Below, piece by piece: positions 1 to 64,000 of a stretch of DNA of 64,000 nucleotides. Under the pieces are notes generated by a model. That model was not told the DNA's origin. It made no database searches and saw nothing but the letters and a program-made list of their open reading frames with translations. Position numbers and translations under genes: made by a program. Each line of letters begins with the position of its first letter. The first letter of the stretch is position 1. The stretch comes from Sulfurihydrogenibium sp. YO3AOP1 (GTDB taxonomy: Bacteria; Aquificota; Aquificia; Aquificales; Hydrogenothermaceae): positions 1,633,501-1,697,500 of the forward strand of contig NC_010730.1 in the NCBI RefSeq assembly GCF_000020325.1, read 5' to 3'.

Positions 1-16
1 AAAAGTTAGAAAGGAA

Positions 17-139
17 GAAGATTTTTCGCTTCGCTCAGAATGGCACCATAGGGAAATAAAGAAGGAGATTCTTTTATTATTCTCAAAATGATGAAGGTTA
101 ATTAATTTTTAGACTTAGTTAAAATTTTAAATCACTCTC
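17..139. repeat. Type I repeat remnant (two A half-units plus terminal repeat)
   Basis: A degenerate reversed A half-unit lies at 17-46 and a more decayed one at about 61-93. They are followed at 98-139 by the AT-rich type I end (TTAATTAATTTTTAGACTTA, then AAAATTTTAAA and CTCTC). The same end recurs at 18916-18960 and, inverted, at 2632-2670 and 51005-51045. The element may begin before the window. It lies just upstream of the cytochrome c gene. Confidence 0.7.
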
Positions 140-219
140 ATTTTATAGTTGATAAAATTATTAAAAAGTATTATTATTATTCTATAAAAGTTTGGATAAA
201 GTTTGGAGGAAAAAAATAA

Positions 220-777
220 ATGAAAAAATCAAAGTTATTAATGGCAGCTTTATTATCCTCGGCAATAGTATTAACATCTTGCCAAAAGAAAGAAGAGGCT
301 CCAGCAACTGGAGAAGCACAACCTGCTCCTCAACAACAAGCACAGCAACCACAACAACCTGCACAACAAGAACAGCAATCACAACAAGCTACAGAAACTA
401 AGCAAGAAGTAAAAGAAGAAGCTAAGTCACAAGAACAAAAACCAGAGGAGAAAAAAGTAGAGAAAAAGCAAGAGTCAGCTAAACCTAAGGAAGAAGCTAA
501 ACAACAAACAGCTAAAGTAGACGGTGAAGCAATATTTAAATCTAAAGGCTGTACTGCATGCCATCAACCAAACGCAGATACTGTTGGACCAGGATTAAAC
601 AAAATTGCATCTGCATATAAAGGAAATAAAGATGGGTTAGTTAAATTCTTAAACGGTGAAGGAAAAGCAATTGTAGACCCTGCAAAAGAAGCTGTAATGA
701 AACCAAATTTAGAAATTACAAAGAAATTATCTAAGGAAGAAAAAGGAGCATTAGCCGAATTTATTTTAAAACACTAA
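220..777 (+). CDS. Lipoprotein-anchored monohaem cytochrome c
   Basis: A 185-residue exported c-type cytochrome, probably carrying electrons at the periplasmic face of the membrane. Residues 1-21 are a lipoprotein signal with the lipobox LTSC, so Cys21 should be lipidated. Residues about 22-100 are a Gln/Pro then Lys/Glu-rich linker that acts as a tether. The haem domain starts near 101 with CTACH (Cys111, Cys114, His115), then a GPGL motif; Met160 in VMKPN is the likely sixth ligand. The fold resembles small c552/c553 proteins. GGAGG about 12 nt before ATG supports the start. A 40-residue membrane protein follows after 15 nt. The exact redox partner cannot be told. Confidence 0.9.
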   Translation: MKKSKLLMAALLSSAIVLTSCQKKEEAPATGEAQPAPQQQAQQPQQPAQQEQQSQQATETKQEVKEEAKSQEQKPEEKKVEKKQESAKPKEEAKQQTAKVDGEAIFKSKGCTACHQPNADTVGPGLNKIASAYKGNKDGLVKFLNGEGKAIVDPAKEAVMKPNLEITKKLSKEEKGALAEFILKH

Positions 778-792
778 TAGGAGGTGTGAATC

Positions 793-915
793 ATGGAAAT
801 GACATTTGGTGGAATTCCAAGTGCAGAAGTTATTTTATTAGTTTTAATGTTAACTCAGTTGGTTTTCTTATGGGGTTCTATAATGTATAAAATGGGTACA
901 AAAGAAGAAAAATAA
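793..915 (+). CDS. Small single-span membrane protein (40 aa)
   Basis: An ATG at 793 with GGAGGTG 8 nt upstream opens a 40-codon frame ending in TAA at 913-915. The product has a short polar N-terminus (MEMTFGGIPSAE), one hydrophobic segment at about residues 13-32 and a charged tail ending GTKEEK. This is a typical one-span small membrane protein, N-out by the positive-inside rule. It starts 15 nt after the cytochrome c stop, so the two are probably cotranscribed. It may be a small subunit that docks the cytochrome to an oxidase or other complex; that is inference, and I do not recognise a family. Confidence 0.7.
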   Translation: MEMTFGGIPSAEVILLVLMLTQLVFLWGSIMYKMGTKEEK

Positions 916-934
916 GCAAATTTTAGGCTTCATT

Positions 935-972
935 CCCAATCTCTTGAGTTAAAAGAGGTTGGGAGGTTAATT
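935..972 (+). terminator. Probable Rho-independent terminator after the cytochrome operon
   Basis: CCCAATCTCTT (935-945) and AAGAGGTTGGG (953-963) pair with one mismatch around a 7-nt loop, followed by a loose T-rich stretch. It lies 20 bp after the small membrane protein gene. Confidence 0.55.
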
Positions 973-1005
973 TTAATTAATTGATTATAACTAATTCGGA
1001 ACACA

Positions 1006-1201
1006 TTGGACTAGAAATTATAATTTTTATGGAATATAGATAATGGGATCCTTCGGACTTACGTCCTCAGGATGACAAAAAGTGGAAAAAGGCCAATTCA
1101 TAAATTGCTCGTAGACATCGTGCATTAATGGTTGCATTATATGTAATTCTGCAGCCGACGAGGAATTTTATACTTTTACCCAATTTCTCATCTGATGTAT
1201 T
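1006..1201. repeat. Type II repeat element, complete but diverged, with an embedded palindromic repeat
   Basis: From left to right: a decayed GAGAAATT-type terminal repeat near 1006-1022; B half-unit at 1045-1077 (ATCCT/AGGAT stem, GGAC-GTAA-GTCC inner hairpin on the minus strand); a degenerate copy of the CAATTCATGAATTG palindrome at 1092-1112; degenerate A half-unit at 1142-1170; and the other terminal repeat (CAATTTCTCATCTGATGTAT) to 1201. Apart from this element and the terminator, the gap 916-1259 holds nothing I can identify. It separates the cytochrome operon from the dapB operon. Confidence 0.7.
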
Positions 1202-1259
1202 TATTATGTTGAAATTTGACTGAGTTATAACATTTAAAAATATAAGGAGAATATTTATT

Positions 1260-1508
1260 ATGGAAAAAAAAGCTTACGCATTTGTTTTTGCAGGATTTTT
1301 TATAACGGACCAAGATCCACAGGATGTCTTTAATGAAAACATTACAGCTCAAGACATGGAAGAAATTGAAAATCTTATAAAAACAAAGCTATTTAAACCC
1401 GGTGTAGATGTAGCTTTAGCACCATCAATAGTTCCACCACATCAAGCCAATGAATTGTTAAATGAATTTTCAAAAGTAATATTTGGTCAAGGAGAGGTAA
1501 ATGGTTAA
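1260..1508 (+). CDS. Conserved-looking hypothetical protein (82 aa), first gene of the dapB operon
   Basis: A small soluble, acidic protein with no signal peptide or membrane segment. It opens with a beta-like hydrophobic stretch (AYAFVFAGFFI), followed by Asp/Glu-rich helical sequence and a Pro-containing segment (IVPPHQANELL). AAGGAGA lies 8 nt before ATG. Its last 8 nt overlap the dapB start, which argues for translational coupling and for a real gene. I do not recognise the family, and no catalytic motif is visible. Confidence 0.7.
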   Translation: MEKKAYAFVFAGFFITDQDPQDVFNENITAQDMEEIENLIKTKLFKPGVDVALAPSIVPPHQANELLNEFSKVIFGQGEVNG

Positions 1509-2307
1509 TATAGCAATCTCTGGTATTATGGGAAGGATGGGAAGAAAGATTGCAGAATTGGCTTCAGAGGATAAAGATGTAAATATCGTTGCAGGTATAG
1601 AGAATCCCGATTGTGCCCACTTGCATTCAACAGTCGGCGAAATAATCAACAAGGATGTAAAAGCTCCTGTTGTTTCTGATGTTTCTCAAGTAATTGATGC
1701 TTTTGATGTTTTGATTGATTTTGCAAACAATACTGAGGCTGTTTTAGGGCATTTAAGAATTTTAGCAGCAGATAAGAACAAAAAATATGCAGTAATAGGA
1801 ACAACAGGATTTAATGAAAAAGAATTGGAAGAAATAAAACAGCTTTCTCAAGATATGCCAATTGTTTTAGCTCCCAATATGAGCATAGGTGTGAATTTAT
1901 TATTTAAACTTGTAGAACAAGCAGCTAAAACATTAAGAGATAAAGGTTTTGATATTGAAGTTATAGAGATGCATCATAGATATAAAAAAGATGCCCCATC
2001 TGGCACAGCGGTTAAGATTGTGGATATTTTAAAGAAAGCAACAGGAATAGAAAAAGTAGTTTATGGTAGGCAAGGTTTGACAGGTGAAAGAAGTAATAAA
2101 GAGATTGGAGTGTTTGCTCTTAGAGGTGGTGATGTTGTAGGCGAACATACAGTTATCTTTGCTACAATGGGTGAGAGAATAGAATTAACTCATAGAGCTA
2201 CTTCAAGAGACATATTTGCTAAAGGTGCATTAGAAGCTGCGAAATGGATTGTAGGCAAGCCAAATGGTCTTTATGATATGCAAGATGTTTTAGGATTAAA
2301 TGAGTAA
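1501..2307 (+). CDS. dapB: 4-hydroxy-tetrahydrodipicolinate reductase
   Basis: Reduces 4-hydroxy-tetrahydrodipicolinate with NAD(P)H in the diaminopimelate/lysine pathway, in the cytoplasm. At 268 residues it is full length for DapB. The N-terminal Rossmann fold shows GIMGRMGRKIAEL at residues 8-20. GTTGF at about 101-105 contacts the cofactor. The family signature EMHHRYKKDAPSGTA holds the catalytic His pair, the Lys and the substrate-binding SGT. GGAGAGG precedes the ATG, inside the previous gene. It overlaps both neighbours by 8 nt, so the three genes form one operon. Confidence 0.96.
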   Translation: MVNIAISGIMGRMGRKIAELASEDKDVNIVAGIENPDCAHLHSTVGEIINKDVKAPVVSDVSQVIDAFDVLIDFANNTEAVLGHLRILAADKNKKYAVIGTTGFNEKELEEIKQLSQDMPIVLAPNMSIGVNLLFKLVEQAAKTLRDKGFDIEVIEMHHRYKKDAPSGTAVKIVDILKKATGIEKVVYGRQGLTGERSNKEIGVFALRGGDVVGEHTVIFATMGERIELTHRATSRDIFAKGALEAAKWIVGKPNGLYDMQDVLGLNE

Positions 2308-2515
2308 AAATTTATCTTTTTTAACAATAGGTTTACATTTAGTTTCTGGTGTAATAGTAGGGGTTGCCATAGGTTATTTTTTAGATAAATATTTTGGTAC
2401 ATCACCTTACCTAACTATAATTTTCTTTTTTCTTGGTCTTATGGCTGGATTTAAAAATATGTACACTGATGCAAAAAAGTATATTGAAAGTGAAGAGAAA
2501 GAAAACAGAGAATAA
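2300..2515 (+). CDS. AtpZ/AtpI-family membrane protein
   Basis: A 71-residue protein with two membrane segments (about residues 6-26 and 36-54), a Gly-rich first helix (GVIVGVAIGYFLDKYFGT) and a charged C-terminus. The short loop with LDKYFGTSPYLT and the following FLGLMAGFKNMY are typical of AtpZ/AtpI (F0F1-ATPase assembly or Mg2+-linked) proteins. It overlaps dapB by 8 nt. In many bacteria this gene heads the atp operon; here the F1 operon is 42 kb away at 44.7-50.2 kb, so it is uncoupled from it. The family assignment is good; the function in this organism is inferred. Confidence 0.75.
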   Translation: MSKNLSFLTIGLHLVSGVIVGVAIGYFLDKYFGTSPYLTIIFFFLGLMAGFKNMYTDAKKYIESEEKENRE

Positions 2516-2540
2516 AAAGTATAAAATCGTTGCTAATTAA

Positions 2541-2829
2541 AGGGTGATGCAAGAAGATTTTTAAGATTTGAAATTGTAAAAGATCATAATATTATTCTGT
2601 GTTTGTGAGAATTATTTGATTTTTACTTATTGAGAATGCTTTAAAATTTCAACTAAATCTAAAAATTAATTAACTTTTTGATTGTCATTCTGAGCGAAGC
2701 GAAGAATCTCCTTTTTCCTCAATTTTTAAAAGAGGAGATCCTTCGGACTAAAGTCCTCAGGATGACAGTCAAAGGGAAAGTTATATCTACATATACATTC
2801 TATAACTTAAAAAATTTTAGAACACCCTC
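2541..2829. repeat. Type I repeat element, best-preserved copy
   Basis: The core element is 2632-2829. It has a left terminal repeat (GAGAATGCTTTAAAATTT), A half-unit 2683-2710 with the exact GCGAAGC core, a 24-bp spacer, B half-unit 2735-2767 (inner hairpin GGACT-AA-AGTCC), a conserved flank (GTTATATCTACATATACATT) and a right terminal repeat (AAAATTTTAGAACACCCTC), which is the inverse of the left one. A separate fragment of another type I end is at 2541-2575. It fills the gap between the convergent ends of atpZ/I and the Lrp-like gene. Confidence 0.85.
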
Positions 2830-2836
2830 TTGCTTA

Positions 2837-2900
2837 TTTGTCATTCTGCAGCCGAATGAAGAATCTGCTATTTTTATTGAATTTCTCACCTGACGTATTA
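2837..2900. repeat. Type II repeat end with solo A half-unit
   Basis: A variant A half-unit (TTTGTCATTCTGCAGCCGAA, then GAAGAATCTG) is followed by the type II terminal repeat GAATTTCTCACCTGACGTAT. It abuts the type I element, so two kinds of element sit side by side. It ends about 20 bp before the stop of the minus-strand Lrp-like gene. Confidence 0.75.
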
Positions 2901-2920
2901 CCTAAGGTTAACTTCTATTA

Positions 2921-3217
2921 CTATAACTTAACTACCATACAAGTTGTAGCTTTTTTAACACCTGGAATTGGGTTGATATCCTTTATAACAATTCTTCCTA
3001 TTTCGTTTTGGTCTTCACCTACAACATAAACGATTATGTCGTATATGCCGGTTACTACATCTGCGGATTTTACATTTTCTATTGTTGACAATGCTTTTAA
3101 AATATTTGGTATTTCTGGTGGATTTGCTTCAATTAAAACATAGGCAGATGCTGCATTTTTTATTTCTATATCTTTTAAAAGCTCTTCAAAAGCTATTGGC
3201 ATTTCCATTTCTTTCAT
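2921..3217 (-). CDS. Stand-alone Lrp/AsnC ligand-binding (RAM) domain protein
   Basis: A 98-residue protein made of the alpha-beta sandwich that forms the effector-binding half of Lrp/AsnC regulators. Visible features are YVLIEANPPEIPNILKALS, the ENVKSADVVTGIYDIIVYV strand pair and a C-terminal GVKKATTCMVVKL. There is no helix-turn-helix, so it is a domain of the short 'SMART' type that binds amino acids or modulates partners. AGGAGAGAG lies upstream of the chosen ATG; nearby Met4 and Met6 are alternatives. It starts 13 nt after hslU on the same strand and may be cotranscribed with it. Confidence 0.85.
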   Translation of the reverse strand: MKEMEMPIAFEELLKDIEIKNAASAYVLIEANPPEIPNILKALSTIENVKSADVVTGIYDIIVYVVGEDQNEIGRIVIKDINPIPGVKKATTCMVVKL

Positions 3218-3230
3218 AATCTCTCTCCTA

Positions 3231-4595
3231 TTATAATATATATCTTGTTAAATCTTCATTTGTAATCACATTACCAAGTTTTTCTCTAACTAATTTACTA
3301 TCTATCACAATTTTCTGTCCTTTTAAATCTGGTGCATTAAATGAGTAATCTTCCATTATTCTTTCTAATATTGTATGAAGTCTTCTTGCTCCAATGTTTT
3401 CTGTTCTTTCGTTTACTTCTTCTGCTATTTGTGCTATTTCTTGAATTGCATCTTCTGTAAATTCAAGTTCAACACCTTCTGTAGACATTAAAGCTATATA
3501 CTGTTTTATCAATGCATTTTTTGGTTCTGTTAAAATTTTGACAAAATCATCTTTTGTAAGTGCTTTGAGCTCTACTCTTATTGGAAATCTTCCTTGTAAT
3601 TCTGGAATTAAATCTGAAGGTTTTGCTAAATGAAATGCTCCTGCTGCTATAAATAAAATATGGTCTGTTTTGACTGGTCCGTATTTTGTTGAAACAACAG
3701 TTCCTTCTACTATTGGAAGTAAATCTCTTTGCACTCCTTCTCTTGATACATCAGGACCGCTTTTTGATGATCCTCTTGCTGCCACTTTATCAATTTCATC
3801 AATAAATACTATTCCTAAGTTTTCTGCTCTTTTTACTGCTAAGGTTTGGACTTCATCCATATCTATAAGTTTTTCTGCTTCTTCGTTTTCTATAATTTTC
3901 AACGCTTCCTTGACCGTCAATCTTCTTTTTTTTCTTTTTGATGGTCCTAAATTTGAAAATAATTCTTTTAGCTGGCTTTCAATATCTTCAAGACCCGGAA
4001 CAACTACACCTCCAACAACCGCTGAGACTTTTTCTTCTACATCTATTTCTACAACTTTATCATCCAATTGACCGTTTTTTAGCATTTCTCTAAATTTTTC
4101 TCTTGCCGGCGATTCTTCCTCTTCCTCAATAAGTGTTCCATACCTTTTTGGTTTTTTAGGCACTAAATAGTCTAATATCTTTTCTTCTGCTATAGCTTTT
4201 GCCTTTTCTCTTACTTCTTCCATCTTTTCAGCTTTTACCATCTTGAAAGATACGTCAACAAGCTCTCTTATGATAGATTCAACATCTCTTCCAACGTATC
4301 CAACTTCTGTAAATTTTGTTGCTTCTACTTTTATAAATGGTGCTTTTACTAAATTTGCCAGTCTCCTTGCAATTTCAGTTTTACCTACTCCTGTAGGTCC
4401 TATCATAAGTATATTTTTTGGAATTACTTCATCTCTTAGATCTTCTGGTAATTTTTGCCTTCTCCATCTATTTCTAAGCGCTACTGCAACTGCCTTTTTG
4501 GCTTCATACTGACCAACTATGTATTTATTTAGCTCCTCAACTATCTGTTTAGGTGTAAGCTCTTTGTCTATTTCCAATCTGACCTGGTCAACCAA
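3231..4595 (-). CDS. hslU: HslU, ATPase subunit of the HslUV protease
   Basis: AAA+ unfoldase of the HslUV (ClpYQ) protease, which forms a hexamer that feeds substrates to HslV. Its 454 residues are full length. Walker A GPTGVGKT is at 66-73. The I-domain lies at about 110-245, Walker B and the sensor follow ([11 protein letters not shown]), then the arginine-finger region, and the C-terminal tail TRYIL matches the tail that inserts into HslV. The start is a TTG at 4595 with no Shine-Dalgarno sequence; the bases upstream belong to the TnpB element, which seems to have displaced the original ribosome binding site (6319-6326). No hslV is in the window. Confidence 0.95.
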
Positions 4596-6261
4596 ACTGT
4601 ATAAAACTACAGCTTGGGTTGGGGTATTTGTATTCCGCCATTTCAGACACTTCCGACCCCAACAGGCGGTATTTTGGAAGTGTCATAGTCCCTGTACCAA
4701 GTACAGGAGCTAACCTATTAGCCACTACTGTCCAATCCTTTGAAACGATTACACGCTTCAAAGGAGAAAGATCTCTATACGATCTTTCAAAACAGCAGAA
4801 GGCTAAGGCTATGGAAAGAACTTGCCAGCTTTTATGTCTACCTGTAAGTAAGCCCCTCACCTGTTCCTTCCATTGGTTGACAGGTTGTTGGGAAGATGAC
4901 TCGCTCTTTCCACTTTCTAAACGTGAGACGTGAGATGTGAGAAGTGAGACGTGTTGTTGTAGTATTTTTAGGTTTTTTCTTAATTTTGCTAATGTGCTTT
5001 TTAGTTTATTTCTCTTGTATTCGTTTTTCTCTTCTTTTAGTTTTTGTTTTAGTTTTTTAATGTTATCTTCAATTTTTGCTATAGTGTATGATAGAAAATC
5101 AGTATCATTTAAAAGTTCTTTGTAATTCTTTGGTAATTTCTCTTTAAATCCCAACCCTCTCCTTGCTATTACGTAAGCTCCTGCTATATCTTTATCTATG
5201 TTGTATTGTGGCGAGTATTTTAGTTTTCCTATTGCTGATGTATATGCAGGATTGACTTTTCTTATTTCTATCCCGTTTCTTTTTGCTAATATTTCTATTT
5301 TGTCTAATAATCTTTTATAGCTCCATTTCTGTAATCTAATTCTTAACTTTGCAAATCCATCTCCTCTTTTACCTTTTGGTAGTTTATTTAAATTTTCGAT
5401 AGCGATAGCTTTATTCTCTTTTTTTGCTATCTTTATTATCTTGTGTGCTATCTGCCATTCTAAGTATTGTCTTTTTTCTGAGCTAACATCTAATAATTCA
5501 TTTAAACTAATGCTTTGATATTTCTCTAAATTGCCATCTTTACTTGTAAAAGATAGTGCAAGATGAAATGGATATGCGTTTACATCTATGCCTATAATAC
5601 CATTGTCTCTTTTGATTGTAATAGGTGGTATTTTCTCTTCTATGGATATAAAAGCGTATATTTTGCTGTTTTTTGTTTTTAATCTAACACTATACGCAAA
5701 CCATTCATCTGTCTGATATGCATTTTCTAACATAAACACAAAATCTATCCATTTATCTTTTTCCCTTTTAACGCTTCTAATTACTCTTGCGTAGATATAT
5801 TGTCTATCTCCTGTGTTTATTCTCAAGTAAAGCTCATTATTAATCCGCTGAAATCTTAAATTTAGATTTCCTTGCTTTGATTTATCTCCTCTTGAATATA
5901 AATTTCCCTGCCTGCTTTCTTTCCATCTTGCTTTTAACTTTTTTCTTCTTTTTCCTGTTAAATGATTTCTCTTTAATTGCTCAAATAATTTTCTTGAACC
6001 AAATATAAGTTTCTTTGGATTTTGATGTCTTTCTTTACATGACGTGATTGTTGACTGTGCTAAAAATATAGCATCATCTGAATATCTTGTGTTTATGTTA
6101 AATAGTTTTGATAAATATTTTTTCAAATCTTTTCTTTTCTTGCCTTCTAACAATCTTTGATATGCATATCTCATAGCAGATGAAAATCTACGCATTAAAT
6201 CTAATACAGCTTTTTTATCTTGCGTATTTTGAAATTCAAGCAGACATTGAAGTGTTATCAT
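4588..6261 (-). CDS. tnpB: TnpB-related RuvC-like nuclease of the IS200/IS605 group
   Basis: A 557-codon frame. Residues 1-210 form the N-terminal domain. The RuvC-like core has [16 protein letters not shown] (Asp226), [10 protein letters not shown] (Glu289) and [12 protein letters not shown] followed by [14 protein letters not shown] (Asp356/358). The CxxC zinc ribbon usual between the last two motifs is absent, as in the 'TnpB-related' subgroup. Residues 385-435 are a Lys-rich coiled coil. From about 437 the sequence is protein-unlike ([14 protein letters not shown] and onward) and probably represents RNA-scaffold DNA read in frame; the functional protein may end near 436 without a stop of its own. 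TGA overlaps the hslU start by 8 nt. No tnpA is present. Confidence 0.8.
4598..4960 (-). ncRNA. Candidate TnpB guide-RNA (omega/reRNA) scaffold overlapping the 3' end of tnpB
   Basis: The 3' third of the tnpB frame is dense in potential RNA structure. There are perfect hairpins at 4766-4788 (GAAAGATC/GATCTTTC), 4737-4764 (CCTTTGAA/TTCAAAGG) and 4691-4707 (CCTGTAC/GTACAGG). Three interleaved stems follow near the 3' end: 4618-4624 with 4657-4663 (GTTGGGG/CCCCAAC), 4635-4639 with 4665-4669 (CCGCC/GGCGG) and 4646-4654 with 4676-4684 (GACACTTCC/GGAAGTGTC). TnpB guide RNAs are known to be encoded across the tnpB 3' end and right end of the element, with pseudoknots, and their guide is the adjoining flank. 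Here the guide would be the 5' end of hslU. Boundaries are estimates. Confidence 0.5.
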
Positions 6262-6316
6262 TTCTCAATCTCTACCATTTTACTTTACACTTTTTTACAG
6301 AAAATAGCAACTGTTG
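4600..6316 (-). mobile_element. IS200/IS605-type element with lone tnpB, inserted between acs and hslU
   Basis: The element lies between the acs stop (6325) and the hslU start (4595). Neither end can be fixed exactly. The left end must be within 6262-6320, where TTCAC (6316-6320, minus strand) would suit a TnpB target-adjacent motif. The right end must lie just upstream of 4595. Elements of this group insert without target duplication, and none is visible. No TnpA is encoded, so it could move only in trans. The orientation is the same as acs and hslU. Confidence 0.65.
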
Positions 6317-6318
6317 TG

Positions 6319-6326
6319 AACCTCCT
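6319..6326 (-). promoter_or_regulatory. Orphan Shine-Dalgarno sequence, probably the original hslU ribosome binding site
   Basis: The minus strand reads AGGAGGTT overlapping the acs stop codon. No credible frame begins within reach: the next start gives 12 codons, and tnpB begins about 58 nt further on. If the TnpB element is removed, this motif falls at an ordinary distance from the hslU TTG. This is inference from spacing. Confidence 0.6.
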
Positions 6327-8223
6327 AATCTTCAAGTGTTGATATGTCTCCAAGCTCTTGACCTAATTCTCTGGCTCTTAAAACTCTCCTCATTATTTTA
6401 CCACTTCTTGTTTTTGGTAGTTTATCAACAAATTCTACTTCGTCCGGAACAGCTATAGCACCAAGGACATCTTTAACTGTTTCTTTGATTTCAATTATTA
6501 ATTCTTGTGATGGTGAATATCCTTCCTTTAGTATGACAAATGCCTTAATCGATTCACCTTTAATTTCGTTAGGCTTTCCAATTACAGCCGCTTCTGCAAC
6601 TGCAGGATGTTCAACGATTGCAGATTCAACCTCTGCATTACCTATTCTGTGTCCTGCAACGCTTAAAACGTCATCAGCACGTCCAAGAATCATAATATAT
6701 CCATCTTCATCTACGGAAGCAAGGTCTCCTGCTGAATAAACACCGCCAGGAATTTCTTTCCAGTATTTTTCATATCTTTCCGGCTCTCCCCAACATGTTC
6801 TAAGCATAGATGGCCATGGTTTCTTTATCACTAAATGCCCTACTGTGTTAGGTGGAAGCTCATTACCTTCTTTATCAACTACTGCCGGAACCACACCAAA
6901 CAATGGCTTTCCTGCTTTACCCGGCTTTGCAGGATAACATGGAAGTGTTGTTATCATGTGTGCACCTGTTTCTGTCTGCCACCATGTGTCAACTACAGCA
7001 GCTTTTTCTTTTCCGATGTTTTTATAATACCAAATCCAAGCTTCTGGATTGATTGGCTCACCAACAGAACCAAGTATTTTTAACGATGATAAATCATATT
7101 TTGCCGGAATTTCATCTCCAAATCTCATAAGCATTCTAATGGCTGTAGGTGCTGTATAGAATACGTTTACTCTGTATTTTTCAACGTACTCCCACCAAAT
7201 GCCAGGATGTGGATATACCGGAACGCCCTCCATTATTACTGACGTTGTACCGTTCGCAAGCGGTCCATAGACAATATAGCTATGGCCTGTAATCCATCCA
7301 ATGTCTGCTGTACACCAATAAATTGTATCTTCTTTTATATTAAATACTGTTTTTGTTGTTAGATACGTGTTTACCATATAACCGCCAGTTGTATGAAGAA
7401 CACCCTTTGGTTTTCCTGTTGTTCCTGATGTATAAAGAATAAACAATGGGTCTTCCGCATCCATGACTTCTGGGTCACAAACAGGGCTGCTTGACTTGAT
7501 TAATTTTTGAAAGTTTATATAATGGCTACCGTATTCCTCTTCAGAAAGCTCATTATCCCTGTCCCAGACAATAACTTTTTTAACAAAATCAAGCTCTTTA
7601 ATTGCATCTTTTACAGTTGGAAGTAATGGTATTTTTTTACCCCTTCTTTTTGTGTAGGTTGCTGTTATTACTACTTTTGCTTTTGCATCATTGATTCTTA
7701 ATTTCAATGCCCCTTCGCTAAATCCTGCAAAAACTACACTATGTATAGCTCCAATCCTTGCACAAGCAAGCATACTTGCTATTGCTTCAATAGTATTTGG
7801 CATATAAATAGAAACTCTATCCCCTTTGCCAACACCAAGGGATTTCAAGCCATTTGCAAGTCTATTAACAAGCTCCAAAAGCTCGCCATAGGTTATTTTT
7901 TTTTCGTTTTCGTCTTCATCAACGTAAATATAAGCTACTTTATTTCTTTTTCCGTTTAAAACATGTCTATCAAGACAGTTGTATGTGATGTTTGTTTTCC
8001 CGCCAACAAACCATTTAGCATAAGGAAAATTCCACTCTAAAACCTTATCCCACTTTTGATACCAAAATAGTTCATTTGCAACTTCAGACCAAAATTCATC
8101 AGGATTTTCAATAGATTTTTTATACATCTCTTCGTAGTTTTGAACTATACACTCTTTTTTAATCTCCTCCGGTGGATAATAAATATCCTTTACTTGTAAA
8201 TGAACTGTTTCTAAATTTTCCAT
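6325..8223 (-). CDS. acs: Acetyl-CoA synthetase (AMP-forming)
   Basis: Activates acetate to acetyl-CoA through acetyl-AMP, in the cytoplasm. Its 632 residues are close to the bacterial Acs norm of about 650. It has the N-terminal ACS cap (EEMYKKSIENPDEFW), the P-loop YTSGTTGKPKGV, the acetate-pocket segment with VDTWWQTETGAH, and the C-terminal domain ending PKTRSGKIMRRVLR, whose Lys is catalytic and is the usual acetylation site. AAGGAGGG precedes the ATG. Before the TnpB insertion it was probably directly followed by hslU. Confidence 0.97.
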   Translation of the reverse strand: MENLETVHLQVKDIYYPPEEIKKECIVQNYEEMYKKSIENPDEFWSEVANELFWYQKWDKVLEWNFPYAKWFVGGKTNITYNCLDRHVLNGKRNKVAYIYVDEDENEKKITYGELLELVNRLANGLKSLGVGKGDRVSIYMPNTIEAIASMLACARIGAIHSVVFAGFSEGALKLRINDAKAKVVITATYTKRRGKKIPLLPTVKDAIKELDFVKKVIVWDRDNELSEEEYGSHYINFQKLIKSSSPVCDPEVMDAEDPLFILYTSGTTGKPKGVLHTTGGYMVNTYLTTKTVFNIKEDTIYWCTADIGWITGHSYIVYGPLANGTTSVIMEGVPVYPHPGIWWEYVEKYRVNVFYTAPTAIRMLMRFGDEIPAKYDLSSLKILGSVGEPINPEAWIWYYKNIGKEKAAVVDTWWQTETGAHMITTLPCYPAKPGKAGKPLFGVVPAVVDKEGNELPPNTVGHLVIKKPWPSMLRTCWGEPERYEKYWKEIPGGVYSAGDLASVDEDGYIMILGRADDVLSVAGHRIGNAEVESAIVEHPAVAEAAVIGKPNEIKGESIKAFVILKEGYSPSQELIIEIKETVKDVLGAIAVPDEVEFVDKLPKTRSGKIMRRVLRARELGQELGDISTLED

Positions 8224-8273
8224 TTTTACCCTCCTTAGATTATTAAAATCTATTATTAATTACTATTCAATTG

Positions 8274-8416
8274 TATAGTGAGAAATTCAATATTCAATAA
8301 AACAATATGAGATTCTTCGTTTAGCTACATAATAACAGAACAAGGCTATCCTTACTCCAATGCTTATCAATCAATCTTTGACTGTCATCCCGAGGACGTA
8401 AGTCCAAAGGATCTCC
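8274..8416. repeat. Type II repeat element upstream of acs
   Basis: Terminal repeat at 8274-8290 (GTGAGAAATTCAA), degenerate A half-unit at 8309-8337, the conserved centre (GGCTATCCTTACTCCAATGC) and B half-unit at 8381-8414 (CCCGAGGACGTAAGTCC hairpin). The same order occurs at 41426-41563 and 44505-44642. It occupies the 286-bp gap between the 5' end of acs and the end of the methyltransferase gene, so it lies in the acs leader or promoter region. Confidence 0.75.
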
Positions 8417-8509
8417 TTTTTTAAAATTTTATAAAAATTACTAATTTTCACCCAAGGTATAAGGTTCTGTATTAAATTACTTCTTGATTTCAAGAAAGTC
8501 AATAATTTT

Positions 8510-9184
8510 TCATTCTATTTTTTCCAAAACTATCAGATGAATTAATCCAAAAAATCTCTTTTCTAAAAACTTAACATTAAATCCATGTTTATTAAAAAAA
8601 GGTTTTATTTCGGATATTTTCATAGCATTTTCTATGGATTCTACAAAATAATCCCACTCTTCTTTTGAAAAGATAAGCCTTCCTATTGGTCTAAACAATC
8701 TATCTGCAAAAAAATGGATAAATTTATAAAAAATATTACTTTCTGGTTTTCCGATTTCAAGAATAGAGACTGTACCGTATTGTTTTAAAACTCTTCTAAG
8801 TTCTTTGGTTATCTCTTCTCTTGGCAAATGTCTAAATACAAGAGAAAAGAAGATGTTGTCTAAAGACGAGTTTTTAAAAGGAAGCTTTAACGCGTTAGTC
8901 CTAATGTAAAGTATTTTTTCGTCAAAGACTTTATTTTTAGCAGTTTTTAGCATATTAAAAGACAAATCAACTGCATAGATAAAACATTCCTTGTCTTTTT
9001 CTCTAAGCTTTCTAACTATTTCTCCCGTTCCTGTTCCAATATCCAAAATACGCCCTTTTAAGTCTGTAGCTGAAATTAATTGGTTTTGCCATTTATTAAT
9101 CAGTCCAAATGTAGCAAAATTTAAAAAACTGTCGTAAGACTTATGAGCACTATCAAATATCTTCTCTACTACGCTTTTTTCCAT
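8510..9184 (-). CDS. SAM-dependent methyltransferase, UbiE/MenG-like
   Basis: A 224-residue class I methyltransferase. The SAM site is ILDIGTGTGEIVRKL (motif I, about residues 46-60), acidic post-I AVDLSFNMLKTA, and motif II/III NALKLPFKNSSLDNIFFSLVFRHL. The N-terminal FDSAHKSYDSFLNFATFGL resembles the start of UbiE/MenG quinone methyltransferases (PxYDxxN...). The C-terminal part is more diverged, with a basic membrane-proximal segment. Methylation of menaquinone-type lipids is plausible but not proven. It overlaps the cysS stop by 16 nt, so the two are cotranscribed. Confidence 0.8.
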   Translation of the reverse strand: MEKSVVEKIFDSAHKSYDSFLNFATFGLINKWQNQLISATDLKGRILDIGTGTGEIVRKLREKDKECFIYAVDLSFNMLKTAKNKVFDEKILYIRTNALKLPFKNSSLDNIFFSLVFRHLPREEITKELRRVLKQYGTVSILEIGKPESNIFYKFIHFFADRLFRPIGRLIFSKEEWDYFVESIENAMKISEIKPFFNKHGFNVKFLEKRFFGLIHLIVLEKIE

Positions 9185-10632
9185 TTTGTTCCAAATGGTG
9201 CATCTTCTAAGATTATTCCTTTTTCAGCTAGCTTATCTCTTATTAAGTCTGCAATCGTAAACTGTTTTTCCTTCCTTGCTTTTTCTCTTGCTTCTATCAG
9301 TACTTGAATTAAATCTTCGTTTATACTTTCTTCTTTTTCTTTAACTTTAACTTCTTCTTGTTTTATGCATGGTTGTAGGCTGTCAAACAGTCCGAATATA
9401 TCTCTTCCTATATCGTGAAGCGTTTTCGCTGCTTCTTTGTAAGATTCTATTGCTTTCTTAGAGATTCCACCATGTTTAATAGCTTTATCTCTTAAAATAT
9501 TCATCTCTCTTACAAGACCAAATAAAGATGCAAGGGCTTCTGGTGTGTTAAAGTCATCACTCATCGCTGAGTAAAAACCAGATTGTGCTTTTTGGATGGC
9601 ATTATATAAATCTCCTTCAAAGTTTTCATCTATTGGAAGTTTATTTAAAACTTCTGCTTCCTCAATTGCATTTTTAAGCCTTTCATAAGCTTTTTTAGTC
9701 TCTTCCATTTTATCCCAAGAAAAATCTAATGGACTTCTATAATGAACAGATAAAACTAATAGTCTTAAAATGTCTGGCTCGTATTTGGAATAAATCTCTT
9801 TAAGTTTTATATAATTTCCGAGAGATTTTGACATTTTTTGTCCGTTTACAGTGACTAAGCCGTTATGAATCCAGTATCTTGCAAATGGTTTTCCTGTTAA
9901 AGCTTCTGCTTGTGCTATCTCGTTTTCATGGTGTGGAAAAGTTAAATCTAAACCACCGCCGTGTATATCAATTGTTTCTCCAAGATGTTTAAATATCATT
10001 GCACAGCATTCTGTATGCCAACCAGGTCTTCCTTTACCCCATGGAGATTCCCAGTAAGGCTCTCCTGCTTTTGCTGACTTCCATAATGCAAAATCAAGCG
10101 GGTCTTTCTTTTTTTCTCCCGGCTCAATTCTTGCACCAGCCAAAAGCTCATCTATACTTCTTTTAGAAAGCTTTCCATACTCTTTAAACTTTCTTACAGA
10201 AAAATAAACATCTCCATCAGCTTCATATGCATAACCAGCATCAACAAGCTTTTGAATGAAATTTATAATATCAGGAATATGCGTTGTAACTCTTGGCTCT
10301 ATGTCAGCTGGTTCTATCCTAAATTTTTCTGCATCATCAAAGTATTCTTTTATAAATTTATCTGAAATAACACTAAAGGGTAAACACTCATTTTTTGCTC
10401 TGTTGATGATTTTGTCATCAACATCGGTAAAGTTTCTTACAAAAATTACATTATATCCAAGATATCTTAAATATCTTCTAATCATATCAAAAACGATTAA
10501 ACTTCTACCATGACCTACATGGTTATAATCATAAACAGTCACACCACAGGTGTAAATTTTAACTTCCCCAGGTTTTATAGGTGCAAAATCTTCCTTTTTT
10601 CCGGTTAATGTGTTGTATATCTTTAGACTCAT
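9169..10632 (-). CDS. cysS: Cysteinyl-tRNA synthetase
   Basis: Charges tRNA-Cys with cysteine. 487 residues, class I fold. Zn ligand and signature residues are at [16 protein letters not shown] (HIGH variant HVGH, about residue 37), TECCAMI and HHENEIAQ. The KMSKS loop is [10 protein letters not shown], and the C-terminal DALR-like helical domain follows. CGGAG lies 8 nt upstream of ATG. The upstream region has an extended -10-like TATGCTAAAAT on the minus strand, inside the 31-bp direct repeat at 10646-10676. Before the restriction-modification insertion cysS probably followed the psiE-like gene directly. Confidence 0.96.
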
Positions 10633-10645
10633 GGTTTACTCCGTG

Positions 10646-10676
10646 TAAGATGTTTATAAAATTTTAGCATATCTAA
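10646..10676. repeat. 31-bp direct repeat, left copy (flanks restriction-modification cassette)
   Basis: The 31 bases beginning TAAGATGTTTATAAAATTTT and ending GCATATCTAA are identical to 12599-12629, in the same orientation. They bound exactly the two-gene restriction-modification cassette. The copy lies 14 bp upstream of the cysS start codon and contains a -10-like element for cysS. It is interpreted as a long target duplication. Confidence 0.9.
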
Positions 10677-10689
10677 CAGAAATTTGGCT

Positions 10690-10718
10690 TACTTTGAAGG
10701 GTGTATAAATGGTATAAT
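10690..10718 (+). promoter_or_regulatory. Possible promoter of the restriction-modification genes
   Basis: A consensus -10 TATAAT lies at 10713-10718, with a weak -35 candidate TTACTT at 10689-10694 (18-bp spacer). Transcription would start near 10725, about 50 nt before the methyltransferase TTG. It is divergent from cysS. Confidence 0.4.
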
Positions 10719-10773
10719 ATTGTAATATGCATTGCTTTACTGATAATAATAATTTTGGAGGTATTGAATAGAT

Positions 10774-11931
10774 TTGAAGCATGGATTTATATTTGCATGT
10801 ACTACAAAAAGCGAGCGTGAACTGCTGGATAATCTTATTTTTGCAACTAATAAAACTTATGCACACAAAGTTTTTGCAGTAAAGGAAGGCGATTTTGTTT
10901 TTTTGTATAATTTGGACACAGATGTATTATGGGGAACATTTATCGCTAAGAGCGAGGGAATATATGATCCTTCTTTAAGTCTTTTCGATGGCAAGTATCC
11001 ATACTATGTAAAGGTTGAACCAATTGGACAATTAAAAAGTGTAGGAAATTTAAAAAAGACTCTTGCAAAACTCGGAGTCTCTTGGAGAGATATCTTTACA
11101 GAAAAGGGGGTAAAAGTTTTAAACTTAATTTTAGATGGTAAACAATATACATTAGACCCTTGCAAGAAATCTGAATTAATAGACGAGTTTTATCGCCCGC
11201 CTATATTTTCAACAACGTTATGGGATTATCCAAAGCAAAGCTATGGAGATACGCCAAAAGGAAACAATAAATACGCTGGAGTTACCCCTGCTTTTATCAT
11301 ATATAATTTGATTTATAGATATACTTATCCGGGCGATCTTGTTTGCGATCCAATGGCTGGCTCTGGAACAACCATTGATGTTTGCAAAGAAGAAAGACGT
11401 CGTGTAGTTGCTTTCGATATAGTTCCAACAAGGTCAGATATAATCCAAGCTGATGCAAGAAATATTCCATTAGAAGATAACTCTGTGGATATGGTTTTTA
11501 TTGACTCACCATATGGAGATAATATAAGATACAACGACCACCCTCTGAATATAGGACATATCCCAGCAAGCGAAGAAAGGTTTTATGATGAGCTTGAAAA
11601 AGTTATGATTGAGTGTCATAGAATTTTAAAAGATGGAAAAATCCTTGCTTGGCTGATTGGCGATCAGTGGGCTAAAGGTGTATATATTCCTGTTGGTTTT
11701 AAAGTTTACGAGAGATTAGTTAAACATTTTGAACCTGTTGATGTTATATGTGTTGCAAGAAAAAATCAATATTCAAACACACCTTTCTGGCATAGTAAAG
11801 CATTACAACATAATTTCTATTTAAGGGGATTTAAACATCTTATAATAGTTAGAAAGTCAGATAAAAAAAGAATTCCAAAAGACTTAAAGGTAAATTGGAA
11901 ATATTATGAAAGAGCGAAGAAAAAAGATTGA
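10774..11931 (+). CDS. DNA methyltransferase (N4-cytosine/N6-adenine type) with N-terminal DCD-like domain
   Basis: A 385-residue modification enzyme. Residues about 3-85 look like a DCD/EVE-type PUA-like domain (GFIFACTTKSERELLDN, VKEGDFVFLYNLDTDVLWG, then KYPYYVKVE). The catalytic part has motif I CDPMAGSGTT (191-200) followed by motif IV DSPY (244-247), then CHRILKDG. Motif I before IV is the reverse of the beta-class order in which DPFAGSGTT usually appears. The start is TTG with GGAGG 12 nt upstream. It overlaps the endonuclease gene by 26 nt. The methylated base cannot be settled; N4-cytosine is favoured by the predicted endonuclease type. Confidence 0.85.
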   Translation: MKHGFIFACTTKSERELLDNLIFATNKTYAHKVFAVKEGDFVFLYNLDTDVLWGTFIAKSEGIYDPSLSLFDGKYPYYVKVEPIGQLKSVGNLKKTLAKLGVSWRDIFTEKGVKVLNLILDGKQYTLDPCKKSELIDEFYRPPIFSTTLWDYPKQSYGDTPKGNNKYAGVTPAFIIYNLIYRYTYPGDLVCDPMAGSGTTIDVCKEERRRVVAFDIVPTRSDIIQADARNIPLEDNSVDMVFIDSPYGDNIRYNDHPLNIGHIPASEERFYDELEKVMIECHRILKDGKILAWLIGDQWAKGVYIPVGFKVYERLVKHFEPVDVICVARKNQYSNTPFWHSKALQHNFYLRGFKHLIIVRKSDKKRIPKDLKVNWKYYERAKKKD

Positions 11932-12601
11932 ACATATTGGGAAATATATAACGGAACAAATCAAGATAAGAGGTGTAGCAGCTTTATCAGAAATCCTAAA
12001 AGAAGCAAAAAGCATGTATGAAGAGAGTTTAAGAGGAATTGTAAAAGATATAGAACAATCTTGGAAACCTTTTAAAGGTAATATGTTAGAAAAAGTTATT
12101 TTAGAACTGATAAGTGAGGAAGTAAAGAAATTAAACTTAAATGTTATATTTGGGAAACATTTAGAGAAAAAGGATTCAAATTTAAACGAATGTTTAGGAA
12201 ATGTAAAAAGAAGTATTCTTATTGATTATGGTGAATTTGGAATGCATTTACCAGATGTTGATTTGATAATATATGATCCTAAAAACTGTAAAGCTTTGGC
12301 TATAATTTCTTCAAAGACAACTTTAAGAGAACGTATAGCACAAACAGGATATTGGAAGTTAAAACTTCAAAGTAGCCCTGTAACAAAGAATATAAAAGTA
12401 CTTTTCATAACTTTGGATGAGGATGGCGATCTCGTTGTTAAGAAACCAGCTAAAAAGGGGCGAGCTATTGCTGAAACAGACACTGACGGTACATTTGTTA
12501 TAACAACACAACCAATAGAAGAAAGTGAAAAAGTAAAGAATATGGAAAATTTTGCAGAAGTGCTTCATATCTTGATTTATAAAAACAAAAAAGATGTATA
12601 A
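11906..12601 (+). CDS. Type II restriction endonuclease, PD-(D/E)XK fold, likely CCGG/CCNGG family
   Basis: 231 residues, starting inside the methyltransferase gene. A helical N-terminus with FKGNMLEKVILELI is typical of type II enzymes. The putative active site is PD (116-117) followed by AIISSK (132-137), an (S)xK version of (D/E)xK. Four residues after Lys137 comes RER (141-143). The spacing KxxxR(E/D)R is what CCGG/CCNGG-cutting enzymes such as Ecl18kI and its relatives use to read the site. The expected second acid about 13 residues after the Lys is not present (Trp150), so the active-site assignment is tentative. The stop codon is the first codon of the right 31-bp repeat. Confidence 0.7.
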   Translation: MKERRKKIEHIGKYITEQIKIRGVAALSEILKEAKSMYEESLRGIVKDIEQSWKPFKGNMLEKVILELISEEVKKLNLNVIFGKHLEKKDSNLNECLGNVKRSILIDYGEFGMHLPDVDLIIYDPKNCKALAIISSKTTLRERIAQTGYWKLKLQSSPVTKNIKVLFITLDEDGDLVVKKPAKKGRAIAETDTDGTFVITTQPIEESEKVKNMENFAEVLHILIYKNKKDV

Positions 12602-12629
12602 GATGTTTATAAAATTTTAGCATATCTAA
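12599..12629. repeat. 31-bp direct repeat, right copy
   Basis: Identical to 10646-10676. Its first three bases are the TAA of the endonuclease gene, and bases 12626-12628 are the TAG stop of the psiE-like gene read in the shifted frame on the minus strand. Both neighbouring genes therefore end inside the repeat. Confidence 0.9.
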
Positions 12630-13541
12630 ATTTCTTGCTGTTTATTTTTCTTTATAAGCCAATAGACTATGCCAAGAACCAAAATAACAAAGCTGTAAGC
12701 TGCAAGCTCTATGGCTTTCTTTTCTCCACTTTCTGATAAAGAAGCAATTAAAAGTTTTCTAATCATTGCAGCTAAAGCAATACTTACAAAAAACCGTTAT
12801 TGCAAACCCTGCACCTTTAAAGTGCTTTATTTCTTCGTTCATTAATTCCGCTACAGCCCAAAGTATAAGTAAACTACCAAGTAAAGTAACTATCCCCTCT
12901 TCAAAAGGAATTATGTTAAATAAAACTTTATAGATATCAAACCCAAATAAAACAAATACAAATAAAGCAACTACGACCAATGCACCAAGTATAAAAAAAT
13001 CAATAATTTCAGAAAATCTTCTTGCAAAAATAAGTAAAATTTTCACATATTTAGACAAAGCTCCATACTTAATTAACTCTTCCTCTCTGTAAGCTAACGT
13101 CAAAACGTCAAGATTTATATCAAGAAGCTTTCCAATAGATGTAACATAAAGATTTCTTTCATTTTTATCTTGAATTTCTATATCTATTTTTTCTATGATA
13201 AACCTTCTTACAAAATTAAATGCAGCATTAACGTAATGGGTTGGAAGCCCTATTTTTACGTGAACTTCTCCAATTTTATATAGCTTTGAAAAGTAGCTTT
13301 CATCATAATTTCCATTAAATAGATCCAAAAACCAATTTTTTAGCTTTGATTTATGTCTTTTAATTATGTCTTCGTTTTTTAAAAATTGATTGTAATCAGG
13401 AAATCTGGAGATAAAAAAATAGAATCTACTTATAAATTCATCCGGGTATTTTTCTAAAATTGGTTTTAGCTTCTTTATTCTTTCTACGTCTTCTTGGGTA
13501 AAATCAAAATCTTTCTTTATCTGTTCTATGTTTTCTATCAT
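12626..13541 (-). pseudogene. Globin-coupled PsiE-family membrane protein, frameshifted
   Basis: The start is ATG 13541 with GAGGAAA upstream. Residues about 10-165 look like a protoglobin/globin-sensor domain (EDVERIKKLKPILEKYPDEF; likely proximal His in GEVHVKIGLPTHYVNAAFNF). Three membrane segments follow, then AELMNEEIKHFKGAGFAITV, typical of PsiE. At a run of six T (12788-12793) the frame is lost and stops at 12759-12761. Removing one T restores VFVSIALAAMIRKLLIASL and a further membrane helix ending at TAG 12626-12628. The disruption may be real, a sequencing error in the homopolymer, or slippage. It is divergent from the CxxC gene. Confidence 0.7.
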
Positions 13542-13599
13542 TACAAAATTTCCTCGGTAGGAATAATTTATTGTAATTATACATTTTACAGGTGAAATT

Positions 13600-13782
13600 A
13601 TGCAAGAAGAAAAGAAATTTATTGAAGAAAAAGAATGCTTCAAGTGTGGTTCAAAGAAAAATCTAAAAGAAGACCCTAACATAGAAGGTTTGTTTTTCTG
13701 TGCTAACTGCTGGGAAGAAAGAGAAAGGACGGAAATAAATGAAAAATGGGGTTATGACGAATCTTTACCGGATGATGGCTAA
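13600..13782 (+). CDS. Small zinc-ribbon protein (60 aa)
   Basis: A 60-residue charged protein with two CxxC knuckles, CFKCG (Cys13/16) and CANCW (Cys34/37), spaced as in a zinc ribbon. The acidic tail ends YDESLPDDG. AGGTGA lies 5 nt before the ATG at 13600. It is divergent from the globin-PsiE gene, with 58 bp between the starts. Binding to nucleic acid or protein is possible; no specific family is recognised. Confidence 0.7.
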   Translation: MQEEKKFIEEKECFKCGSKKNLKEDPNIEGLFFCANCWEERERTEINEKWGYDESLPDDG

Positions 13783-13828
13783 AGAATAAATAACGAGGTT
13801 TACAAAGGGTGATGTGTGACATTTAAAG

Positions 13829-14047
13829 AGAAGATCCTTCGGCTTTAAAGCCTCAGGATAACAAATAAATAGCCAGCGATGTCTGAGCGGTTATAAGGCT
13901 GTTCCGAAAATCTACATCGTCATTCTGAGCGAAGCGAAGAATCTCTTATTTTTCTTTTCAAGTCAAAAAATCAAAAGAGGAGATCCTTCGGCTTACAGCC
14001 TCAGGATGACACGGAAAGGTAACCTTACAAGAATTTGTAACACTCTC
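13829..14047. repeat. Solo B half-unit followed by a complete type I element
   Basis: A B half-unit at 13829-13863 has inner stem GGCTTT/AAAGCC. A complete type I element follows at 13898-14047: left end GGCTGTTCCGAAAATCT, A half-unit 13918-13945 with exact GCGAAGC, B half-unit 13978-14011 with inner stem GGCT-TAC-AGCC, and right end ACAAGAATTTGTAACACTCTC. The GGC/GCC stems here, against GGAC/GTCC elsewhere, are compensatory changes. It fills the convergent gap between the zinc-ribbon gene and SCO. Confidence 0.85.
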
Positions 14048-14052
14048 AGCAG

Positions 14053-14688
14053 TTATTGTTTAATTAAATATTCAACATCTTCAACAATTTTATCAACTGG
14101 TAAATAAATTCCTAAATATTCCTCAACCATATTACCATTTTTATCTATGATGATTGTCTTAACCGGTGTATGAGTTATCATTTTCATTTTACCTTGTCCA
14201 CCGTGCATGTGCATATGTTCGTGCATCGCATGTTCATCAGTAGCTTTTTCAACTTCTTTTACTTCGATTCCGTAAGCGTCCCAAGCTTTCTTTAGGTCTT
14301 CTGGTTTACCGGTTAAAAAAGTAAATTCATCCAATGTCCTTGTCTTTTTATATTCTTTTAATGTTTTAGGGTCATCTCTTTTTGGGTCTACTGTAATAAA
14401 TACAATTTGATACTTACCTTTCAAACCTTTTTCATTTAACTTTTCTGCAACCTGTTTTAACGCTGCATTTACTGTTGGACAAACATATTTACAATTAGAA
14501 AAGCCAAAGTACAAAATAACAACCTTTCCTTTAAAATCATATAGTTTTGTAGGTTTGCCTTCTTCGTTAACAAGATTTTCAACTTCAGTCAACTTCTTTG
14601 GATAGTTTTTTGTGCTACCTTGCAATGTATAAGCAAAGGAAGAAATGCTAAACATCATAGCTAAAATAAACATCAAAACCTTCTTCAT
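14053..14688 (-). CDS. SCO1/SenC-family copper chaperone
   Basis: A periplasmic thioredoxin-fold protein that delivers copper to the CuA site of cytochrome oxidase or acts as a thiol reductase. Residues 1-19 are a signal peptide. The copper-binding CxxxC is Cys66/Cys70 (FSNCKYVCPT) with His173 (THTPVKT). At 211 residues it has normal length. An unusual Met/His-rich insertion at 153-170 (HAMHEHMHMH) adds likely extra copper ligands. AGGAGG precedes the ATG. It stands alone, between repeat blocks. Confidence 0.93.
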   Translation of the reverse strand: MKKVLMFILAMMFSISSFAYTLQGSTKNYPKKLTEVENLVNEEGKPTKLYDFKGKVVILYFGFSNCKYVCPTVNAALKQVAEKLNEKGLKGKYQIVFITVDPKRDDPKTLKEYKKTRTLDEFTFLTGKPEDLKKAWDAYGIEVKEVEKATDEHAMHEHMHMHGGQGKMKMITHTPVKTIIIDKNGNMVEEYLGIYLPVDKIVEDVEYLIKQ

Positions 14689-14806
14689 AAAAACACCTCC
14701 AAAATTTTATTGATTTAAATCATAAAAAATTATATGTAATTTTTGTGTTAATTTCAAACCTAATTTTAACATGCATAAGAGTTTAATATATTAACAGTCA
14801 TAATGA

Positions 14807-15092
14807 GAATATTCTAAAAAATTCCTAAAATTTGGCATACTATCATTTTGCATTTGTAATAAGAATGCTATTTTTCTGTCGTTTTGCAGCCGTGAGAGGA
14901 ATCTCAACCTTTTTGCCTACAATGTCATTCTGAAGCTGGCGAAGAATCTCCATTTTTCTTTTTATTCCTTTCAAATAACATTAAAAGAGGAGATCCTTCA
15001 CTTTGCTACTGGGTGACAAAGAAAAAAACGAGATCCTTCGGACTAAAGTCCTCAGAATACATTCTACAACTTAAAAAAATTGTAGCACCCTC
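14807..15092. repeat. Nested type I repeat cluster (A-A-B-B)
   Basis: Outer parts: type I end at about 14807-14840, A variant at 14877-14907, B at 15029-15060 and the opposite type I end at 15061-15092 (TTCTACAACTTAAAAAAATT then GCACCCTC). Inside them is a second pair, A at 14921-14951 and a diverged B at 14984-15019. The order reads as one element inserted into another. The rest of the 539-bp gap (14689-15227) shows only AT-rich sequence; I see no gene. Confidence 0.75.
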
Positions 15093-15227
15093 AAAAGTAG
15101 TTATAAGACCTTAAACATTTATCGCTTGGTTAATTTTTAAGCACAGAGGTTTTAAGATTGTTACTAACCTTCAGCTTTAGCACATCACCGGCAAAACATA
15201 TAAACTTTGCCTAACATTCTCATCATA

Positions 15228-16247
15228 TTACACATATGGAATCTGTTGAGTCAAGCAATGAAACGTGCCAAGTCCAACGACTATATCAGAAGCATCTATT
15301 CCAACAACCATTCTGTCTGGAAAAACTGATTGTATTATTTCTAAAGCTATTTTATCTTTATCGCAGTTAAAGATTGGAACAATAACATATTTATTTGATA
15401 TATAAAAATTGGCATAGCTTGCCGGGAGTCTATCTCCTTTGTAATAAACAGGGTCTGGCATTGGTAGCGTGATTATGTTTAATTTGTTTCCTTTTATATC
15501 TGTAAATGTTTTTAGCATTTCGTAATTTTCTTTTAAAATAGGATAGTTTTCATCATTTGGATTCTCTTCAACTACAGTTATTACAGTATTTTCATTTATA
15601 AATCTCGTTATATCGTCTATATGCCCGTCAGTATCATCACCAACTATACCTTCTTTAAGCCATAGTATTTTTTCAACGCCAAAGTAATACTTTAAATTTT
15701 CTTCAATCTCTTCTTTTGACATGTTTGGATTTCTATTTGGATTTAAAAGACAAGATTCGGTAGTAAGCAGTAAGCCATTTCCGTTTACATCAATGGAGCC
15801 ACCTTCTAAAACCATATCTATTTCTATTCTTTCAACATTTAGATATTCAGCCATTTTCTTAGGGAGTTCATTGTCTAATTCATATGGATATTTTCCACCC
15901 CAAGCATTAAACTTAAAATCAAGCGCAACAAGTTTGTTTTCATTTCTATCTAAAACGAAAATAGCTCCATGGTCTCTACACCATGCGTCGTTAGTAGGGA
16001 ATCTGTGTATGAACACATTGTTTAAATTTGCTTTTTTATCTTTTAATCTTGATAGTACATCATCTTCCATTTCTTCGTCATTTACATTTATATGAACTTC
16101 TTCACATTCGGACAAAAGCTTTACCATATCTGTGTATTTATCTCTTACGTTATCTATTTTCTCAAAAAATGTGTCGGGGTTATGTGGATAAGATAACCAA
16201 GTTCCTTTATGTTTACTCCACTCCGGGGGCATGCATAGCTTTCTCAA
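15228..16247 (-). CDS. aguA: Agmatine deiminase / peptidyl-arginine deiminase family
   Basis: Hydrolyses agmatine to N-carbamoylputrescine and ammonia on the route from arginine to putrescine/spermidine. Its 339 residues are typical. Substrate and catalytic motifs: NDAWCRDHGAIFVL, LEGGSIDVNG, the DTDGHIDDITRF segment with catalytic His and Asp, and the C-terminal nucleophile Cys in GTFHCLTQQIP. The last motif is close to the agmatine deiminase signature. The lipoprotein gene lies 3 nt upstream, so the two are one transcript. Polyamines are important in thermophiles, which fits. Confidence 0.9.
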   Translation of the reverse strand: MRKLCMPPEWSKHKGTWLSYPHNPDTFFEKIDNVRDKYTDMVKLLSECEEVHINVNDEEMEDDVLSRLKDKKANLNNVFIHRFPTNDAWCRDHGAIFVLDRNENKLVALDFKFNAWGGKYPYELDNELPKKMAEYLNVERIEIDMVLEGGSIDVNGNGLLLTTESCLLNPNRNPNMSKEEIEENLKYYFGVEKILWLKEGIVGDDTDGHIDDITRFINENTVITVVEENPNDENYPILKENYEMLKTFTDIKGNKLNIITLPMPDPVYYKGDRLPASYANFYISNKYVIVPIFNCDKDKIALEIIQSVFPDRMVVGIDASDIVVGLGTFHCLTQQIPYV

Positions 16248-16250
16248 TTT

Positions 16251-16664
16251 TTACCTCGTCAAAAGCATTCTAAGATATGTGTTTGTTAATCCATATTGAA
16301 TTTTAATTACTATTATCTGATTATCCTTTTGAAATGCTAAAATTGCATCTTTGCCGATTAAAGCAGAAATTTTTCTCCAACCGGCTTTTGGCATTTCTCT
16401 GTCGTAAAAATTAACTAAATCTTGAATATACCCTTCACCTTTGTAAATGAGATATGCTCGATAGATGTTTTCACTTTCAAATACAAGAGATTCATTTTCA
16501 ATCAACTGGAAGTTTGAAGGAACGATAAAGCTATAATCTCCTTTTCTTTCTGTTTTAGCTACAAAACTAACAGGTGCATTAGGCTGGATAACAATTTCAT
16601 TAGAAGCACAAGAAGATAAGATTAAAGATGTTAATAATCCAAATAAAAAAATAATTTTTTTCAT
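16251..16664 (-). CDS. Putative lipoprotein of unknown function (137 aa)
   Basis: Residues 1-18 are a lipoprotein signal ending in lipobox LSSC, so the protein is anchored by Cys19. The mature part is a small alpha/beta domain: FIVPSNFQLIENESLVFESE, then AYLIYKGEGYIQDLVNFYDREMP, then AGWRKIS..ILAFQKDNQIIVIKI. This pattern recalls small exported proteins in which a strand pair surrounds a YDREMP helix. AAAGGAG lies upstream of the ATG. It is the first gene of a two-gene unit with the deiminase. No function can be assigned. Confidence 0.8.
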   Translation of the reverse strand: MKKIIFLFGLLTSLILSSCASNEIVIQPNAPVSFVAKTERKGDYSFIVPSNFQLIENESLVFESENIYRAYLIYKGEGYIQDLVNFYDREMPKAGWRKISALIGKDAILAFQKDNQIIVIKIQYGLTNTYLRMLLTR

Positions 16665-16685
16665 GATAAACTCCTTTCAAACTAC

Positions 16686-16715
16686 TTAAAATAGCATAAA
16701 TTATTTTGATATAAT
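16686..16715 (+). promoter_or_regulatory. Possible mnmG promoter
   Basis: TATAAT at 16710-16715, with TTAAAA at 16686-16691 as a weak -35 (18-bp spacer), lies 45 bp before the mnmG start in the divergent gap. Confidence 0.4.
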
Positions 16716-16760
16716 TTTAACAGAATTACAAAAGCTTAACAAGTTAATAGGAGGTTTCAA

Positions 16761-18623
16761 TTGGTTTACGATATAGAGTATGATGTAGTTGTGATTGGTG
16801 GTGGTCATGCAGGCATTGAGGCTGCTTTAGCTTCTGCAAAGCTTGGGACAAAAACTGCCTTAATTACGATCGATAAAGAAAAAATCGGATTAATGCCATG
16901 TAATCCGTCGATTGGCGGAATAGCTAAGGGAATTGTAGTTAGAGAAGTTGATGCTCTTGGTGGTGAAATGGCAAAAGCCATAGACCAAACGGGTATTCAA
17001 TTTAAAGTTTTAAATACAAGAAAAGGACCTGCTGTAAGGTCTCCAAGGGCTCAAGCAGATAAGGAAGAATACAGAAAATATATGGTTAATAAAACTAATA
17101 ACACAGAAAATCTTACAGTCATAGAAGATGAAGTTATTGACATAGTTTTAAAAGAAAATAAAAACGAAGTTGATGGAGTTATCACAGATAAGGGTTTAAA
17201 AATAAAAACAAAAGCAGTAGTTGTTACAACCGGAACTTTTTTAAACGGTCTTATACATATAGGAGATAAACGATTTCCGGCAGGAAGGATGGAAGAAAAA
17301 CCATCTACAAAGCTTCCTGAATTTTATAAAAGAGCTGGCTTTGAATTATTTAGATTTAAAACAGGTACGCCCGCAAGACTTGACAAAAATACAATAAACT
17401 TTTCAATACTTGAAGAAGCGCCGGGAGACAATCCACCACCTAAATTTTCTTTCTGGACTGAGCCAAAAGGTTCTTACTGGTTTAAAGAAAAAGACCAAAT
17501 ACCATGTTATATTACATACACAACACCGGAAACTCACAGAATCATAAAGGAAAATCTACATAGAACAGCACTTTATGGCGGAGCCATCACAGGTATTGGA
17601 CCAAGATACTGTCCATCCGTAGAAGATAAAATCGTAAAATTTGAAGGTAAAGACAGGCATACTGTATGGTTAGAACCGGAAACAAGAGATGGAATTAGTA
17701 TATATCCAAACGGTTTAAGTACATCACTGTCTGAAGAAATTCAATGGCAGATGTATAGAAGCATACCAGGACTTGAAAATGTGGTCTTGCTAAAGCCGGC
17801 ATATGCCATAGAGTATGATATTGTAATGCCAACAGAACTTTATCCAACCTTAGAAACAAAAAGAATTAGAGGACTTTATCACGCAGGAAACTTTAACGGA
17901 ACAACGGGTTATGAAGAAGCTGCGGGTCAAGGAATAGTAGCCGGAATTAACGCAGCTTTAAGAGCCCTTGGCAAAGATGAGCCATTTATAATTAGAAGAG
18001 ATGAAGCATACATCGGCGTTATGATAGATGACCTTACAACAAAAGGTGTAATTGAACCATACAGACTCTTCACTTCACGTTCAGAATACAGATTACATCT
18101 AAGACAAGACAACGCAATTTTAAGACTATATCAAAAAGCTTACAACATAGGAATGCTTAATGAAGAAGAGTATAAATTTGTCAAAGAAACAGAAGAAGAA
18201 ATTAAGAATTGGATAAACATATACAAAGAAACATTTATCAAAGATGGAGATAAAAAAGTCTCTATTTTTACTTACTTACAAAAACCGGAAGTTGATATTC
18301 AAAAGCTAAAAGAGATGGGAATTGCCGTTCCAGAAAGCGATTACATACAAGAAGAGATAGAAATTAATGTTAAATATGATGGTTATCTTGAAAGAGAGGA
18401 AAAATTAAATGAAAAAATGAAATACTTAGAAGGTATAAAAATTCCGGAAGATATAGATTATAGCCAAGTGGCAGGATTGAGAAAAGAGATAGTTCAAAAA
18501 CTAACTAAATTTAAACCAATGACCCTTGGACAAGCTTCAAGATTAGAAGGAATTACTCCTGCAGCAATTACTGCATTATTGGTTCATATAGAGAAGATGA
18601 GAGAAAAAAGAAAAACTGGATAA
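16761..18623 (+). CDS. mnmG: tRNA uridine-5-carboxymethylaminomethyl modification enzyme MnmG
   Basis: An FAD enzyme that, with MnmE, makes cmnm5U at wobble U34 of several tRNAs. Its 620 residues are full length. The N-terminal FAD fold GGGHAGIEAALASAKLG is at 12-28. Family signatures NPSIGGIAKG, GPAVRSPRAQAD, GTPARLD, the catalytic-cysteine region and the C-terminal GITPAAITALLVHI are all present. The start is TTG at 16761 with AGGAGG 7 nt upstream. It is a single gene, divergent from the deiminase operon. MnmE is not in the window. Confidence 0.96.
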   Translation: MVYDIEYDVVVIGGGHAGIEAALASAKLGTKTALITIDKEKIGLMPCNPSIGGIAKGIVVREVDALGGEMAKAIDQTGIQFKVLNTRKGPAVRSPRAQADKEEYRKYMVNKTNNTENLTVIEDEVIDIVLKENKNEVDGVITDKGLKIKTKAVVVTTGTFLNGLIHIGDKRFPAGRMEEKPSTKLPEFYKRAGFELFRFKTGTPARLDKNTINFSILEEAPGDNPPPKFSFWTEPKGSYWFKEKDQIPCYITYTTPETHRIIKENLHRTALYGGAITGIGPRYCPSVEDKIVKFEGKDRHTVWLEPETRDGISIYPNGLSTSLSEEIQWQMYRSIPGLENVVLLKPAYAIEYDIVMPTELYPTLETKRIRGLYHAGNFNGTTGYEEAAGQGIVAGINAALRALGKDEPFIIRRDEAYIGVMIDDLTTKGVIEPYRLFTSRSEYRLHLRQDNAILRLYQKAYNIGMLNEEEYKFVKETEEEIKNWINIYKETFIKDGDKKVSIFTYLQKPEVDIQKLKEMGIAVPESDYIQEEIEINVKYDGYLEREEKLNEKMKYLEGIKIPEDIDYSQVAGLRKEIVQKLTKFKPMTLGQASRLEGITPAAITALLVHIEKMREKRKTG

Positions 18624-18660
18624 AAAGATTTATGAACAAATTTTTAATTGAATTATACAT

Positions 18661-18960
18661 GAAGCTGTTCCAAAATTCTCGTAAGTTTACCTTTCCGTGT
18701 CATCCTGGTGACATAAGTCTGAAGGATCTCCTCTTTTGATCTTTTGACTTGAAAAGAAAAATATGAGATTCTTCGCTTCGCTCAGAATGACACCATTGGA
18801 TTGTCCTTTGTCATCCTGAGGACTTTAGTCCGAAGGATCTCATCTTTCGATGTCTTTTTAATAGGGTAGAGGGTAAAAAGGAGATTCTTCGCACGGCTTC
18901 ATAATAGCAATTAATAAGGTTAATTAATTTTTAGACTTAGTTAAAATTTTAAAGTACTCT
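18661..18960. repeat. Tandem type I repeats (B-A-B-A)
   Basis: Type I end at about 18661-18690 (GCTGTTCCAAAATTCTCGTA), B half-unit 18697-18731, A half-unit 18764-18792, B 18809-18842, degenerate A 18880-18907, and the other type I end 18916-18960 (GGTTAATTAATTTTTAGACT). Two elements of the same orientation are joined or one lies within the other. They fill the convergent gap between mnmG and hfq; nothing else is seen. Confidence 0.8.
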
Positions 18961-18970
18961 TAGGTTGCAA

Positions 18971-19228
18971 TTACTCTTCTGCATCTTCTATTTCTTCTTG
19001 GTCGTATTCAAACTCTATTTCTTTTTTAGGTGATATTGTAGTTATCGCATGTTTATAGACTAAAACTTGTCTTGGTCCTTCTTTTAAAAGAATTACAAAA
19101 TTATCAAAATACTTTATTTTTCCTTCTAACTTAACACCGTTTACCAAATAAACATCACATCTAACTTTTTCTTTTCTAATTGTATTTAAAAACTTCTCTT
19201 GCAGTCTTCCCTTTTTTTCTTTTGCCAT
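18971..19228 (-). CDS. hfq: RNA chaperone Hfq
   Basis: An Sm-like hexameric protein that mediates small-RNA/mRNA pairing. 85 residues. The Sm1 motif is [19 protein letters not shown] and the Sm2-type motif is [10 protein letters not shown], where the KHA segment corresponds to Hfq's conserved YKH. The usual proximal-face Gln near the N-terminus is replaced within a basic lead-in ([15 protein letters not shown], Gln10). A short acidic tail ends in [15 protein letters not shown] precedes the ATG. It follows the glycohydrolase gene by 11 nt on the same strand, and lysS-glycohydrolase-hfq are likely cotranscribed. Confidence 0.92.
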
Positions 19229-19239
19229 AATTTTCCTCC

Positions 19240-20187
19240 TTAGATTGGTATAACTTCTAAAAATTTCTTTGCTAATTCTACAATATAATTATAATCCATT
19301 AGTTGATTTTTCCATCTTTCTGGAATTTGCTCTTCACCGTTATATGCACCTGCAAAAGCTCCTGCGATTAATGAAATACTGTCTGTATCACCGCCGTAGT
19401 ATCCATAAGAGTTTGCAGCTTTAATGATTGTAGTTTCTACGTCTGACGGTGTTTTTAAAAAGATAAATAGAGCTTGTGAAAAACTTTCTAAGCAGTAGCT
19501 ACCATTTCCAAGCTCGTTTATGGCTGTCTCATAATCTGCTTCTTTCTTTAAAAGGTCTAATACTTTATGAAGATATTTTTTGGTTTCAGATTTATGAACG
19601 AATTTTTCTAAAAGTTTTATAAAGTATTCATATTCATCCTCTAAATAAAATCTACTTTGAATAAGCTCTCCAATTGCTACGGCTAAAGCTGATGATACAT
19701 CTAAAACAATCTCATTCCTTGATGTTATTATTGTTAATGCTTTTGCTACTTCTGAGGCTTGATATGGGTCTTTGTAATAATACATTCCAGCAGGTATAGC
19801 AACGAGAGAGTGGTCTATTGCAGACCCTGTTAGTGGAGGTTCAGTTCCTTCTTTTATGGATTCTATAGCAAGTAAAAAGGTTGGGTCAATGTAGGTATGG
19901 ACTTGGTCTTTTTCAAGCCATTGAATGTATTTTTCAATTATATATTTAGTATCTATAAACTTTCTTTCAACGATAGCTTCTACTATCAATTTTATGATTT
20001 CAAATTCACTTGTGTTTTCTCCCGGTCTTAAAAAGTATGATGGGGAGGATGGATGTGGAATAAGCAAATCTTTTACAGGCTCGCCATAAAACTCTATAAC
20101 TTCATCAACAGGTAGTTCTTCTACCATCATTCCAAGACTATCACCTATTGCGGCGCCCAAGAGAGTTCCTATTATTTTTTCTTCCAT
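19240..20187 (-). CDS. ADP-ribosylglycohydrolase (DraG) family protein
   Basis: 315 residues of the all-helical DraG/ARH fold, which removes ADP-ribose from proteins or cleaves related N- and O-glycosidic bonds with two Mg2+. N-terminal [14 protein letters not shown] contains the first metal-binding segment. The C-terminal [20 protein letters not shown] carries the metal-binding Asp pair. The middle metal-binding motif is poorly preserved ([10 protein letters not shown] in place of the usual DDT), so the substrate may differ. It starts 2 nt after the lysS stop. No ADP-ribosyltransferase or nitrogenase gene is nearby. Confidence 0.85.
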
Positions 20188-20189
20188 TT

Positions 20190-21923
20190 TTACTGTCCTT
20201 CTGGTCTAAGAGTTGGAAATAGGATTACTTCTCTGATTGAGTAATTGTCTGTAAGCATCATTACAAGTCTGTCTATTCCAATTCCTTCACCTGCTGTAGG
20301 TGGTAAACCATACTCTAAAGCTGTTAAGAATGTTTCATCAATGTCCATTGCTTCCTCATCGCCCATCTCTTTTTCTCTGATTTGTTGGATGAATCTTTCT
20401 CTTTGGTCCATAGGGTCATTTAGCTCTGTATAAGCGTTTGCAAGCTCTTTTTTATTTATGATAAGCTCAAATCTTTCTACTAAATCTGGGTCGTTTCTGT
20501 GTGTTTTTGCAAGTGGTGATAGTATCTTTGGAAAATCTATTACAAATGTAGGCTGGATAAGGTCTTCTTCAACAAAATGTTCAAAAAGTTTATCAAGAAT
20601 TTTCACATGGGTTAATGTATCTGCTTTTGGTATTCCTACCTCTTTTGCAAAATTTCTTGCTTTTTCAAAATCTAAGAAAAATTCTTTATCTTTTCCTGTT
20701 TTTTGTTTTAATGCATCAAAAAATGCTACTTTTCTAAATGGTTTTTCAAAATCAAGCTCTTGGCCTTCCCATGTTATTTTTAACGTTCCAACTGTATCAA
20801 GAAGTATTTTTCTAAACAGCTCTTCTGTCAATGCCATCAAGTCGTTATAGTCTAAGTATGCTGCGTAAAACTCAACCATCGTAAATTCTGGGTTGTGCGT
20901 TGTATCTATCCCTTCATTTCTGAAATTTCTTCCTATCTCAAAAACTCTATTAAATCCACCAACTACAAGCATTTTCAAATAAAGCTCTGGTGCAATTCTT
21001 AGATACAGATTCATATCAAGTGCGTTGTGATATGTAATAAAAGGTTTTGCCATAGCTCCTGATGCTACAGGTTGAAGTATTGGCGTTTCTACTTCTATAA
21101 ATCCTTTACTTTCTAAAAACTCTCTCAAACTTTTTATTGCCTTAGACCTTATTTTAAAGATTTCTCTCGTTCTTTGATTTGCTATTAAATCTAAGTATCT
21201 GTATCTGTATCTGTACTCAGTATCTTTTAGTCCGTGCCATTTTTCCGGAAGTGGTCTTAAAGATTTTGCTAATATTTCATAGTTATGAACTTCTACTGTA
21301 AGCTCACCTGTCATAGTTCTAAATAGATGACCTTCTACGCCAATAATATCTCCAATATCTATTAAGTCCATTGCTTTTTTATAATTTTCTTCTCCAAGAA
21401 TGTCAGCGTTAAAGTATACCTGCAGTTTTCCGTCCGAATCTTGGATATGTCCAAAAGCAGCTTTTCCTTGGTCTCTGAGTGCTATTAGCCTACCGGCTAC
21501 TGCAACTTGCTTTTTCTCCGGGTCTTTGTCATATCTATTTTTTATTGTTGATACATCTTCTCCTGCTTCTTCAAATAAAACTTCTTCAGCTAAAAGTGTA
21601 AGCTTTCCGTCAATTCTTTTTAATTTTCCTTTGAATGATGCTACTGTATTTGGAGATAGTTTTTCTTTTTGTGGAAAGATTACTTGAATTTCGTAATGTC
21701 CGTTTAAATCTTCAAATCTTATAAAATAATCGTTTTCCTTTTTAGATACCCTTTTTATTTTTCCTTTTATGATGTACTCTTTATCTTCGGGCTCAAATTC
21801 AAGTCCTTCTCTAACAGATTTTAGGTCTGTTGTAATGCTAAATTTATGTGGGTAAGGATTTTTTCCTTCTTCTGTTAATTTTCTAATTTTTTCTAATCTG
21901 CTTTCTAAAATCCCTTCTGCCAT
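20190..21923 (-). CDS. lysS: Lysyl-tRNA synthetase, class II, with an extra N-terminal OB-like domain
   Basis: Charges tRNA-Lys. 577 residues, against about 500 in most bacteria. The catalytic core is ordinary: motif 1 [16 protein letters not shown], motif 2 [19 protein letters not shown], motif 3 [13 protein letters not shown]. The usual anticodon-binding OB fold is at about 135-225 ([19 protein letters not shown]). Before it, residues about 45-115 form a second beta-rich segment ([20 protein letters not shown]) that looks like a duplicated OB fold. From memory, the Aquifex enzyme is similarly long, so this may be a lineage trait. GAAGGAG precedes the ATG. Confidence 0.94.
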
Positions 21924-21978
21924 CTATTTTATACTCCTTCTAAAATTGATATCTAATAATTATAACTCAATATGTTGA

Positions 21979-22052
21979 GGGAGAGTGTCTCAAAAAGTTT
22001 TTAATAAAGATGCTGTCTTGCCTGTTATTCTGCAGCCGGAGAAGAATCTCTT
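21979..22052. repeat. Type I end with solo A half-unit
   Basis: GAGAGTGTCTCAAAAAGTTT is followed by a variant A half-unit at 22023-22050 (TGTTATTCTGCAGCCGGAGA then AGAATCTC). It sits between the 5' end of lysS and the 3' end of the GGDEF-EAL gene, in the gap 21924-22084. Confidence 0.7.
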
Positions 22053-22084
22053 TTTATCCTTTACTTTTATCTTTCACTTTCTTA

Positions 22085-24010
22085 TTACTCATTATCTATT
22101 ATCTCTTCTATTGGCTTTGGTTTTGAGAATAGATATCCTTGACCATAATCAATGTCAAGTTCTTTTATTATTCCCAAAATTTCTTCATTTTCAACATATT
22201 CTGCAATTGTTTTAATCTTCATCTTTTTACAAAACTGAGCTATCATTCTAACTACTTCGTAAGATACATCATCATTTACTATATTTTTTATCAGATTCGC
22301 ATCAATCTTTAAATAATCAACGTTTAATCTCAATAGATACACGAAGTTAGAGTATCCAGAGCCAAAATCATCTAAGCATATTGAATATCCTGCTTCTTTA
22401 AGCTGCTTTATTATTTCTAAAGATTCCTCATAAGCTAACAGGTCTTCTGTTTCGACAATCTCTATAAGCATTCTTTCTGTTATGTCTTTCTCTTTCGATA
22501 TTGATAAGAGATAATCTACTATTGACCTATTTAATACATCCGCCTGTTTTAGATTGATACTAACTTTAAGGTTTTTATGTTTTTTCAAAATATTATAGTT
22601 ATAATCAATTACAGCTTTTGTTAGCTTTGTATAGATGAATGTATTTTCTATTACATTTAAGAAATTGAATGGTGGTACAACGTTGCCATTTTTATCTATA
22701 ATTCTTACAAGAGCTTCGTAGTGAGATATGTTGTTAACTTTTAGGTCTACTATTGGTTGATAATAACATAAAAGACGGTTTTCTTCTATTGCATCTTTTA
22801 CTTCAACTACAGTTATAAGTTTTTTCTCAGCTTCCTTTTCTTCATCGTAGATTTCTATTCTATTTCTGCCTTTAGATTTTGCTTTATATAAAGCAACGTC
22901 AGCTTTCTTAATAGCTTCATTTATATTTTTATCTTTATTTGTATTTAAATAAACACCGATAGAAATTGTTGTCTTTATATAATCTCCATCAGTTATAGGA
23001 ATTTTTAATTTTTCAATATTAGACCTTATTCTTTCAAAAAGATTTAACATGACTTGAATATCTTGTTTTCTGTCTACTTTTGCTAATAATAAAAATTCTT
23101 CACCGCCATATCTTATAAAAATATCCTCTTCTCTTGTTAGTTTCTTCATGGTGTTTGCAACGCTTTTTAGAACTTTATCACCTATGGCATGCCCGTAAGT
23201 ATCATTAATTTTTTTGAAATAATCGATGTCTATCAAAGCAATAATATATTTAAAATCCATTATGTGTTGTAAATAATTTCTGTTGTATAAACCTGTTAGA
23301 TTATCGGTAAAACTTCTTTGTTTATAATATGACGCTTTTAAAGCTAAAAATATAATTACGTTTATTATAACAAGGCCAGCAAATATAAATAAAAGAATGA
23401 AAGTTTTTAAGACGCTTATCAATTGAGATATGTAGGATATTTTCTCTATGCTGTAATCTATAACAAGCAAATAATCTATGTTCTTCTTGTCTTTAAAAGG
23501 TTTATAAAATGTAAGACCTATTGTTTTTACAGAAGTATGAATTAAATATTGATATTGTCCACTTTCTAACGCTTTTTTAATTACCGGAGTTTCCTCTTGC
23601 AGAAATTCAAATAAATCGTTGGTTTTCATTCGGTCTTTTTTGGAGACATCTATGAGTATAAAGGATTTTCCATTATTAAAATATATAGCATATACATAAC
23701 TTGTATTTTCTGTAAGTAAAACTTCCAACATATCTGATGCAATTTTAAAAAAAGTTTTATTAGTAGAAATTTTTTCTATTAGACTTATGTCTTCTTGATA
23801 ATTCGTTAGCTTTTTAATTATATTGGCTGAAATTTGATCTTCTTTTTCAAGGTCCTTTTTTATAATATACTTGTAGGTTATATTTTCAATTAAAGGTAAA
23901 GAAATAAAGACAAGTAAAAAAGAAAGAATAGAAAATATAACAAATAATAATAAAACAGAGTATCTTTGGATTTCTCTAAAAAATACTCTTATAAAATTCA
24001 TCTTTCCCAA
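22085..24010 (-). CDS. Membrane-bound diguanylate cyclase/phosphodiesterase (GGDEF-EAL)
   Basis: 641 residues. Membrane helices at about 18-40 and 203-225 enclose a roughly 160-residue extracytoplasmic sensor with no domain I can name. GGDEF domain at about 232-390: active motif GGEEF (302-306), with inhibitory-site RxxD (293-296) five residues before it. EAL domain at about 405-640: EALVR (432-436), the ETED acid, DDFGSG, LKID, AEYVEN and QGYLFSKP, so all catalytic residues appear present. It should both make and degrade cyclic di-GMP. It overlaps the preceding gene by 13 nt, so it is the output module of the TonB-receptor operon. Confidence 0.94.
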   Translation of the reverse strand: MGKMNFIRVFFREIQRYSVLLLFVIFSILSFLLVFISLPLIENITYKYIIKKDLEKEDQISANIIKKLTNYQEDISLIEKISTNKTFFKIASDMLEVLLTENTSYVYAIYFNNGKSFILIDVSKKDRMKTNDLFEFLQEETPVIKKALESGQYQYLIHTSVKTIGLTFYKPFKDKKNIDYLLVIDYSIEKISYISQLISVLKTFILLFIFAGLVIINVIIFLALKASYYKQRSFTDNLTGLYNRNYLQHIMDFKYIIALIDIDYFKKINDTYGHAIGDKVLKSVANTMKKLTREEDIFIRYGGEEFLLLAKVDRKQDIQVMLNLFERIRSNIEKLKIPITDGDYIKTTISIGVYLNTNKDKNINEAIKKADVALYKAKSKGRNRIEIYDEEKEAEKKLITVVEVKDAIEENRLLCYYQPIVDLKVNNISHYEALVRIIDKNGNVVPPFNFLNVIENTFIYTKLTKAVIDYNYNILKKHKNLKVSINLKQADVLNRSIVDYLLSISKEKDITERMLIEIVETEDLLAYEESLEIIKQLKEAGYSICLDDFGSGYSNFVYLLRLNVDYLKIDANLIKNIVNDDVSYEVVRMIAQFCKKMKIKTIAEYVENEEILGIIKELDIDYGQGYLFSKPKPIEEIIDNE

Positions 24011-24486
24011 GCAAGATATATATCTTTAATATTTGAACTGTTTAATATTTTAGATAAAACAGATTCATCTACCAAATATCCTTTATATTCACTTGGAAGT
24101 TGAATTTTATACTTATCAAGTCTGTTTTTTATGAAGATAAGCTGAGGCCTGCCTTTTTTCCAGTATAAAGCGCCCACAGCGTTTTTAACTTTTTTAATCA
24201 AATCTTCATCAAACACTATAGCTGGTTTATTATAGTTTATTTCTTCAGTATCTTTTCCTATTATCATAAAATCTGCATTTTCACAGTTTGTTATTCTAAG
24301 ATATTTTGAATAGTTTAGTATTTTGTTTACATCGTAGTTTATAACACAAACATTAACAGGTTGTTTATTAGCCATGTCTATAAGAATTTTTTCAATGAGT
24401 CTAACTTCAATATAATCTGGATTAGGCTGCGAGAATGCTGGAATTACAAGAACTAATAAGAACAACAAAACTCTTAAAAGTTTCAT
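23998..24486 (-). CDS. Periplasmic YfiR-like/substrate-binding-like protein (162 aa)
   Basis: Residues 1-19 are a signal peptide (cleavage after PAFS). The mature domain alternates strands and helices: VNVCVINYDV, LRITNCENADFMIIG, KPAIVFDED, then GRPQLIFIKNRLDKYKIQLP. The ending recalls the INR..I.LP segment of YfiR/DUF4154 proteins, which restrain the diguanylate cyclase YfiN from the periplasm. Two Cys (in VCVI and NCEN) might form a disulfide. It lies 1 nt after the TonB receptor and overlaps the GGDEF-EAL gene, so a role in passing a periplasmic signal to it is likely. Family membership is tentative. Confidence 0.6.
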   Translation of the reverse strand: MKLLRVLLFLLVLVIPAFSQPNPDYIEVRLIEKILIDMANKQPVNVCVINYDVNKILNYSKYLRITNCENADFMIIGKDTEEINYNKPAIVFDEDLIKKVKNAVGALYWKKGRPQLIFIKNRLDKYKIQLPSEYKGYLVDESVLSKILNSSNIKDIYLAWER

Positions 24487-24487
24487 G

Positions 24488-26401
24488 TCAAAATACCTTT
24501 TCTATAGTAATTAAAATTTTTCTATCATATGCGTTAAACACACTTGCTGGAAGCATAGATGGTATTGGTGAAAAAACAGATTTCATAGAGCTGTTTAACA
24601 AGTTTTCTCCTTTTAGTTTTATGCTTAGATTTGACGAATGATGATAAATTATACCGGTGTTTAAGTTGTAGCTTTGGCTTACCTTGCTGCCATCAGATAC
24701 AGTAAAGCCCTCTCTATATATTAGCTCTCCAAAAAGGTCAAACTTATCTACAGATTGTAAATATCTAACATACCATCCAAATGTTGGACTTAATTTGGTT
24801 GAGTTAAAATTAATAAAATTTTTGTAAGCAGAAAAGTTAAATTTTTTATTTGCGTCTACCCTGCGTTCATAATCAAAAGCAAACAGATTAGATTTTATTG
24901 ATTTATCTGAGTTATAGGTTCCAAACTGTCTAAAACCAATAAGCTTTTCCATTGTAATATATCCGTAAAATAATTGAAATTTATTCTTATTTTTCTCATA
25001 GTTTAATTCTAAACTGCCACCTTTTACATCTTCTGATTTTAAATTTTTTGGGTCTTGACTGCTTTCAATTTCGTAAAAAGAAGGGGGAACATAAGTTTTT
25101 GTTAAAAATCCTTTGATATAAAGGTCGTTATTTATGTAAGATATAAAACCTAATCTAGAGATAAACTTATTAAGTTCTTCTAATCCACCATCTCTATCAT
25201 AATGGTCATATTTTAAACTTATAAATAAAAGATTCTTTTCATTTATATTAAATTGGTTTTCTACGAAAACAGTGTATAAGTTTTGATTTTTGAACTTGTA
25301 TTTATCTCTTAAAGCTGAAGGATAAATATCTGATATATCATTTTTCTTAAACTTTGCAGAGCTTCCTATGAGTAATACATTTCTATCTGTTTTAAACTCT
25401 TTTGATATATAAAATGTATATTTTTTAAGATTTCTGTTTTCATAGTAATAATTTACACCCATATAATATGGAAATCCTAAGGCTGGTAAATACAAGCCGT
25501 TATTTTCAAACTCTCCTTTTCTTCTGTTTTCATCGTAGGCAAAATTTAGTTTTAATGATTTGTCATCAAGCAAATACTGAGTTATTGATATATAAGCATC
25601 TTCCGAGCTTGTTTTAGAAAAATCTGGAGTTCTATCTACTGCAAGCCCCATATAAGCATCCCTTTTTACACGAGAAAAACCTATATCTATAGATGTATCA
25701 TAGTAGTTAAATTGAAAAAATGCATGCTGTCTAAAATTATCTCTATCTAATGGAGTGTTGTTTAAATGTTGAGTTTTAAGATTATCATATCCTTGATATA
25801 CGCTTACTAAATAAGAAAAATTTTCTTTTGGCTTTCTTGCATCTGTAAAGCTAAATCCATAATCTTTTGTTGTTGATACAAATGTTTTAAATACGGAGGC
25901 ATTTTCTCTGTCGGGCTGTTTTGTGTATAGTTTAATCAATATTATTGATGGTTCATTTCCAATTCTAACAGCACCTGCCCCCATACAAATCTCTATATGG
26001 TCTATACTATCTAATGGATAGTTGTCGTATATAAGGAATGGATTATCTGTATGCAATGAGCTTACTTCATGGTCGTTTATAAACAATCTGTATGAAGTTG
26101 TAACTCCAACTCCTCCACCGGCTGATGTTAATTGGTAAACTCCAAAACTATTTTGTATAAATGTGTGTAGCTTTAATGATTTAAGTATATCTGAAAGTTT
26201 GTTAGCCTGCATCATTTCAATTTCTTTTCTTGTAATGAGGATATAATGACCAAGGCTTTCAACTCTTGTTTTATTGGTTAAGTCCATAGATTCTTCATAT
26301 GTAGATAATAATGTTGATATATTTTCTTGTCCAAAGACGGTAAAAGAGTTTAAAGCTAACATAGAAGTTATTATTAATCTTTTATTTTTGTTGATAATCA
26401 T
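24488..26401 (-). CDS. TonB-dependent receptor heading a c-di-GMP signalling operon
   Basis: 637 residues. Signal peptide to about residue 25. Plug domain at about 50-160 (YILITRKEIEMMQANKLSDI, then VTTSYRLFINDHEV and DSIDHIEICMGAGAVRIG), followed by a beta-barrel with alternating aromatic strands ending in KILITIEKVF, a C-terminal aromatic residue as in outer-membrane barrels. The barrel is small for the family. No TonB box is clear. The operon with a periplasmic protein and GGDEF-EAL suggests that ligand occupancy adjusts cyclic di-GMP. The ligand is unknown. Confidence 0.88.
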   Translation of the reverse strand: MIINKNKRLIITSMLALNSFTVFGQENISTLLSTYEESMDLTNKTRVESLGHYILITRKEIEMMQANKLSDILKSLKLHTFIQNSFGVYQLTSAGGGVGVTTSYRLFINDHEVSSLHTDNPFLIYDNYPLDSIDHIEICMGAGAVRIGNEPSIILIKLYTKQPDRENASVFKTFVSTTKDYGFSFTDARKPKENFSYLVSVYQGYDNLKTQHLNNTPLDRDNFRQHAFFQFNYYDTSIDIGFSRVKRDAYMGLAVDRTPDFSKTSSEDAYISITQYLLDDKSLKLNFAYDENRRKGEFENNGLYLPALGFPYYMGVNYYYENRNLKKYTFYISKEFKTDRNVLLIGSSAKFKKNDISDIYPSALRDKYKFKNQNLYTVFVENQFNINEKNLLFISLKYDHYDRDGGLEELNKFISRLGFISYINNDLYIKGFLTKTYVPPSFYEIESSQDPKNLKSEDVKGGSLELNYEKNKNKFQLFYGYITMEKLIGFRQFGTYNSDKSIKSNLFAFDYERRVDANKKFNFSAYKNFINFNSTKLSPTFGWYVRYLQSVDKFDLFGELIYREGFTVSDGSKVSQSYNLNTGIIYHHSSNLSIKLKGENLLNSSMKSVFSPIPSMLPASVFNAYDRKILITIEKVF

Positions 26402-26464
26402 GACCTGTCCTATTAGTATTTTTTCTTAATTTGCTAAATATTAAAATTTTAACATATTCATTTT

Positions 26465-26720
26465 TGAGGTTGTTTCAAGAAAATTTTGATAAAGATATTA
26501 TCTTACCTGTCATTCTGAGCGTAAGCGAAGAATCTCCGCCTTTTTACCTCTCACTTACTCACTTACTCACTTTCTTTAAAAGAGGAGATCCTTTGGACTA
26601 AAGTCTTCAAGATGATAGGAAAAGGTTGAATGATAAGCATCAGTTAAATGGTGGCTTTATTTGTTGTTCTGAAGCCGTGCGAAGAATATCATACTTTTAT
26701 TGAATTTCTCACCCGACATG
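26465..26720. repeat. Type I element followed by type II end
   Basis: Type I end at 26465-26490, A half-unit 26508-26537 with the GCGTAAGC core variant (GNRA-like GTAA loop), B half-unit 26583-26617, the type II centre (GTTGAATGATAAGCATCAGT), variant A half-unit 26662-26690 and type II terminal repeat 26701-26720 (TGAATTTCTCACCCGACATG). Between the halves are short CTCAC/CTTACT microrepeats (26549-26572). The rest of the 478-bp gap 26402-26879 holds no gene I can see. Confidence 0.8.
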
Positions 26721-26879
26721 TTTTTGCACATTTGAATTTTAACATAAATGTTTTGTGATGTTTAATTAGATTTTTGTAATAACATTATAGTAAGATACGT
26801 TATGAGCGAAAAGCAGAAAAAATCAGAAGAGAGGGAGAGTTAAATATATTAAGTCTTACATCTTACCTTTAACGCTTTA

Positions 26880-27590
26880 CTAAAATCCAAATCCAAAGTT
26901 AAATCCAAAGTCTTCTTGCTTTTTGATTATACCTTTTTGCTTTCCATAGAATTCTAATTGTAAGATGTCTCCTTCTACTGGAATTTGTTTTGGACATGAA
27001 AAAGTGCAGTATTTACAATGTATGCATGAAGTTATATTATTTTCAGCGGCTATTTGTATTCTTCCATCATTTAACGCATCGTTTTTATCTTTCCAAAATC
27101 TAAAAATTTTAACAAAGTTTATAGGACCGCCAAAATCTTTATCATTTGCAAAAGCCGGACAAACACTATAACAAATTCCGCACAAAATACAATCTGTTTC
27201 TCTATCATACGTTGCCAAATCCTCAGGATAAACCTTTTCAAAAGGTTCTTTTGGAATAAACCATGCCTTGGCTTTTTTTAATTTATTTAAAAATTCATCA
27301 TGGTCCACAACCAAATCTTTTATAACAGGCATGTTGGATAAAGGCTCTATCACTATTTCATCATTAACCGCTAAATCCTTTACTTTTGTTTTACATGCTA
27401 AGACTGTTTGATTATTAACTTTTACTGCGCAAGTTCCGCAAATGGAAGCTCTACATTGGGCTCTGTATGATAAACTCGAATCCTGATAATTTTTAATTTG
27501 CTCCAAAACTTCTAAAATAGTAGTTCTATCTTCAATGTTATTTATCTCATAAGTCTGATAATTACCATTTCTGTTTATCTTAATAATCAT
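26880..27590 (-). CDS. sdhB: Succinate dehydrogenase/fumarate reductase iron-sulfur subunit, orphan
   Basis: 236 residues. The N-terminal ferredoxin-like domain binds [2Fe-2S] through CRASICGTC (Cys47, 52, 55) and a later Cys in LACKT. The C-terminal domain has two CxxCxxCxxxCP sets, CILCGICYSVCP and CIHCKYCTFSCP, for the [4Fe-4S] and third cluster. It transfers electrons between the flavoprotein and the quinone site. The second set is a plain CxxCxxC, not the spaced motif of E. coli SdhB. No flavoprotein or membrane anchor gene is adjacent, so the partners are encoded elsewhere. The C-terminus ends in a Phe/Gly repeat (FGFNFGFGF). Confidence 0.88.
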   Translation of the reverse strand: MIIKINRNGNYQTYEINNIEDRTTILEVLEQIKNYQDSSLSYRAQCRASICGTCAVKVNNQTVLACKTKVKDLAVNDEIVIEPLSNMPVIKDLVVDHDEFLNKLKKAKAWFIPKEPFEKVYPEDLATYDRETDCILCGICYSVCPAFANDKDFGGPINFVKIFRFWKDKNDALNDGRIQIAAENNITSCIHCKYCTFSCPKQIPVEGDILQLEFYGKQKGIIKKQEDFGFNFGFGF

Positions 27591-27708
27591 ATAGGAACCT
27601 CTTTAACTGTTTTGTTTTAAATTTAACAAAATTTTAAATCATTTTCTATGATTAAAGTGAGAGAGTGAAATAAGAGAAATTTTATTAACTTCTCACCTCT
27701 CACAAGAG

Positions 27709-28042
27709 TGCTGCTAAAAAATTTTTAAGATTTAACATGCTATCATTATGTCACTACTCCGTCATTCTAAAGCCTGTGAAGAATCTCCTTTTGCCTTCTT
27801 AGCTATTAAAGACATTAAAAAAGGAGATCCTTCGGACTTACGTCCTCAGGATGACAAAGGACAACCCAATGGTGTCATTCTGAGCATTAGCGAAGAATCT
27901 CCGACCTTTTTGTCTTCTTCTATATTAAAAAGACGTTAAAAGAGGAGACCTTCACTTCGGTGCTGGATGACAAAGAACGATCCAATGGCGTCATTCTAAA
28001 GCCGTGCGAAGAATCTCATACTTTTATTGAATTTCTCACCCG
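27709..28042. repeat. Five-unit repeat cluster (A-B-A-B-A) with type I and type II ends
   Basis: Type I end at 27712-27745 (GAGTGCTGCTAAAAAATTTT). Half-units follow: A 27759-27787, B 27821-27857, A 27873-27902, B variant 27941-27974, A variant 27989-28018. Then comes the type II terminal repeat 28021-28042 (TTTTATTGAATTTCTCACCC). Upstream, 27660-27708 carries GAGAGTGAAATAAGAGA and CTCACCTCTCAC microrepeats. The gap 27591-28137 must also hold the promoters of the divergent sdhB-like gene and the receptor gene; no clear consensus stands out. Confidence 0.8.
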
Positions 28043-28137
28043 GCTCATAAGTTAAAATGTTAAATTTGTATCTTGATTTTAACATATAATTATATTAAAA
28101 TTCTAAAACTTATATTAATCATAAACAGGAGGAAGAC

Positions 28138-30228
28138 ATGAAAAAGCTTGCATCAATGGTTTTATTATCTACTTACGTGATGTTAAGTTATTCACATGCA
28201 GTAGAAGGCATTAGAATTGAAAAAGTTACAGTTGAAGAGAAAAAAGCTGAGGAAGAAGTAAGCACAAAAAAAGAACTTACACAAGAAGAGGCTAAAGTTA
28301 CAAGACAGATTGACCTTGGAGAGATTTTATCAGAGTTTTATCCAGAAGTTTGGTACATGAGAAAGGCAGGAATTGCAAATGATTTATACATTAGAGGATT
28401 TGCAAAAGATAACATTAATGTATTGATCGATGGTTCTAAAATCTATGGTGCATGTCCAAACAGAATGGACCCCCCTTCTTTTCACGTTTCATCTCCTCAG
28501 ATTGAGAATATAACCATAAAAGAAGGTCCATTTGATGTTGAAAATGCAGGTTCTCTTGCTGCGGTTGTAAACGTAAAAACAAAAGACCCTAAGGAAGGAA
28601 TCGGGGGAGAGATAGGGGGAACCTATGGAAGTTGGAGCTATAGGACTGGCTACGTATGGGGAAATGTTGGAAATAAGTTTATCAAGGTTTTAGTTGGTGC
28701 ATCAAATCAATACTCTAAGCCTTATGAAAGCGGAGAGGGTAAAAAGGTTACAGAGTATGCAGTCTATTCTACACCAGCTGGACCAACAGCAGGAAAGTAT
28801 AAATCCCAATACATTAACGACAAAGCATTTAATATAGACAGAGTATGGACAAAGTTATTGATTACTCCAAACGATAATGCAGAGATTAAACTTTCTTATG
28901 CTTTTGAAAATGCAAGAAATGTATTATATCCGGCTTTAAAAATGGATGCTTTGTATGACAGAACAAACAGATTTAACACAGATTTTAAACTTAAAGATAT
29001 TGGTCTTAATTTTAGCATCTACTATAATGAAGTAAAACATGATATGAGAGATTCTTTTAGAACTACAGCAGGAAATTATCCATATTCTATGAAAACTTAT
29101 GCTGAGTCAAAAATGTTTGGAACTAAACTTTCAAAAGATTTAAATCTTTTTGGACTTAACATGACAGTTGGGATTGATACATATTTAAGAAATTGGAAAG
29201 CGGATAATATTCAAAATGCATTTACATCGACACCTAACTACAACGATGGTATGATACCGGATGTTGATATTAAAGACATTGGATTGTTTGTAAAAAGCAG
29301 TAAAGATATAGAAAAATGGACTATCTCCGGCGGCTTAAGATACGATTATACGTATTCAAAAGCAGACCCAAATTCTATGACAGCTAATACTAACAGAGAT
29401 TTATTTATTAAAAAAAATGGCTACAAATTCTCTAACACAGATAACTACGTATCAGGTTATGCTATTGCAAAATACAATATCAATAAAAAAGATAATGTAT
29501 ACGTAGGATTTGGTAGCACTGTAAGAGTTCCAGACCCAGAGGAGAGATTTATATCTTTAAGCGGTATGGCACCATGGTATGGTAATCCAGATTTAAAGCC
29601 AACAAGAAATAATGAAATAGATGCAGGGTTTGAAGCATTTCCAATGAATAATGTTGGAATTAAAGGCAATATCTTTTATAGCATGCTGCAGGATTATATT
29701 TATTTACGTCAGTATTCAGATAGTGGCAAAACTTACATAACCTATGAAAACATAAACGCTGCGATTTATGGTGGAGATATTAACGGATTTGTTGCTATAA
29801 ACGACAAAATCTCAACAGAGCTTGGGCTTGCTTATCAAATTGGTAAAAAAACAGACAAAAAAGGATTATACACAGACAGCGATTTAGCAGAAATTCCACC
29901 ATTAAAAGCAAGATTGGCTGTTAAATACGATGATAGAACTTTCTACGGACTAATAGAAGGTATATACTCTGCAAAACAATCAAAAGTTGACTCAGATTTA
30001 AAAGAGCAAGAAACCGGCAGCTGGTTTATAGTAAACGTTAAAGCAGGATATACATATGCAAATAGACTATTTGTTGGTGTTGGTGTTGATAACGTATTTG
30101 ATAAATTCTACTATAACTATCTATCTTATGTAAGAGACCCATTTAGAGGAATTTCTTTATCAGGAAATCCTGTCAAAATCCCAGAACCCGGAAGATTTAT
30201 TTACGCAAACGTTTCTTACAGATTTTAA
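28138..30228 (+). CDS. TonB-dependent receptor of the OprC/NosA (copper) family
   Basis: 696 residues. Signal peptide to about residue 21, then a Lys/Glu-rich stretch, a plug domain (LYIRGFAKDNINVLIDG) and a barrel ending in YANVSYRF with terminal Phe. At 104-113 it has GACPNRMDPP, closely matching the G-CPN-MDPP motif of the copper receptors OprC and NosA, which contributes Cys and Met ligands. This suggests copper import, in keeping with the SCO protein and the heavy-metal efflux operon elsewhere in the window. GGAGGA lies 7 nt before ATG. It is a single gene with its own terminator. Confidence 0.9.
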   Translation: MKKLASMVLLSTYVMLSYSHAVEGIRIEKVTVEEKKAEEEVSTKKELTQEEAKVTRQIDLGEILSEFYPEVWYMRKAGIANDLYIRGFAKDNINVLIDGSKIYGACPNRMDPPSFHVSSPQIENITIKEGPFDVENAGSLAAVVNVKTKDPKEGIGGEIGGTYGSWSYRTGYVWGNVGNKFIKVLVGASNQYSKPYESGEGKKVTEYAVYSTPAGPTAGKYKSQYINDKAFNIDRVWTKLLITPNDNAEIKLSYAFENARNVLYPALKMDALYDRTNRFNTDFKLKDIGLNFSIYYNEVKHDMRDSFRTTAGNYPYSMKTYAESKMFGTKLSKDLNLFGLNMTVGIDTYLRNWKADNIQNAFTSTPNYNDGMIPDVDIKDIGLFVKSSKDIEKWTISGGLRYDYTYSKADPNSMTANTNRDLFIKKNGYKFSNTDNYVSGYAIAKYNINKKDNVYVGFGSTVRVPDPEERFISLSGMAPWYGNPDLKPTRNNEIDAGFEAFPMNNVGIKGNIFYSMLQDYIYLRQYSDSGKTYITYENINAAIYGGDINGFVAINDKISTELGLAYQIGKKTDKKGLYTDSDLAEIPPLKARLAVKYDDRTFYGLIEGIYSAKQSKVDSDLKEQETGSWFIVNVKAGYTYANRLFVGVGVDNVFDKFYYNYLSYVRDPFRGISLSGNPVKIPEPGRFIYANVSYRF

Positions 30229-30263
30229 TTTCCTGCTGCTGCTTGAACAACCTCTTTGTCTTC

Positions 30264-30290
30264 AAGGGAGCTTTAAGCTCCCTTATTTTT
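30264..30290 (+). terminator. Rho-independent terminator of the OprC-like gene
   Basis: AAGGGAGCTT (30264-30273) pairs with AAGCTCCCTT (30275-30284), in practice an 8-10 bp stem, followed by ATTTTT. It is 35 bp after the stop codon and abuts the stop of the convergent 91-residue gene. Confidence 0.88.
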
Positions 30291-30564
30291 ATACAATCTT
30301 CATAACAACGACCGTTTGAACCTTATCACCAATCCTTTTTACTTGAGAGTAAGCATAGATCTCAACATCTTCTTGGGTTGATATTCTTTTTCCTCTTATA
30401 TTACTCATCTTCTTATCTCTTAAAGCAACATAGTTGTCCGTTGGGAGATAATCGTTCTTTTTCATCTCTTCAATAAATTTATCGCTTGCAATTTTTTCCT
30501 GTGCCGGGTCTGATACATCTACACCGTCAAGTATAACTGTAAGTTGTTTTATGTCCTGTTGCAT
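30289..30564 (-). CDS. Hypothetical protein (91 aa)
   Basis: A small soluble protein without signal or membrane segment. Its sequence begins QQDIKQLTVILDGVDVSDP, followed by EKIASDKFIEEMKKNDYLPT, then a basic segment RDKKMSNIRGKRIS and strands EIYAYSQVKRI and KVQTVVVMKIV. The beta-alpha-beta pattern suggests a compact fold. No convincing Shine-Dalgarno sequence is seen before the chosen ATG. It is convergent with the receptor and divergent from clpB. Family not recognised. Confidence 0.6.
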   Translation of the reverse strand: MQQDIKQLTVILDGVDVSDPAQEKIASDKFIEEMKKNDYLPTDNYVALRDKKMSNIRGKRISTQEDVEIYAYSQVKRIGDKVQTVVVMKIV

Positions 30565-30727
30565 TCTTGCAATCCTTGTTTTAATTTTATTTTTAAAATT
30601 ACTACATAAAAATAAAATTTTAAATGATGTTTTTCACAAATCAAAAGACTATTGAAAATTTTAGCATTATGTATTATGTTAATTTAACAATACTACACTA
30701 AAATTATTTTACAATGGAGGATTTAAA

Positions 30728-33712
30728 ATGTTTAGTGAAAATTTATTAGAAAGAAAAGCAAAAAATTTGTTAGAACAGGCTAAAAGTATCGCATTTAAAA
30801 ACAATGACTCAATGGTTGATACAGACCATTTACTTTTGGCGTTAATATCTAAAGATGATTCACCACTTTTAAAGATTCTTGAAAAGAGAGGTATTGATAA
30901 GAAAGCTTTAAAAGAGAATATTACATCATACTTAAATGACATTTACTCTCAAATAAATAAAGCTGTAGAGGACTATTCAAATTATTTAAAGAATTTACAA
31001 TCCCAGTTAACACAAGCAAGAAATCAAGCTCTTGAAATATACAAAGAGCTTAGAAATGTAAAGGCTCAAAAAGAGAGATTAAAAAGAGATTTATCTTATG
31101 AAAGGGAATTTTTCTTTGGTGGTGGAAGTAGGTTAGAGCTTGAAAGATTGACCATATACGAAAAACAGCTTGAGTCTAATTTAAACTCATTAAAATCTCA
31201 ATTAGCTCAGCTAACGGATTCTAACACTGCTGATAAATTTTTATCCGGTGATATAAATCTTTTGTCATTCCTATATAAGATTATAGAAAACCATTCATTA
31301 ATCAAACAAATCGAAGACCTTGGATTTTCTAAGGATAGATTTGTAGAAAAAATCATTGAAAATGTCACAGGCTCAAAAACTTCAAAAGTATATTCATCAA
31401 AGCTTATTAAAGTTTTAGAAAATGCTGAAAAAATTGCATTTAACAGTGGCTCTAATACAGTTGGCATTGTTCATATAGCAACATCTTTGGTAGATAGTAA
31501 AGACACAATAGCTGGTAAAATTTTAGATGAAATATTAAATTTTGAGAAAAAAGAAGGAGGAAAGAAAGCAATGGACGAGAAAAATATTCAGCAAGAAATG
31601 GCAGAAGAGGAAAAATCTGCATTAGAGAGATTTACTGTTGATTTAACAAAATTAGCAAAAGAAGGAAAATTAGACCCGGTAATTGGAAGAGAGAGAGAAA
31701 TTCAACAAGTTATAGAAATCTTACTCAGAAGAACTAAAAACAACCCAGTATTGATTGGAGAGGCTGGAGTTGGTAAAACAGCTATTGTAGAAGGTTTAGC
31801 ACAAAAAATAGTAAACAAAGAAGTTCCGGAGGAGCTTCAAAATAAAAAGGTGTTATCTCTTGACCTTGGCGGTCTTGTTGCAGGCACAAAGTACAGAGGT
31901 GAATTTGAAGAGAGAATGAAATCTCTTATCGATGAGCTAAAAAAAGACCCTAACATCATACTATTTATAGACGAATTACACACAATCGTTGGAGCGGGTA
32001 AAGGAGAAGGCGCTTCTGATGCAGGACAACTTCTAAAACCAGCCCTTGCAAGAGGAGAAATTAGAGTTATAGGTGCAACGACACTTGACGAGTACAGAAA
32101 ATATATAGAAAAAGACCCAGCATTAGAAAGAAGATTTCAGCCTGTATATGTAGAAGAGCCGGATATTGATACAACAATAGAAATACTAAAAGCTTTAAGA
32201 CCAAAACTTGAAAAACATCACAACGTAAAAATAAGTGATAAAGCAATAGAAGCAGCAGCAAAATTAACCGGCAGATACATACCGGCAAGAAAATTCCCGG
32301 ATAAAGCGATTGATGCCCTTGACCAAGCATGTGCAAGAAAAAAACTAAAGCTTGTCTATGCATCTCCAGAAGTTATTGAACTTGAAAGAAAAATCAAAAT
32401 GTTAGACGAACAGATAATACAGGCTTCCTTAGATGGAGATTATGAGAAAGAAGCAAAACTAAAAATAGAAAAAGCAAATCTTGAAAAACAACTTAAAGAT
32501 TTAAAAACTAAATCTTCAAACGAAAGAACAAAACTTGAAGAATTACAAAGACAGCTTGAAGAAATTGAAAAGCAGATAGAGTTCTACAGCCAAAAAGGCG
32601 ATTATGAAAAAGAAGCTGAATACAAGATTAAAAAAGCTCAAATAGAAAAAGAGATAAAAGCTCTACAACAAAAACTTGCTGAGTCTGTAGTTGTTACAGA
32701 AGATGATGTTGCAGAAGTTATAGCAGAATGGACCGGAATTCCTATATCTAAGATGAAAGAAGAAGAGATGGAAAGACTGCTTCACTTAGAAGAAGAAATG
32801 CATAAACGTTTAATAGACCAAGAACATGCAGTTAAACTAGTTGCAGAAGCTATTAGAAGAGCAAGAGCAGGATTATCAGACCCAAGAAAACCACTTGCAT
32901 CATTTATGTTCTTAGGACCAACAGGTGTAGGTAAAACAGAGCTTGCAAAAACATTAGCAGAACTTTTATTTGACGATGAAGATGCGTTAATCAGATTAGA
33001 TATGTCAGAATTTAAAGAAGAGCATTCTATTGCAAAATTAATCGGTGCACCTCCAGGATACGTAGGATATGAAGAAGGTGGAAAGCTTACAGAAGCAGTA
33101 AGAAGAAGACCCTACAGTGTTATTCTACTTGACGAGATAGAAAAAGCTCATCCAAGAGTATTTGACTTATTCTTACAAGTACTTGATGATGGAAGACTTA
33201 CAGACTCTCAAGGTAGAACTGTAAACTTTAGAAACACTGTAATCATAATGACTTCTAACATCGGTAGCCAATACTTAACACTTATACCGGTAGATGCTCC
33301 GGAAGAGGTTATTGAGAAAGAGTTTGAAATCGCTAAGAAGAGAGTTCTTGAAGAAGTTAAAAACTACTTCAGACCAGAATTTTTAAACAGAATAGATGAA
33401 ATAATTGTATTTAAGCCATTATTCAAGAAAGATATCATACAAATAATAGACTTAATGGTAAATGCTCTTAATAAGAGATTGCATGATAGAAATATTAAAG
33501 TTGAGCTTACAGATAAGGCTAAAGAAGTATTGATGAAGCTTGGTTATGACCCACTTTATGGTGCAAGACCTATGAGAAGAGCTATACAAAAATACCTTGA
33601 AACACCATTATCAGAAAAAATACTTAGAAGAGAAGTTAAAGAAGGCGACACCGTTATAGTAGATGCTGATGAAACCGGTGAAAATTTAGTATTTACTGTA
33701 AAACAAAGTTAG
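30728..33712 (+). CDS. clpB: ClpB-type disaggregase with enlarged N-terminal region
   Basis: A hexameric AAA+ protein that resolubilises aggregates with DnaK. 994 residues against about 860. Two Clp_N-like repeats (about 1-70 and 222-280) are separated by roughly 150 residues, including a coiled coil (72-165). NBD1: Walker A GEAGVGKT (344-351), Walker [11 protein letters not shown]. The middle coiled coil holds an internal repeat (two copies beginning GDYEKEA). NBD2: Walker A GPTGVGKT, Walker [11 protein letters not shown], ending with SNIGSQ and the small domain. There is no ClpP-docking IGF/IGL loop, which fits ClpB rather than ClpA/C. Shine-Dalgarno GGAGG. Confidence 0.92.
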
Positions 33713-33718
33713 TTTTAC

Positions 33719-33754
33719 AGCCCCGGGTCTTGATGGCTCGGGGATATTATATTT
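33719..33754 (+). terminator. Terminator-like hairpin between convergent clpB and xthA
   Basis: CCCCGGG (33721-33727) pairs with CTCGGGG (33737-33743) with one G-T wobble and a 9-nt loop. It is followed by ATATTATATTT on the plus strand, and it lies directly after the clpB stop. Confidence 0.55.
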
Positions 33755-34541
33755 CAAGATCTAAGATTACAGGAGCATGGTCAGAAGGTTTTGGCGACCT
33801 TCTTCTTCTTGGCCACAAATCAACTTCAACATTTTTTACATACTGCAAAAACGGTTTTGATACTAATATGTAATCTATTCTCATTCCTTCATTTCTCCAA
33901 ATAGCACCACCTATATAATCCCACCATGTAAATTGTTGCTTGTTTGGATATAAGTATCTAAATGTATCTATCAAGCCAAGATTTAAAAGCTGTCTTAAAA
34001 GTTCTCGTTCTTCCGGCATGGTTCCGATTGAATCTGTCAGTAGTACAGGGTCGTAAACATCTATATCTTCTAATGCAATATTCAAGTCTCCAAGTAACAT
34101 TATCTTTTGATTTTCAAAATCAAAATTTTCCTTTAGAAAGTTAATAAAATGCTTATACCAATCCAATTTGTAATAATATTTCTCTCCACCTCTCAAATCT
34201 CCATGTGGAGCATATGTGTTAATCACAAAAATTTCCTTTTCTATGATTTTATCAATTAAAACCCTTTTTTGAACATCAAAGTATTCGTGATTTAAACCTT
34301 TTTGATAATGAGAAATTTCAAGCTTAGATAAAGTAGCAACTCCGTTATATCCTTTTTGTCCAGAAATATCTTGATATACATAACCAAGCTTTTTAAAATC
34401 TTCAGAAGGAAAGTTTTTATCTTCTACCTTAATCTCTTGAAAACATAAAACATCTATATCGTTGTTTCTATGATTTAACCATTCAATAACCAAATCTTTT
34501 CGTGCTTTTATAGAATTAACATTAAACGTACAAATTTTCAT
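33747..34541 (-). CDS. xthA: Exodeoxyribonuclease III family AP endonuclease
   Basis: 264 residues of the exonuclease III / AP endonuclease fold, which cuts abasic sites in base-excision repair. Metal-binding and catalytic motifs in order: FNVNSIKAR, CFQEIKVED (Glu ligand), NTYAPHGD, LLGDLNIALEDID, and the C-terminal SDHAPVILDLE with the catalytic Asp-His. WWDYIGGAIWRNEGMRIDYIL is the usual substrate-binding segment. Its ATG overlaps the stop of the upstream membrane protein gene by 4 nt, indicating coupling. Confidence 0.95.
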   Translation of the reverse strand: MKICTFNVNSIKARKDLVIEWLNHRNNDIDVLCFQEIKVEDKNFPSEDFKKLGYVYQDISGQKGYNGVATLSKLEISHYQKGLNHEYFDVQKRVLIDKIIEKEIFVINTYAPHGDLRGGEKYYYKLDWYKHFINFLKENFDFENQKIMLLGDLNIALEDIDVYDPVLLTDSIGTMPEERELLRQLLNLGLIDTFRYLYPNKQQFTWWDYIGGAIWRNEGMRIDYILVSKPFLQYVKNVEVDLWPRRRRSPKPSDHAPVILDLEI

Positions 34542-34828
34542 TCTGCTTCACCATTTCCATAATTTTTCCAAAGCCTATACATGCCAACTACAAAGACTAT
34601 CAAAACAGTCAACCAAACTAAAAATAAAGCAATGTATCCAGACTTAGCAATCATTTTTTCAACTGTAAGCCCACCATAATTTACCAAACCTGCAATCGTA
34701 ATGACAATGATTATTGCAGTAATTAACCCATACCTCATAGGTTTAATATTCCATGCCAAAGCAAGACCTACGATTAAGAAAAATAGTAATCCTACTGCCA
34801 AAACATTTTGAAGTATAAATTCAACCAT
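34538..34828 (-). CDS. Small integral membrane protein (96 aa)
   Basis: From the ATG at 34828 (AGGAGG 7 nt upstream) the product has 96 residues. An earlier in-frame ATG at 34852 has no ribosome binding site. It has three hydrophobic helices: EFILQNVLAVGLLFFLIVGL, YGLITAIIIVITIAGL and IALFLVWLTVLIVFVVGMY, then a short polar tail. It overlaps xthA by 4 nt. Nothing in the sequence indicates transport or catalysis, and I do not recognise the family. Confidence 0.7.
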   Translation of the reverse strand: MVEFILQNVLAVGLLFFLIVGLALAWNIKPMRYGLITAIIIVITIAGLVNYGGLTVEKMIAKSGYIALFLVWLTVLIVFVVGMYRLWKNYGNGEAE

Positions 34829-34970
34829 CTCTATGCCTCCTAAAATTGCCATTATGATTTAAATTATACCACTTATAAAAAGTTTTTAAGAAATATTTAT
34901 TTGTTTTTAAAAATTTCTTAACAGAATTATGTAAATAATATTACGGAATAATTTTCGGAGGTAGATTACC

Positions 34971-35507
34971 ATGGTAGAGATAAAAGGCGAGATAAATCAG
35001 GAAGTTATTGATACTTTTATAGATTTGACTAAATGTATTATTGGAGAAAATGCTGTAAATAATGTACTGAGATTAGCTAACGAGAAAAACAAAGAAAACT
35101 GTACTGGAAGAGATATTGTTTTTGCTTTTGCAGATGAAGTTCAAAACATGTTTGGTCAGAAAGGTGGATATGCAATAATTAGACAACTTGGAAGGGAAGT
35201 TGCCAAATCTCTAATGGAAAAGCATCCAAAGGAAGAGTGGGAAGATTTACTTGAAAAATCTTTAAATGCTTTTGGTTTTGCATATAAAATAGAAAGAAAT
35301 AGTAACGAAGCTTATATTTGTAATTGTGTATTTTATGAGGGAGCTTTAAAACCAAGAGGACTTGGACCGATTGAGCATAGTGTATGCTGGTATGCATGGG
35401 GATTCATAGAAGGATTCGTAAGAGAGTTAGAGACAGGGGTAAAAAGTGTTAAATGGGAAGATAGGGATTATGAAAATCAAAAATGTAAATTTGTATTTTT
35501 GAGATAA
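34971..35507 (+). CDS. V4R-like (4-vinyl reductase/hydrocarbon-binding) domain protein
   Basis: 178 residues, no signal peptide. The C-terminal half has the V4R-like pattern: CNCVFYEGALKP, then CWYAWGFIEGFVRELETG (compare C..GF.EG....L.G in V4R domains), a strand, then a Cys near the end (QKCKFVFL). The N-terminal half is helical (FADEVQNMFGQKGGYAIIRQ) as in V4R proteins, which bind small ligands or sense metals through such Cys. GGAGG precedes the ATG. It is a single gene divergent from the membrane protein/xthA unit. The ligand is unknown and the family call is moderate. Confidence 0.55.
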   Translation: MVEIKGEINQEVIDTFIDLTKCIIGENAVNNVLRLANEKNKENCTGRDIVFAFADEVQNMFGQKGGYAIIRQLGREVAKSLMEKHPKEEWEDLLEKSLNAFGFAYKIERNSNEAYICNCVFYEGALKPRGLGPIEHSVCWYAWGFIEGFVRELETGVKSVKWEDRDYENQKCKFVFLR

Positions 35508-35511
35508 TACA

Positions 35512-36039
35512 GTGAGCGAGAAATTCAAAAAATATGAGATTCTTCGCTTACGCTCAGAATGACCGATCAGAAGGTGTATAAGTTAAAAGAAATATGGGAA
35601 TATGTATAATAGATTTCAAAAAGAACTATTGAGATTTTTCGCTGTAGCTTTAGAATGATATATTATTACTTTTGCCTGTCATCCTAAGGCTGTAAGTTGA
35701 AGAATCTCCTTTTTTATTTATTCCTTTAGAAAACCATCAAAGCATGAGATCCTTCACTTCGCTGTCGGATAACCAGTAAAGGTAAACTCATTTTATGCAT
35801 ATATTATACTACAGGAATTTTAGAACATCCTCATTTATTTGTACAGGTCATATTAGATTGAGAAAATATAAAAAAATAAAAACTATGAAATTCTTCACTT
35901 TGCTGATGGATGACTTTCAAAAAGATGGATAAAAACTTTAGAATAATTCTTACCCCTTAACTATTGCGTACGAGCAATTCATGAATTGCTCCAACATTCA
36001 TCACCTTCTAACAATCTACAGCCGAGAAAGGAATCTCAT
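35512..36039. repeat. Degenerate repeat cluster (type I and II remnants)
   Basis: Type II terminal repeat 35512-35528, intact A half-unit 35536-35563 (GCGTAAGC core), degenerate half-units at 35629-35660, 35676-35708, 35745-35774, 35885-35914 and 36016-36039, and a type I end at 35813-35832 (AATTTTAGAACATCCTC). It fills the convergent 542-bp gap between the V4R-like gene and the RND pump. No gene is seen in it. Confidence 0.7.
35972..35991. repeat. Perfect 20-bp palindrome (REP-like)
   Basis: GAGCAATTCATGAATTGCTC is identical to its own reverse complement and lies in a GTAC-GAGC context. A diverged copy is at 1092-1112. It differs from the A/B half-unit family. Confidence 0.7.
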
Positions 36040-36049
36040 ATAAATTTTT

Positions 36050-39000
36050 TTAAACTTCTTTAACTTCACTGTACTTTAAAAGTGGCGGAATGATTAAAAT
36101 TATTAATAATCCAGATATTAGCATGCCACCTACTACAACTATAGCTAATGGTTTTTGGATTTGACTACCTATACCTTGAGATAATGCTGTCGGGAGCAGT
36201 CCTAAGGATGCTGTAAAGCTGCTTAAAAGAACCGCCCTAAACTTCTCTTTCGAAGCTAATTTTGCTGATTCATCTACGCTAATTCCATTAAGAATATGCA
36301 TCTTATAAGATGCCATAATAAAAGAAATGTTTAATATGGAAATCCCTAAGATTGACACAAACCCAACTATTGCAGATAAGCTTATTGGATAACCAGTAGC
36401 AAACAAGCTTAATGACCCTCCAAAGAATGCAAAAAGTATGCCCAGCATTGAAATCAGTGTATTTCTGATTGATCGATTTACTATATAAAGGAAAATAAAT
36501 AATGCAAATACTGCTACTAATCCTGAAATAACTAATCTATGCAGAGCTTCTACTAAGCTTTTAAACTGTCCTGCCCATTCTATAAAGTACCCTTCTGGTA
36601 GTTTTATATCTTGTACTTTTTCTTGTGCTTTTGCTACTGTACCTGCCAAGTCCCCGGAGATAACGCTAAACTTAATCGGTATGTATCTTTTGTAGTTTTC
36701 TCTATAAATGAAAGAAGCTCCGGTATCAAATTTAATATTAGCTACAGAAGAAAGTTTTACATAAGATCCATTAGGAAGAGCTACCGGAATATCTCCAATG
36801 TTGGAAACATTCTGTCTTATCTGTTCGGGTAGGACCACAATTAAAGAAAATCTTTTATCTCCTTCTATAACTTGGGTTGCTTCTTTTCCTCCAAGAGCTG
36901 CAGAAACAGTATCCATTAACTCTTCAACGGACAAACCATATAAAGCTAATTTTTCTCTATCTGCTTCTATTACTAAGTTTGGCTGACCTATCTCTCTGAA
37001 AATACCGACATCTACTATGCCAGGTATAGTAGCAATTCTTTTTTCAACTTCCTCAGCTAAGCTTTCTAACTTATATAGATCATCTCCAAAAATCTTGACG
37101 GCATTCTCACCTTTTACACCGGTTAAAACTTCCTCTAAGTTATCCTCTATATATTGAGACACGTTTATATCTGCGTTTGGAAACAAATTTTTTAAATCTC
37201 TTCTGATGGCATTTTCAAGCTCTTCCTTGGTATGGAAATTTTTCCATTCATCGTATGGCTTTAAGTCTATGAAATATTCTGAGTTAAAAGGTCCCGTTGG
37301 GTCAGTTCCATCTTCTGGTCTTCCAACTTGGAACTCTATTGTCTTAATCTCCGGATATTTAATTAAAGTATCTCTAACTTTTTTTGCATTCTCATAAGTT
37401 TGAGACAGTGAAATTGAGTATGGAAAGATTATGCGAATGTATATATTACCTTCATCCATCTTTGGTATAAATTGAATTCCAAGGTTTTTTATTAGCAGTA
37501 GAGTAATAACTGTTATGATTATAAGCACCAAACTAATGGTTTTGATTTTGACTTTTATCAAACCCTGTAATAATTTTTCGTAGAAATGTTCTAAAATAGC
37601 TACAAATTTAGTTTCGTGCTTTGGAGATTTTATAAATAAGACTAATGCTGCTATTAAAAATGTAAATGTAAGGAAAATAACCGCTGTTATGGCATATAGG
37701 TAAGTTTTAACCATTGGAGAGAATATGCGTTTTTCTGCACCTTCCATTAAAAATACAGGAATAAATGATATGCCAATTATAGCTATTGATAAAAGCAAAA
37801 ACTTACCAACGTCATCTGTTGCGCTCATCAAAGCCCTTCTTCCTACACCAAACTTTGTAGAGTTTGCAAGATAGCTTTCTACAAATAATAGAGAAATATC
37901 AGCCAAGATACCAAAGTCTATTGCTGCAATAGATAGAAAGTTAGCAGATTCACCTCTTATAGCCATAACTCCAAGGGCTATTATCAAAGACATAGGCACG
38001 ATTGCAGAAACTAAGAACGCAGTTCTTAAATCTCCAAGAAAAATAAAAACAGACAGAAATACTAAAGCAATTCCTACCAAAGCAATCTCTGCCACTTTAT
38101 GGACTACTGTATCGATCAATTTACCTCTTTCGTAAATAGGAACAATTTTTACATCTTTTGGAAGAATATGCCGATTCAATTCTTGAATTTTTTCTCTAAT
38201 AGACTTTATAGAAGGTATGCTTTTAGCATCTCTTCTTAAAACTACTACCCCCATAACTATATCGTTATAGTTGTTTAGTCCAACTATACCGGTTCTTGGA
38301 ATATTTCCGACCTTAACTTCTGCTATATTCTTCACAAGAATAGGTGTATTGTTTTTATAAGCAACAACAATATTTCCTATATCATCTAAGTTTTTTATAA
38401 GACCAACTCCTCTTATGAGAAAGTATTGAGAGCCAAAATCTATTGCCCTTCCGCCAGAGTTTACGTTAGAGTTAGATATTGCTTGAACTATATCAGATAA
38501 AGAAACATTGTATTTAATCAAATTTTCCGGTTTAACTTCGACAGTGTATGCTTTTATAAAACCACCATAGCTTGCTACATCTTCTACACCTTCAGCAGTT
38601 TTAAGGTATCTTGCAACTGTCCAATCCTGAATGGTTCTAAGGTCAATAAGATTTTTATTTCCTATAACTGCATATCTTAAAACTTCACCGATTGGGTTTG
38701 GAATTATACTTGGAGAGACTCCCGGCGGTAAATCTGCGTTTGCAAGCCTGTTTATTACCTCTTGTCTTGCTTCTCTATAAGTAACATCATAAGAAAACGA
38801 GCATTTAATATCAGATAAACCATATAAAGAAATAGTATTTATTCTTTTTAGTCCTCTCATTCCGGCTAAGGATATTTCTAATGGAATTGTTACTTGTCTT
38901 TCTATCTCTTCCGCTGATTTGCCGGGATATATAGTCACAATCTCTATAACGGGTGGAGACGGGTCCGGAAATGCTTCAATGTTTAAATTTTTTACAAAGA

Positions 39001-39082
39001 ATAATGATACAGTTGTAATTATAAAGCCAAAAATAAAGAATATTAAAGCATTATCAGCTACAAAGTTTACCCATTTTTTCAC
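36050..39082 (-). CDS. CzcA/CusA-type heavy-metal RND efflux pump
   Basis: 1010 residues with the RND layout: one N-terminal helix, a large periplasmic loop, six helices, a second loop and five helices. The proton-relay helix reads AAIDFGILADISLL, close to the DFG..D motif of heavy-metal (HME) pumps. Periplasmic YPGKSAEEIERQVTIPLE is typical of CzcA. The exported metal (Zn/Co/Cd or Cu/Ag) cannot be read from sequence; the Met triad of CusA is not evident to me. It overlaps the adaptor gene by 4 nt in a TolC-adaptor-pump operon. Confidence 0.93.
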   Translation of the reverse strand: MKKWVNFVADNALIFFIFGFIITTVSLFFVKNLNIEAFPDPSPPVIEIVTIYPGKSAEEIERQVTIPLEISLAGMRGLKRINTISLYGLSDIKCSFSYDVTYREARQEVINRLANADLPPGVSPSIIPNPIGEVLRYAVIGNKNLIDLRTIQDWTVARYLKTAEGVEDVASYGGFIKAYTVEVKPENLIKYNVSLSDIVQAISNSNVNSGGRAIDFGSQYFLIRGVGLIKNLDDIGNIVVAYKNNTPILVKNIAEVKVGNIPRTGIVGLNNYNDIVMGVVVLRRDAKSIPSIKSIREKIQELNRHILPKDVKIVPIYERGKLIDTVVHKVAEIALVGIALVFLSVFIFLGDLRTAFLVSAIVPMSLIIALGVMAIRGESANFLSIAAIDFGILADISLLFVESYLANSTKFGVGRRALMSATDDVGKFLLLSIAIIGISFIPVFLMEGAEKRIFSPMVKTYLYAITAVIFLTFTFLIAALVLFIKSPKHETKFVAILEHFYEKLLQGLIKVKIKTISLVLIIITVITLLLIKNLGIQFIPKMDEGNIYIRIIFPYSISLSQTYENAKKVRDTLIKYPEIKTIEFQVGRPEDGTDPTGPFNSEYFIDLKPYDEWKNFHTKEELENAIRRDLKNLFPNADINVSQYIEDNLEEVLTGVKGENAVKIFGDDLYKLESLAEEVEKRIATIPGIVDVGIFREIGQPNLVIEADREKLALYGLSVEELMDTVSAALGGKEATQVIEGDKRFSLIVVLPEQIRQNVSNIGDIPVALPNGSYVKLSSVANIKFDTGASFIYRENYKRYIPIKFSVISGDLAGTVAKAQEKVQDIKLPEGYFIEWAGQFKSLVEALHRLVISGLVAVFALFIFLYIVNRSIRNTLISMLGILFAFFGGSLSLFATGYPISLSAIVGFVSILGISILNISFIMASYKMHILNGISVDESAKLASKEKFRAVLLSSFTASLGLLPTALSQGIGSQIQKPLAIVVVGGMLISGLLIILIIPPLLKYSEVKEV

Positions 39083-40119
39083 GTATGTTCCTCCAACAAA
39101 GGGTCAACAACAACCTTTTCACCTTGATTTAAACCGTCAACGGATACTTTGTTATTTTCAAGTTCTTTGATAAATTTAACCTCTTTTTTGATTAGCTTTC
39201 CATTTTCTTCTACATAGACGTAAAATTTACCATCTTTGTATATCAATGCTTTTTGCGGGATAACTGCATGGGTCTGTTTGCCTGTGTATATTCTTATATT
39301 GAAAAACATATTTATTTTTAGTGCTTCTTTTTCTTTTGGTTCTATAAATACTTTAATTTTTTTAGTATCCGGGTCTACAACGTCGCTTATGTATTTAACA
39401 ACTCCTTGAAATTTTTTATCCTGGAATAAATCAATAGAAAAATCAACATCGTCACCTTCTTTAAGTTTAAACACGTCTTTATCCTGAACTAATGCAACTA
39501 CCATTATTTTGTTTGGATTAACTAAGCTTAATATTTCAGTTGTTTGGTCAACAGAATCTCCAACATGACTGTTTATCTGATACACAATTCCATCAATTGG
39601 AGAAGTGATAACACTTGAACCAAGAGTTCCACCTAAAAGTTTCATCTTTTCTTCAATGCCTTTCAGCTGTGCTTTTAGTACATTGTAATTTGTTTCAGCA
39701 TCCATCAACTCTGCTTTTGGAATTGCTCCAACTTCGTACAACTCTTTTTTTAGTTTGTAAATTCTTTCTGCTTGAGACAGTTGAACAGACAAGGCTACTT
39801 TCTGTGAGTATAAATCTGTTGTGTCTGGTGCTTTTACAGATGCCAAGACTTGACCTTTTTTAACATAATCTCCAACCTGAACATTGATCGATTGAATTAT
39901 TCCTGGCAATTTGGAGGTTATTTTTACAGTACCATCTTTATCTGGCTGTACTAACCCTGTTGCTTCAATGTAATCTGGTACTTCTTGATAAACTACTTCC
40001 ACTGTTTGAATTTGCTTTTTTGTATTTTTTTCATTATCAGAGCTTTTACTTTTTTCATTACAAGAGAATAAAACAAAAGAAGTTAAAACAATCATATAAA
40101 GGAAAACCCTGCTTATCAT
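39079..40119 (-). CDS. RND efflux periplasmic adaptor (membrane fusion lipoprotein)
   Basis: 346 residues. Residues 1-19 are a lipoprotein signal with lipobox LFSC (Cys20). It contains a split lipoyl/biotinyl-like domain (GIIQSINVQVGDYVKKGQVL and the returning SPIDGIVYQINSHVGDSV), a coiled-coil hairpin (QKVALSVQLSQAERIYKL to EEKMKLL) and beta-barrel and membrane-proximal domains. It bridges the inner-membrane pump to the outer-membrane channel. It overlaps the genes on both sides by 4 nt. Confidence 0.92.
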   Translation of the reverse strand: MISRVFLYMIVLTSFVLFSCNEKSKSSDNEKNTKKQIQTVEVVYQEVPDYIEATGLVQPDKDGTVKITSKLPGIIQSINVQVGDYVKKGQVLASVKAPDTTDLYSQKVALSVQLSQAERIYKLKKELYEVGAIPKAELMDAETNYNVLKAQLKGIEEKMKLLGGTLGSSVITSPIDGIVYQINSHVGDSVDQTTEILSLVNPNKIMVVALVQDKDVFKLKEGDDVDFSIDLFQDKKFQGVVKYISDVVDPDTKKIKVFIEPKEKEALKINMFFNIRIYTGKQTHAVIPQKALIYKDGKFYVYVEENGKLIKKEVKFIKELENNKVSVDGLNQGEKVVVDPLLEEHT

Positions 40120-41345
40120 AAGTCTTCTCCTGAAAGTATTTTTAATGATGAATAATTATTTAGAAATTGATAGTATGATTGTAGATAAGCATTCATAAAA
40201 GATTTGTAGGTCCGTAGCGTGTCTAAGAAATCAAGGGTAGAAATACCACCTATAGAGTAGGCTTTCTTTGTCCTTTCTAACAAATCATCCATAACTTTCT
40301 TTTTTTCTAAGTATGAGTTGTATATTTTTTTGCTAACTTGATAATCTTCATAAGCTTGTGATATCTCTTTTCTTATTCTGTCTTTTTCCTTTGAAAGAGC
40401 TACCAACGTTTGTTCTTTCAAAGCTATGGCAGTAATAAGGTCACCTTTTCTTTTATCAAAGGTTGGTAGGTTTAAAGAAAATCCAAAACCTACGCCCGGC
40501 TTATACTGAGTTCCAAAGCTGTCATACTCAACACCAAGGCTTACATCCGGTATTGAGTATACTTTAATTAATTTAATCTGATGTTCTACTGAGTTTAACT
40601 GTTCTTGAAATGCTTTTATACTCTCTCTTTTTTCTGTTGCTTTTTGAACTAAATCATCAAGATTTGGTTCTTTAGTATCTATATTTACAGATACTGGCTC
40701 ATAATTTCCATTTAGATAAAATTTAATCTCCTGCAAATCTTTTTTATAAGTACTTTCTGCTTGTAATTTACTGTTTTCCAGCTCATTTTTGTACAACTGG
40801 AGCTTCATATAGTCTATTAGACTTAAAAAACCGGCTTTTTGTTTCTTTTCTTGGATTTGAAGCATTTTTTCATAATCATCTAAATCCTGCTTTAAATACT
40901 CATAATAACTTTTATCAGACAACGTTTGAAAGTAAACAGATAAGAAGTTTAAAATTACGCTCCTTGTAGTATCTTCTTTTTGATAGTTAACGGATTGTAA
41001 TTGATAGAAAGCAGATTTGATTCTGTTTTCTCTTTTTCCACCAAGTTCAAAAGGCTGGTCTACTCTTATGGATAACATCGTATTTCCGGTATCGTACACA
41101 ATGTTCTTACCAAACACAAGACCTGTATAATTTACTGATAAGGTTGGATTTTGATAAAATTTTGTCTGAATATATTGACCTTCGACTTTTTTAACTTCAT
41201 AAGATGCAATTTTTACATCGTAGTTGTTTTCTTTTATTATCTTGATCGCATCGTTTATAGTTATTTTTTGATTAACATCTTCGGCTAAGCTAAAAGATAC
41301 ATTAAAACCAATACATGCAGTTATTACAGTTATAAATTTTTTCAT
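40116..41345 (-). CDS. TolC-family outer membrane channel (CzcC-like), first gene of the efflux operon
   Basis: 409 residues. Signal peptide of about 21 residues (cleavage after FSLA). Two OEP/TolC repeats of long helices with barrel strands (GKNIVYDTGNTMLSIRVDQPFELGG; VSLGVEYDSFG and GVGFGFSLNLP). It forms the trimeric exit duct for the adaptor and pump downstream. No metal regulator is adjacent. The Shine-Dalgarno sequence is weak (AAGGA, 8 nt before ATG). Confidence 0.9.
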   Translation of the reverse strand: MKKFITVITACIGFNVSFSLAEDVNQKITINDAIKIIKENNYDVKIASYEVKKVEGQYIQTKFYQNPTLSVNYTGLVFGKNIVYDTGNTMLSIRVDQPFELGGKRENRIKSAFYQLQSVNYQKEDTTRSVILNFLSVYFQTLSDKSYYEYLKQDLDDYEKMLQIQEKKQKAGFLSLIDYMKLQLYKNELENSKLQAESTYKKDLQEIKFYLNGNYEPVSVNIDTKEPNLDDLVQKATEKRESIKAFQEQLNSVEHQIKLIKVYSIPDVSLGVEYDSFGTQYKPGVGFGFSLNLPTFDKRKGDLITAIALKEQTLVALSKEKDRIRKEISQAYEDYQVSKKIYNSYLEKKKVMDDLLERTKKAYSIGGISTLDFLDTLRTYKSFMNAYLQSYYQFLNNYSSLKILSGEDL

Positions 41346-41425
41346 AGTTATCCTTGTTAATCATTAATTTTAATCAGATAATTATATACAAGCACGAATG
41401 ATAAAATCATTAAAATTTTTTAATA

Positions 41426-41629
41426 ATACGTCGGGTGAGAAATTTAATAATAGTATGAGATTCTTCGCTTACGCTCAGAATGACGAATAAGGTTATCCTT
41501 CCTCTGATGCTTATCATTCAACTTTTCGCTGTCATCCTGAGGACATAAGTCCGAAGGATCCCCTCTTTTATTGTTACTTGAAAGGAAGAGGGTTGAAAAA
41601 GGAGATTCTTCGCCGGCTGCAAAATGATG
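41426..41629. repeat. Type II repeat element plus solo A half-unit
   Basis: Terminal repeat 41426-41444 (ATACGTCGGGTGAGAAATTT), A half-unit 41457-41485 (GCGTAAGC core), the conserved centre, B half-unit 41529-41562 and a further A variant at 41601-41629. Bases 41457-41563 match 44536-44642 at 106 of 107 positions. The remaining part of 41346-41797 is AT-rich, ending in CTCACCTCTCACC microrepeats at 41774-41796; no gene is seen. Confidence 0.88.
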
Positions 41630-41797
41630 ATGTTGATTTTTCCAAGCATTCTCAATTAAGAATGCGTCTTGAAAGAAAGATAAATAAGCAATGTTATGAA
41701 ATTCATTATCAATTCTAAAAAATATAAGATGAAAATCTGTATAGTGAAATGGTGAGAATTGTTAGCATTTCAGTCTCTCACCTCTCACCTATCACGT

Positions 41798-42910
41798 TTA
41801 AACATTGAATCTGAAATACATAATATCGCCGTCTTTAACAACATACTCTTTTCCTTCTATTCTTACCATTCCAAGCTCTTTTGCTTTTTGCATTGAGCCA
41901 ATTTTAATATAGTCATCATAATTTATCACTTCTGCCGCAATAAAACCTCTTTCTATGTCTGAGTGAATTTCTCCTGCTGCTTGGGGTGCTTTTGTCCCTC
42001 TTTTAATCGTCCATGCTCTTGCTTCTTTTTCTCCTGCTGTAAAGTAAGTAATCAGATCAAGAAGTGCATAGCCTGTTTTAATCATTCTGTTTAATCCTGG
42101 TTCTTTTAAGCCAAGGGCGTTTAAAAATTCCTGTCTTTCTTCTTTCGGAAGTTCTATTAATTCTTGCTCAACTTTTCCACATAAAACTACCACTGGTGCA
42201 TTTTCTTGTTTTGCTTTTTCTTTAAGTTGCTGTAAATATACGTTTCCTTCCCCTTCCGGCAAATCTTCTTCTGGAATGTTTGCAACATACATAAGCGGTT
42301 TTATTGTTATTGGATAAAGTGTTTTTGTAAGCCACTGTATCTCTTCTTCTTCAAATTTATCAAGATTTGTTCTAAGTGGTTTTAAATCCTCTAAAATAGC
42401 TTTAGCTTTTTCTAAGACTTGAACTTCAAATTTAGCTTCTTTATTTCCTGTTTTTGCAGCTTTCGCTGACCTTTCATATCTTTTTTCTATTGATTGTAAA
42501 TCTGCTAATATTAGTTCTGTTTCAATTATTTCAGCATCTCTTACAGGATTTACAGAACCTTCTACGTGAATAATATCCGGATCATCAAAACATCTAACGA
42601 CGTGTGCAATAGCTGATACTTGTCTTATGTTTGCTAAAAATTGATTACCTAAGCCTTCTCCTTTGCTTGCTCCTCTAACAAGACCTGCTATATCTACAAA
42701 TTCTATCGTTGCAGGAACTATGTTTTTACTTTTTTCCAGCTCTGCAATTTTATAAAGTCTTTCATCAGGAACGTTAACTATTCCAACGTTTGGGTCTATG
42801 GTGCAAAATGGATAGTTAGCAACTCCTGCCTTTGCTGTTTCTGTAAGGGCATTAAAAATTGTGGATTTTCCAACATTAGGTAATCCTACTATACCGACAT
42901 TCATTTTCAT
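41798..42910 (-). CDS. ychF: Redox-regulated ribosome-binding ATPase YchF
   Basis: A 370-residue OBG-family NTPase that in characterised bacteria prefers ATP and binds ribosomes. P-loop GLPNVGKST (residues 9-17), switch II DIAGLVRGASKGEGLGNQFL (the Gly-Leu in place of Gly-Gln is typical), a coiled-coil hairpin, and a C-terminal TGS-like domain (LDLITYFTAGEKEARAWTI to DGDIMYFRFNV). Start Met1 and Met3 are both possible. It is a single housekeeping gene between repeat blocks. Confidence 0.95.
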   Translation of the reverse strand: MKMNVGIVGLPNVGKSTIFNALTETAKAGVANYPFCTIDPNVGIVNVPDERLYKIAELEKSKNIVPATIEFVDIAGLVRGASKGEGLGNQFLANIRQVSAIAHVVRCFDDPDIIHVEGSVNPVRDAEIIETELILADLQSIEKRYERSAKAAKTGNKEAKFEVQVLEKAKAILEDLKPLRTNLDKFEEEEIQWLTKTLYPITIKPLMYVANIPEEDLPEGEGNVYLQQLKEKAKQENAPVVVLCGKVEQELIELPKEERQEFLNALGLKEPGLNRMIKTGYALLDLITYFTAGEKEARAWTIKRGTKAPQAAGEIHSDIERGFIAAEVINYDDYIKIGSMQKAKELGMVRIEGKEYVVKDGDIMYFRFNV

Positions 42911-42968
42911 TTATCTTCTACCACCTCTTTTTCAAATATTGTTTTTTAAACGGTTAATTAACTTATCT

Positions 42969-43175
42969 TCATCTAAAAAAAAGTGCAACCTTTCTTTCTT
43001 CAGGTATTTCGTATATCAGTTTTAATGTTCCGTCATAAAGTTTCTTTATAAACAAATCAAATTTTTTCCCATCTTTGTATCCTGTTATCCAAATCTCTCT
43101 TGATTTATCATGGTAAAAAATCGGATATTCTTCTGAATGTACCAATGTTCCACAAGCTTCTAAAATTTTTTCCAT
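42969..43175 (-). CDS. Hypothetical protein (68 aa)
   Basis: A small, compact beta-rich frame: EACGTLVHSEEYPIFYHDK, SREIWITGYKDGKKFDLFI, then KLYDGTLKLIYEIPEERKVA. CGAGG lies 6 nt upstream of the ATG. It stands between the ychF gene and the TolC-like gene on the same strand, 46 bp after the latter. The amino-acid pattern looks like a true protein. No family recognised. Confidence 0.6.
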   Translation of the reverse strand: MEKILEACGTLVHSEEYPIFYHDKSREIWITGYKDGKKFDLFIKKLYDGTLKLIYEIPEERKVALFFR

Positions 43176-43221
43176 CGTAACCTCGAAGATGCTTTAAAAT
43201 ATCAATTATATCATAGATTAA

Positions 43222-44358
43222 CTAATCTGAAGTTAGTTCTTCTATTCTTGCTATTGATAGATAGACATTCAAAACTTGTTCCAAGATAGACATCTTATAA
43301 TTTTTGTATTCATTAAAGATAACATAAAAGTTTTGAAAATTACTAACGTTTTGAGCATATTCATTAATTGCTTTTTTTAGACTGTTTTCGTAGTTGATAC
43401 TAAAATCTTTTAAAATCCTTAACCTCTCTTTAGCAGATAAATAATCTTCATAGTTTATAGATAAAATATATTTTAAATTGATTAGAAGTTCTAATTTTTG
43501 TTCTTGTTGAGATATTACAAATAGTTTCTGAGCCAATACTGATTGCTCTTGAGATAATGTTCTCCAAAATGGCAGATAAACATTTAAACCAACGCCCATA
43601 GAAAAAGCATTCTTTATATCTTCTTTTGCTTTATAATCTAAAGAAAGTGTAACATCTGGATAATATATTTCTCTTGACAATTTATAAGACAGTCTATCTC
43701 TTTCTAATTTATTCTCTAAATTTTTAATCAATGGGCTAGCTGTTTCTACCTTAGAAATAGCTTCATCTATAGAAAAATCTTTATTTTCATTTAAGTCTAT
43801 TTCAACATCACTAAACTCAGAATTTACAACTGTTTTTAACTCTTGAATCTTTTTATTAAGATTCGAATGATAGTTTATTTTTTCTAAAATGATGTTTGAT
43901 AATAAGATTTTTAATCTATCTTCATCTCTTGTTCTATTCATTATGTCTTTTAATAAATTTTCAAGACCATTAAGGGTTTTTATTTTCTCTCTATAAAGCC
44001 ATACATAATAAGCATTTTCTTTTATTTGTCTGACAATCTTATTCTTTTCTAATTTGTATACATAAATTTGTGCTTCGTAGTTTTTTTCTTCTATTTGTTT
44101 GTTTATTTTGAGTTTATCATACCATGGCAAATATTGTCTTACAGTGATTTTGCCTCCATCGCTAAAACTTAATGAAAAAGATGGGTTTGGAAGTTTATCT
44201 GCAACATGAACCTTACTTTCCAAAACTTTTAATTCTTTTTCTATCTTTTTTAACTGTGGATTATTTTTTAAAGCTAATTCTATAAGCTGGTCTACAGTTT
44301 CAGCAAAAGAAAATTTAAAAATGAGCAACAAAGTTAAAAGAAAAATGTTCAACTTCAT
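43222..44358 (-). CDS. TolC-family outer membrane protein, orphan
   Basis: 378 residues. Signal peptide to about residue 19 (FSFA). Long TolC-like helices with the start IELALKNNPQLKKIEKELKV and the second-half VETASPLIKNLENKLERDRLSY. Barrel strands are SFSLSFSDGGKITVRQYLP and FSMGVGLNVYLPFW. It is shorter and more diverged than the CzcC-like protein at 40116-41345 and has no adaptor or pump beside it. It may serve another efflux or secretion system. Confidence 0.82.
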   Translation of the reverse strand: MKLNIFLLTLLLIFKFSFAETVDQLIELALKNNPQLKKIEKELKVLESKVHVADKLPNPSFSLSFSDGGKITVRQYLPWYDKLKINKQIEEKNYEAQIYVYKLEKNKIVRQIKENAYYVWLYREKIKTLNGLENLLKDIMNRTRDEDRLKILLSNIILEKINYHSNLNKKIQELKTVVNSEFSDVEIDLNENKDFSIDEAISKVETASPLIKNLENKLERDRLSYKLSREIYYPDVTLSLDYKAKEDIKNAFSMGVGLNVYLPFWRTLSQEQSVLAQKLFVISQQEQKLELLINLKYILSINYEDYLSAKERLRILKDFSINYENSLKKAINEYAQNVSNFQNFYVIFNEYKNYKMSILEQVLNVYLSIARIEELTSD

Positions 44359-44504
44359 TAAAAATCTCGTTTTATTTTAAAAGTTTAAATATTTTAATTA
44401 TCATATTATAAGAATAAAGGAAAAATTTTAAAAATTCAAATCAATGTAAAAGCCTAAAAGATTATATGTAAGAGGTTTAATTACGATTTATTTAAAATAG
44501 TTTG

Positions 44505-44642
44505 ATACGTCGCGTGAGAAATTTAATTAAAGTAGGAGATTCTTCGCTTACGCTCAGAATGACGAATAAGATTATCCTTCCTCTGATGCTTATCATTCAA
44601 CTTTTCGCTGTCATCCTGAGGACATAAGTCCGAAGGATCCCC
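44505..44642. repeat. Type II repeat element, near-identical to that at 41.4 kb
   Basis: Terminal repeat at 44505-44524 (ATACGTCGCGTGAGAAATTT), A half-unit 44536-44563, the centre (ATTATCCTTCCTCTGATGCT), B half-unit 44608-44641. It matches the 41457-41563 copy except for one base over 107. The rest of the gap 44359-44753 is AT-rich with no gene, apart from the atpD terminator. Confidence 0.88.
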
Positions 44643-44712
44643 TTTTCTTTAAAATATTTTAATTTACAGTTTATTTGAACACTTGATATAGATTAAATAA
44701 TTTAAGAATAAT

Positions 44713-44741
44713 TTTTAAAACCCGGGATTTGAGTCCCGAGT
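44713..44741 (-). terminator. Rho-independent terminator of the atp operon
   Basis: On the minus strand CTCGGGA and TCCCGGG (44721-44740) pair around a 6-nt loop and are followed by TTTTAAAAATTATT. It lies 13 bp after the atpD stop. Confidence 0.85.
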
Positions 44742-44753
44742 CTATAATTTTAG

Positions 44754-46178
<1,425 letters not shown>

Positions 46179-46198
46179 TTATATTCCTCCTTAGTTTT

Positions 46199-47074
46199 TT
46201 ACTTAATTGCTTCTGCAGCATTAATAATATCAATAAGTTCAGTAGTGATTGCCTCTTGTCTTGCTTTGTTAAATATAATTGTCCATTTTCTGATTGCTTC
46301 GCCTGCGTTTTTCGTAGCATTATCCATCGCAAGCATTCTTGCAGAATGTTCGGCAGTGGATGATTCTACCAAAGCTCTAAATAATTGATAATTTATATAT
46401 CTTTGTAGTAAGGAGCTTAAAACTTCTTCTTTTGATGGTTCTATGTTGTACACTGATACTTCTTCTAATTTCTTTGAAGAAGCAGTAGATTCAAGTGGTA
46501 GTAATTTTCTAATCTTTGTCTCATATGTAGAAGAAGTAATTAGTTCATTATTAATTAGATAAACAGCATCGGATTTTTTGTCTATAAATCTTGATGCAAG
46601 AATTCCACCAACTTTTGCAGTGTAAGTTAAATTTACTTGGTCTCTGTAAATATCCTCATAAGCTTCTATTATGTTAAAACCTTTATTTTTGTAAAAATTA
46701 ACCCCTTTTCTACCAATTAGGAGAAGGCTAACTTCTTTGCCTTCACTTTTTAACCTTTGAATCTCTCTCCAAGCGGTTTTTATAACATTTGAGTTAAATG
46801 CACCAGCCAACCCTCTATCTGCCGTTATAATTACCAAATCTACGCTTTTTTCTTCCCTTTTTTCAAGAAGTGGATGAGATTCTCTGTCAATATAAACAGC
46901 TAAGTCTTCTATCAACTCATAGAGTTTATTTGAGTATGGTCTTGTTGCGTATAAGAGTGCTTGTGCCTTTCTTAATTTGGCAGCAGAAACTGCCTTCATC
47001 GCTTTTGTAATTCTTTGAGTATTTTTTATACCGTTTATTTTTCTTTTAATATCTCTTGGTGATAACTTAGCCAT
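46199..47074 (-). CDS. atpG: ATP synthase F1 gamma subunit
   Basis: The rotating shaft of F1. 291 residues. N-terminal helix RDIKRKINGIKNTQRITKAM and C-terminal helix MDNATKNAGEAIRKWTIIFNKARQEAITTEL are the two coiled-coil strands and carry the family signature. The middle Rossmann-like domain is present (DLVIITADRGLAGAFNSNV). It lies between atpA (11 nt upstream) and atpD (20 nt downstream). Confidence 0.96.
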   Translation of the reverse strand: MAKLSPRDIKRKINGIKNTQRITKAMKAVSAAKLRKAQALLYATRPYSNKLYELIEDLAVYIDRESHPLLEKREEKSVDLVIITADRGLAGAFNSNVIKTAWREIQRLKSEGKEVSLLLIGRKGVNFYKNKGFNIIEAYEDIYRDQVNLTYTAKVGGILASRFIDKKSDAVYLINNELITSSTYETKIRKLLPLESTASSKKLEEVSVYNIEPSKEEVLSSLLQRYINYQLFRALVESSTAEHSARMLAMDNATKNAGEAIRKWTIIFNKARQEAITTELIDIINAAEAIK

Positions 47075-47085
47075 CGTTTATCTCC

Positions 47086-48600
47086 TTAGAATGCTACCTT
47101 TTGTTTGAATTCTTTAACAGCAGCATCAAGTTTAGCTTTTATATCATCTGTTAATGCTTTTTCTCTTCTGATTGCTTCCAAGATATCCGGTTTTTCTGTA
47201 TCTAAGAATACATAAAATTCTTTTTCAAATTTTTGTATTGCATTAACCGAAACATCGTCTAAATATCCTTGTCCGGCTACATATATAATCGCAACTTGTT
47301 TTTCAACCGGAACAGGTTGGTTTGGTGGTTGTTTTAAAAGCTCAACCATTCTTTGTCCTCTTGCAATTTGTGCCTGTGTAGCTTTATCAAGTTCAGAAGC
47401 AAACTGAACGAATGCCTCAAGTTCTCTGTATTGTGCAAGGTCAAGTCTTAATGTACCTGCAACTTGCTTCATAGCTTTAATTTGTGCTGCACCACCAACC
47501 CTTGATACAGAGATACCGGCGTTAATAGCAGGTCTGATACCTTTATAGAAAAGGTCTGCTTCCAAGAATATCTGACCGTCCGTAATAGAAATAACGTTTG
47601 TAGGAATGTAAGCTGCAACGTCACCTGCTTGAGTTTCAATGATAGGCAATGCTGTTAAAGAACCTGCCCCAAGCTCATCATTTAGTTTTGCAGCTCTTTC
47701 TAGCAATCTTGAATGTAAGTAGAAAACGTCACCTGGATAAGCTTCCCTTCCTGGTGGTCTTCTTAATAGCAATGATAACTGTCTGTATGCGTAAGCATGC
47801 TTTGTCAAGTCGTCATAAATAACTAATGCATGCATTCCATTGTCTCTGAAATATTCACCAATTGTACATCCTACAAACGGAGCTATGTATTGCATTGTTG
47901 CTGGGTCTGAAGATGTAGCAGCAACTACAGTTGTATATTCCATAGCACCGTGTTTTTGTAATGTTTCAACTATATGAACTACGTTAGCCCTCTTTTGACC
48001 GATTGCAACGTAAATACAGTATACTCCTTGACCCTTTTGGTTTAGGATTGTATCTATTGCGATTGTTGTTTTACCTGTTGCTCTATCACCAATGATAAGC
48101 TCCCTTTGTCCTCTTCCGATTGGAATCATCGCGTCAATAGCTTTAATACCGGTTTGGAGTGGCTCGTGAACAGATTTTCTTTTTACAACCCCCGGAGCAA
48201 TTTTTTCAACCGGAGAATAATATGCTATATCTGTTAATGGTCCTTTTCCATCAATTGGATTTCCAAGTCCATCAACAACTCTTCCAAGCAAGCCTTTTCC
48301 TACTGGAACAGACAGGATTTTTCCAGTTCTTTTAACTATGCTACCCTCTCTAACGGCTACGTCTGAACCAAGTAAAACCGCACCAACGTTGTCCTCTTCA
48401 AGGTTGAACACAACGCCAACGATTCCACTTTCAAACTCAAGCATCTCACCCATCATAGCCTTTTCAAGACCGTAGATACGAGCAACACCGTCACCAACTT
48501 GGATAACCGTTCCGACCTCTTCTAAGTTTGCACTTACTTGAAATTCCTCAATTTGTTTGTTTAAACTTTCTAATACTTCATCAGCTCTTATTACAGACAT
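47086..48600 (-). CDS. atpA: ATP synthase F1 alpha subunit
   Basis: 504 residues. N-terminal crown domain, nucleotide-binding P-loop GDRATGKT, the alpha-type Arg finger region ([11 protein letters not shown]) and a C-terminal helical bundle. Non-catalytic nucleotide-binding partner of beta. AAAGGAGG precedes the ATG. The atpH gene ends 22 nt upstream. Confidence 0.97.
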
Positions 48601-48622
48601 CTATCTTTAACCTCCTTTTATA

Positions 48623-49171
48623 TTAAAATCTTGATAATGTACTTTCTAAACGTTTTAAGTAAGACTTAACAGATGTATCAATAATGTAGGTTCCTGCTTT
48701 TATTACAGCTCCACCTATCAAACTGTTATCTTCTTTAACTGTAAACTCTACCTTTTTACCTATCTTGGACTCTATAACAGATTTAATTTCATTTAATAAT
48801 GCTTCATCTATTTTGTAAGCTGAAATAATCTCACCTTGAACAGTTCCAAAGAATTTTTCAACTTCAAACTTAAACACTTTGTTTAACTCTTTAAAAATAT
48901 TCGCTTTTTTGTCTTTAACGATTTTTATAAGTAATTTTGAAATTTCCGCATCTACACCAAGAGCAGACAAAACTTTTTCCATTAATTTTTCTTTGTCTTC
49001 CATGGAAGCTTTTGGATTTAAAACGATGTTTCTAAATGTTTGATTTTCTTTAAAGAGCTTGTTAAGAATGTCAAGAATGCTTGAAATCTTTAAAAGATTT
49101 TCTTCAGACTTATCAGTTTTAGCAATTATTTCATTGACTACTTTTCTGAAATATTTTTTATCTATCTTCAT
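48623..49171 (-). CDS. atpH: ATP synthase delta subunit
   Basis: 182 residues. N-terminal helical bundle that caps F1 and a C-terminal domain ending with the typical GGAVIKAGTYIIDTSVKSYLKRLE. It links F1 to the b/b' stalk. It begins 1 nt after atpF, so it is part of the same operon. GGAGG lies upstream of the ATG, within atpF. Confidence 0.93.
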   Translation of the reverse strand: MKIDKKYFRKVVNEIIAKTDKSEENLLKISSILDILNKLFKENQTFRNIVLNPKASMEDKEKLMEKVLSALGVDAEISKLLIKIVKDKKANIFKELNKVFKFEVEKFFGTVQGEIISAYKIDEALLNEIKSVIESKIGKKVEFTVKEDNSLIGGAVIKAGTYIIDTSVKSYLKRLESTLSRF

Positions 49172-49172
49172 T

Positions 49173-49715
49173 TTATGCCTCCAAACCTTTTATTGTCTTT
49201 TTAATTAATTCATTGCTCGTTTGAGGATTTATTGAAGACTCTATTAAAGATTTAGATACTTCTAATGCTTTTTCTGCTGCATATTTCTTTAATTTTGCTT
49301 CTGCCTTTCTTATTTCTATATTGATTGTTTCTTTGGCTTGCATTTTAATTCTTTCTGCTATTTCGTTAGCTTGCATAATAGCATGCTCTCTTTCTCTCTC
49401 TGCTGTTTCTTTTGATATTTTTATACTTTCTTCAAGTTTATATTTTGCTTCTTCTAACTTTCTTTTAGCATCTTCTAAAGCTTTTTGGCTATCTTCTCTC
49501 ATCTTCTGTGCTTCTAAAACCATATTTGCAACATTTTCTCTTCTGCCATTTAAAAACTTCTTGATATGCTTTCCGCCGAAGTAGTAAACTAACCCAAGTA
49601 AGATAACTGTATTTACCGCTTTCCAAAATAAAATCATGCTTTCATTAGCTTCTTTTTGCTCTCCTGCAAAAGATAAACCAGTTATTAACAAAGTAAATAA
49701 TACTACTTTTTTCAT
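49173..49715 (-). CDS. atpF: ATP synthase F0 subunit b
   Basis: 180 residues. It begins with a leader-like hydrophobic segment (VVLFTLLITGLSFAGEQ) that may be a cleaved signal, then the membrane helix FWKAVNTVILLGLVYYFGG and a long charged coiled coil (about 55-160), the peripheral stalk. Such two-segment b subunits occur in Aquificales and Epsilonproteobacteria. The ATG overlaps the stop of the b' gene by 4 nt. Confidence 0.9.
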   Translation of the reverse strand: MKKVVLFTLLITGLSFAGEQKEANESMILFWKAVNTVILLGLVYYFGGKHIKKFLNGRRENVANMVLEAQKMREDSQKALEDAKRKLEEAKYKLEESIKISKETAEREREHAIMQANEIAERIKMQAKETINIEIRKAEAKLKKYAAEKALEVSKSLIESSINPQTSNELIKKTIKGLEA

Positions 49716-50152
49716 GCCGCCTTCTCCTTGAGCAATATCTTATTAGCTATTTTTTCAGCTACTTTATTTATAGTTGTATCAAGAGCTTTCATCTCTATCT
49801 CAACAACTCTATCTATATCCTTTTTAGCTTCTTGGATTTCTTTTTCTGCTTCCTCTTGGGCTTTTCTCAAAATATCAGCTACTATCTGATTTGTTTCGTG
49901 ATGTGCTTGTTCTAAGATTTTTTTACTTTCTTCTTTTGCTTTATTTAAGAGTTTTTCTACCTCTTCAAGTATTGCTTGAGCCTGCTGATTGTTTTTATTA
50001 GCTTCTTCTATCAAGGCTTTAACTGTGTTCTCTCTTTCTTGAAAAGCATCTAAGTATGGGTTGAGATAGATTTTTTTCATGATAACCATGAAAACAAGGA
50101 ATATTATAAGTTGAATAAAAAGTGTGTAATCTAAGGCTATCCCTACGTGCAT
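49712..50152 (-). CDS. ATP synthase F0 subunit b' (second b-type subunit)
   Basis: 146 residues. One N-terminal membrane helix (FIQLIIFLVFMVIMKKIYL), the family motif NPYLDAFQERENTVKALIEE, then a heptad-rich coiled coil. With subunit b it should make a heterodimeric peripheral stalk. AGGAGG lies about 5 nt before ATG. It is the first gene of the operon b'-b-delta-alpha-gamma-beta. Confidence 0.92.
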   Translation of the reverse strand: MHVGIALDYTLFIQLIIFLVFMVIMKKIYLNPYLDAFQERENTVKALIEEANKNNQQAQAILEEVEKLLNKAKEESKKILEQAHHETNQIVADILRKAQEEAEKEIQEAKKDIDRVVEIEMKALDTTINKVAEKIANKILLKEKAA

Positions 50153-50254
50153 AAATTCCTCCTTTATATTAAAAAATTTTGTATATTATCATATCAGAAA
50201 ATAATCAATATTTCAAAAAGTTTTTGATAATTCAAAAAAGAAAAGCATATTATA

Positions 50255-50276
50255 GGAATTTAGTCCGAAAGATCAC
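50255..50276. repeat. Fragment of a B half-unit
   Basis: GGAATTTAGTCCGAAAGATC corresponds to the distal half of the B unit (GGACTTTAGTCCGAAGGATC) with two changes. It is isolated in the divergent gap between the atp operon and the M50 protease. Confidence 0.5.
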
Positions 50277-50326
50277 ATGTATATTATGATAAAATTAGTA
50301 TTTAACTAAATTTAACGAGGCTGATT

Positions 50327-51004
50327 ATGAGCTTTAATATAGTTGATGTGATTTTTATGATACCAGCTTTACTTACTGCAGTTATCTTTCATGAAGTGGC
50401 TCATGGGTATGTTGCTTACAAGTTAGGAGATAATACTGCAAAATTAGAAGGAAGACTGACTTTAAATCCAATACCTCATATTGATATATTTGGCTCTTTG
50501 TTAGTTCCCGGACTTTTGATTTTGATTAATTCTCCGTTTTTGTTTGGCTGGGCAAAACCTGTTCCGATAAATCCATATAACTTCAGAAAAGTTAATTTTA
50601 AGCAAGGTTTAGTAATTACATCTTTTGCCGGACCGGGAGCTAACTTTCTTCTCGCAATTTTTTTTAGTCTTTTATATTGGATATTTAGGAACGAAGGATT
50701 TTTAACATTCTTAGCATCTTTTGTACCTAGTAATCTGATTGAAGCTATAGTTGTTCCTTTGGTTATTTTCTTTAAGTATGCTGTGATGACAAATCTTATT
50801 ATTGGAATATTTAATTTACTGCCAATTCCACCATTAGATGGCGGACATATTTTATTAAACTTATTACCTAATCGTATATATGAAAAAGTTGCACCATACG
50901 AGCAATATGGGTTTTTTGTTTTAATCCTACTTTTAATGTTAGGTGTTTTGAATAAAATAATATTTCCTATATACAGTTATTTGATTAGTATTTTAATTCA
51001 ATAA
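50327..51004 (+). CDS. Site-2 protease-like M50 family membrane metalloprotease
   Basis: 225 residues, almost all membrane. Zinc motif HEVAH in the first helix (residues 22-26) and the second ligand in LLPIPPLDGGHIL near residue 175. There is no PDZ domain, so it belongs to the short rhomboid-sized M50B group (YwhC/ Rv-type). It probably cleaves membrane-embedded substrates; the substrate is unknown. ACGAGG precedes the ATG. It is a single gene divergent from the atp operon. Confidence 0.88.
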   Translation: MSFNIVDVIFMIPALLTAVIFHEVAHGYVAYKLGDNTAKLEGRLTLNPIPHIDIFGSLLVPGLLILINSPFLFGWAKPVPINPYNFRKVNFKQGLVITSFAGPGANFLLAIFFSLLYWIFRNEGFLTFLASFVPSNLIEAIVVPLVIFFKYAVMTNLIIGIFNLLPIPPLDGGHILLNLLPNRIYEKVAPYEQYGFFVLILLLMLGVLNKIIFPIYSYLISILIQ

Positions 51005-51242
51005 GAGTGCTTTCAAATTTTGACTAAGTCTAAAAATTAATTAGCTTTTTGATTGTTATTCTGTAGCTAAAGCGAAAAATCTTCTTCCTTTCTTACCTCA
51101 TATTTCTCAATTCCTCGTCTTTTCTTCTTAAAAGAGGAAAAGGAGAGTCTTCGGAGCAGAGCCATAAAGATGATAGGAAAAAGGCAAAGTTATATCTACA
51201 TATTCATTCCAAAACTCGAAAAAAAAAATTTAAAACATGCTC
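51005..51242. repeat. Diverged type I repeat element
   Basis: It starts 1 bp after the M50 gene stop. Left end GAGTGCTTTCAAATTTTGAC, then CTAAAAATTAATTAGC, A variant near 51053-51081, a heavily altered B near 51141-51175, the flank GTTATATCTACATATTCATT and the right end AATTTAAAACATGCTC to 51242. It has the same layout as 2632-2829. The rest of the gap to 51342 shows no gene. Confidence 0.75.
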
Positions 51243-51342
51243 GACTTCTTATTTTGAGAATAAGTTTCTATCGTTCATCAATGTCGAAAAAATTAAAAAA
51301 ATACAAATTCTTGATGTCAACTTTCCCGGCATTATCTAACTT

Positions 51343-52743
51343 TTAATCTTTATATATTTCTAATTTAATTAAATTTTGGCTTTTATCTAACACAGGATTT
51401 ACAGTGTAATTTGGTAGAGTTTTTATTTCTATCTCAATTTCACCTTCTTGATTTTCATATAAAGATAAACTTCCGATTTCTCTTCCGTTAACTTCTATAT
51501 TTCTGCTTACTTTTATAACTTCTATATCTCTATTTCTATTGGAAATAACTAACTTTAAGATTTTAATTCCGTTTTCTTCTTTCGATGTTTCAACGTTCTC
51601 AAGCTTTCCAATGTTTTTAGGTATAAAAAGATTTAAAATTTTGTCTGGCTCTTTAGCTCTAACTATTTTATCCGGAATAATTTTCTCTTTTGTTTCTGGT
51701 TTTTTTACTATCTCCGGTGCTTTTTCTTCTTTTGGAGTTTCTTGTGCTGGTTCTTTTGGCCCTTCGCTATAAGATATTTTTTCATATCCTTCAATTGTAG
51801 GTGTAATTTTAATTTGCTCATTTTTTGTATAAATCAGCTTTACTATAGCTATACCTTTAGAAAATTGCTGAGGGTATACTATATCTGGTATTAGTCTTCC
51901 TGAACCATTGTGAGTTAATTTTACAGGTTTTCCTATCTTATCATAGACTTTTATTAACAAACCGTTTTAGTCATAAACGCTAAGTTTTACTTCAAACTCT
52001 TCACCGGCTCTTGTTTTCTCCGGCATTGCAATTTTTATATATTTTGGAATTTGTCTAACAAAAGCTAAAGTTTTCGACCCAAGTAAAGATTTATTTTCAT
52101 CGAAAACCTCTATTTTTATATCGTGTAATTCAGAAGGAATAAATTTTATTGTTTTCCTTCCATTTTCAAGTCCTTTGTTTCTTATGATAGTTTTAAAGCT
52201 TCCATTAGTTTAAATTATTAGGGATTGTTCACCATGAGAAGTATCATTAACTAAATTCCCATATTTATCATACGCAACTATAGAGAATTCTTTTTCATAC
52301 TCAGGTAAAAATTCAGGAGAAGTTATGATTTCAATTTTAGAAATTTTATTGTTTAAAACGTAAATACTAAATTCATTTAGAAAACCAGATGTATAAGAAT
52401 CTTTTATCTTAAATGGCTCATTTTCTAAATAAATTTTAAAATTGTATTTTCCTACCGTTTCAGAATAGAATTTTAAACTTCCAACACCACTTGAAAAAGT
52501 AATAACTTCATCTTTATTATTAATTTTTAATATAACTTTTCCTGAAAAATCTGTAACATCGTTATCAAAAGGGTCTTTGGCAGTAATAGTAATGGTGGTT
52601 TCTTCCCCGGCTCTAACAGTTTTCTTATAGTTTACTTGAAAATAAGATATATTACCCGATTCAACTTTTATCTGTGCTGATGCATACGTTGAATAAAAGA
52701 CAAATATTAACGATAATAATATTTTAATACGATTAATCAACAT
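51343..52743 (-). pseudogene. Exported Ig-like repeat protein broken by two in-frame TAA codons
   Basis: ATG 52743 with AGGAGGG upstream opens a signal-peptide protein (LIFVFYSTYASAQ) paralogous to 55516-56931. The frame continues unbroken to 51343 except for TAA at 52210-52212 and at 51968-51970. Around the stops the homology is intact: LII-stop-TNGSF against LINANGSA, and SVYD-stop-NGLLIKVYDKIG against KVYDTQGRLIKVYDKIG. There is no frameshift. The intact paralogue lies 2.8 kb upstream on the same strand. The break is therefore recent, or the stops are read through; the first is much likelier. Confidence 0.8.
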
Positions 52744-52909
52744 TAATATTTCCCTCCTAAAATATGAAAGATGGCTCAAGTATAGTAATATTCTAACACA
52801 ATTAAATGATTTAAAAAATCGATACATTTATAATTTCAAATGATTAAAGTATTTGTTTAGAGGTAAATAGGTAAGGATTAAAACGTTTGTTATACATTTA
52901 TATATATAT

Positions 52910-53662
52910 TTATCTTATTTGCTCTTTAATTAACTCTTTTGCAAAAGTATAACCTATTTCTATCGCCTCTTTTGCTTTCCAAGTAGCAAACAATGGAATA
53001 TTAACAAGTTCTATTGGCTGGATAACTAAATCGCAAAGCTTTTTGCTTGTTTCAGTGTTAGACCTTATGGCAAGATAAAAACTTCTTATTCCTATTGAAA
53101 TTATATTATTAAAATCTTTTTCTTCTTCTAAAAATGGATTTACTTCCACACCTATTGCAAAATCTACTTTTTCTCTTAAAGATTCTACCGGAAGGTTATT
53201 CATAACACCCCCGTCAACATAGAAATATTTATCAATCTTAACAGGTTTAAACATAACTGGAATACTGCAAGAAGCCTTAACTGTTTTTATTAAACTTCCA
53301 CTTTGAAAATATTCTATGGTTGCTTTATTTAAATTTGTTGCTGCGATTATTAGAGGAATTTTTAAATCTTCAATATTTATCTTCCCAATGTACTTTTCCA
53401 AAAAGCTTTCTAATTTATCTAAGCTAAAGAGAGCTTTTTTAGAAATAGAAGGAAGTATGAAGCTGTTTAAATTGGTTTTTAAAGCAATCTCTTCCATCTC
53501 TTTGGGAGAATATCCGGCACAGTAAAAAGAACCAATGATAGAGCCAGCACTAACTCCAGAGACTATATCTGGCTTAATGTCAAGCTCTTCTAAGGCTTTT
53601 AAAACTCCAATATGAGCGAGTCCTCTTACTGCACCGCCGGATAATGCTATTCCTATTTTCAA
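52910..53662 (-). CDS. Patatin-like phospholipase family protein (RssA-like)
   Basis: 250 residues. Oxyanion-hole loop SGGAVRG (8-14), nucleophile Ser in GVSAGS (GxSxG, 36-41) and catalytic Asp in VDGGVMNNLP give the Ser-Asp dyad of patatins. It has no signal peptide or membrane helix, as in cytoplasmic RssA-type proteins. It starts 1 nt after the guaA stop on the same strand, so it is cotranscribed with guaA. Confidence 0.9.
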   Translation of the reverse strand: MKIGIALSGGAVRGLAHIGVLKALEELDIKPDIVSGVSAGSIIGSFYCAGYSPKEMEEIALKTNLNSFILPSISKKALFSLDKLESFLEKYIGKINIEDLKIPLIIAATNLNKATIEYFQSGSLIKTVKASCSIPVMFKPVKIDKYFYVDGGVMNNLPVESLREKVDFAIGVEVNPFLEEEKDFNNIISIGIRSFYLAIRSNTETSKKLCDLVIQPIELVNIPLFATWKAKEAIEIGYTFAKELIKEQIR

Positions 53663-53663
53663 A

Positions 53664-55199
53664 TTATTCCCATTCTATGGTTGCAGGTGGCTTTGAAGAG
53701 ATATCATAAACTACTCTATTGACACCTTTTACTTCGTTAATTATTCGTCTCATCATCGTGTCAAGTAAATCATACGGTAGCCTTGCCCAGTCAGCTGTCA
53801 TTCCGTCCGTACTTTCTACTGCTCTTATTGCTATGACTTTTTCGTATGTTCTATAATCACCCATTACTCCGACTGTATAAATTGGCAGTAAAACTGCAAA
53901 AGATTGCCATAAATCTTTATAAAGTCCTGCTTTTTTTATTTCTTCTAAAACTATTGCATCTGCTTCTCTTAAAATATTTAAATCATTTTCATTTACTTCA
54001 CCAATTACCCTTATAGCCAAACCTGGTCCTGGAAATGGTTGTCTATAAATAATCTCTTCTGGCAATCCAAGCTCTTTGCCAAGCTCTCTTACTTCATCTT
54101 TGAATAACTCTCTTAGCGGTTCTATAAGCTTTAAGTTCATTCTTTCCGGCAATCCGCCAACGTTATGGTGAGTTTTAATAACTGCTGATGGCCCTTTAAC
54201 TGATACGCTTTCTATAACGTCCGGATACAATGTGCCTTGAACTAAGTATTCCACATCTTTTAATTTTTTCGCTTCTTCTTCAAAGACTTCTATAAAAAGA
54301 TTACCGATTATCTTTCTCTTTTGCTCTGGGTCTGTGATTCCTTTTAATGCCTTTAAAAACCTATCTTTTGCATCTACTACTATCAATGAAATATGGAAAT
54401 TGTCTCTAAATGTTTTTTCTACCTGTTCTCTTTCACCTTTTCTCAAAAGTCCATTGTCAACAAAGATGCAAGTTAAATTATCTCCAATCGCATTATGAAC
54501 CAAAACCGCAGCAACGGACGAATCAACTCCACCAGACAAAGCACAGATTGCTTTTTTGTCACCTACCATTTTTCTTATTTCAACCTGTTTTTCCATTAAG
54601 AAATTGCCCATAGTCCAATCTTGTTTACATTTACAAATTCTGACTGCAAAGTTTTTCAGCATTTCTTTACCAAGAAGTGTATGGCTTACTTCCGGATGAA
54701 ACTGAACGCCCCAAATTTTCTTTTCTTTGTTTCTTACGGCCGCAAAAGGTGCGTTGAACGTTCTGCCGATTACTTCGAAACCTTCTGGTAGTTTTATTAC
54801 TTTATCTGCATGACTCATCCAAACTTGTGTATAGTGTGGGATATTATAAAAAAGGTCTTCATGATCTAAAACTTCTAACTCGGCTTTACCATACTCATGC
54901 TTATCAGCTTTTATTACTTCTCCACCAAAATGATGTGTTATAAGCTGAAGTCCATAACAAATTCCAAGAATAGGCAACCCTAAATCATAAACTTTTTCAT
55001 CTGGCTTAGGTGCATCAGGTTCATAAACAGAAGCAGGACCACCAGAAAATATTATTCCTTTTGGATTATGTTTTAGTATCTCTTCTACTGATGCGTTAAA
55101 CGGCAAAATCTCGCTGTAGACATTTAACTCTCTTATCCTTCTTGCTATTAACTGGGTATATTGAGAACCAAAATCTAAAATTACTATTCCTCGATGCAT
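53664..55199 (-). CDS. guaA: GMP synthase (glutamine-hydrolysing)
   Basis: Converts XMP to GMP. 511 residues. N-terminal glutamine amidotransferase with catalytic Cys in GICYGLQLI and His/Glu in [11 protein letters not shown]-loop ATPase [15 protein letters not shown]-terminal dimerisation domain with [13 protein letters not shown] and ending KPPATIEWE, the usual C-terminus. AAGGAG precedes the ATG; the 100-residue protein gene ends 17 bp upstream. Confidence 0.97.
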
Positions 55200-55216
55200 C
55201 TTAACTCCTTTATATT

Positions 55217-55519
55217 TTATTCTTCTATTTCTACATCAACTTTTTTCGGCGGCAGTTTTATTGTTTGATTAGATTTTAGATATTTTCTTGGTATAGAAAT
55301 TTTTATATGAAGATAATTAGAATCTTTATAAACATTTACCTTATAATTTAAATTTTTTCTTTTTCTTGACACGTAAGAATTCTTTTTCTTTTTAGAAATC
55401 GGAATGGAAATTTCCTGCTTATATATAGGAATTTCTATAACATTTTCATTTTCGATTGTCTCTTTTGGCTGATTGACAAGATTAAGAATAATAGGAATTA
55501 GGATTATCTTTTCTATCAT
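55217..55519 (-). CDS. Hypothetical basic protein (100 aa) coupled to the Ig-like gene
   Basis: N-terminal hydrophobic stretch ([14 protein letters not shown]) that may be a weak signal anchor, then a Lys/Asn-rich beta-strand pattern with repeated IPI motifs ([36 protein letters not shown]) and an acidic end VDVEIEE. Its ATG overlaps the stop of the Ig-like protein gene by 4 nt, so it is probably a partner of that exported protein. No family recognised. Confidence 0.6.
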
Positions 55520-56931
55520 TTTTCTACAACCTTAACTTCAATAGTATTTTTTGAATCCTTTAACAATGAAGCTTCTGCTGTATAATCATCTTTCAAAGAT
55601 ATATTTAAAACTATGTTATGGTCTTTATCTTCAACGAAGTTTAGTTTTCCTATATTTTCTTTTCCTATAAAAATATCTTTTTCATAGTTTCTTACTTCAT
55701 ACTCTAAATTTCTCTTTGAAAAGTAAATCTTATATATATAATTACTTTCTTTTGAAGAAATTAGGTTTACTTTGTTAATTATTCCAAGTTCTAATGGAAA
55801 TTTTAATTTTATGGTGGTGGTTTTCTTTTCTTTTTTCTTCGGTATTTGTTCAGGTTTTTTTTCTGTTGGCAATTCTTGTTCCTTTTTAGGTTGCTCTACT
55901 ATTTTTTTCTCTTCCTTTTGAGCCTTTTTTTCTACATCAATACTTGTATTCAATCCAAGAATTACAGGCTCTATATTGATTGTTTCACTTTTTGTATAAA
56001 TAACTTGAATTTGGGCTACGCCTTCAACAAACGCTTCTTTTGGAATTATATCAGGAATTATTCTTCCAGAGCCGTTAACTTTTAGCTTTATATCTTTACC
56101 GATTTTGTCGTATACTTTTATTAATCTGCCTTGAGTATCATAAACTTTTATTTCTATAGCAAATGGTTTTCCGGCTTCGGTTTCTGATGGAGCAATTACC
56201 TCAATTTTTCCTATGGTTTGTATCTCAGGCTTTATAGCTTTTGATGCTAAGATGTTTTTATTAGATTTATCCTGGACAACAATGTTAAAATCTTCAACTG
56301 TAAAAGGTAGTATATCAAATTTGTACACATTTCCATTAAAATCATTTATATTTACTTCTTTAGCACTTCCATTGGCATTAATAAGGAATGTTTGGTTGAT
56401 ATGTGATTTTTCTAATACTGGATTTCCTTCTCTATCAAAAAAGCTTATTCTTATTTCATACGTATAACCGGGTAAATAACTATCCTTAGATTCTATTACT
56501 GCTGTTTCTGCTTTATTGTTTATTACTCTAAAATTCATAGATGATGTTAAGGCCTCAAGTGGTAAAACTTTAAGAATCAATGGTTTTTCATCTAAAAAGA
56601 ATGTTAAGTTATAAAAACCAGCTTTTTTCCCTTTAACTGTAATAACGGTTTCTCCGTTTTTTATATCCCCCGGATAAATCTCAGATTTACTAATTTCAAG
56701 ACCGTTAGATACTACTTTTATCTTTGATGCAAGACCAAAATTGTTAGATGGGTTTCCAAAAGCATCTGTGAATTTTAGGGTTATATTGTAAGTTTCCCCA
56801 GCTACCAATATATTGTTATACTGAACTTCTATGTATGATATTTCGCCAGGTTTAATACTTACTTGTGCAAAAGAGATATTAATTATAAGTAAAATAAATA
56901 AAAAAAGTGTTTTTATTGTTTTAAGATTCAT
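55516..56931 (-). CDS. Exported protein with Ig-like/filamin-type repeats
   Basis: 471 residues. Signal peptide to about 22 (NISFA). At least three beta-sandwich repeats share the phrases VAGETYNITLKFTDAFGNP, LPGYTYEIRISFFDREGNP and EAGKPFAIEIKVYDTQGRL, typical of bacterial Ig-like folds. They are followed by a Lys/Glu/Pro linker (about 350-385) and a C-terminal domain (KLKFPLELGIINKVNLIS). It is an intact paralogue of the pseudogene at 51343-52743. It lies 39 bp downstream of flhB on the same strand, so it may be made with the flagellar operon. A surface or periplasmic role is inferred. Confidence 0.75.
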   Translation of the reverse strand: MNLKTIKTLFLFILLIINISFAQVSIKPGEISYIEVQYNNILVAGETYNITLKFTDAFGNPSNNFGLASKIKVVSNGLEISKSEIYPGDIKNGETVITVKGKKAGFYNLTFFLDEKPLILKVLPLEALTSSMNFRVINNKAETAVIESKDSYLPGYTYEIRISFFDREGNPVLEKSHINQTFLINANGSAKEVNINDFNGNVYKFDILPFTVEDFNIVVQDKSNKNILASKAIKPEIQTIGKIEVIAPSETEAGKPFAIEIKVYDTQGRLIKVYDKIGKDIKLKVNGSGRIIPDIIPKEAFVEGVAQIQVIYTKSETINIEPVILGLNTSIDVEKKAQKEEKKIVEQPKKEQELPTEKKPEQIPKKKEKKTTTIKLKFPLELGIINKVNLISSKESNYIYKIYFSKRNLEYEVRNYEKDIFIGKENIGKLNFVEDKDHNIVLNISLKDDYTAEASLLKDSKNTIEVKVVEK

Positions 56932-56970
56932 AATGCCTCCACATTAAAAAAAAACATTTATATATCATTA

Positions 56971-58023
56971 TTATACCACTTTTTTAAATTTATAAATTTC
57001 TGCTAATATTTTTGCTACTGCCTCATAGAGATTTTCTGGAATATAATCTCCAATTTCACAACTACTGTATAATGTTCTTGCTAATGGTGGATCTTCTACT
57101 ATTTTAACGTCATGTTCTTTTGCTACTTCTTTAATCTTTTGGGCTATTAAATCTTGTCCTTTTGCTAATACTTTTGGTGCATGCATTTTTCCTCTTTCAT
57201 ACTTTAATGCAACAGCATAGTGTTCTGGGTTTGTGATTACAACGTCTGCTTTTGGAACTTCTGCAATCATTCTTTTTAGTGCAAGTTGTCTCATTCTTTT
57301 TCTAATCTCTCTCTTGACTAACAGGTTTCCTTCGTAGGATTTTCTTTCTTCTTTAACTTCATCTTTTGTCATTTTAAGGTTTTCTTCGTATTCATATCTC
57401 CTATAAAGAAAATCGGCGATGGCTATTGGTACAGATAAAAAAGCAAACGACATTACAAGGATAATAATCGTTTTACTCAAAACATAAATTTGATTGTTAA
57501 TAGAGCCTGTCATGTAAACTAAAAAGTCATTTAATAGATACTTTACAAGGAAATAAGATAAAAACAATGCTACAGTTAGTTTGGCAAGATTTTTAATTAG
57601 CTCAAATAAAACAGTCAAAGAGAATATTCTTTTTATCCCAGAAATAACATTTAATTTATCAAGCTTTGGAGTAAGAGGTTTCAGTGTAAATAGAAATCCA
57701 AACTGCATAACATTTGATGCGATCGCAACCACAAAAAGAATAAGAATTACAGGCAGTATCAAGATTGCTAATATTTTGAGTGTAAACCAAATAAACATTC
57801 TCCCATTTTCTGAAATTAGATATAATGGATTTGAAAACGTATATTTAAAGTATCCAAGAAGATATTTGTATGCAAAAGGTAAATAAAATATCAAGACAAT
57901 AAAAATGACAAACAATGATGCAGAAATAGATACGTCCATACTTTTGAGAACTTGTCCTTCTTCTCTGGCTTTCTGCTTTCGTTTCGGGGTTGCTTTTTCG
58001 GTTTTACGTGGGTCTTTAGCCAT
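56971..58023 (-). CDS. flhB: Flagellar export switch protein FlhB
   Basis: 350 residues. N-terminal KTEKATPKRKQKAREEGQV, four membrane helices and a cytoplasmic domain with EVPKADVVITNPEHYAVALKY. The autocleavage motif, normally NPTH, is NPEH here (265-268); Asn and Pro, between which cleavage occurs, are kept. The end region (LARTLYSSCEIGDYIPENLYEAVAKIL) is conventional. The Shine-Dalgarno sequence is weak (AGCAGG). It follows fliR by 3 nt in the export-apparatus cluster. Confidence 0.95.
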   Translation of the reverse strand: MAKDPRKTEKATPKRKQKAREEGQVLKSMDVSISASLFVIFIVLIFYLPFAYKYLLGYFKYTFSNPLYLISENGRMFIWFTLKILAILILPVILILFVVAIASNVMQFGFLFTLKPLTPKLDKLNVISGIKRIFSLTVLFELIKNLAKLTVALFLSYFLVKYLLNDFLVYMTGSINNQIYVLSKTIIILVMSFAFLSVPIAIADFLYRRYEYEENLKMTKDEVKEERKSYEGNLLVKREIRKRMRQLALKRMIAEVPKADVVITNPEHYAVALKYERGKMHAPKVLAKGQDLIAQKIKEVAKEHDVKIVEDPPLARTLYSSCEIGDYIPENLYEAVAKILAEIYKFKKVV

Positions 58024-58026
58024 GTT

Positions 58027-58800
58027 TTACCTGCTAAAAATTTCCATTAAAGTTAAATAATAATTTGTCATTTTATCAATAAAGTTAAGACCTACGCTTA
58101 TTATTAATGAACTTGCAAATATGAGTATGACAAATCCAATAAAAATCTGTGCCGGAAGTCCAACCATAAAAACGTTTATTTGAGGGATCAATCTATTTAT
58201 CAATGCCAAAACTATATTAAATACAAGTAAGACTAAAATAAACGGGAATGCCATCTGAAAAGACAGTAAAAAAATATCTGAACTTTTTTTGATGATAAAT
58301 TCAAACACTCCGTTATTTATATTAAAAGAAGAAAGAGGAATCACTTCAAAGCTTTTAAACAAAGCTCCTATAAAAATTTGATAAGCTCCGGATATAAAAA
58401 ACAAGAAATAAAATAAAAAAAGAAAATATCCGGATAACACAGAAGTTTGACCAAAAGCTGGGTTAAACATATTTAAAACTGTTAGCCCCATGAGATAGCT
58501 AATTATTTCTGCAGCGTAAGAAAAAGCTCCAATAAATATATTAACTATTATTCCTAAGGAAAAACCAATAAAAACTTCTTTTAGAATTAGTGTAAGGAAT
58601 ACTAACAAATCGTATTCTTTTATTTCTAACTTTATATTGAAATTTAGCATTGTAAAGTAAGCAAAAGAAACGACTAATAAAACTTTTACGTTGTGAGGAA
58701 TTATTGGAGATGAAATAAGCGGAAAAGCCATAAAAAACGCAATTATTCTTGAAAATATTAGTGCAACTGTTGTAGCTTGGTCGGGTGTTATTAGTACCAT
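58027..58800 (-). CDS. fliR: Flagellar export protein FliR
   Basis: 257 residues with six or so membrane segments. Typical FliR sequence: ALIFSRIIAFFMAFPLIS, KEVFIGFSLGIIVNIFIGAF and LVFNIVLALINRLIPQINVFMVGLPAQIFIGF, the last being the family signature. It is part of the inner-membrane gate with FliP and FliQ. It starts 7 nt after fliQ. Confidence 0.95.
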   Translation of the reverse strand: MVLITPDQATTVALIFSRIIAFFMAFPLISSPIIPHNVKVLLVVSFAYFTMLNFNIKLEIKEYDLLVFLTLILKEVFIGFSLGIIVNIFIGAFSYAAEIISYLMGLTVLNMFNPAFGQTSVLSGYFLFLFYFLFFISGAYQIFIGALFKSFEVIPLSSFNINNGVFEFIIKKSSDIFLLSFQMAFPFILVLLVFNIVLALINRLIPQINVFMVGLPAQIFIGFVILIFASSLIISVGLNFIDKMTNYYLTLMEIFSR

Positions 58801-58807
58801 TTTTCAC

Positions 58808-59092
58808 TCATTGTACAATCTTTAAGATCATCATCAATACTTCTTTTGTATAATCAACTAATTTTGTTGTCATCCATGAGCCAAAAATGATTAAACCTAT
58901 CACCGCCGCGATGATTTTTGGAACAAATGTTATAGTCATTTCGTTTATCTGTGTTGCAGCTTGAAATATGCTAATCAAAAGTCCAACAATAAAGGTTATT
59001 AGAATTACCGGACCGGCAACTAAAATAGTAATTTTAAACATGTCAGATGTTAAATTAACTGCCATATCTATCGTCATGATTGCACCTCTCAC
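58808..59092 (-). CDS. fliQ: Flagellar export protein FliQ
   Basis: 94 residues, two membrane helices. Sequence ILVAGPVILITFIVGLLISIFQAATQINEMTITFVPKI is the FliQ signature region. The annotated ATG overlaps the fliP stop by 1 nt. An alternative start at Met6 (MTIDMAVNL) would give the more usual 89 residues and has GAGGTG upstream. Confidence 0.95.
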   Translation of the reverse strand: MRGAIMTIDMAVNLTSDMFKITILVAGPVILITFIVGLLISIFQAATQINEMTITFVPKIIAAVIGLIIFGSWMTTKLVDYTKEVLMMILKIVQ

Positions 59093-59868
59093 TACTTATA
59101 ACTGCTAACAAGAGCTTTGACTAAAAGTTCAAAGCCATCTGCAAGGACAAACAGCATAAGCTTAAAAGGTAATGATATAAACATCGGCGGTATCATCATC
59201 ATACCCATGGACATCAAGATGCTTGCAACTATAAAATCTATAACAAGAAATGGTAAATATATTATAAAAACAATTTCAAAGGCAGTTTTGATTTCGCTTA
59301 TCATGAAAGCCGGAATCAAGGTTGAAATGCTGATATCCTTTGGAGATAATGGTTTTTCATTGGCTAAATCTAAAAATAGTTTTAAATCTTCTTTTCTTGT
59401 GTTTTTTAGCATAAACTCTTTTAAAGGCTCTTTTGCGTTTTCTATTGCTTGTATATCAGATATCTGTTTTTTTAGATATGGAGAAATACTAACTTCATTT
59501 ATTTTGTCAAAAGTTGGCTTCATTACAAAGATGGTTAAAAAAAGTGCAAGACCTACTATTACTTGGTTTGGTGGTGCCGTTGGAATACCAAGAGCATGTC
59601 TTAACAATGATAATACTATAACAATTCTTACAAAGGCAGTCACGCTTATCAATAATGCCGGTGCTATGCTTATGATAGTGATTAGTAATAAAATTTTTAG
59701 GGTTGTATCTAAACGGTTAAATCCAGCCAAGGTCTCTGAAAATGTATCAGCATAAGAAAAGGAAAAGTTTAAAAGCGTTAAAACAATGATTATAGATATT
59801 ATGAGATATACATTGCATGAGAAATTTAAAATATCATCAGATTCTTTTTTGGTTTCAGAATGAACCAT
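59092..59868 (-). CDS. fliP: Flagellar export protein FliP with repeat-derived N-terminus
   Basis: From ATG 59868 the product has 258 residues, the normal size. After a leader-like hydrophobic segment (VYLIISIIIVLTLLNFSFSYA) come the family motifs ISIAPALLISVTAFVRIVIVLSLLRHALG and PPNQVIVGLALFLT, then the C-terminal helices. The frame stays open to 60105, but that extension translates repeat DNA. The first 21 codons coincide with a degenerate A half-unit and type II terminal repeat (59807-59868). No Shine-Dalgarno sequence is visible, so the start is uncertain. Pore protein of the export gate. Confidence 0.88.
   Translation of the reverse strand: MVHSETKKESDDILNFSCNVYLIISIIIVLTLLNFSFSYADTFSETLAGFNRLDTTLKILLLITIISIAPALLISVTAFVRIVIVLSLLRHALGIPTAPPNQVIVGLALFLTIFVMKPTFDKINEVSISPYLKKQISDIQAIENAKEPLKEFMLKNTRKEDLKLFLDLANEKPLSPKDISISTLIPAFMISEIKTAFEIVFIIYLPFLVIDFIVASILMSMGMMMIPPMFISLPFKLMLFVLADGFELLVKALVSSYK
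59807..59868. repeat. Type II repeat end lying inside the fliP reading frame
   Basis: The plus strand has a terminal-repeat-like TATACATTGCATGAGAAATT at 59807-59826 and a degenerate A half-unit at 59838-59865 (CAGATTCTTTTTTGGTTTCA then GAATGAAC), in the same order and spacing as at 41426-41485 and 28018-28042 inverted. It encodes residues 1-21 of the FliP frame on the minus strand. Confidence 0.7.
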
Positions 59869-59940
59869 TATTTTGTTTGTTATATCGAGATTATTAAGCT
59901 GAAAGATCATATATTTTAATGTTTTTTTTGAATAAAAAAA

Positions 59941-60122
59941 GAGTAGATTCTTTGCTATGCTCAGAATGACATAGTAATGCCAAGGAATAAAAATCTTTGC
60001 CGGCTTTAGAAATGTGTATCTTTTACTTTTAACTTTCCTGTCTGTCATGTCATATAGAGGACAGTGTCCTAAGGATTTCTGTTTTGGTTCTATAAAAATT
60101 CCCAATTTCTCACCTGATGCAT
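59941..60122. repeat. Type II repeat remnant between fliO and fliP
   Basis: A half-unit at 59941-59970, a GCCGGCTTTAGAAATG variant near 59999, a degenerate B half-unit at 60042-60077 (stem GAGGACA/TGTCCT retained), and terminal repeat 60104-60122 (CAATTTCTCACCTGATGC). It forms a row of three element remnants with its neighbours in the gap 59869-60365. Confidence 0.65.
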
Positions 60123-60140
60123 CTCATAAGATTTTTATTT

Positions 60141-60369
60141 TTTAATCTATTCATAGTCTATACTCTATACTTTGGGGTGAGAAATTAGAGATTTTTTAAA
60201 TTTAGATAAGGGGATCCTTCGGACTAAAGTCCTCAGGATGACAGTCAAAAGTTGGTAGATAAATATCAGAGAAAGGATAACCTCATTTGTCATTCTGAAG
60301 CCGGTGAAGAATCTCCTACTTTTACTGAATTTCTCACCCGACGTATTATTTAATCTATTCATAATCTAT
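60141..60369. repeat. Complete type II element bounded by a 21-bp direct repeat
   Basis: Left terminal repeat 60168-60187 (ACTTTGGGGTGAGAAATT), B half-unit 60210-60243, A variant 60288-60316, right terminal repeat 60327-60346 (GAATTTCTCACCCGACGTAT). The element is flanked by the direct repeat beginning TTTAATCTATTCATA at 60141-60161 and 60349-60369 (20 of 21 identical). The right copy contains the fliO stop codon. It splits fliO from fliP. Confidence 0.8.
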
Positions 60370-60644
60370 TCTTTATCCTCAAGATTTTGAGTAGTTTCTT
60401 TTTCGCTGATTTTTTCTATTTTACCATTTTGAAATGCTAATAAAAATATTTTATTATCAAACTCAATTGTAATTAAGCCTATGTCCTTGGAAATAAATTT
60501 AACATCTCTGATTTTTATATCTTCTTGGTTAGCCTTACTAAATGGTATTGAATATTTTTTAAGAAAATATAAAAGTCCATATAATGTTCCGATTACTATT
60601 AACAAAGATAAAATTAACTTAAAAATTATTGAAAAATCTATCAT
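60366..60644 (-). CDS. fliO: FliO-like flagellar biosynthesis protein
   Basis: 92 residues with one membrane helix ([26 protein letters not shown]) followed by a small cytoplasmic beta domain (IKIRDVKFISKDIGLITIEF, KIFLLAFQNGKIEKIS). This matches FliO in topology and in position before fliP. It overlaps fliN by 4 nt. FliO helps FliP assemble. The family is poorly conserved, so the call rests partly on context. The stop codon lies in the 21-bp direct repeat. Confidence 0.8.
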   Translation of the reverse strand: MIDFSIIFKLILSLLIVIGTLYGLLYFLKKYSIPFSKANQEDIKIRDVKFISKDIGLITIEFDNKIFLLAFQNGKIEKISEKETTQNLEDKE

Positions 60645-60904
60645 TTTATTAAATCTACTAATCTTACTCCGTACTTTTCATTTACGTTAACAAGTTCACC
60701 AAATCCTACTTTTTCATTTAAAAAATATATATTTACAAAATCCTCAATATTCTTTTCAAGATCTATAATATCACCTTCTTTTAAGTTAAGCAAAAACTCA
60801 AAATTCTTTTTTAAACTTGCCAATTCTATTACAATAGGTATATTTATATTTTTTATCAAGCTAATTTTTTTATATATCTCATCTACTTCCATATCCTTAT
60901 GCAT
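60641..60904 (-). CDS. fliN: Flagellar motor switch protein FliN (SpoA domain)
   Basis: 87 residues comprising little more than the SpoA domain: IPIVIELASLKKNFEFLLNLKEGDIIDLEKN, then VNIYFLNEKVGFGELVNVNEKYGVRLVDLI, which is the conserved FliN/FliM C-terminal pattern. It forms the base of the C-ring. It is shorter than most FliN (about 100-140). No good Shine-Dalgarno sequence; alternative start at Met5. It overlaps fliO by 4 nt. Confidence 0.88.
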   Translation of the reverse strand: MHKDMEVDEIYKKISLIKNINIPIVIELASLKKNFEFLLNLKEGDIIDLEKNIEDFVNIYFLNEKVGFGELVNVNEKYGVRLVDLIK

Positions 60905-60919
60905 AATATATTCTCCAGT

Positions 60920-61429
60920 TTAGCTTGTTTGTATTATGAATTCTGTAAAGTAAACATCTTTAACTCCACCAAGAGGTAAAATAGCATTTGTTCTTCTGAT
61001 TATCTCTTCTTTAAGTTTTTCAATTCCTTCCGGTGATTTTAGTTCTCCGCTTGTTTTTGTGAATAATAGCGTATTAATTGCATCTTTTATCTGAGGCATC
61101 CTTTTTGTAGCTTCTTCCTTTACTTTCTCATCTTGAACTTCCATAATTATAGTAACTTTTATATATCTATCCGCATCTTTATCAGCCAAGTTTGCTACAA
61201 AAGTTCCAACTTCTAACTCTACTCCTTGCTCTTCAGCTTTTTTTATTTCATTTGCAATTTTCTCCGGTGGTTTTTCTTTCTCTTCTTTTGCAAAGAAAGT
61301 TTTATATGCAAAAAAACCTCCTCCACCCAATACTAATAATAAAACAGGGATTAATATGATGATTAACTTCTTCTTCCCGCCACCTTTTTCTTCCTGCTGC
61401 TGTTCTTGATTTTCCTTCTCCTCAGCCAT
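60920..61429 (-). CDS. fliL: Flagellar basal body-associated protein FliL
   Basis: 169 residues. Charged N-terminus (EEKENQEQQQEEKGGGKKK), one membrane helix (LIIILIPVLLLVLGGGGFFAY), then the periplasmic FliL domain: VELEVGTFVANLADKDADRYIKVTIIME and the C-terminal PLGGVKDVYFTEFIIQ. It associates with the stator. GTAGGTA precedes the ATG. Confidence 0.92.
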   Translation of the reverse strand: MAEEKENQEQQQEEKGGGKKKLIIILIPVLLLVLGGGGFFAYKTFFAKEEKEKPPEKIANEIKKAEEQGVELEVGTFVANLADKDADRYIKVTIIMEVQDEKVKEEATKRMPQIKDAINTLLFTKTSGELKSPEGIEKLKEEIIRRTNAILPLGGVKDVYFTEFIIQTS

Positions 61430-61470
61430 TACCTACCTCTTTATTGTGATGTGTGAAGTTGTCATGATTT

Positions 61471-62712
61471 TTATCTCTTGATATTCATTGCTTCTTGAAG
61501 TATTTGATCATCTGTAGTAATAACTCTTGCATTAGCTTGATAAGCTCTTTGTGCAGTAATAAGGTTGATAAACTCTCTTGAAATGTCAACGTTTGAAAGT
61601 TCCAAGAATCCGCTTCTTACTTTACTCAAAATTCCTCCAGGTGTGATAATTGGAGTAAATGTTTGGGTATTTGGTAAATATAAGTTATTACCTTTTCTAA
61701 CAAGCATTTCTTTATCTTTAAATGTTGCTACTGCAAGCCTTGCAATATTTTTAACATTTCCGTTTGAATACATACCTTTTACAATACCATCTTCAGTAAC
61801 AGCAACTCCAAGCAAATCTCCTTTAGCAAAACCATCTTGATTTGCATAGAATATAAAATCTGAAGCTACTTGTTTTATTTTTGAAACATCAACAGAAATT
61901 ACCTGTGGAGAAGTTGCTCCATTTGATAAAGTTAAAGATAATGTAAACGGAGAACCTGATGTTAAATTTCCATTTGTATCAAAGTTTAAAGTTGAACTTC
62001 CTACTTGTGTTGTTAAATCGTTATCCTTATACGCATAAACTTTCCAAGTGCTTCCTGTCGAACTTTCATTCGTTTTTTGAAAATAGAAAGATAAAGTATG
62101 TGGATTTCCAAGAGAATCATAAATAGTCATTGAATTTACATAATTGAATGTAGTTGAATTTGTTGGATCAAAAGTTGCAGATATAACATTTGATCTTGAG
62201 TCTAAATTTGTTGGTTCAACAAGATTTATTTTTGTTGTTATCGTTGGATTAATAGCATAAGGAACGTTTATTTTATCTAAAGCTCCTGCAATATTACCAT
62301 TATTATCAAGTGTCCATCCTTGTAATTTCATTCCGTCAACGTTTACTAAATCTCCGTTAGCATCCAATCTAAACTGTCCTGCCCTTGTATAGTAAACAGT
62401 TCCTTGGTTATCTTTAACCATAAAAAATCCTTCTCCATCTAATGCAAGGTCTGTTGGAGAGTTTGTATTCATAAAAGATCCTTGTGAAAAGTCTTTTGTA
62501 GTAAGGGCAACGAAAGACCCGCCACCAATTTCTGTATTTTTAGGTGTATTGTTAGCAAAAGTTGTTAAGCTATGAGCAACTAAATCTTCAAAAGTAACTC
62601 TTTCTGATTTAAAACCAATTGTATTAACATTGGCAATATTATCAGATATCACATTTAACCATTGCTGATTTCCGTTTAATCCGGTTATTGCTGTATAAAA
62701 TGACTGTAGCAT
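61471..62712 (-). CDS. flgE: Flagellar hook protein FlgE
   Basis: 413 residues. N-terminal rod/hook motif SFYTAITGLNGNQQWLNVISDNIANVNTIGFKSERV, central D1/D2 beta domains with GEGFFMVKDNQGTVYYTRAGQFRLDANGDLVNVDG, and C-terminal LSNVDISREFINLITAQRAYQANARVITTDDQILQ. These identify an axial protein of the hook. Secreted through the FliP-Q-R/FlhA-B gate without a signal peptide. AGGAGGGA precedes the ATG. Confidence 0.95.
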   Translation of the reverse strand: MLQSFYTAITGLNGNQQWLNVISDNIANVNTIGFKSERVTFEDLVAHSLTTFANNTPKNTEIGGGSFVALTTKDFSQGSFMNTNSPTDLALDGEGFFMVKDNQGTVYYTRAGQFRLDANGDLVNVDGMKLQGWTLDNNGNIAGALDKINVPYAINPTITTKINLVEPTNLDSRSNVISATFDPTNSTTFNYVNSMTIYDSLGNPHTLSFYFQKTNESSTGSTWKVYAYKDNDLTTQVGSSTLNFDTNGNLTSGSPFTLSLTLSNGATSPQVISVDVSKIKQVASDFIFYANQDGFAKGDLLGVAVTEDGIVKGMYSNGNVKNIARLAVATFKDKEMLVRKGNNLYLPNTQTFTPIITPGGILSKVRSGFLELSNVDISREFINLITAQRAYQANARVITTDDQILQEAMNIKR

Positions 62713-62725
62713 GGCTATCCCTCCT

Positions 62726-63382
62726 TTACATACTTATTTCCAGTATTTTATCTAAGGACACATTGACATTATTAATCTTCGCACTTAAACTACTATTATC
62801 TTTTAATATACCATTTACAATTCCCGTTGAGTAAATAGTTGCTTGGACATCGTTTCCGGCAGAATCTTTGGCTGATACTAATACTTTATAATAACCATCT
62901 GTTAAATTTTGATTTTCTATTGATAAAGGATACGTAGTATTTCCATTTAAATTTGTAAATTCTTTTTGCTCAACTATATTGCCGTTAGAATCTACTAATG
63001 AAACTTTGACATTTTGTGCTGGAGCATTTAATTTAAATTCAATGTTTGATTGACCTTGTGATATATAAGTCTGATTTCCTTCATACTTAACTTTTTTACC
63101 TATCATTGAAGATGCGTTTACTATGCTGTTTGTAAACGTTGAAAGTGTATCTACTAATTTTTGTATACTGTCTAAAGATTCCATCTGCCTAAGTTTAACA
63201 CTGTTGTCTATGAAATCCGAGATATCCTTAGCGTTCATTGGGTCTTGCCACTTTAAGTCTGCAAGAAGTACTTTAAGAAAATCATTCTGACTCATCTTAG
63301 AGTTATCATAATTAGCATCAACAACCTTTGGTTTATTGGACGTAGCTGAATCTGGAAACGTTGTTAATGAGGTGTCTATCAT
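62726..63382 (-). CDS. flgD: Flagellar hook capping protein FlgD
   Basis: 218 residues. N-terminal secretion and scaffold region MSQNDFLKVLLADLKWQDPMNAKDISDFI is the FlgD signature, followed by a short helix pair and a FlgD Ig-like/tudor C-terminal domain (VKVSLVDSNGNIVEQKEF, LTDGYYKVLVSAKDSAGND). It caps the growing hook. It overlaps fliI by 4 nt. Confidence 0.94.
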   Translation of the reverse strand: MIDTSLTTFPDSATSNKPKVVDANYDNSKMSQNDFLKVLLADLKWQDPMNAKDISDFIDNSVKLRQMESLDSIQKLVDTLSTFTNSIVNASSMIGKKVKYEGNQTYISQGQSNIEFKLNAPAQNVKVSLVDSNGNIVEQKEFTNLNGNTTYPLSIENQNLTDGYYKVLVSAKDSAGNDVQATIYSTGIVNGILKDNSSLSAKINNVNVSLDKILEISM

Positions 63383-64000
63383 CTTAATTCACCCCCTATG
63401 TTTTTAAAATAGTTTAACACATTTTTTAAATCATCAATACTTTTTTTAAAATCAATCCTTTCGTTTATATCTTGTTTAATAAATTCTTCTATAACCGGAT
63501 GCATTTTAATTGCTAAATCTACTTCTTTGGAAGACCCTTCTTTATAAAGTCCCAAGTTTATCATGTCTTCCATTTCTCTATACTTTGCCTCTAAGCTTAT
63601 AATTTTTGATTGGTATAACATTATTTCGTCATTAACAAGCTGGGGCATTAATCTACTTATACTTTTTAGAATATCAATAGCGGGATAAATTCTTTTATTT
63701 GCAATTTGTCTTGATAATACAATATGACCATCTAAAAATGAAATAGCAGCATCTGCTATTGGGTCATTTTGAATTTCATCACCTTCAACCAAAACTGTGT
63801 ATATTCCTGTAATACTTCCTTTATTTTTAAAATTTCCAGCTTGCTCTATAATTCTTGGTAGAAGTGTAAACACTGATGGAGTGTATCCTTTTGTTGTTGG
63901 CGGTTCTCCTGCAGATAGTCCTATTTCTCTTTGCGCCATAGCTACTCTTGTTAAGGAGTCTAAAAGATAAAGTACATTCTTACCAATATTTGAAAAGTAT
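63379..64000 (-). CDS. fliI: Flagellar export ATPase FliI, partial (C-terminal part)
   Basis: The frame runs off the window end; about 207 codons are present. The visible part begins GKNVLYLLDSLTRVAMAQRE, with Walker B (LYLLDSLTR) and then GLSAGEPPTTKGYTPSVFTLLPRI, the standard FliI/T3SS ATPase sequence. SRQIANKRIYPAIDILKSISRLM and the C-terminal helical domain complete it. The beginning, including Walker A, lies outside the window. It couples ATP use to unfolding of export substrates. Confidence 0.93.
   Translation of the reverse strand, partial: YFSNIGKNVLYLLDSLTRVAMAQREIGLSAGEPPTTKGYTPSVFTLLPRIIEQAGNFKNKGSITGIYTVLVEGDEIQNDPIADAAISFLDGHIVLSRQIANKRIYPAIDILKSISRLMPQLVNDEIMLYQSKIISLEAKYREMEDMINLGLYKEGSSKEVDLAIKMHPVIEEFIKQDINERIDFKKSIDDLKNVLNYFKNIGGELR

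Follow-up and report, generated by a model that had tools for sequence, protein, structure and literature searches.

At positions 2632–2829 of the window, by which we mean the whole stretch of 64,000 nt that was analyzed and that spans genome positions 1,633,501–1,697,500, lies a type-1 MITE of 198 bp on the forward strand, bounded by the imperfect terminal inverted repeats GAGAATGCTTTAAAATTT and GAGGGTGTTCTAAAATTT (the latter read inward). It is preceded by the left target-site duplication TTACTTATT (2623–2631, forward strand), which is identical at eight of nine positions to the right copy TTGCTTATT (2830–2838, forward strand). Judged from its sequence, the interval marked as a dispersed repeat in the original prediction coincides exactly with this MITE and its target duplication of 9 bp, and insertion as a MITE would explain at least part of its dispersal in the genome under study (G000; 1.84 Mb, GC content 32%). 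An A unit, TGTC-ATTCT-GA-GC-GAA-GC-GA-AGAAT-CTC, occupies 2683–2710 on the forward strand and is faced by a B unit, TGTC-ATCCT-GA-GGAC-TTTA-GTCC-GA-AGGAT-CTC, at 2735–2767 on the reverse strand; a C-type unit, TGTCATTCTGCAGCCGAATGAAGAATCTG, adjoins the element at 2839–2867 (forward strand). Positions are window positions throughout unless a locus (L and a number) is named. A second type-1 MITE of 153 bp was found at 13895–14047 (forward strand) between the flanks AGCGGTTAT and AGCAGTTAT, holding an A unit (13919–13945, forward) and a B-like unit (13980–14010, reverse), and dozens of similar matches of 130–150 bp occur in each of two congeners, G101 and G103, which are about 95% identical to G000. 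The window also contains a five-unit array with mostly alternating orientations (27761–28017) and a type-2 composite repeat with a GGGTGAGAAATT end that holds A' and B units (41426–41567, reverse strand; second copy at 44505–44646). A further type-2 composite with GGGTGAGAAATT ends lies at 26577–26725, and the unit tags face each other in the type-2 repeats.

The original prediction had placed the repeat at about 16 loci, and a loose scan of the whole window agrees, grouping about 40 units into about 16 clusters. Genome-wide, the half-units number in the hundreds. A unit detector applied to a 464-kb sample of G000, including 20 stretches of 20 kb, returned 202 units compared with 45 in the reversed sequence, and the 26-mer of the A unit matched 103 places in the genome with up to three mismatches while its reversed pattern matched none. 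Close neighbors are predominantly inverted relative to each other (70 of 79 in the 464-kb sample), and of 105 strict units all but two are located outside open reading frames, in sequence of which 86% is coding. On two virus-like contigs (L181, 8962–9360, and L147, 4643–5041) a small phage reading frame (MKSLPVILSEAKNL...) begins within the unit and reads through it; units at other loci likewise give rise to spurious reading frames. Two unit types beyond the A and B forms originally described, C (with AGCCGGC inside) and D (ATCCA...), fit the common plan less well. The C-type units (2839–2867, 22024–22050, 60289–60315, and others) keep the outer stem and have the centers AGCCGGC or GCAGCCGG without a symmetric inner stem; their self-complementary GCCGGC might allow pairing between copies. 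A candidate insertion of a single unit near 1045–1076 gave a poor flank alignment.

As single-stranded DNA, one strand of a half-unit would fold into a compact hairpin: the (C/T)GTC tag is followed by an outer stem of five base pairs, then by a tandem G.A step whose pairs are probably sheared, and finally by an inner stem that carries a GNA or GNNA loop. In DNA, such tandem GA steps adopt sheared pairing. The two-layer hairpin with its GA/GA step, as first proposed from the letters alone, is well borne out: an exact reverse-complement arm follows 9–22 nt downstream at 84 of 194 sites anchored by GTCA-N4-GA, compared with 4 of 115 in the reversed control, and GA directly precedes the complementary arm in 76 of these 84 cases and never in the control. 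Broken stems were not found to be as common as intact ones, the arms being intact in 39 of 42 copies with ATTCT and 40 of 50 with ATCCT. Covariation, which had been suggested as a check, is evident among 72 distinct A units, a set pre-filtered for at least three of five outer pairs: 96.2% of the cells are paired (shuffled, 85.9%), double-sided changes number 68 (shuffled, 16), and the covariation score is 0.404, compared with 0.191 after shuffling and no more than 0.14 after sliding. Among the 94 units taken without the filter, the excess over shuffles persists for both inner pairs and for four of the five outer ones, the first outer pair being uninformative due to an invariant A on one side. 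When the arms of A-type units were picked without regard to complementarity, the outer pairs matched at 0.85 compared with 0.57 after shuffling. The stems were recovered by predicted folding with DNA and RNA parameters alike. As a constraint on the sequence, then, the fold is real. Compensatory changes had also been claimed for the inner stems of the B units; the paired changes are supported, but the pair GGCTTT/AAAGCC can form only GGCT/AGCC closed by a TTAA loop.

The step between the stems is retained when the inner stems are not. Two related genomes from another family, G123 and G125, carry dense arrays in which GA/GA is kept around wholly different inner forms (GA-GGGC-GAA-GCCC-GA, GA-GGCTAC-GTA-GTAGCC-GA, GA-GGAC-AGA-GTCC-GA, and GA-GGTGC-TAT-GCACC-GA), and a double-GA form, GA-GG-GA-GC-GCA-GC-GA-CC-GA, has the variant GA-GG-GA-AC-GAA-GT-GA-CC-GA. 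Among 53 distinct sequences of the inner class of 15 nt, the second GA/GA step reads G.A in 21 and A.G in 23. The arrays of these two genomes at L189–L192 (G123:C1:130000–166000 and G125:C1:236000–272000) have a cassette-like look; in polysaccharide gene regions they separate gene pairs, each of a small nucleotidyltransferase (NTP_transf_2/Polbeta-like) with HepT/NTase_sub_bind, as well as a PIN gene. One could regard the units as passive DNA, i.e., as a decaying MITE family whose covariation merely reflects shared descent from a few master copies, and copies within one genome are indeed related, while many MITEs and the insertion sequences described below are degraded. However, paired changes recur across phyla at one and the same position (T-A, C-G, G-C), GA/GA persists despite entirely different inner stems, and G101 and G103 differ at one shared insertion site by a paired change, GGAC/GTCC versus GGCC/GGCC, which makes passive descent very unlikely. 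Even so, if whole units are copied, paired changes could travel with them and no site would need to be selected by itself. The original idea of selection on a single-stranded fold stands in a broader form, as selection on, or copying of, the fold.

That fold could in principle serve in DNA or in RNA. Of the distinct triloops, 52 of 76 are GNA, and 18 of 20 distinct tetraloops are GNNA, with 13 of these 18 departing from GNRA. According to published work (PMC4686876), DNA mini-hairpins become extraordinarily stable when a GNA or GNNA loop is closed by at least two G-C pairs, and GCGAAGC melts at 78 °C, in accordance with the exceptional stability originally ascribed to this core. Energy models do not settle the matter: the predicted fold comes out more stable with RNA parameters than with DNA parameters, the two sets yield the same structure, and sheared pairs are not well scored. 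If the hairpins acted in transcripts, at mRNA ends or in processing or termination, their intergenic placement and the predicted RNA fold would be readily understood, and a transcript role has been proposed earlier for REPs (PMC3733652). Against such a role, the units show no sense bias relative to co-directional genes (26 sense, 29 antisense), their inverted pairs always leave one unit antisense, the tetraloops are GNNA rather than GNRA, and the units have no match in Rfam; we thus consider action as RNA quite unlikely. Because most GNNA loops are not GNRA, sense bias is lacking, and units are paired in inverted orientation, a single-stranded DNA fold is favored over RNA, and the hairpins may well form as DNA in the cell.

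Type-1 elements are short and non-coding (140–280 bp), with imperfect terminal inverted repeats of about 15–18 bp and, in many copies, flush target duplications of 9–12 bp (e.g., GTGAGTAAGC, AATATGTAGC, and TACATTCACT). Many pairs from a permissive first scan for elements were due to chance, and only elements with few mismatches and flush duplications were kept. Matches to the terminal repeat number 212 in the G000 genome compared with 39 for the reversed pattern. Evidence for movement comes from sites that are empty in G000 and filled in its congeners. At 33706–33714, G000 has a clean empty site, AAGTTAGTT, while G101 and G103 (loci L289 and L290) carry between copies of AAGTTAGTT an insertion of 175–182 bp that consists of the MITE and a flank copy; in G103 the first flank copy, AGGTTAGTT, differs from AAGTTAGTT by one change. 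At 30643–30651, G000 is likewise empty and G103 has a MITE of about 150 bp with two units (locus L291), the duplication there being less clear. By a loose MITE test, only 79 of 202 units fall within recognized type-1 elements, so that the type-1 MITE leaves much of the unit population unexplained.

A likely mover of these elements was found near 1.778 Mb in G000 (L384, 1004–1995), where a 992-bp element shares the ends of the type-1 MITE and is flanked on both sides by TAAAACCTAT; a MITE that has this duplication too lies directly beside it. The gene of the 992-bp element is frameshifted and matches PF01609 (DDE_Tnp_1; E value of 3.8e-11). From these shared ends we infer that the transposase of the PF01609 insertion sequence (IS) could mobilize the MITEs in trans. 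The IS copies seen are decayed (about 1 kb). Pieces related to the IS were found in G000, G101, and G103, but not in four congeners without A units or in four other genomes of the family. Since these three genomes are close to one another, the joint presence of the IS and the units is a single phylogenetic observation. Two other transposases were considered as partners of the MITE and rejected: no copy of the IS256 transposase (PF00872) showed MITE ends, and the ends of an rve-type transposase (L004, 1932–3053) seem to be TGTATA..., unlike those of the MITE. The IS256-family transposase has 37 matches in G000, many of them broken, and within the genus is confined to the three unit-bearing genomes. 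In G101, 51 matches to the rve-type transposase gene include many internally deleted pieces, which suggests a further MITE family in that genome.

The original prediction had pointed to a Y1 or other HUH enzyme that binds the units, which would make the units REPs that depend on a Y1 tyrosine transposase for their movement. Like REPINs (PMC3116915), the units are tagged hairpins that form inverted pairs, lie between genes, and reach hundreds of copies per genome, and among 49 carrier genomes from other phyla 38 encode some Y1_Tnp above the cut-off, the 11 without one being mostly incomplete metagenome assemblies. A unit-binding Y1 or HUH transposase in G000 is not supported. G000 encodes a single Y1_Tnp, namely the TnpA that accompanies TnpB in an ordinary IS200/IS605 element, and no Y1 match at E ≤ 1 was obtained in G101 or G103, which are rich in A units (112 and 111 copies, respectively, at up to two mismatches) and the first of which is 100% complete. 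Furthermore, 30 Y1 loci from other carrier genomes (96.5 kb) contained no GA-type unit, compared with a background expectation of roughly 10, and the tag is (C/T)GTC rather than GTAG. Mobilization by a Y1 enzyme consequently appears unlikely; an ancestral Y1 enzyme that has since been lost might still have been involved. Clustering of the reading frames beside units on 157 genome and virus contigs yielded no recurrent transposase family, only housekeeping and phage structural families.

The units extend far beyond the genus. At least 118 stretches contain the exact 26-mer GTCATYCTGAGCGAAGCGAAGRATCT, which thereby spans a dozen phyla or more; copy numbers per genome range from 3 to 504, and 39 virus-like stretches carry it as well. 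The record titles include Acidobacteria, Bacillota, Bacteroidota, Nitrospirota, Nitrospinota, Omnitrophota, Patescibacteria, Chloroflexota, Planctomycetota, Cyanobacteria, Campylobacterota, Alphaproteobacteria, Poribacteria, Ignavibacteria, and Gemmatimonadota. Within the Aquificota the distribution is patchy, with 8 carriers among 136 genomes and three of seven genomes in the genus.

Taken together, the most probable explanation, in which we have reasonable confidence, is that REP-type single-stranded DNA hairpins are carried inside MITEs moved by the PF01609 IS, after an earlier spread of the units between bacteria by an enzyme that recognizes the fold. Half-units are mostly arranged as inverted pairs, which in this genus sit within short MITEs; the IS transposase would bind the GAGRSTGTTCYAAAA ends that the MITEs share with it and move them by cut and paste. 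The earlier spread between bacteria would have required an enzyme that recognizes both the folded strand and its tag. Only tentatively, and with considerable doubt, would we go further and propose that the units belong to a family of mobile hairpins of single-stranded DNA that extends across phyla, characterized by stacked sheared G.A pairs and GNA or GNNA loops and spread by an as yet undescribed enzyme outside the Y1 class. CGTC-type REPs became known in 2013, and no enzyme is known to mobilize them. As the GA variant obeys the rules of ultrastable DNA mini-hairpins, it offers a folded DNA ligand with predictable mutants and hence a handle for finding the protein that recognizes it, and the MITE layer represents one way in which such REPs may multiply without an enzyme of their own.

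Among the closest known systems are the CGTC-tagged REPs described by Di Nocera et al. (2013; PMC3733652), which include dRS3 of Neisseria and RPE-4 and RPE-6 of Rickettsia and are listed in five phyla, the Aquificota not among them. Both have an unpaired (C/T)GTC tag at the foot, a short loop, a short tail, and an intergenic location, occur predominantly as head-to-head pairs, and lack a flanking transposase gene. The stem starts with AT in CGTC-tagged REPs and with AT or AC in the units. However, the stem of CGTC-tagged REPs is uninterrupted over 8–9 bp, whereas that of the units comprises five outer pairs, the tandem G.A step, and two to six inner pairs; their loop has 4–5 nt, compared with mostly three or four (GNA or GNNA) in the units; and their tail is CCA-like, compared with mostly CT(C) and some CC. 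Because of the interrupted stem, the loop length, and the tail, the units are a variant of the CGTC-tagged REPs and not a listed member. Some contigs (L049, L064, and L136) carry GA-type units together with CG/CG Watson–Crick versions in the same GTCAT frame, and since both co-occur on these few contigs, descent of one version from the other is plausible. In the openly accessible literature, no paper describing the GA form was found, and the string GAGCGAAGCGAAG appeared only in two unrelated papers.

The units also resemble REPINs and GTAG REPs with RAYT (PMC3116915, PMC6006769) as inverted pairs of tagged single-strand hairpins in many copies, but differ from them in the (C/T)GTC tag and in that no RAYT was found alongside. 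With the MITEs of DDE-transposase IS, the elements described here share terminal inverted repeats, duplications of 9–12 bp, the lack of coding sequence, and a related autonomous IS; unlike in such MITEs, the core is an inverted REP pair. Finally, the d(GCGAAGC) mini-hairpins of Hirao and Yoshizawa (cited in PMC4686876) have a core and a loop rule identical to those of the units. Those mini-hairpins were studied as synthetic oligonucleotides, whereas here the same core lies inside a natural repeat, framed by the tandem G.A step and the outer stem.
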